Shown in pieces: positions 1 through 32,104 of a DNA stretch of 32,104 bases. Under the pieces are notes generated by a model, which was not told the DNA's origin, searched no databases, and worked only from the letters and a program-made list of their open reading frames with translations. This DNA comes from Campylobacterota bacterium (GTDB taxonomy: Bacteria > Campylobacterota > Campylobacteria > Campylobacterales > Sulfurovaceae): assembly GCA_013607775.1 (NCBI GenBank), contig VCAW01000079.1, positions 1 to 32,104 of the forward strand, written 5' to 3'. Each line of letters opens with the position of its first letter. The first letter of the stretch is position 1. The position numbers were made by a program, and so were the translations under genes.

Positions 1-20
1 TAAAATACTACAATCAATTT

Positions 21-1403
21 TTAGTTAGGGTATTCGCTTGGTATGCGAATCTGCCCACTAAAAACTTTATTGTATGTCATGAACCTATCATCAAATAACC
101 ATAAATTATTTGTTTTATAATTTTGTTCTACATCTTGAGTATTTTTTTTCATGAAAAGATTATGTAACTTATCTTCTAATACACCATCATTAGTTAAAGA
201 TTTTAATTGATGAATTATTTTTTCTCTATCAAACATATATTCAGCCAATTCTGAATGAGTAACTTTAGTTAATTTTGTATAATATTCCTCATTCATATTT
301 TCACTATTCATTCTCAAAAAATCTTTATCTTTTTCTAGTTCTATTTTCGCATTTGATATTAGTGTTTCTGAATCTAAAATTTCTTCATTATCTCTTATAT
401 AATAACCTAGAAATGGTGCTTCTTTAATTGCTTTAGTGAGACTATTTTTAGCTATTTCATCTATATCTATACCACTCTCTTTCGCTATTATCTTGATTTG
501 ATTCCTAACTTCATTTTGAATATCTTCCCAAGCTAAACTATGCAGTAAATCATCATTATTTTTTCTTTTTGGATAAATTGTAAAGTCATCTCTTGTATCT
601 GGTAAAACATTATCATCTAAGTAATCTGAGTGGATCAAATATGCTATTTCAAGATTTTTAAATATTTTTAATTTTTTATCACTACTTAACTCAGAATTCT
701 TCTTAACTACTCGTCCACCTGCACAGTAATACCCCTCTTGTTGCTGTATCCCATCAAGAGCATAATAAATAATAAATTTGTGTGTTCACCTTGAATTCTT
801 TATCTAAAAATGTAGGGATATTATTACTTGATATTTTTTCTTTCTCTATAGAGTTTTCATAAATATCAATACTTATTTCGACACCTTCTTTCTGCTTTAA
901 CTGAAAGTATGCAATAAAATGTTCTTTAATCTCTTCTTTAAATCTTTCATAATCAACGACAAATTTATTTTTAGGTTTTGATAGCTTTAATATCGTGTTA
1001 TTAATTTTTGAACTATCTTCACATCTAATATCTTTATCTACTTTAAAATCGATAGTCTTATCAAGACTATTGATATGTACATTTTCAAAAACTTTTAAAT
1101 ATAAAAACGGCTAATGCCTTTACATCCAAGCTCTCTCTTGTGCTTAGTTTTATATTCCTTAAAAGCATTTAGATTATCCTCTGTAAAACCATCACCATTA
1201 TCTTCAATTTCAATGGCGATAATATATTTTTTAGTTTCTTTTATATCAAGTGCATCTTGAATAAAATTTATTTTAATATCGGTAGCATTTGCTTGAATAG
1301 AGTTAGTTATTGCTTCATAAACTGCTTGCTTCCAATTAACTGTTGAAGGCAAATCATCAACAATATTTTTTATACTTACTATTGCATTACCATGTTCACT
1401 CAT
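21..1403 (-). pseudogene. GHKL/HATPase_c ATP-binding protein (MORC/paraMORC-like), disrupted by two frameshifts
   Basis: N-terminal ORF (1095-1403) has ATPase motifs (YEAITNSIQANA, IEDNGDGF, GCKGISRF). Changing frame at the A5/T5 run (1103-1107) continues RFLYLKVFENVHINSLDK..., and changing frame again near the (GT)3 repeat (780-785) gives HKFIIYYALDGIQQQEGYYCAGGRVVKK... into ORF 21-638. Confidence 0.75.
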
Positions 1404-1491
1404 CTACACCCTTTTAAAACCAATTATTCATTAAGATAAATTATATCCAAGTTCTTCAAAATATAATAAAAACATGTCAATTTGAAAGATT

Positions 1492-1522
1492 TTTACGATT
1501 TTTTTACGGACTTTACTATAAT
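1492..1522 (+). promoter_or_regulatory. Putative sigma70 promoter, TATAAT at 1517-1522 with T-rich upstream region
   Basis: Exact TATAAT -10 box preceded by T-rich sequence (gatttttacgatttttttacggac), typical of Campylobacterota promoters; predicted start ~1528. Confidence 0.55.
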
Positions 1523-1526
1523 CGCA

Positions 1527-1634
1527 TGTACCCTTTTAGGTTATAGGGTAGTGTTCTGACTTTTAGATAAACTGGGTGGGCTTGAAAATTGATGTTTTAG
1601 GCATAGGCAGGGTAAATTTATCTGAAAGGGTACA
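1527..1634 (+). promoter_or_regulatory. Structured 5' leader with mutually exclusive stems sequestering the Shine-Dalgarno
   Basis: TGTACCCTTTTAG (1527-1539) pairs with CTGAAAGGGTACA (1622-1634), 13 bp with one G-U. TTTTAGATAAA (1561-1571) pairs with TTTATCTGAAA (1617-1627), 11 bp with one G-U. The two stems share 1622-1627. Confidence 0.5.
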
Positions 1635-1636
1635 TT

Positions 1637-1747
1637 ATGGAAACATTGTTTTCTGTACTGTTTTTAATACTTGGAAGTATGAGAGTTGCTATCATGTGGC
1701 TTGATTATGAAGAGTGTAAAAAGCACAAGGACACAGACAAAGACTAA
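1637..1747 (+). CDS. Small hydrophobic peptide (36 aa), single predicted TM segment with charged C-tail
   Basis: ORF METLFSVLFLILGSMRVAIMWLDYEECKKHKDTDKD*, preceded by GAAAGGG 6 nt before the ATG; own promoter and downstream hairpin. Below the ORF-track length cutoff. Confidence 0.5.
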   Translation: METLFSVLFLILGSMRVAIMWLDYEECKKHKDTDKD

Positions 1748-1760
1748 TTTGTCTCACAAG

Positions 1761-1791
1761 ATGACAGGAATTCGCCTTCCTATCATTTCTG
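1761..1791 (+). terminator. Hairpin with T-rich tail after the 36-aa ORF
   Basis: ATGACAGGAA (1761-1770) / TTCCTATCAT (1777-1786), 6-nt loop, one C-A mismatch, followed by TTTCT. Confidence 0.45.
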
Positions 1792-1839
1792 TGTACCCTT
1801 TCCAACATTTTACAAAAATAAACTTATAGCAAAATAAAT

Positions 1840-3222
1840 TTATTCTACCGTAGCAATCGCTTTCTCAATACGCTTAATCGTCTCATCTGTACCCAAGATA
1901 GCCATCACTTCATCCATACCAGCACCTGTTATAGAACCCATGAGGCTGACACGTAGAGGCATACCTATCTTACCAAAACCTATTTCTTTCTCTGCGACTA
2001 TCTTTTCCATAACAGCATGGTAAGCTTCTTTGGTAGTAGGTTGTGCAAGCGCTAGCATATCTGCGAAAGTAGAGAGTATCTCTTTGGCTTCACCTTTAAA
2101 TGCTTTTTTTGCTGACTTTTCATCATAACTCTCAGGTGCCACAGTTAAAAGTTTGATTTGTTCTGCCAACTCTACAAGCGTTTTACCTCTCTCTTTGGTA
2201 GCAGTAAGGATGATAGAGGCTTTTTCATTACCCTCCAAGTCTACACCAAAGTCTTTAAGTAGTGTGATGAGCTTTTCATCTGATGCTTCTTTAATGTAAT
2301 GTGCATTGAGCCAAAGCAGCTTGTCAAGATTGTAGTTAGAAGAGGACTTATTGATGTCATTTGGGTCAAAAAGGTTTATCATCTCTTCAATACTAAATAT
2401 CTCTTGGTCACCATGGCTCCAGCCTAGACGTACAAGAAAGTTTAGTAATGCTTCTGGCAGATACCCCATAGTTTTATATTCCATCACATCGGTTGCACCA
2501 TCACGCTTAGAAAGTTTTTTACCCTGCTCATTGTTTATCATCGCAACGTGGTAGAAGTTTGGCAGCGCAAATCCTAATGCATTATAGACCACTATCTGCT
2601 TAGGTGTGTTATAAAGATGGTCATCTCCACGGATAACATCGGTAAGTCCCATAAGCGCATCATCTATAGCTACAACGAAGTTATAGGTAGGACTTCCATC
2701 TGCACGTGCAATGACAAAGTCATCTACCTCGGTAGCATCTACAGAAAACTCGCCCTTCACACCATCGACAAAAGAGATACGCCCTTCTTGTGGAGCCTTG
2801 ATACGAATAACTGGTTCGACACCCTCTGGAGGCGTACCTGTAAAGTCACGGTAACGTCCATCATAACGTGTACGCTCTTTTTTAGCCATCTGCTCTTCAC
2901 GCAAGGCTGCCAACTCATCTTTAGACATATAACACTTATAAGCTTTACTCTCTTCAAGTAGCTGGTCAATATATTGTTTATACAAATCAAAACGTTTAGA
3001 CTGATAGACCACCTCACCATCATGGCTCATGCCTACCCATTCAAAAGCTTTGAGTATGGCATCTTTGGCTTCTTCAGAGTTACGAGCCATATCTGTATCT
3101 TCGATACGAAGTAGAAACTCACCCGTGTTGTGCTGTGCTGTAAGCCAAGAAAAAAGAGCGGTTCTTAAACCACCAATATGTAAATACCCTGTTGGGCTAG
3201 GTGCAAAACGTGTCACTGTCAT
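1840..3222 (-). CDS. gltX: Glutamyl-tRNA synthetase
   Basis: HIGH-type signature FAPSPTGYLHIGGLRTALFSW and KLSKRDGA (KMSKS-type); 460 aa. Confidence 0.95.
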   Translation of the reverse strand: MTVTRFAPSPTGYLHIGGLRTALFSWLTAQHNTGEFLLRIEDTDMARNSEEAKDAILKAFEWVGMSHDGEVVYQSKRFDLYKQYIDQLLEESKAYKCYMSKDELAALREEQMAKKERTRYDGRYRDFTGTPPEGVEPVIRIKAPQEGRISFVDGVKGEFSVDATEVDDFVIARADGSPTYNFVVAIDDALMGLTDVIRGDDHLYNTPKQIVVYNALGFALPNFYHVAMINNEQGKKLSKRDGATDVMEYKTMGYLPEALLNFLVRLGWSHGDQEIFSIEEMINLFDPNDINKSSSNYNLDKLLWLNAHYIKEASDEKLITLLKDFGVDLEGNEKASIILTATKERGKTLVELAEQIKLLTVAPESYDEKSAKKAFKGEAKEILSTFADMLALAQPTTKEAYHAVMEKIVAEKEIGFGKIGMPLRVSLMGSITGAGMDEVMAILGTDETIKRIEKAIATVE

Positions 3223-3298
3223 AGTAAAACCTTGAAATAAATTATGTGATTGTAGCGAAAATGTGGTTAAGATGGATTTTGTTTGTTTCGTTGTAGTT

Positions 3299-3385
3299 GT
3301 ATTTTAATAGTTTGCGACAAGCGGTGCACCTTCCCGAAGGGTGGCTTCGCCATTTGCACCGCGCCAGAGTGAACTGTTAAAATAC
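3299..3385. repeat. Nested inverted-repeat / hairpin element between gltX and the HhH gene
   Basis: Outer arms gtattttaatagttt (3299-3313) / gaactgttaaaatac (3371-3385), inner perfect arms GCGGTGCA (3321-3328) / TGCACCGC (3355-3362), plus apical CTTCCCGAAG and TGGCTTCGCCA hairpins. Confidence 0.55.
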
Positions 3386-3389
3386 TTTT

Positions 3390-3869
3390 TTAGTTCTTCT
3401 TTTTAGACTTAGTTTTTTTCTCTTTTTTGGCTTTAGTCTTTTTCGTTTTTGTTTTCTTCGTCTTTGTTTTTTTAGACTTAGTTTTTAACTCTTTCTTTTT
3501 TTCATCCGTTGTTTTTATCTTACGTTTCTTTGGTGTTTTTGCTTTTGCATCTTTTTTTGTAGACTTGGTTTTTTTAGCAGTTTTTTTCTTTGTAGTTTTT
3601 TTAACTTTCTTTACACCATCACTAGACTTCACACCACGCTTGATGTTATCTGCTGTCTTCTCACAGATACCTTCAACTCTCTGCACATCTTCAAAAGATT
3701 TAAACTTACCTTTTCTTCTCTCTTTGATGATGGCAGCAGCTTTCACTTCACCAATACCATTTATCTCCATCAACTCTGCCTTAGATGCACTGTTCAATGC
3801 AGACAAGCTCATACCAAATAGTGTCGTCGTAGCAAGTATTAAAAAACCTGCAATTATTTTTTTCAACAT
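3390..3869 (-). CDS. Secreted ComEA-like helix-hairpin-helix protein with lysine-rich tail
   Basis: N-terminal signal peptide, then LNSASKAELMEINGIGEVKAAAIIKERRKGKFKSFEDVQRVEGICEKTADNI (HhH), then a ~75-aa KKTKTKK-type tail. Confidence 0.8.
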   Translation of the reverse strand: MLKKIIAGFLILATTTLFGMSLSALNSASKAELMEINGIGEVKAAAIIKERRKGKFKSFEDVQRVEGICEKTADNIKRGVKSSDGVKKVKKTTKKKTAKKTKSTKKDAKAKTPKKRKIKTTDEKKKELKTKSKKTKTKKTKTKKTKAKKEKKTKSKKKN

Positions 3870-3922
3870 TCTTTTCCCCTAATGTATTTATTTGTTAATT
3901 ATAGTTGTCTATAACAAAAATA

Positions 3923-6804
<2,882 letters not shown>

Positions 6805-7404
6805 TTATCCTGTAACTGTTTTGATAATATAGATCATATCTTTTTTTAGAGACCATTCGTTTATATACTTTTTATTTATTTGCACTTTGTCCTTCCAAAT
6901 AATATCTCTATTGTACGCTTCAGGATTTTTTTGTGTGGCCAAGATAGACTCCTCATCTTTGTATTTTAACGATGCTGGCCCCGTGATACCTGGTCTTACA
7001 CTTAAAATGATTCTATCTTCACATTCAAGTGCATCTGCAAAACCTTTGACATCAGGGCGGGGCCCCACAAAACTCATACGTCCAAAAAGTACATTAAAAA
7101 GTTGAGGGAGTTCATCTATCTTGATATTACGAAAAAACTTTCCACTTTTGGTAATGCGAACATCTCCACTCTTAGTAACAGTAGTGTCAATACCCTCAAT
7201 ATTGTTCATCGTTTTTATTTTAAAAACCCAAAAAGGTTTCGCATCTTTTCCTATGCGTTCTTGAACAAAAAGACCATTACTTTTCGTTTCAAAAGAAGAG
7301 ACTAACCAAGCCAAAATCATAATCCACCACGTCAACCCAATGCCTACTATAGACAATACAATATCAAACAGTCGTTTTACTATTTTATCTGTAGTACTTA
7401 ACAT
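6805..7404 (-). CDS. pglC: Initiating sugar-1-phosphate transferase (PglC-like)
   Basis: KRLFDIVLSIVGIG, QERIGKDAKPFWVFKIKTM, KIDELPQLFNVLFGRMSFVGPRPD. Confidence 0.9.
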   Translation of the reverse strand: MLSTTDKIVKRLFDIVLSIVGIGLTWWIMILAWLVSSFETKSNGLFVQERIGKDAKPFWVFKIKTMNNIEGIDTTVTKSGDVRITKSGKFFRNIKIDELPQLFNVLFGRMSFVGPRPDVKGFADALECEDRIILSVRPGITGPASLKYKDEESILATQKNPEAYNRDIIWKDKVQINKKYINEWSLKKDMIYIIKTVTG

Positions 7405-9527
7405 TATTTTTTGAGTTTATAGATTCTATTATAAGGAGAAGAGACTACCAATTCAAAAAGGTTTTTATCATACTTCCCTAAGATAAACATCTGAACATAC
7501 ATAGATTTAAATGTTTCCGTATCCATAACAACAAATTTGCCATAACTTTTCATATAGATAATTGCATACTCTCCATCAGCATGATAAAGCTGTGACTGTA
7601 AACCTATATCGCCATCTTTGGTATTTTGTGTAGCGATAAAATACTTAACATCTTTCCTTTGCTTCCCTAAAATAATCTCTCCCTTTTTAGCGTCAAAGAC
7701 TATACCATTTTGAAATGATAAAATACCGTTAGCATTTTTTATAGCTACTGTAGGGAAAAAGCTCATCTTTCTTTCTGGTTTACCTGTAATTAAATCCAAA
7801 TTAGCAAATATAGAAACCGTTGGAAAGATATTTAACATCCTATATGGTAAATACAAGTATATATCTCTTGTCTTCGGAGGAAGCACATAATTACTATCCT
7901 CCAATTCCGATAAAAATAAATTTGGATCTACTTGATCCTTCTCACCATTCTTAAATATTGTATCCGTAACAATAGAATAATTTGAATCTACATAAGTCTC
8001 AACGGCCAATCTACTTAGGTTTACAGCTAATTGAGGAGAAGAGGTTTGCATAATTTTAGAGATAATAAAGTTATCATTATTATGTTTTCCCCCATCAATA
8101 AGTGTAGAAGTATCTGAATAATACCAGATAGGATACCCATAATCCCACCACGTTAACGTATAGTCTTTCGCATCAGCTACTTCATCAAGTTCTACCAAGT
8201 CTTGCACTTCTGTTTTATTCAGTACGGTTGGAACCTTGTATCCTATAATGTGTGTGATATTGGGATACACCATACCTAGGGTCAAGACGCTCATCGCCAC
8301 AATATAAATACTCTTTTTGTCTGTCACATAGTTCGTCACAACATGAAAAAGATAAATTACCGACATTGCTGCCATAGGTACTGCGTAAACAGTAAAACGA
8401 AGGCCTCCGAACATCGCAAAAATACCTATGCCTACCAAGGGCAACGCCAAGATGAATGCCTTGTATCTGACAACCAAAACCACGTATCCTGCCAAAGAGA
8501 GAATAACCCCAACTGCAGAACCCGAGATACGGTTTGCAAAGGTAGAAAAAGGTATCTGTCCGGCTTCACGTACAGTTTGTGCCACACTATAAAAGTGTAG
8601 TCCCTCCTCTTGTGTTCCAGTTGAGGTATAGCCTGCAATTTTTGCAAAAATCAAAGAAAACACATGACCAAAAAACAAAAATGCGAGAAAAAGTATTCCA
8701 GCTATAATCATCCACGTTTTTTGCTCCAAAGTTGTTTTATTTAGTACAAAATACAGCCCTATCAAAACAACTATTTTAATGATGTACTCAAAAGGTGTCA
8801 CTAGTGGAAAAGGCAAAAGTGAAACAAATACAAGAATGAGAGAAAGATACGTTGTACTGTCATCACGATGGTAAAATATCATATAAAGTGCATACATGAT
8901 ACCCATCGCATAGACTATAGAAAGTCCAGCATCGTACAAAAATGGATAGACAGCAATAGCAATAGATGCATACAATGCAGACTTTAAATTAAAGTCTATC
9001 GTACTTTTCATCAAAAAAAACAAGATGAACATGGGTGCCATAGCAGAGAACATATCGGTATCATAATAACCTATCATCGTACGATTATAATAACTCCAAG
9101 CAATACTTCCTAGTAGTGCAGCAAAGAATCCCCAAAGAGTCTGTCCATAAAGGCGCGCAATTAAAATCATAGGAATCACTACTAGTGAAGAAATAAAAGC
9201 TGGCATATAGAGTGTAATAGTCTCTAAAGAAAATGGAGTAATTTTAGCAAACAATGTAGTGAAAAAAATCACACCATAATCCCACATGCCAAAAACACGA
9301 GGGTTATCTACATGTAAGCCCATCAGTTCTTTTTGTGTACCAGAAGCAAAAAAGTAACCATCATTGGTGTTTATCATAAGTTGGTCATTCCAAAAAAAGC
9401 TTGGATTATCTTGAAATTGATAGACCCAAATCATACGAATGGCGAAGGAAAAAATATATGCTAAAAGCATAAGCCCTAGCATCTGTCCTGTTGTTACTTG
9501 ATTGAGGGATAATTTATTTTGACTCAC
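7404..9527 (-). CDS. pglB: Oligosaccharyltransferase, STT3/PglB family
   Basis: Multi-TM protein of 707 aa with catalytic motif TWWDYGYPIWYYSDTSTLIDGGKHNNDNF. Confidence 0.93.
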   Translation of the reverse strand: MSQNKLSLNQVTTGQMLGLMLLAYIFSFAIRMIWVYQFQDNPSFFWNDQLMINTNDGYFFASGTQKELMGLHVDNPRVFGMWDYGVIFFTTLFAKITPFSLETITLYMPAFISSLVVIPMILIARLYGQTLWGFFAALLGSIAWSYYNRTMIGYYDTDMFSAMAPMFILFFLMKSTIDFNLKSALYASIAIAVYPFLYDAGLSIVYAMGIMYALYMIFYHRDDSTTYLSLILVFVSLLPFPLVTPFEYIIKIVVLIGLYFVLNKTTLEQKTWMIIAGILFLAFLFFGHVFSLIFAKIAGYTSTGTQEEGLHFYSVAQTVREAGQIPFSTFANRISGSAVGVILSLAGYVVLVVRYKAFILALPLVGIGIFAMFGGLRFTVYAVPMAAMSVIYLFHVVTNYVTDKKSIYIVAMSVLTLGMVYPNITHIIGYKVPTVLNKTEVQDLVELDEVADAKDYTLTWWDYGYPIWYYSDTSTLIDGGKHNNDNFIISKIMQTSSPQLAVNLSRLAVETYVDSNYSIVTDTIFKNGEKDQVDPNLFLSELEDSNYVLPPKTRDIYLYLPYRMLNIFPTVSIFANLDLITGKPERKMSFFPTVAIKNANGILSFQNGIVFDAKKGEIILGKQRKDVKYFIATQNTKDGDIGLQSQLYHADGEYAIIYMKSYGKFVVMDTETFKSMYVQMFILGKYDKNLFELVVSSPYNRIYKLKK

Positions 9528-10537
9528 TTTTCACCTTTTATCATTTTTTTAATCACAAACAATATTCCCATAAGTGACCCTATCCCATATGAAAGATGCA
9601 GGGTTAAAAAACTCATGATGAGATAACATATGCTATTGGAACTGTTTTTTAATTTAATGCTTATGATTATAACCAAACTAAGATAACTTAATAATGAGAC
9701 AAAAGATATCCATAATACTTTTGAAAACAACAAAGAAAACAACAGAGGAAACAAGAGCGATAATACAAATAACAAAGGTACAAAATGTCTTAGGTTCAAA
9801 GAGCTGAGTGTTTTTGTATAATATGCCGTAAGCATATTCCAATACCCATTTTGGTACTGATTTTTTGCCAAGTCTTTAAAGTTTTCTCTTGCATAATAGG
9901 TACACTGCACATCAGGAATAAGGTAGATTTTACCTCCAGCATTGATGATGCGTTTGTTGAGTTCTATATCTTGATTGCGTATAAGCTTTTCATCAAAGAG
10001 CCCATATTTCTCAAATGTACTTCTCCTGTAACACCCAAATGCCACCGTATCTATCTCTGTGACTTCATTACATCCTGTTCTAAAAAGGACATTACCTACG
10101 CCAAATTTATGCATCAGCACCTCCTTAATGGAGGAAGATCTTTTATTTTTATTTTTCACATCTGTTATAAGCACTCCGCCTACACAGTCTGCATTTAACT
10201 TTACTATATTTTCTATCAAGTCTTTAAAATATACTGCATCATAATGTGCATGTGCAGAAAGTACGAACACGTAGTCTCCACTACTTGCTTGTATGCCTAA
10301 GTTCATTCCTATGGGGGTATGCCTTTGTTGATTTACTACAACATGAATAAATGGGTATTTACGATGATATTCTTGTACTATTTCTCTCGTACTATCCTCA
10401 CTCATCCCATCCACAACAAAGACTTCCATCTTCTCCTGAGCATAGTCTGCCTCTAATATGGAGTCAAGACATACTGCGATATACTTTTCCTCATTAAACG
10501 TAGGAATGATGATAGATATAAGAGGAGTACTATGCAT
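9524..10537 (-). CDS. Family 2 glycosyltransferase with C-terminal TM helices
   Basis: ISIIIPTFNEEKYIAVCLDSI, VDGMSEDST, C-terminal hydrophobic helices. ORF track begins at 10567, but MHSTPLISI at 10537 is the likelier start. Confidence 0.85.
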   Translation of the reverse strand: MHSTPLISIIIPTFNEEKYIAVCLDSILEADYAQEKMEVFVVDGMSEDSTREIVQEYHRKYPFIHVVVNQQRHTPIGMNLGIQASSGDYVFVLSAHAHYDAVYFKDLIENIVKLNADCVGGVLITDVKNKNKRSSSIKEVLMHKFGVGNVLFRTGCNEVTEIDTVAFGCYRRSTFEKYGLFDEKLIRNQDIELNKRIINAGGKIYLIPDVQCTYYARENFKDLAKNQYQNGYWNMLTAYYTKTLSSLNLRHFVPLLFVLSLLFPLLFSLLFSKVLWISFVSLLSYLSLVIIISIKLKNSSNSICYLIMSFLTLHLSYGIGSLMGILFVIKKMIKGEK

Positions 10538-11027
10538 TATCTTCCTGTGTAACCTTAATAGGAACACCTACTGCCTTTGCATTGGCTGGTATGTTAACAT
10601 TCGCCAGACTCCCTGCCCCAACAATGCTATTCTCTCCAATACTTATGCCCTCTTTCCCCGATATTACATTGCATCTCATACCCAAATATGCACCTTGTTT
10701 TATATATATCTTCGTATGCTCTTGCTCTTTACCATGACATGCAAAGTAACAACCATAAGAGATAGTTACATTGTCTTCTATAACTATTTTATCTATAGCT
10801 ACATCATCCAAATAGCATTTCATTCCAATAAAAACATTTTTACCTATATTGAATCCAATCCATCTATACATTGCTACACGTAAATTCGTAAACGGCACAT
10901 TGGGAACAATAACAACATTCAGATATTTACATATAGGTTTCCATATTATTGTACTCAGTGAATATTTAGCATAATATGGCGGTTCCTGTTTTAGAATATC
11001 TTGATAAAACTTTTCTACTAAATACAT
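10530..11027 (-). CDS. Hexapeptide-repeat acyltransferase (WcaF-type)
   Basis: IGKNVFIGMKCYLDDVAIDKIVIEDNVTISYGCYFACHG, IGENSIVGAGSLANVNIPANAKAVGVPIKV. Confidence 0.8.
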   Translation of the reverse strand: MYLVEKFYQDILKQEPPYYAKYSLSTIIWKPICKYLNVVIVPNVPFTNLRVAMYRWIGFNIGKNVFIGMKCYLDDVAIDKIVIEDNVTISYGCYFACHGKEQEHTKIYIKQGAYLGMRCNVISGKEGISIGENSIVGAGSLANVNIPANAKAVGVPIKVTQEDNA

Positions 11028-11029
11028 TT

Positions 11030-12109
11030 TTACTGCCCTACTAACTCTCTAATAATTTTTCGACTCGCATCGCCTCCACCATATAGATTTAAATCAAAAT
11101 TATAATTAAACTTTTGCTTCTTATAACTTTCTATCATTTTATCCTTATCTGCTCCAACCAAAACATTAAAACCATTCTCTACCAACTCAACCCACTCCGT
11201 CTCATCTCTAAGCGTAATACAAGGCTTTTCAAAGAAAAATGCCTCTTTTTGTAATCCACCGCTATCGGTCATAACCAATGTACAATTATCTATTAACCAA
11301 ACCATCTCCAAATAACCAACGGGCTCGATAATGCTTAGATTATCAATTGATATATTTAATTTCTCAACAATCTTTCGAGTTCTTGGATGCAGTGGCAAAA
11401 TAATCTGTTTTTCATTCCCTATTTCGTTAAGAGCTTCAAAAATATCTCTTAATCTCATTTCATTATCTGTATTTTCTGCTCTATGAATGGTACAAAGTAT
11501 ATAGTATTCTTTTATATCACATTTAGGTTTTACTGCTAAATCTTTATAGAACATTGCACCATCTTGCATTACATCACCAGATTTAATAACTTTACACTCA
11601 AAATTATCAAATCCCTCATTTTTTAAATTTTTAATCGCTGTATTTGTTGGACAAAAAAGTATGGTACTAACTCTATCGGTCAATATTCTATTAAGCTCTT
11701 CTGGCATATGCATATTAAAACTTCTAAGTCCTGCTTCAATATGAGCAACTTTTATATGCAATTTTGATGCTGCCAATGCTCCCGCCAAAGTTGAATTAGT
11801 ATCACCATACACAATCACCCAGTCAGGTTTTTCTTTCAATAGTACCTCTTCTATCTTCTCAAGCATTTGTCCCGTCATCGCAGCATGTCCAAGACCATTT
11901 ATATCAAGATGATAATCGGGTCTTGGTATCTTCATATCATCAAAGAATATATCAGACATATTGGCATCATAATGCTGTCCTGTATGAACTATGATTTCTT
12001 CTATCTCTTGATATTGTGCTATTTCTCGACTCACACTTCCTGCTTTTATAAACTGTGGTCTTGCACCTAGTATAGTTACAATTTTTATGCCAATAGAATT
12101 ATTTTGCAT
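11030..12109 (-). CDS. wbpI: UDP-N-acetylglucosamine 2-epimerase family, WbpI-like (UDP-2,3-diacetamido-glucuronate 2-epimerase)
   Basis: GARPQFIKAGSVSREI, VHTGQHYDANMSDIFFDDM, VYGDTNSTLAGALAASKL, HIEAGLRSFNMHMPEELNRILTD, TDSGGLQKEAFFFEKPCITLRDETEWVEL. Resembles WbpI more than WecB from memory. Confidence 0.75.
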   Translation of the reverse strand: MQNNSIGIKIVTILGARPQFIKAGSVSREIAQYQEIEEIIVHTGQHYDANMSDIFFDDMKIPRPDYHLDINGLGHAAMTGQMLEKIEEVLLKEKPDWVIVYGDTNSTLAGALAASKLHIKVAHIEAGLRSFNMHMPEELNRILTDRVSTILFCPTNTAIKNLKNEGFDNFECKVIKSGDVMQDGAMFYKDLAVKPKCDIKEYYILCTIHRAENTDNEMRLRDIFEALNEIGNEKQIILPLHPRTRKIVEKLNISIDNLSIIEPVGYLEMVWLIDNCTLVMTDSGGLQKEAFFFEKPCITLRDETEWVELVENGFNVLVGADKDKMIESYKKQKFNYNFDLNLYGGGDASRKIIRELVGQ

Positions 12110-13217
12110 ATAACAACACATGTTCAATTATATATTCAATGTCTTCATCATTTAAATCAGGATAAATTGGTAAGGAAAGTGACTTTTTAAAAACATCATT
12201 CGCTACAGGATAGTCCTCTGCTTTATAATTATATTTATTTTTATAATAAGTATGATTATGCATAGGTATAAAATGGACAGACGTACCAATCCCTTTCTCT
12301 TTTAATTTAACATAAAGTTTATCTCGATTAGAAACTTTAATCACATAAAGATGATAGCTTGTTTCTCTATCATTTTTTATAACAAGCTTCTCTATTTTAT
12401 CTTTAAAGGCATTATCATATTTTTGTGCAATAGTAGCTCTTTTATCTCTCATCCACTCAAGTTTCTTCAACTGGCTCAAGCCCAATGCTGCATTCATATC
12501 AGTAGAATTATATTTATTACCATTGTCTACAATGTCGTATTCCCAACCTCCACCACTGTACCTATCCCAAACATCTTTACTGATACCATGTAGACGATTC
12601 GTATTAATGCTTTTAGCATAATCATCATTATTGGTAGTAGCCATACCCCCTTCACCCGTAGAGAGTGTTTTAGTTGCATAAAAACTAAAACAGGTAACAT
12701 CACTTTCAAGGTTACCTACTAAAGCACCTTTATAAGTAGCTGGTAAAGCATGCGCAGCATCTTCAATTACTTTTAAATTATATTTTTTGGCTATTGTATA
12801 CATCTCTTCCATATCACAAGGTTGTCCACCAAAATGCACAGGAATAATTGCTTTAGTTTTTTCAGTAATTAAAGATTCTATTTTTTCTACATCTATATTA
12901 TGTGTTTCATACTCTATGTCACATAACACAGGAGTAGCATTAAAATAAGTAACCACCTCTGCTGTAGCAACAAAAGTATTGGTAGGAATAATTACTTCAT
13001 CTTCCTCTTTTAGCCCTATTGCTTTTAATGCTAAATGCAGTGCAGCTGTCGCACTATTAACCATAACTGCTTCTTGCGAACCAACATAGTTTTTAAATGA
13101 CTCTTCAAACTCCATCACTTTTGGACCCATAGTTAGCCAACCTGACCTTATGGCATCGGCTACAGCATCTAGTTCTTCTTGTGTTGTATGTGTTTTGTGG
13201 AAAAGTATTTTTTTCAT
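12099..13217 (-). CDS. DegT/DnrJ/EryC1 aminotransferase (second copy)
   Basis: SGWLTMGPKVMEFEESFKNYVG, VNSATAALHLALKAIGL, IEDAAHALPATY, CFSFYATKTLSTGEGGM. Confidence 0.88.
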   Translation of the reverse strand: MKKILFHKTHTTQEELDAVADAIRSGWLTMGPKVMEFEESFKNYVGSQEAVMVNSATAALHLALKAIGLKEEDEVIIPTNTFVATAEVVTYFNATPVLCDIEYETHNIDVEKIESLITEKTKAIIPVHFGGQPCDMEEMYTIAKKYNLKVIEDAAHALPATYKGALVGNLESDVTCFSFYATKTLSTGEGGMATTNNDDYAKSINTNRLHGISKDVWDRYSGGGWEYDIVDNGNKYNSTDMNAALGLSQLKKLEWMRDKRATIAQKYDNAFKDKIEKLVIKNDRETSYHLYVIKVSNRDKLYVKLKEKGIGTSVHFIPMHNHTYYKNKYNYKAEDYPVANDVFKKSLSLPIYPDLNDEDIEYIIEHVLLYAK

Positions 13218-14245
13218 TTGCTTACCTTTGCTACAAAAGATTCTATACTCTTTGGAAACAGAGCTTTTCTTTGTAAAATTTTAAAATTTATTTTATCAAA
13301 ATCTTCTTCAACTGAAATATCTTCAAACATTAAGTTTTCATGAAAATAGACACCATTAACCAAGTCCAAAATCCACTCTCTATTTGCCGGTATATTTGAG
13401 ACTACAGGAACGCAACCATACATCATAGATTCTAACAAAGAGACAGCTGTTCCATCTGAATCAGGAATAGAGATAAAATATTGCGACTTCTGATAATATT
13501 TTTTCATCTCTTCAGCCTTTATAAACCCAACAAACTTAACTCTATTTTCAATAGATAACTCTTTGGATAGTTTTTCAAGATTTACTCTTTCAACACCATC
13601 ATTTGCTATAACGAGAATATAGTCATTTGATTGCTTAGCAAACCACCTCAATACTTTATCAATATTATAAAAATCTTTTAATGCTCTATTTGAAAAAATA
13701 ATTTTCTCTTTTTTAAAATTATTTTTTTCTATAGCATTAAAACCAAAAGAAAAAGTCAACACTTCTTTTTTCTCTACCAAATTTCCAATAATATCACTCA
13801 TATGCAATGAGTCTGAAGTAATATACTCTGCTTGATTTAAAGAATATTGTGCCGCTTTTTTTCGGATAATGCTACTAAAAGGTTCTATTAAAACATCACT
13901 ACCCCAAGTTGATTGGATAAGTATCGTATTTGAACTTGCTGACTTAGAAAGTGCAGCTAAAAAGCCATAACTACTTAAATAGTGCGCATTTACATAGTCT
14001 GGACTTATCTCTTGTATAAGTTTTCTAATTTTAAAAACTTTGAAAATTAACTTACGATTTCCTCCTGTAGCTATTGTATTTTCATTTAAAATAAATATTT
14101 TATTTTTTTCTATATGGTCATATATCTTTTCATCTGCCCCGTTTAAGCTAATAATATATACATCAAAATACTTAACCAGTTCTTTTACCCATTTTAAAAT
14201 ATGTGGGCTAGTGGCATCTGCTAAGAGTAAATATTTATTTTTCAT
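13214..14245 (-). CDS. Glycosyltransferase (GT4-like)
   Basis: LLADATSPHILKWVKELVKYFDVYIISL, NAHYLSSYGFLAALS, SIPDSDGTAVSLLESMMYGCVPVVSNIPANREWI. Confidence 0.8.
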   Translation of the reverse strand: MKNKYLLLADATSPHILKWVKELVKYFDVYIISLNGADEKIYDHIEKNKIFILNENTIATGGNRKLIFKVFKIRKLIQEISPDYVNAHYLSSYGFLAALSKSASSNTILIQSTWGSDVLIEPFSSIIRKKAAQYSLNQAEYITSDSLHMSDIIGNLVEKKEVLTFSFGFNAIEKNNFKKEKIIFSNRALKDFYNIDKVLRWFAKQSNDYILVIANDGVERVNLEKLSKELSIENRVKFVGFIKAEEMKKYYQKSQYFISIPDSDGTAVSLLESMMYGCVPVVSNIPANREWILDLVNGVYFHENLMFEDISVEEDFDKINFKILQRKALFPKSIESFVAKVSK

Positions 14246-14918
14246 TTTCTATCACTACAAAATGATAACTATCATTAAATATTTTTAAAAACTCAATAAA
14301 AGGAATAAGTGATTGTAATCCTAATTTACATAATCCTTTTACATATTTACTTCTAAGATATACATCTTTATATCTAATCAACTTATATTTTTTAGATATT
14401 GCTTCTACTTTCTTTAATGATAACGCTCTATAGTTCTCATTTAATAGCGGTTCTTCATCATCAAAATAATCATAGAGAATTAACATGCCATTCTCAGAAA
14501 TCCTAGACAACGCTTTTTCTAAAATAGCATATCGTATCTCATTATCTATTATAGAAGTCAACACTGCCATCAATGTAATAATATCATATTTTTTTTCATC
14601 ATCAATATTTAAAAAGTCATCATTAATAGCTTTAATATTTGGTAATTTTTTATGCAATAAATCATATCTATTTTTTAAATATTCTATTGCCACAATATTA
14701 TTTGGACTAATACCTAGCGAAATCATTTTTAAAATGAAATTTCCTTCACCTGCTCCAATATCTAAAAAAGTACTCTCTTTTAAGTCAATATTATTTAAAA
14801 TTTTTGTCAAAACATATGTTTGTTTACAGTCAATAAAAAATGGGTAACAGTTAAATACAGACCACTCATCTTTAACTCTATTGTTATAAAATTTTTCCAT
14901 TCTTTTTAAATCATTCAC
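14235..14918 (-). CDS. Class I SAM-dependent methyltransferase
   Basis: FLDIGAGEGNFILKMISLGI (motif I), KKYDIITLMAVLTSI, MLILYDYFDDEEPLL. Confidence 0.8.
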   Translation of the reverse strand: MNDLKRMEKFYNNRVKDEWSVFNCYPFFIDCKQTYVLTKILNNIDLKESTFLDIGAGEGNFILKMISLGISPNNIVAIEYLKNRYDLLHKKLPNIKAINDDFLNIDDEKKYDIITLMAVLTSIIDNEIRYAILEKALSRISENGMLILYDYFDDEEPLLNENYRALSLKKVEAISKKYKLIRYKDVYLRSKYVKGLCKLGLQSLIPFIEFLKIFNDSYHFVVIENEK

Positions 14919-16125
14919 AGGTCAGTTCCTTTATTAATTTTTCCAACCTCTTTACTTGCTCTTTTCTATGATGCTTAAAAATTATATCTTTGTTAAACAC
15001 TCTTTCTCGTCTCTCTTCCCACTCGTCATACACCTCTTTGAATATTGATTCTATTTTTTCAATATCTTCATTATCTGAAATAACCCCTGCATTTACCTCT
15101 TTAATTAACTGTGCTGCGACATCATCTTCGTCAATAAGAGCAATAATTGGTTTCATTACAGCTAAATACTCAAACAATTTTCCAGTAAAAACACCCTTTC
15201 TTCCATTTGTAGGGTGAATTAAAAGTAAAGCATCACTTTGTCTCATTATTTCTATTGCTTTCCCATGTTCAACAGAAGGAATTACATCGACAGCATTTAC
15301 TAAAGAACTTGGCAAATAAAAATGTGTTTTTACCCCTACAAATTTCACTTTAACTATTTTTCTTTTTCTTTTATCCACTAAAGAATTTAAAGCTTGTAAA
15401 AAAATATTTGGATTTCTATCCCCATAAAAATTTCCCACATAAGCTATAGTGAAAACTTCATTTCTATAATTACTATCTTTAATTTCAAAATCATATCCAT
15501 TCCGTATTTCTCTAAAAAGTAACTCTTTTTCATTAGATAACATTTTAAATTCATCCAATATTGGCTTTGAAACAGTTGTCAAGGCATCAGCATAGTTAAA
15601 TATTTCACTTTCTAACTGGATATATTTTTTTTTCATTCTTCTATTTATAAAAGGATTTTGACTCATTTCATCTCTCATATCTACTATCCATCGCAAATGA
15701 GGAAATCTTTTTTTTGTCTGTAATGCTACAGTATGTGGAGATGTAGGAGCATAACTAGAAAGCATTATATCAATACTATTTTTTTCAATAATATTCGGTA
15801 TTATTTCCAAAGACTTTTTTACCCAACCTCGATAAGAATCTTCAAAAAAATAGTTTATAACTCTATTATAAAGAACTTTTGTATAGTGGATCAATTTATG
15901 TGTTCGTTTTGTAAAAATAAATGGCTTAAAAAAAATATCATTTTTAACCCTTATAACACTAACTCCATCTAAATCATTACTATACTCTTTTTGGCTATCA
16001 AGTGTTAAAACAAAGATATTATATTTCTCTTTGTCTAAATACTTTGCAAAAGAGTATATTCTATTACTTGCGATTGATTGTATTGGAGGATAATAGATGG
16101 AAATTATAAGGATATTTTTTTTCAT
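14911..16125 (-). CDS. Glycosyltransferase (GT4-like)
   Basis: ISIYYPPIQSIASNRIYSFAKYL, TTVSKPILDEF, IAYVGNFYGDRNPNIFLQAL, GVFTGKLFEYLAVMKPIIALI. Confidence 0.82.
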   Translation of the reverse strand: MKKNILIISIYYPPIQSIASNRIYSFAKYLDKEKYNIFVLTLDSQKEYSNDLDGVSVIRVKNDIFFKPFIFTKRTHKLIHYTKVLYNRVINYFFEDSYRGWVKKSLEIIPNIIEKNSIDIMLSSYAPTSPHTVALQTKKRFPHLRWIVDMRDEMSQNPFINRRMKKKYIQLESEIFNYADALTTVSKPILDEFKMLSNEKELLFREIRNGYDFEIKDSNYRNEVFTIAYVGNFYGDRNPNIFLQALNSLVDKRKRKIVKVKFVGVKTHFYLPSSLVNAVDVIPSVEHGKAIEIMRQSDALLLIHPTNGRKGVFTGKLFEYLAVMKPIIALIDEDDVAAQLIKEVNAGVISDNEDIEKIESIFKEVYDEWEERRERVFNKDIIFKHHRKEQVKRLEKLIKELTCE

Positions 16126-17351
16126 ATTTCCAATACTCTTTTAATAAAATTTGGATAATTTACTTGCGCATCATAATTTTTTTTGTATATTTCATATGCT
16201 TTTTTTCTTATGATTTCTTTTTTAAAGAAAGATGTTTTTCCTAATGCTTCACTTATCTCTCCTGCTGTAGGAATAGAAGGCAAAAGAATTCCATTATACC
16301 CATCTATCAACATCTCCGAGATACCACCAACATCTGGTGCAATAATAGGAATAGAACAACTCATTGCTTCCATTATTGACACAGGCACACCTTCTGAAGA
16401 ACTTACATTAATAAAAACATCAACATTATGTTTATTATAAAATTGAAATATTTGCTCATTTTGTAGTTCTCCTAAAAATTCATAAGTCACATTGGATCTA
16501 TTTTTCAATTGAGAAATAGCCTTATTTTTTAATGTACTTTCTAATTTTCCTGATCCAATATGTGTCCATATGATTTCTATTTGAGTATTCATTTTTGCCA
16601 TTATACTAATTGCATCAATTAATTTATCAATTTGTTTGACTTCAGATAAAAAAGAACATGAAACTATCTGAAAAATATGAGCTAAATTTGAAGGGCATAT
16701 AATGTTATGCTCACTAACACCTAATCGTGCAGTATCAATAATATGCTTGTTATACCCATATGTATCCATTAGATATTTTTTTGCACCATCTGTAATAGTA
16801 AAAATTTTATCAATATTGTTGATAAATTGCCTTCGTAATGGCATATATTTAAATTCTCTTGCTTCTTCATATATATCAAATCTATGTGTCCTTGTAACTA
16901 ATTTAAAATTATATTCTTCTTTTAACGATTGTAATGCATATGTTATTTCTGTATGCCAATATGTATAAAATACTAATTCACTATTTTGATTTTTATTTAA
17001 AAATTGTTGTAATCCATCTCTAAAATAAATATATTTAATTACTGCTTTCAGCCCAAAAAAAAAACGATTTAAATTTTTAAATATCTGTGTTACTATTTCA
17101 TAATAAAACACTTTACTTCCAAAAGTTTTAAATACATACAATATTTTTTCTCGTATTATATTTTTTTGCGGAATAAAAGTTTTATCAAGTGAGATATTTT
17201 TAGGAATGCTTCTTGCGATTGCACTCTTTCCTATAGGCATAAGAATCAACTCAATATTATTAGTACTTGCCCAATAATTAATTTCTGATTCTAAAAATTG
17301 CTCTCCCGGGTAATAAGGAAAATATGAAGTTATTAAAATAATCTTTTTCAT
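16122..17351 (-). CDS. Glycosyltransferase (GT4-like)
   Basis: TSYFPYYPGEQFLESEINYW, NVSSSEGVPVSIMEAMSCSIPIIAPDVGGISEMLIDGYNGILL. Confidence 0.87.
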   Translation of the reverse strand: MKKIILITSYFPYYPGEQFLESEINYWASTNNIELILMPIGKSAIARSIPKNISLDKTFIPQKNIIREKILYVFKTFGSKVFYYEIVTQIFKNLNRFFFGLKAVIKYIYFRDGLQQFLNKNQNSELVFYTYWHTEITYALQSLKEEYNFKLVTRTHRFDIYEEAREFKYMPLRRQFINNIDKIFTITDGAKKYLMDTYGYNKHIIDTARLGVSEHNIICPSNLAHIFQIVSCSFLSEVKQIDKLIDAISIMAKMNTQIEIIWTHIGSGKLESTLKNKAISQLKNRSNVTYEFLGELQNEQIFQFYNKHNVDVFINVSSSEGVPVSIMEAMSCSIPIIAPDVGGISEMLIDGYNGILLPSIPTAGEISEALGKTSFFKKEIIRKKAYEIYKKNYDAQVNYPNFIKRVLEI

Positions 17352-18433
17352 TATTTAAATTTATCCTTCATCTGATTTAAAAACTCATCATGTTTAATAT
17401 CAATTGGTATTTTTATCTTATAGCATTTTACTTTTTTAAAAAAATTTTCATAAATATCTACTGTTACTTGATTAATATTTTTCATAGTAATTAGAGGTGA
17501 AAAGTTCATTAACTCACAATTATATTCATGCCAAATAATATGCTGAAACACACTTTGATATTCATTTTGAATAATTTTAAATGATACTGATGTAGCTTCT
17601 TCTTCTGTTATCGGGAAAATCTCTATAGAAGTTACCGTATTGGTTTTAAACAACACATAATATTCATCTACATAATTTTTATTAACTTCAATAGAATTAT
17701 AAATTTTACTTGGAGAGATAGAACGTCTTACTCTATTATTACCTCTATATTTTTTAATAAAATTCCATTGAAGTTTATCTATATAAGGTTTATTTGAGAA
17801 TAATATTTTTTCAAGTGATTTATTATTTTCAACATTATACGCATATATTTTAGGATACGCCAAATTTGGGTATACTCCTGAATCTTTCGTTACAATGGCA
17901 ATATCATCTGAGATAAAACTATAATTAAGCTCACGACATAAAAGTAGTTCTAATGAAGTTTTCCCAACACCTCCTGTTCCTCCAAACATTACAGTTCTAC
18001 CATTATATAAATTTTTCATAGTGGAAGCATGTATGAGTGCTCTATCATTAAAAAAGAGGTTCAATGGTACTAAAACAAGTTCATGTACTATATGTCCTAT
18101 CCTATCATAGTTTTCTCTAAAATCTATACTAATAAATTTACGTAAAAAATTATTTATATTTTCCATACTTACATATATATTTAATTGTACATCATTTATA
18201 TATAAAATTTTATAACTACCATAATCCGAAAGAAAAGCATTTTTAAAACTTTTATGTATTGTAGGTGTATTTGAAAACTCTTGTTCTTTCGGAAAATGTT
18301 CGCCAATAGTTATAATCACATCTGCATTTTTATTATTTATTAAATAATGTTGTAACTCTTCTTTTAAGATATTCTTTAATTGAATATTTTCAATATTTAT
18401 TTGTATATTTCTACCAAAAATCTCATATATCAT
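17351..18433 (-). CDS. HprK-related P-loop kinase
   Basis: ALIHASTMKNLYNGRTVMFGGTGGVGKTSLELLLCRELNYSFISDDIAIV (Walker A plus HPr-kinase-like SDD). ATG at 18433 overlaps the flippase stop (ATGA). Confidence 0.65.
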   Translation of the reverse strand: MIYEIFGRNIQINIENIQLKNILKEELQHYLINNKNADVIITIGEHFPKEQEFSNTPTIHKSFKNAFLSDYGSYKILYINDVQLNIYVSMENINNFLRKFISIDFRENYDRIGHIVHELVLVPLNLFFNDRALIHASTMKNLYNGRTVMFGGTGGVGKTSLELLLCRELNYSFISDDIAIVTKDSGVYPNLAYPKIYAYNVENNKSLEKILFSNKPYIDKLQWNFIKKYRGNNRVRRSISPSKIYNSIEVNKNYVDEYYVLFKTNTVTSIEIFPITEEEATSVSFKIIQNEYQSVFQHIIWHEYNCELMNFSPLITMKNINQVTVDIYENFFKKVKCYKIKIPIDIKHDEFLNQMKDKFK

Positions 18434-19707
18434 ACATTTTCCTTTTTTAGAATTTCTGCATACCAAAATAGTCTATATAAAGTAACAAGAAAACTAAAAA
18501 AAGAAAATAATATCAATCCTACAATTACACTTTTCAAGACTCCACCTATAACTAATAATAATACTCTTAGTATTGTATTAATAATTTCAATATTTAAAGC
18601 TTTCTTTTGTTTATTATATATAATTACTACAGATGAAACAATAGAACCGGTAAATCGTAAATATAACATAGGTATTAAAATTTGAGCATATACCCCTGCT
18701 ATTTCCCACTTATCACCAAAAATAAAGCTAAATATATCTTGTAGAAAAATAAAAAAAATAAAAAAAATAGGAAATGAGTAAAGTAATAATTTTGATGTCG
18801 TTTCTCGATACAATTTTAGTTCTTCATTTCCTTCTTCTTTATAAAGACTACTCATCTTTTGTAAAAAAACTTGTCCATACGATATTGTTATAATATTCAT
18901 AGGTGCAAGTAAAACTTTATTTGCCAAAGAGTAAAAACCTGTTATAGTATTTTGAAAAAAATAACTTATTAAAAAAATTGGTAGCTGTGATGAGAATATA
19001 TTTAAAAAGGCATGCATTGAATTTATTCTAGGAAATTCTATATACTTTTTAGCTAAAGCGACTATTTTTAATTTCATTATATTCGGGACTAACAGATTAT
19101 AATCTCTACGAAATATATTAGCTAAAATTGTTGTTGCTACTCCTTGCCCTATCAATCCACCTACAATTAGTCCACTACTTCCAAATCCATTAACCCCCAT
19201 AGTAACATTAAGAGTCGCCGTTGTTCCACTCTGTAATATCCTATTTATTGATAATCTTCGATATTCTTTTTTTCTATTATTCCAATAATTAAGACTCTGG
19301 TAAATACCTGTCATTAGCACCGATAAGGGTATAAAATAAAGCCAATTAGCTATTTCCGGATTTTTTAAAAACAAGGTAATTTCATCATTAAAGATATAAA
19401 CGATGAATAATACTATAAAACTTACTAGTCCCGCTATCATAAGAGAAAGAACTACTAAATGCATAGCATCTTCATCTTTTTTGGGAAGCATTATAGCCAA
19501 CTCATAACGCCCTGTAGCTACTACCGAGACAATAGAAGCCACAGACATATACAAAGCAAACACTCCAAAATCTTCAGGCGTATAAATCCGAGTTAAAATT
19601 GGACTGATAGCTATAGGAATAGCCTGTGCTATAGTAGTACCCGTCATAAGTGTCAAAACATTACGAGAAAATTCTGATTTAGGCTTTAATTTGTTTATCA
19701 TAGGCAC
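18430..19707 (-). CDS. wzx: Polysaccharide flippase (Wzx/MATE-like, oligosaccharide translocase)
   Basis: Multi-TM, FSRNVLTLMTGTTIAQAIPIAISPILTRIYTPEDFGVFALYMSVASIVSVVATGRYELAIMLPK. Confidence 0.88.
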   Translation of the reverse strand: MPMINKLKPKSEFSRNVLTLMTGTTIAQAIPIAISPILTRIYTPEDFGVFALYMSVASIVSVVATGRYELAIMLPKKDEDAMHLVVLSLMIAGLVSFIVLFIVYIFNDEITLFLKNPEIANWLYFIPLSVLMTGIYQSLNYWNNRKKEYRRLSINRILQSGTTATLNVTMGVNGFGSSGLIVGGLIGQGVATTILANIFRRDYNLLVPNIMKLKIVALAKKYIEFPRINSMHAFLNIFSSQLPIFLISYFFQNTITGFYSLANKVLLAPMNIITISYGQVFLQKMSSLYKEEGNEELKLYRETTSKLLLYSFPIFFIFFIFLQDIFSFIFGDKWEIAGVYAQILIPMLYLRFTGSIVSSVVIIYNKQKKALNIEIINTILRVLLLVIGGVLKSVIVGLILFSFFSFLVTLYRLFWYAEILKKENV

Positions 19708-20783
19708 TTACAAATATACTCTATCTCATCATTCTTCAAATATGGATTCATAGGCAAAGAGAGTATCTCATCAGATACTTGTTCAGATATAGGAAAATTT
19801 TCCTTGCTATACCCCAAATACCTAAAACACTCCTGTAAATGTAAAGGCATAGGGTAATGTACAGCAGTAGGGATACCTTGCTCTTTTAGTTTTAATTGAA
19901 CATTGTCTCTATTTTTAACACGCACAGAATATTGGGCAAAAGCACAACTAGCTCTCTCTTCTATAAAAGGTAAAATTAAATCTTTATCTTTTAATGCTTC
20001 TGTATACTTTTGAGCTACCTCTTGACGTAGAGCTAAATCTTTTGCATAATATTTTAATTTTACATCAACAATAGCACATTGAATAGTGTCCATACGACCA
20101 CCCATACCAATGTCCTGATGATAATAACGTTTAGATTGCCCATGCACTCTAAGAGATTTCATCTTCTCTGCTAGTGCGTCATCATTTGTAAAAATAGCTC
20201 CACCATCTCCAAAACACCCCAAAGGTTTAGCAGGGAAAAAGCTTGTAGTTGAGATATCTCCCAAATTAGAATCTGTTTTTCCTTTATATGTACTTCCAAA
20301 ACTCTGTGCACCATCTATGACAACTTTTAAATTGTGTTTGTCTGCTATAGCTTGAATAGCATCCATATCAGCAGGTTGTCCGTAAAGACTTACAGGCATA
20401 ATAGCTTTGGTTTTTTTTGTAATAGCAGCTTCTATTTTACTAGGGTCAATATTATAGGTTTTTTCATCGATATCCACAAACACTGATTTTGCTTTAAGAA
20501 ATGCGATAGTCTCCGCTGTGGCTATAAACGTAAAAGGGGTAGTGATAATTTCATCATTAGGTTCAATATCAAGTGCCATCATAGCTAAGAGTAGGGCATC
20601 TGTTCCACTACTACAAGTTATGGCATGTTTAGCACCTGTGAAGTTTTGTAAATTCTCTTCCAACTCTTTGACTTCACTACCCATGATATAATTTGATTTA
20701 TCAAGTACTATATGAATTGCTTCATCTATCTCTGTTTTGTAGAGTTGATATTGATGTTGAAGTTTTGCAAAATCTATGTTCAT
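19698..20783 (-). CDS. wbpE: DegT aminotransferase, WbpE-like (UDP-3-keto sugar aminotransferase)
   Basis: MNIDFAKLQHQYQLYKTEIDEAI, SSGTDALLLAMMAL, VIDGAQSFGSTYKG, SFFPAKPLGCFGDGGA. Confidence 0.83.
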   Translation of the reverse strand: MNIDFAKLQHQYQLYKTEIDEAIHIVLDKSNYIMGSEVKELEENLQNFTGAKHAITCSSGTDALLLAMMALDIEPNDEIITTPFTFIATAETIAFLKAKSVFVDIDEKTYNIDPSKIEAAITKKTKAIMPVSLYGQPADMDAIQAIADKHNLKVVIDGAQSFGSTYKGKTDSNLGDISTTSFFPAKPLGCFGDGGAIFTNDDALAEKMKSLRVHGQSKRYYHQDIGMGGRMDTIQCAIVDVKLKYYAKDLALRQEVAQKYTEALKDKDLILPFIEERASCAFAQYSVRVKNRDNVQLKLKEQGIPTAVHYPMPLHLQECFRYLGYSKENFPISEQVSDEILSLPMNPYLKNDEIEYICKCL

Positions 20784-21349
20784 TTTTTCACCACCTTCAA
20801 ACTATCTTTTTCAAGTTCATAATGTGCAAAATCATCTTCAGCCTTGCTATCAAAAAATTTAAGTGTATTTCCTGAAATACCAACCCAACCTATCTGTTTC
20901 GCTGGGACTCCTACCATCAAAGCATAAGGCTTTACATCTGCATTAACCACTGCACCGGAACCTATAAGGGCATACTCGCCCACAGTTACGCCACATACAA
21001 TGGTAGCGTTGGCACCAACAGAACAGCCTTTTTTAAGTAACGTCTTCTTAAACTCATCTTTTCTCTGTATAAATGCTCTTGGATTAATAACATTGGTAAA
21101 TACCATAGAAGGGCCAAGAAAAACATCGTCTTCCACCTCAACACCTTCATAGATAGAGACATTATTTTGTACTTTGACTCCAGAACCGATACTTACCTTT
21201 GGTCCTACCACACAATTTTGTCCAAAAGAGCACGCTTCTCCTATGGTAGTATCCGGTAGAACATGAGAAAAATGCCAAATTTTTGTATTGTTTCCTATGT
21301 TAACATTCTCATCAACAATACTACTCTCATGTACAAAATATGCTGCCAT
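20780..21349 (-). CDS. wbpD: WbpD-like N-acetyltransferase (left-handed beta-helix)
   Basis: FVHESSIVDENVNIGNNTKIWHFSHVLPDTTIGEACSFGQNCVVGPKV, FTNVINPRAFIQRKDEFKKT. MAAYF start at 21349 is likelier than 21406. Confidence 0.85.
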   Translation of the reverse strand: MAAYFVHESSIVDENVNIGNNTKIWHFSHVLPDTTIGEACSFGQNCVVGPKVSIGSGVKVQNNVSIYEGVEVEDDVFLGPSMVFTNVINPRAFIQRKDEFKKTLLKKGCSVGANATIVCGVTVGEYALIGSGAVVNADVKPYALMVGVPAKQIGWVGISGNTLKFFDSKAEDDFAHYELEKDSLKVVKK

Positions 21350-21350
21350 A

Positions 21351-22331
21351 TTACCCAAGTACCTTTTTACAAAATGGATGATAATTCCCTTTAAGTCCAA
21401 TAGCATCTAAATTTCTAATAGTAGAAACCGTTGAAATAGAACCATAAGCTTCATCTAATCCAAACCCATTGCCTTTGAGTATCTCTTCATAACTACGTGT
21501 ATGCAAATCTGTAAATCCTCCAGAGAACTCTATTTCTTCTCCATTTATAGTGATAGAACGATAGGTTCTTTGTCCTACATCTCGTATTTCTTGAGGGATA
21601 TAGTCATAATTGACAGAAAGAAACCATCTTACATTTGCATTTTTAAGTTTAAATGAACCCGCATTACAATCAGGTGTTTTTACATGCACTACATTTTCTT
21701 CTACTTCCCCAAATATCCATGTAAGCATGTCATAAAAATGTACGCCAATATTTGATGCAATACCACCGGATTTTGACTGGTCTCCCTTCCATGAAATGAA
21801 GTACCATTTTCCACGACTTGTTAGGTAAGTTAAGTCAATATCATAGACTTTGCCTGGATTCTCTTCCAGTTCTTTTTGTACCTTTTCTTTTAAAGCAATA
21901 ATCGAGGGATGGAGTCGCAATTGCAAAATATTGTAAACTTTCTGTCCAGTCTCTTCTTCAATTATTTTTAATTGATCAATATTCCAAGGGTTCAATACCA
22001 ATGGCTTTTCACAAATTACATCCGCTCCACTTTTTAAACCAAAACGAATATGTGAATCATGCAAATAATTGGGTGAACAAATCGAGACATAATCTATCTT
22101 TTTGCCTGTATCTCTTCGCCATTTATCAACAAATCTATCAAAACGCTCAAATTCAGTAAAGAAATCTGCTTGAGGGAAATTGCTATCCATAATCCCTATG
22201 CCATCATAGGGGTCAAGTGCTGCTACCAATTCATTTCCTGTCTCTTTTATAGCTTTCATATGTCTCGGTGCGATATATCCTGCCGCGCCTATAAGTACAA
22301 AATTTTTATTCTCAGTCATTAAAGTCTCCAT
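21351..22331 (-). CDS. wbpB: Gfo/Idh/MocA oxidoreductase, WbpB-like
   Basis: FVLIGAAGYIAPRHMKAIKETGNELVAALDPYDG, YVSICSPNYLHDSHIRFGLKSGADVICEKPLVL, GGIASNIGVHFYDML. Confidence 0.85.
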   Translation of the reverse strand: METLMTENKNFVLIGAAGYIAPRHMKAIKETGNELVAALDPYDGIGIMDSNFPQADFFTEFERFDRFVDKWRRDTGKKIDYVSICSPNYLHDSHIRFGLKSGADVICEKPLVLNPWNIDQLKIIEEETGQKVYNILQLRLHPSIIALKEKVQKELEENPGKVYDIDLTYLTSRGKWYFISWKGDQSKSGGIASNIGVHFYDMLTWIFGEVEENVVHVKTPDCNAGSFKLKNANVRWFLSVNYDYIPQEIRDVGQRTYRSITINGEEIEFSGGFTDLHTRSYEEILKGNGFGLDEAYGSISTVSTIRNLDAIGLKGNYHPFCKKVLG

Positions 22332-23590
22332 GTAGGATTGTCTACAATCCCTTTCACATCTATAAGCACTGGCTCTTGCGTACTTATTTTCTCATAATCT
22401 GTTCTCTCTAAATCTTTAAACTGTTGATGAGCTACTGACAAGACAATAGCATCATATTTTTTATTTTTATTGAAAGGATTATCAATAATACCATGACGGT
22501 AGTATTGTTTGGGCTCAGTAGGATCCACCCATGGGTCAAATACATCTACATTACATCTATATGTTTTTAACTCTTCTATAATATCTACTACTTTAGTATT
22601 TCTCATATCTGGGCAGTTCTCTTTGAATGTAACTCCCAAGATTAGAATATTTGCATCTTTTACTTTTTTATCATAAGCAATCATCTGCTTGATGGTTTGT
22701 TCTGCAATATATTTCCCCATGCCGTTGTTAATCTGTCTTGCCCCTAGTATCAAATTAGGCTTATATCCTAACTCTTCAGCTTTATAGGTGAGATAATACG
22801 GATCCACTCCAATACAATGTCCTCCGACCAGACCAGGGGTAAGCTTAATAAAGTTCCATTTTGTAGCCGCGGCTTCGATGACTTCATTTGTATCAATACC
22901 CATAGTATCAAAGATAAGTGCCAATTCATTGATGAGAGCAATATTCACATCTCTTTGTGTATTTTCTATCACCTTAGATGCTTCTGCCACTTTAATACTT
23001 GAAGCCAAATGTGTGCCTGCTTCTATGACTGAGGCATACAATGCATCAACCCTCTTAGCTACTTCAGGCGTAGACCCAGAAGTTACCTTGAGTATCTTTT
23101 TCACTGTATGCTCTTTATCGCCAGGGTTTATACGCTCAGGAGAATAACCTGCAAAAAAATCTTTATTAAATGCCAGCCCTGAAAATTTTTCCAATTCAGG
23201 CACACAAACTTCTTCTGTTACACCAGGATATACAGTAGATTCGTAAATAACAATATCCCCTTTTTTGAGTACTTTAGCAATAGCTTGTGATGATTTGATG
23301 AGGGGTGTCAAGTCAGGTCTGCTACTTGCATCTATAGGTGTCGGCACAGTAACGATAAAAATATTGCAACTTTTGACATCTCCCATATTACTTGTAAACA
23401 CCATACCATTGTGCATAGATTCCTTAACCTGTTTTTCATCTAATTCTAATGTTCTATCAAATCCACGATTAAGCTCATCTATTCGTGTTTGATTGATATC
23501 AAGCCCAACAACTTTATATTTTTCAGAAAATGCATGGGCCAAAGGTAACCCAACATATCCTAGACCTATAATGGCTATCTTGTTTTTCAT
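22319..23590 (-). CDS. wbpA: UDP-N-acetylglucosamine 6-dehydrogenase family (WbpA/TviB-like)
   Basis: IAIIGLGYVGLPLAHAFSEKYKVVGLDI, TVPTPID, YESTVYPGVTEEVCVPEL, GLVGGHCIGVDPYYLTYKAEELGY. Confidence 0.87.
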   Translation of the reverse strand: MKNKIAIIGLGYVGLPLAHAFSEKYKVVGLDINQTRIDELNRGFDRTLELDEKQVKESMHNGMVFTSNMGDVKSCNIFIVTVPTPIDASSRPDLTPLIKSSQAIAKVLKKGDIVIYESTVYPGVTEEVCVPELEKFSGLAFNKDFFAGYSPERINPGDKEHTVKKILKVTSGSTPEVAKRVDALYASVIEAGTHLASSIKVAEASKVIENTQRDVNIALINELALIFDTMGIDTNEVIEAAATKWNFIKLTPGLVGGHCIGVDPYYLTYKAEELGYKPNLILGARQINNGMGKYIAEQTIKQMIAYDKKVKDANILILGVTFKENCPDMRNTKVVDIIEELKTYRCNVDVFDPWVDPTEPKQYYRHGIIDNPFNKNKKYDAIVLSVAHQQFKDLERTDYEKISTQEPVLIDVKGIVDNPTWRL

Positions 23591-23652
23591 GCTACTTCTT
23601 TACATATAAAATATTTCTTTAATCAGAGATATTATACCTAAACAAAATTAGC

Positions 23653-25217
23653 TCAAACCCCAGGTGCCATCCACATACTTTTAGTCAATCTACTATCTAC
23701 TAACTTTAATTGATTTTGGTAGACCTCTTCCCACTGTTTTTGGATATTTTTGTAACCTTCGTGATGCGTATTATTGGGCTGATACTCTTTATCCCATGTG
23801 ATTAGTTGTTCCGATGCACTTGCCATATTTTGATAGATATTTGCTCCCACTCCTGCTGCCATAGCAGCCCCTAAAGCCGTAGCTTCTGTCACTTTAGGAA
23901 TTTTAATAGTACATCCCGTGACATCGGCAAGTATTTGACACCATAGGTCACCCTTACTGGCTCCTCCTGCGAAGACTATTTCATCTATTTCTAACGCTGT
24001 AAAGGCTTTTATTTTTTCTAAATTAATGGCTGAGACTATGCAGGCATTCTCTTCTAGGCTTCTAAACATTGAGGCTTTATTGCAGACCTCTGGGTTAATC
24101 GAAAGATTGATAAATGAAGGGGCTGCGTGGTACCATTTTCCGTAGTTCATGCTGTCTGAGAAGATGGGAAGAATACCATGAGAACCTACAGGTACTTCTT
24201 TTGCTTTCTCTTCGAGTATTTGATACGTATCAACCCCTCTTTTTTCAGCTTCCAGCTTTTCTAAATCACAAAAAGCATCTCTAAACCATCGCATGATGAG
24301 TCCTGAGAAAAAGGTAATGCCTTCAGCTTGAGAGAGCCCCTCTATGACATGAGGATTGACTCTTATACTCATATTTTTAGGTGGCTTGACGGTACTTTTT
24401 ATATTGACTACCTGTTGCCAAAAAGAGCCACCAAGTATGGCTACTTGACCTTCTTTTACCACACCAAGTCCTGCTGCACCTAACTGCACGTCTTACACCC
24501 ACCCATGACAACTTGCGTCTGAGTAGAGAGTCCTGTCTCTTTAGCTGCCTCTTCTGTGACATTTCCCATCACACTCCCTGTCTCCAAGACAGGCGGAAAA
24601 ATATCAGATTTTATGCCTACCTTTTCTGCCATAGCAGGTGACCAGTTGCGTTCTTTTAAAGAAAATATACCTGTTGTCCCACCATTGCTAGGGTCAGTAG
24701 CGATGACACCTGAGAGCTTTGCCAGTATCCAGTCACCTATCATACTCACAGAAGCTACTTTTATATAGAGTTCAGGTTCATGATTTTTCAACCAAAGTAA
24801 TCTTGGTAAAGCACCCAAAGCAAAGGTCTGTCCAGACTCTACATAAAATGCCTCTTCTATGCCTTCATATTGTTCTTTTAAAAAACGTACCTCTTTGTCT
24901 GCTCTGGCATCCACATTGGCAACACCCCAGATAGCTTCACCCTCTTTGTCATACACCACAATGCCCTCACGCATAGAGGTGGCAGATACGGCTAAAATAT
25001 CAGAGCCTTTTAATCCTGCTTTTTCAAGTGCTGTTTTTATGCACCATACAGCCAAATCCCAGTTTTTATCTACATCAAAAGTCATAGACTTTGGCACAGC
25101 TTCTACTTCTAGATGTATCCACTCTTTTTGTGCCACAGAGATTTGATTGCCTTTGGTATCAAAGATAACTGCCCTTACCGAGCCTGTACCTGCATCTATT
25201 GCCATGAGATATTGCAT
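23653..25217 (-). pseudogene. lsrK: Autoinducer-2 kinase LsrK-like FGGY kinase, frameshifted near 24490
   Basis: N-half MQYLMAIDAGTGSVRAVIFDTKGNQI...VVMGG; C-half VQLGAAGLGVVKEGQVAILGGSFWQQVVNI...NVRVNPHV-like...MRWFRDAFC...WYHAAPSFINLSINPEVCNKASMFRSLEENA. The halves are contiguous in LsrK but in different frames here (GGTGGGTGTAAGACGTGCAG). Confidence 0.82.
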
Positions 25218-25225
25218 GGGGACTC

Positions 25226-26383
25226 CTATAGTGCTTGTTTGAGTTTTGCTTGTTCTAGTTCCCAATACTCCATATCAAAACTATCTGATATAGAGATACT
25301 CTGATAGCCACCCAATTTATCGGCATGAAGTACTGCCATCATGGTATGCTCTACCACATCATTAATGACCTCTGCTTCTTTTTGTGTCTTTCCAAAAGTC
25401 ACTATACCGAAGTCCTTTATCACCGCATACTTAGGGTTTGTATCGAGCATAATTTCATCTGTTTTGTATGCATTAAAGTAGGTCTCGTACGCCACTCGGT
25501 AATGTCTTAATGCATCTTCTACATCCCAATCTTCCAGTACCAAAGGCACACGTTTAGTTCTTATGATATGTTCAGGCGTAAGCACCCCACGAGTCACTTT
25601 GGCTCGGAGATTCTCTTGTGATGCATAGTGCAGTGCCAATGGTGTTTGATTGACATGTATAAATTTATCTATCTTTAAATCATCCAAGTCAAATGCTTTA
25701 GGGGTCATCTCATCCAATTCTACCTTAGCATGCTCTTCTAAAAATGCTTCTGCTTTACTTACCGCTTCTATCATCTTATCGTACGATTTTTTTGCATCAT
25801 TATCAAAGGTGAAAATGCCATGGTTATGCAAGATGATTCCCTCGCAGGCATCCCAGTCAAAATCATGCTCTGTCATCTCATAAATCTTCTGAGCCAAAAT
25901 AAACCCAGGCATTACATAAGGAACTATAAGAAAATTAGGATAGAGTTTTTCTATACTCTCTTTGCCCTGTTTAGAGTTGCTTATAGTCACCACAGCATCT
26001 GCATGGGTATGGTCTACCACCTTAAATGGTATGAGTGCGTGAAGTATCGCTTCTACAGAGGGGTTGGGTGCGGTTTTGTCTATCATCGCTGCTTTTTGTC
26101 CGCTTACCATGTCAGTATCTGAAAGATTTTTCATCTTTGCCATCTCTAATAGTGTCTCCATCTTTACAGGAGCAAAACCTTCTGCCTTTATGCTTACCAA
26201 GTCCCAACCTGAGCCCTTCACGTAGAGTATCTCTTCACCATTTACCATACTTTTTACAGAAGTATTGCCTCCTCCATGCAGTACAAGTTCATCACTTTGT
26301 CCTAACAAATTAGAGGTATACACACGCATATCAAGGTCAGTTTTACACATCTGTGCCTTCGCATCATCCCATAGATTTTTCAC
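25226..26383 (-). CDS. Class II aldolase/adducin-family protein, standalone (resembles N-terminal half of RhaD-type bifunctional aldolase/dehydrogenases)
   Basis: LWDDAKAQ...VYTSNLLGQSDELVLHGGGNTSVKS, VDHTHADAVVTIS, GIILHNHGIFTF; GTG start; no SDR domain in the 385-aa ORF. Confidence 0.8.
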   Translation of the reverse strand: MKNLWDDAKAQMCKTDLDMRVYTSNLLGQSDELVLHGGGNTSVKSMVNGEEILYVKGSGWDLVSIKAEGFAPVKMETLLEMAKMKNLSDTDMVSGQKAAMIDKTAPNPSVEAILHALIPFKVVDHTHADAVVTISNSKQGKESIEKLYPNFLIVPYVMPGFILAQKIYEMTEHDFDWDACEGIILHNHGIFTFDNDAKKSYDKMIEAVSKAEAFLEEHAKVELDEMTPKAFDLDDLKIDKFIHVNQTPLALHYASQENLRAKVTRGVLTPEHIIRTKRVPLVLEDWDVEDALRHYRVAYETYFNAYKTDEIMLDTNPKYAVIKDFGIVTFGKTQKEAEVINDVVEHTMMAVLHADKLGGYQSISISDSFDMEYWELEQAKLKQAL

Positions 26384-26386
26384 GCG

Positions 26387-26692
26387 CTATCCCAATACTT
26401 CTAAATTGTCTGTATATTTGTGCTCACAGTATGGCTCATAACTTGACTTGTACACGGCATAGTGTGCTGAAGCCTTGTGTCCGTCAAGTGCCGCTTCATC
26501 TTCCCATGACTCATACGCCATAAATTTTCTAGGATTGTCAGCATATTGAAATATCTCATAAAATATCACACCCTTTTCTGCTTTACTTGGCTCCACCATC
26601 GCAGAAAGAAGATCTTTCATCTTTGCTATGCTTTCCGCATCATCTTTTGCTATGAATGTTACGCGTTTTGTGATTGTCATTGTTTTCTCCAT
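26387..26692 (-). CDS. ABM-fold small protein (antibiotic-biosynthesis monooxygenase/LsrG/YgiN-like)
   Basis: ~100 aa: EKGVIFYEIFQYADNPRKFMAYESWEDEAALDGHKASAHY; 3-nt gap to the aldolase. Confidence 0.78.
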   Translation of the reverse strand: MEKTMTITKRVTFIAKDDAESIAKMKDLLSAMVEPSKAEKGVIFYEIFQYADNPRKFMAYESWEDEAALDGHKASAHYAVYKSSYEPYCEHKYTDNLEVLG

Positions 26693-26709
26693 TTTTTTAT
26701 TTTTTTATT

Positions 26710-29118
26710 TTACTCATTTTCACAGCGCATTCGCTTACGCCGTCTCATATACCAATACATAAAGCCACCACCAAGAAACAATCCACCCAATACCTGTACC
26801 CAAGCAGAGAGAAGTATACTTTTATGAACGATAGTTTTGTGCATGTCATTATCTATGTTTACACCTGCAAATTTCGCTGTATGCACCATGAGTGAGACTG
26901 CCAAGTCTTTGCTTGGGAGTTCTTTATGACATGCTAGACATGCGCCTTGACGGTCAAGTTTATCTAAGGTTTGTTTGTCAAGTGCTTGAGAGAGTTTCCA
27001 GTGGTTTCCTACTGTTTGCACCTGTGTACCATTTTCATCTATCATCACTGAGTAGTCATGCTTTAGATTTGGTATGGCAGGTATCTGCTCGTCCACTTGT
27101 TTGACCAAAAGTTTTTTTTGGGCATCCATGAGGTCGACAATGGTTGTCTTGCTCTGATCTGCAAAATACTTCCCACCATTAACACCTTTCCCTTGTGCTT
27201 TTAAGCTTGTATGACAACTCTCACAGGTACGTGACTTTTTACTTACAGTATGTGGTTGCACAGGAGACATCACGATGGAGTTTACTCCCTCTTTATCTGC
27301 TTTTACTGTACCATTGTTTTCTACACCTTTAAGCTTCCAAATGTGGTTTTGAAGCAAAGCATTGCCATCTTTACCTATGACAGTGAGTGTCACTTGACAT
27401 CCTGGAATTGTAGGAGAGATGCGTCCTTCTCCATTTTGAGAAAGAGCTGGGTCTTCCCAACGTAAGTAGGAACGTGTTTCTGTCACCTTTCCATCTACCA
27501 AGAAGTCTTTGAGGGTATCCACCTCTCCTGTTTTCCCATTGACATGGTGTTTCGATGCCGCCAGATAGTCTGGATTTTGTTTTCCTCCTGAGTAGTCTAC
27601 CTTCACATGACAACCATAACACTGTGGTGCCCATGTTGCATGGCAGGTGTAACACTCCAACTTATCCGTATGCGCTTCTATCTGATCCATCGCCACTAAA
27701 CCCTCTTTGGAGATTTTTTCTTCTTCTTTTAGAAGTTTAAGGGGTTTAAGTTCGATGTCTTTCCCTGAAGAGAGATGCATCAGTACCTTGTTGCCTTTAC
27801 GTACCGCCTTAGTCAGAGGGTTTCCTCTGGCTGAAAGTAAGAAACCATCTCCTCTCTCTTTAGGGATGGCACCTTGTTTCAAGTACTCTGCCAACGATTT
27901 GGTTGTACCTCTTGCTTTGCCTGTTTTAGGCGTGGTGGCAAACTCATCACTATAGCCTAATGGCAACTCCCAAGGGTATTTCTTCGTCGTTCCGTGGCAG
28001 TCTTGACACTCTATCTCCACAGCACCTAAGTTCGCACCTCTTGCAAAGCCATCTCCATGCATATCGTTAGAGGTATGACAGTCTTGACAGAGCATCCCTT
28101 TGGAGTAGTGTATATCCTCTGTAAGATGCAAATAACGCTTCGTATGTAACTTTGGTTGTCCATTACCTTGAGCGTCAAAGGTGGCTTTATACTCTGTCTC
28201 CATCAATCCTTGGTAACTTACCCCGATACGCTTACCACGGTTATGACATGTCGTACAGGTCTCTACAGGAATGCCTGAATAGTTCACATCATGCACAGAG
28301 ACTTTCACGTCACGAGAAGACTGAATAACATGCACCAACATATGCCCGTCTTCTTGTGTGGGGATACTCGTGTCTTTACCTTCATAAAGTCCTGCATTAG
28401 AATAAGGCACATGACAAGAAGCACAGCCTATCCCTCTGTAGTCTCCTCTTCTTTTTCGTCCTTTGCCCCCTGTGTGACAACGCAAACACTCTTGACGCAA
28501 ATAGGTATACACCGAAAGTGATGGATCTTTCTCTACCTCCTCGGCAGTAGGTGCCGCAGGTAGTTCTTTGGTTACATCAAGCATAGCTTGGGGTTCTTGT
28601 TTTTGGAGCTTTGCCATATAGGCTTTGTAAACCTCTGTACCTTGGCGTTCATGCAGTGACTTGGTACCAAAGTTTGTGTAGGTGTGCTTATACCCCTCTT
28701 TTGCACCAAATCCCCACATGGCACCGTGGATTTTCCCTTGCTCTGTTGCCATAAGGTTGTTCTCTTGGGCAGCTACTTGATTAGGGTGACACATCCCACA
28801 GGTATTTTTGTTTATCCATGGACTTGCAGGATAAGGGTAGTATTCTTTAGGGCCTTCGTGGGTTTTAAAATACGCCAAAGTCCCCTTATGTGCCTCTTCT
28901 TTTTGCGTCGCTTCGGGGTTACCTCCATGACAGACGATACAGTCATTTCCTTTTGCCCCTGCTTCATCTGCTTTTTGCAAAATGGCTTGCATCATGCCTG
29001 AGTTTTTATCACGAATATCTTTAATGCCTGCATGGCAGACAATACACTCATTTTGTAACTGCGCTACCAAAAGGTTTCCAAAAACTAAGAAAAAAAGGAT
29101 GATTATTTTCATCTTCAC
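26710..29118 (-). CDS. Membrane-anchored multiheme c-type cytochrome with 12 CXXCH motifs
   Basis: Signal peptide; CIVCH x2, CGMCH, CLRCH, CASCH, CTTCH, CQDCH x2, CYTCH, CYGCH, CESCH, CLACH; C-terminal TM (SAWVQVLGGLFLGGGFMYWYM) and basic tail. Confidence 0.93.
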   Translation of the reverse strand: MKMKIIILFFLVFGNLLVAQLQNECIVCHAGIKDIRDKNSGMMQAILQKADEAGAKGNDCIVCHGGNPEATQKEEAHKGTLAYFKTHEGPKEYYPYPASPWINKNTCGMCHPNQVAAQENNLMATEQGKIHGAMWGFGAKEGYKHTYTNFGTKSLHERQGTEVYKAYMAKLQKQEPQAMLDVTKELPAAPTAEEVEKDPSLSVYTYLRQECLRCHTGGKGRKRRGDYRGIGCASCHVPYSNAGLYEGKDTSIPTQEDGHMLVHVIQSSRDVKVSVHDVNYSGIPVETCTTCHNRGKRIGVSYQGLMETEYKATFDAQGNGQPKLHTKRYLHLTEDIHYSKGMLCQDCHTSNDMHGDGFARGANLGAVEIECQDCHGTTKKYPWELPLGYSDEFATTPKTGKARGTTKSLAEYLKQGAIPKERGDGFLLSARGNPLTKAVRKGNKVLMHLSSGKDIELKPLKLLKEEEKISKEGLVAMDQIEAHTDKLECYTCHATWAPQCYGCHVKVDYSGGKQNPDYLAASKHHVNGKTGEVDTLKDFLVDGKVTETRSYLRWEDPALSQNGEGRISPTIPGCQVTLTVIGKDGNALLQNHIWKLKGVENNGTVKADKEGVNSIVMSPVQPHTVSKKSRTCESCHTSLKAQGKGVNGGKYFADQSKTTIVDLMDAQKKLLVKQVDEQIPAIPNLKHDYSVMIDENGTQVQTVGNHWKLSQALDKQTLDKLDRQGACLACHKELPSKDLAVSLMVHTAKFAGVNIDNDMHKTIVHKSILLSAWVQVLGGLFLGGGFMYWYMRRRKRMRCENE

Positions 29119-29192
29119 AACTCCTACACGAAAGTCTATTATTATAGCAGGTATTCATATTAGATTTACACGAATATGCTATAATTTACTAA

Positions 29193-29394
29193 TTGAACCC
29201 TCTAAATAACCTAGACATTCACAATGGGTTTTGCAAATGTAAGATTGTACAAGAGGTTTACAAGTCCTAGCCATAGCTAAGTCGCAGTAAATATCTTGTG
29301 CAAGATTGCGTTTGCAAAGCCCACCCTGCGGGCATCACTAGCTTTCGCCTAGGCTAGAGATGTTGTGAACATCTAGGTTATTTAGCGGGTTCAA
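29193..29394. repeat. 202-bp structured element with 23-bp terminal inverted repeats and nested stems
   Basis: TTGAACCCTCTAAATAACCTAGA (29193-29215) vs reverse complement of 29372-29394 (22/23 identical). Inner arms 29225-29253 / 29295-29323 pair over 29 nt with 4 G-U and 2 mismatches. Confidence 0.75.
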
Positions 29395-29417
29395 CTCTAT
29401 AAAAACTGGACGTATGT

Positions 29418-30236
29418 ATGAAAAAACTTCTTTTACTTGGGTTTCTTGCCCTGTTCACATTTGCTCATGCAAAAATGGTAGATGGCATTGCATGTATTGT
29501 TGAGAGGGAGTGTATTACTTCTGCTGAAATACGTGCTATCCAAACACAATATTCTATCTCCAAAAAAGAGGCCCTCAATCTTCTTATACAAGACAGGTTA
29601 CAAAAATCTGCCATGAGAGATATTGTCATTGATGAAAAAGTGATTGATAGTAAGATATCAAGCATCGCTGCACAAAACAATCTTACTGTGCCTAAAATGC
29701 AGAAGATATTAAAAGAGCAAGGTACCTCTTGGGAAAAATACCGCTCAAGCATTAGAAATGCTATGAAAAAAGAGAAGTTTTTTCAAGAACATGTAGTCAA
29801 TACCATCCCCGAACCAAGTGAAGATGAGCTCAAACTCTACTATACAAACCATAAAGAGCAATTTATCTTGCCAAGTACGATAAACCTCATCGAGTATAGT
29901 GCTAAATCAGAGCAAAAAATGAAAGATTTTTTACGCACTAAAGATACAAAGAAAGTAAAAAGCCATCAAGTCACTAAGTCAACCAAAGATTTAAACCCTA
30001 CACTTCTTAGTACTATTTTACAAACACAAGACGGCTCATACACTCGTCCTTTTAATGCCGGGGACAAATATATCAGCTACAAAGTGCTTTCTAAAAGTGG
30101 TGAGATTACTATGCCTTTCGAGTCTGCTAGAGGTGCAGTTGCTGCAAGATGGAAAAAACAACAACAGACAAAAGCAATCAAAGATTATTTTGAAAAGCTT
30201 AAAACAAATGCTGACGTGCAATATATAAAAAGATAA
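29418..30236 (+). CDS. Periplasmic SurA-like chaperone / peptidyl-prolyl isomerase family protein
   Basis: Signal peptide [73 protein letters not shown]. Confidence 0.78.
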
Positions 30237-30244
30237 GGAAAAAC

Positions 30245-30814
30245 ATGGGATTAAAATCCGATAAGTGGATACGCGAAAAATCAATCAATGAAGCGATGAT
30301 AACACCTTTTTGTGAAGGTTTGGTAGGAGAGGGTGTTGTCTCCTATGGACTCAGTTCTTACGGGTATGACATTCGTGTCACAGATGAATTTAAAATCTTT
30401 ACCAATATCAATGCCGAAGTGGTAGATCCAAAAGATTTTAACGAAAACAATGTTGTTGACTTTAAAGGTGACATCTGTATTGTACCGCCTAACTCTTTTG
30501 CACTTGCTAGAACCGTTGAGTACTTTAAAATGCCTAAAGACACTTTGGCTATTTGTCTAGGTAAAAGTACCTATGCACGTTGTGGTATCATCGTTAATGT
30601 CACGCCATTTGAGCCAGGCTTTGAAGGGCATATTACCATCGAGATATCTAACACCACTCCACTACCTGCAAAAATCTATGCCAACGAGGGTATCGCACAA
30701 GTTCTTTTCCTTCAAGGAGATGAAGAGTGTGAAACAACCTATGCAGACAGACGTGGTAAGTACCAAAGTCAAACAGGTATCACATTACCAAGAATTCTCA
30801 AAAAAGACGTTTAG
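30245..30814 (+). CDS. dcd: dCTP deaminase
   Basis: [67 protein letters not shown]. Confidence 0.95.
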
Positions 30815-30822
30815 TCTTTTTT
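30800..30822 (+). terminator. Rho-independent-type terminator overlapping the dcd stop
   Basis: AAAAAAGAC (30800-30808) - GTTTA loop - GTCTTTTTT (30814-30822). Confidence 0.5.
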
Positions 30823-30896
30823 AACTATAAATCACTCCCCTTAAGATAAATCTATTATAATTTATTACCATAAATTTTATATATAAAGGGGAAAGT

Positions 30897-31367
30897 ATGG
30901 CATTTTTTGATTTTTTAGGTAATGCAGGTAAAAAACTGCTCGGTAAAGGTGATGACAACGAAGCCATCAAAAATGAGATAGAATCTAGTTTTTCTGAACT
31001 TCCAGTGCAAGGTTTGGTTGTAGAGGTAGATGATGATACTGTTGCGCTAGGTGGTGTTGCTACAGATGGCGCAACAAAAGAAAAAGCGATTCTCATAGCA
31101 GGAAATGTTGAAGGCATCTCAAAAGTAAATGCTGACCAGCTGGTGACACTGACACAAATTTCTGAAGAGAATGTACGAGAAGAAGAGGTTTTTGAACCTG
31201 TATTCTACACCATTCAAAAAGGTGATACACTTTGGGGTATCTCTTCGGAGTTCTACGGAAACGGTAGTAAGTACCCTCTCATTGTAGAGGCCAATCTTGA
31301 AGTCATCAAAGACGCAGACCTCATCTATCCGGGTCAAGCGATTCGTATACCTGAACTTATCGTTTAG
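30897..31367 (+). CDS. kbp: BON + LysM domain protein, Kbp/YgaU-like
   Basis: MAFFDFLGNAGKKLLGKG..., BON-like VVEVDDDTVALGGVATDGATKEKAILIAGNVEGI, LysM YTIQKGDTLWGISSEFYGNGSKYPLIVEAN...IYPGQAIRIPE. Confidence 0.88.
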   Translation: MAFFDFLGNAGKKLLGKGDDNEAIKNEIESSFSELPVQGLVVEVDDDTVALGGVATDGATKEKAILIAGNVEGISKVNADQLVTLTQISEENVREEEVFEPVFYTIQKGDTLWGISSEFYGNGSKYPLIVEANLEVIKDADLIYPGQAIRIPELIV

Positions 31368-31372
31368 GTACG

Positions 31373-32104
31373 CTACGCTTTCTCTTCATCCTCTTGATAA
31401 ATAGAGAGTGAAGGGAAAGCAAACTCCAAATGATTCTCTTCTAAAATATCCATAATTTTATACATCACATCTTCTTTTACTTTTAACCACTCATTCCAAT
31501 CTGTAGTTTTGGAAAAACAATAGACCAATATGTTGATACTTGATTCAGAAAACTCGTCCAAATAGACAAGTAAAGTTCTTTTTACTCCTAAAGAATCTTC
31601 TCTTGAAACAAGTTTTGCACTCTTGTTCAAACGTGCACTGTAACTTGTATTTTCTGTTGCTATACCTTTGTGCTCTTTAAGCATTTCACGAATAGCTTCA
31701 ATAGCTGTTGAGAGATCAGATGCTTTAGAATCATACTTCACGGCTAACTTCATTTTGATTCTACGCCCAATGACCCTTCTGCTCCAGTTCTTTACATCTC
31801 CATTTGCCAAAACGCCATTAGGAATAGAAATCATCGCATTATCAAAAGTACGCAGTGTTGTTACCCGTAAACCTATCTCTACCACCGTACCTTCTTTCCC
31901 ATCTACCACTATCCAATCACCTTGAGAAAACATATCACTCATCAGTATAGAGACTGTACCAAAAAAGTTTGCAAGACTCTCGCGTGCGGCCAAGGCTACT
32001 GCAAACCCCCCAATCCCCAGTCCAGAGAGTACTGCAGTAAGATTGACTCCGGCAAGATACAACACAAGCAATAGACCAAAAATGATAATAAGAAAATTAA
32101 TAAT
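31373..32104 (-). CDS. MscS-family mechanosensitive channel, N-terminus cut by window edge
   Basis: GIGGFAVALAARESLANFFGTVSILMSDMFSQGDWIVVDGKEGTVVEIGLRVTTLRTFDNAMISIPNGVLANGDVKNWSRR; reading frame stays open to 32104. Confidence 0.9.
   Translation of the reverse strand: MINFLIIIFGLLLVLYLAGVNLTAVLSGLGIGGFAVALAARESLANFFGTVSILMSDMFSQGDWIVVDGKEGTVVEIGLRVTTLRTFDNAMISIPNGVLANGDVKNWSRRVIGRRIKMKLAVKYDSKASDLSTAIEAIREMLKEHKGIATENTSYSARLNKSAKLVSREDSLGVKRTLLVYLDEFSESSINILVYCFSKTTDWNEWLKVKEDVMYKIMDILEENHLEFAFPSLSIYQEDEEKA

Follow-up and report, generated by a model that had tools for sequence, protein, structure and literature searches.

What does a short transcription unit near the start of a deep-sea bacterial contig encode, and what would keep it silent or set it off? 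The window analysed here, a stretch of 32,104 nucleotides, comes from the 2.26 Mb draft genome of a deep-sea bacterium, an uncultured relative of Sulfurovum. The original prediction, made without database searches, described an orphan, switch-like unit whose 5' end can hide the Shine-Dalgarno (SD) sequence of a 36-aa membrane peptide in a type I toxin-like layout, with a metabolite- or temperature-sensing leader as the alternative. On direct reading, all the elements it named lie where it placed them, including the third anti-SD copy just past the 3' hairpin (Table 1).

The unit is flanked upstream by a GHKL-type ATPase gene on the minus strand, which looks broken, and downstream by gltX. The ATPase gene (window positions 21-1403) matches HATPase_c_3 and, weakly, HamB of PADLOC; its apparent frameshifts near 1095 and 780 point to a pseudogene or to assembly errors. 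The leader of the predicted mRNA, about 110 nt long, begins 4 nt past TATAAT with TGTACCCTTTTAG, the anti-SD of CTGAAAGGGTACA (1622-1634).

Table 1. Features of the unit, in window coordinates; transcripts, operator function and toxicity are inferred.
Feature	Position	Strand	Details
SOS-like operator AAACATGTCAATTTGAAAGATTT	1470-1492	.	lies on the -35 region; differs from AAATATGTCANNNTGACATATTT at 3 positions
-10 box TATAAT, toxin mRNA	1517-1522	+	-10-like hexamer at the same position in nearly all units
Predicted mRNA 5' end and 5' anti-SD TGTACCCTTTTAG	1527-1539	+	leader start conserved
P1 5' strand AGGGTA	1545-1550	+	partner is the 3' anti-SD, 1794-1799, in the full-length fold; 92% of cells paired
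P2 5' strand GTGTTCT	1551-1557	+	long-distance partner 1728-1734; 98.6% of cells paired, 2 pairs changed on both sides
S3 5' strand	1560-1571	+	stem taking in the 5' half of the SD
S3 3' strand	1617-1628	+	partner of 1560-1571
Shine-Dalgarno region GAAAGGGTACA	1624-1634	+	three possible partners: 5' anti-SD, S3, 3' anti-SD
36-aa membrane peptide METLFSVLFLILGSMRVAIMWLDYEECKKHKDTDKD, putative type I toxin	1637-1747	+	ATG at 1637, stop ends at 1747
P2 3' strand AGGACAC	1728-1734	+	within the C-terminal codons of the ORF
Hairpin across the stop codon	1735-1754	+	3 pairs with compensatory changes
3' hairpin	1755-1793	+	outer helix 96% paired; compensatory changes in 6 of 10 pairs
3' anti-SD TGTACCCTTT	1792-1801	+	paired with the SD in 98.1% of cells; a single compensatory change, in L041
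Predicted antisense RNA (antitoxin), ~80-85 nt	1719-1803	-	starts GGAAAGGGTACACAG, long closing stem, then CTTTTT; ends inferred
-10 box TAAAAT, antisense promoter	1807-1812	-	TANAAT/TANGAT at exactly 4 nt in 45/49 units

The peptide and its relatives

The unit is not an orphan, and that part of the original prediction failed. We identify about 50 related units in 26 of 175 Sulfurovaceae genomes, with up to 4-5 per genome, and the source genome itself holds a second, frameshifted copy. Of 150 family genomes searched for the peptide, 16 contain it; in the set of 175, the leader model (R1) has hits in 24 and the 3'-end model (R2) in 26. Profile and RNA-model searches of 397 genomes drawn from the class returned no relatives outside the genus of the source, and none were present among IMG/VR viral contigs and PLSDB plasmids. 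In named collections, the relatives come from metagenome bins carrying the label Sulfurovum, Nitratifractor or Sulfurovaceae, or more broadly Epsilonproteobacteria, Campylobacteraceae or Campylobacterota; most sources of the units are metagenome or draft bins.

Across the family the peptide is 36-37 aa long, with the consensus MExxFSVLALILGVxKVTIMWLxYKECKKxKNTDKD and one hydrophobic stretch (19-residue hydropathy up to 2.1). Conservation in relatives, whose absence the original prediction had said would refute it, was found: pN/pS is 0.35 among 22 equal-length ORFs, and most of the variation falls at third codon positions. We therefore consider it very probable that the peptide is translated and held under purifying selection; conservation and coding selection are computed, and translation itself is inferred from sequence alone. 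Comparison with Pfam, NCBIfam, PADLOC, PHROGs and PDB chains gave nothing convincing. The earlier view that the peptide belongs to no recognised family thus held for Pfam, NCBIfam, PHROGs and PDB. Rfam contained no match for the unit. A DUF5321 match to the peptide (E 0.023) was rejected as chance level.

Broken copies are frequent and include truncations, frameshifts and, in three genomes, a 25-nt insertion after codon 5. Their frequency fits a costly toxin gene, with toxicity itself inferred. The insertion, GCCCGTAGGAAATGCCCTTGGGGTG, is identical in the three genomes whose toxin ORF it disrupts (L002:1675-1699, L032 and L149); a related variant sits in the leader of L159, and its core, AAATGCCCTTGGGG, is also present elsewhere and resembles a small dispersed repeat. 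Other loci (L025, L042, L044 and L045) keep the peptide and 3' end next to leaders that are unrelated or truncated, suggesting within-unit recombination. A recurring neighbour with the leader AAAAAAGGAGAAA and a start like MLRYLL or MLHYLL lies downstream of units in L002, L024, L141 and L144 and upstream of L148, and may represent another family of small membrane proteins that accompanies the units.

Folding of the mRNA and access to the Shine-Dalgarno

The original prediction proposed two mutually exclusive leader stems, and this held. For the nascent leader (1527-1660) the MFE structure, at -34.0 kcal/mol, pairs the 5' anti-SD with the SD. In the MFE of longer transcripts S3 replaces this pairing and takes up GAAAG of the SD, so the two stems compete. 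S3 had been described as an 11-bp stem (1561-1571 with 1617-1627), which is partly right, since it extends to 12 bp; a further correction is that in the predicted full-length fold the SD is held by S3. The full transcript closes by P1 and P2, which flank the stop-codon hairpin and the 3' hairpin with zero unpaired bases between helices. In shorter transcripts the 5' strand of P1 is predicted to pair locally with 1529-1534.

Natural variation supports the full-length fold. Across 21 full-length units, 86.7% of cells are paired, as against 38-57% in slid controls, and 78 cells are doubly changed, compared with 28 in shuffles (0/500 shuffles as high). Covariation is seen in every main helix of this fold, and for S3 and P2 within-unit pairing beats between-unit pairing in 20 and 19 of 21 cases, respectively. 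The original prediction had counted a lack of covariation as refuting it; covariation was found for the folded mRNA and was not found above shuffles for the 5' anti-SD/SD helix. Support for that helix, in which 88% of cells are paired, rests on conservation and energy only.

Burial of the SD is a computed property of every intact unit. The SD core has an unpaired probability of 0.03 in nascent and 0.05 in full-length transcripts of 35 intact units, compared with 0.42 and 0.47 in controls shuffled around a fixed SD, and it is predicted to be buried in 35/35 units in both forms. In the model, removing the 5' strands leaves a mean accessibility of 0.08, with the 3' anti-SD taking over, and removing the 3' tail alone leaves 0.07, with S3 or the 5' anti-SD staying in place. 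Losing both raises accessibility to 0.56, with 91% of units above 0.3. Since the SD is freed only by losing both the 5' strands and the 3' tail, we favor a double-lock model, in which mRNA processing is inferred. These fold results are energy calculations in which pseudoknots and proteins are not included.

A predicted antisense promoter and an SOS-like operator

Conservation runs past the 3' anti-SD into a nearly invariant GTANAAT on the minus strand, 4 nt beyond. Farther upstream of this antisense -10 an A/T-rich sequence is also conserved, and the flank is otherwise diverged. The computed regularity is strict: TANAAT or TANGAT occurs at exactly this spacing in 45 of 49 units. The hexamer is likely the -10 box of an antisense RNA, itself inferred, that would start at GGAAAGGGTACACAG (~1803), the complement of the 3' anti-SD. 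The antisense strand folds stably into a long stem followed by CTTTTT at ~1719, a possible end, and the predicted RNA spans the last third of the ORF and the entire 3' end. The antisense promoter was recognised by its -10 box only, and a simple promoter/terminator scan found no canonical terminator for either RNA. From the fixed distance of the -10 box we therefore predict an ~80-nt antisense RNA and a type I toxin-antitoxin layout. An antisense RNA had figured among the checks of the original prediction, which missed the conserved promoter now predicted for it and overlooked the SOS-like operator. Its type I toxin-like layout is supported by anatomy and conservation, not by function; toxicity, start sites and translation remain inferred.

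Apart from the second copy, the unit shares only one stretch with the rest of its genome: 25-60 bp located upstream of the promoter and found ahead of recA as well. Allowing up to 3 mismatches, the genome contains 22 sites that fit the pattern AAATATGTCANNNTGACATATTT and 0 that fit a reversed control pattern. Among the neighbouring genes are ruvA, recA, recG and radA, those for a RelE/ParE-family toxin, a YraN-family protein and the only detected S24 protein, and a dprA-like gene, whose 164.8 bits fall short of the TIGR00732 cut-off (191). The best sites retrieved from other genomes include four ahead of recA and two ahead of ruvA (six genomes). As a separate observation, SOS-like boxes (L006, L008, L011, L012, L014, L015, L016, L017, L175 and L178) precede endonuclease-like, DUF2130 and purT-like genes in addition to ruvA, recA, radA, recG, a dprA-like gene and a YraN-family gene, and the RelE/ParE-family gene behind such a box is a type II toxin gene.

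Of the 42 toxin units themselves, 21 have the box with 0-4 mismatches, and its centre invariably lies over the -35 region, 45-47 nt ahead of the leader; the other 21 have at least 6 mismatches to it, and the shuffled null is 0. The window unit's own box, with 3 mismatches, is among the weaker ones. Several box-less units (L020, L022, L024, L029, L036, L046, L142 and L164) have a different promoter motif in common, about TTCAAGNAAAAACAAGCTATAATC, so the toxin family seems to have two alternative controls.

The S24 protein has a Phage_CI_repr-type N-terminus and scores 41.8 bits to the TIGR00498 lexA model (cut-off 111). By this measure the putative repressor is not a LexA ortholog, the sole S24 protein found in the genome falling below that cut-off. 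Campylobacter and Helicobacter are described as lacking LexA or a typical SOS response (PMC2390758). In the 30 orthologs examined the Ala-Gly site and the catalytic Ser are always kept, and 28 of 30 genomes have the box in the promoter of the S24 gene. The protein occurs in 140 of 175 family genomes and, across the class, in 42 of 68 genera (159 of 397 genomes), and operator-like palindromes with lineage-specific letters precede many distant orthologs. The gene for this CI/LexA-like repressor lies at L018:1222-1875 (G000 C106), and further loci are L182-L211 and L235-L254. It is a candidate SOS master regulator across Campylobacterota, a role inferred from sequence alone.

The expectation that boxes occur only where S24 does gave a mixed result, which we do not count as proof: G016, G035, G037, G072 and G110 have boxes and no S24 protein was found in them, perhaps because the bins are incomplete, and some S24-bearing genomes hold just 1-3 boxes. 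The fixed position of the operator is computed. We consider it likely that an operator shared with recA and the S24 gene places the toxin unit in an SOS-type regulon, in the absence of binding or induction data.

Proposed mechanism, alternatives and known systems

We propose that the unit is likely a type I toxin of SOS type that responds to DNA damage, is doubly locked and is paired with a cis-antisense antitoxin; toxicity, both transcripts, repressor binding and damage induction are inferred. In this scheme, suggested by the operator, an S24-family CI/LexA-like repressor would sit on the SOS-like box and block the promoter until RecA-stimulated self-cleavage after DNA damage frees it. As the mRNA emerges, the 5' anti-SD and then S3 are predicted to bury the SD, and the finished mRNA, closed by the 5'-3' interaction of P1 and P2, would be inert, with the 3' anti-SD as a predicted backup lock. 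The SD would be freed only by loss of the 5' strands and the 3' tail, or by standby-type ribosome entry. In unstressed cells the ~80-nt antisense RNA would pair with the toxin mRNA and lead to its decay, probably by RNase III. Whenever induction exceeds the antisense RNA, the 36-aa single-span peptide, as its character suggests, would enter the inner membrane and halt growth. Several points count against this proposal: half of the units are without a box, the window unit's own box is weak, boxes and S24 proteins do not fully match, clear terminators are lacking, only a -10 box marks the antisense promoter, covariation of the 5' anti-SD/SD helix does not exceed shuffles, and removal of the 3' tail alone leaves the SD shut.

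An alternative that we regard as unlikely is that the unit encodes a small, non-toxic membrane protein induced by DNA damage, such as a modulator of division or of membrane enzymes, whose level the antisense RNA tunes. Conservation of the operator and the peptide would be equally expected in that case, and toxicity is only inferred; however, universal triple sequestration of the SD, a conserved antisense promoter, multiple copies and frequent broken copies are the usual signs of a toxin. It is also improbable that the toxin-antitoxin pair is real and its operator is bound by a regulator unrelated to DNA damage. The absence of repressor binding data, the box-less half of the units and the imperfect match between box and S24 presence leave room for such a regulator, whereas the occurrence of the box before recA, ruvA, recG, radA and the dprA-like gene, and in the promoter of the S24 gene in nearly all genomes examined, argues against it.

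The two remaining readings find very little support. That a small peptide is controlled by a riboswitch or thermometer, the metabolite- or temperature-sensing leader raised as the alternative by the original prediction, would agree with the two mutually exclusive leader folds, but there is no Rfam match, the alternative leader pairings engage the SD, the ORF and the 3' end and build no conserved ligand pocket, and the antisense promoter is conserved; we found no support for it. That the unit is a dispersed repeat, a miniature transposable element whose repeats mimic a switch, is suggested by several copies per genome with unrelated flanks. Yet the end copies of TGTACCCTTT are direct repeats and not terminal inverted repeats, conservation stops at promoter elements on both sides, and the ORF is under purifying selection within a covarying fold. 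This reading was rejected on anatomy.

The toxin-antitoxin reading has close parallels. TisB/IstR-1 and DinQ/AgrB of Escherichia coli combine, as is predicted for the present unit, a damage operator over the toxin promoter, a single-span peptide of ~30 aa and a structured, inactive primary mRNA (PMC7708055, PMC8309996, PMC3567139). Unlike them, the present unit shows no sequence similarity to TisB or DinQ in profile searches (Pfam/NCBIfam models), its predicted antitoxin is cis-encoded and convergent where theirs is a separately encoded trans RNA, its putative repressor is a CI-like S24 protein and not LexA, and it has an extra 3' anti-SD as backup lock. AapA/IsoA of Helicobacter pylori, from the same phylum, is also multicopy, with features that are predicted here as well: successive SD traps during transcription, a long-distance 5'-3' lock and a cis antisense RNA (PMC6733600). 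The peptide studied here nevertheless matches no PDB chain, Pfam or NCBIfam family (a profile search, with no direct AapA alignment); 3' truncation alone makes AapA3 mRNA translatable, whereas in our model the 5' strands must be lost too; SOS control is not described for AapA/IsoA in the literature searched; and the antisense RNA predicted here is limited to the 3' end and the final third of the ORF.

As in yonT/SR6 of Bacillus subtilis, the predicted antisense RNA overlaps the 3' end of the toxin mRNA (PMC5848175). The antisense RNA of bsrG/SR4 also overlaps the toxin mRNA 3' end. No peptide family is shared with either pair, the B. subtilis systems are prophage-borne, and to our knowledge neither has an SOS-type operator or a 5' anti-SD. 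By analogy, the design is likely that of TisB/DinQ joined to that of AapA/IsoA, and by peptide family it is neither. The putative regulon resembles the S24-repressor SOS networks of Bacteroidetes and Francisella, in which an S24 repressor of phage type stands in for LexA in controlling its own gene and DNA-damage genes (PMC8565304, PMC13148647); it differs in phylum, in operator (AAATATGTCANNNTGACATATTT) and in having a type I toxin among its targets.

We lean, with reservations, towards a bolder reading in which Sulfurovaceae, and perhaps many Campylobacterota, would have a true SOS response whose regulator is a captured S24 repressor of phage type, acting on its own gene and on recA, ruvA, recG and radA as well as on doubly locked type I toxins with 3'-overlapping antisense antitoxins, a circuit evolved independently of LexA and TisB. 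The unit would represent a type I toxin-antitoxin family not described so far, a prior T1TAdb listing not being excluded. Its comparative record is unusually complete, with ~50 natural variants, covariation throughout the main helices of the full-length fold and a predicted antisense promoter, and could make it a model of how ribosome access to an mRNA is prevented throughout the transcript's lifetime. A toxin would also be tied to a damage operator in a phylum whose members Campylobacter and Helicobacter are said to have neither LexA nor a typical SOS response, and the operator and repressor set suggests an SOS-like regulon in Campylobacterota. Now that the putative repressor and operator are named and the list of targets is short, whether other Campylobacterota have an SOS response can be tested directly.
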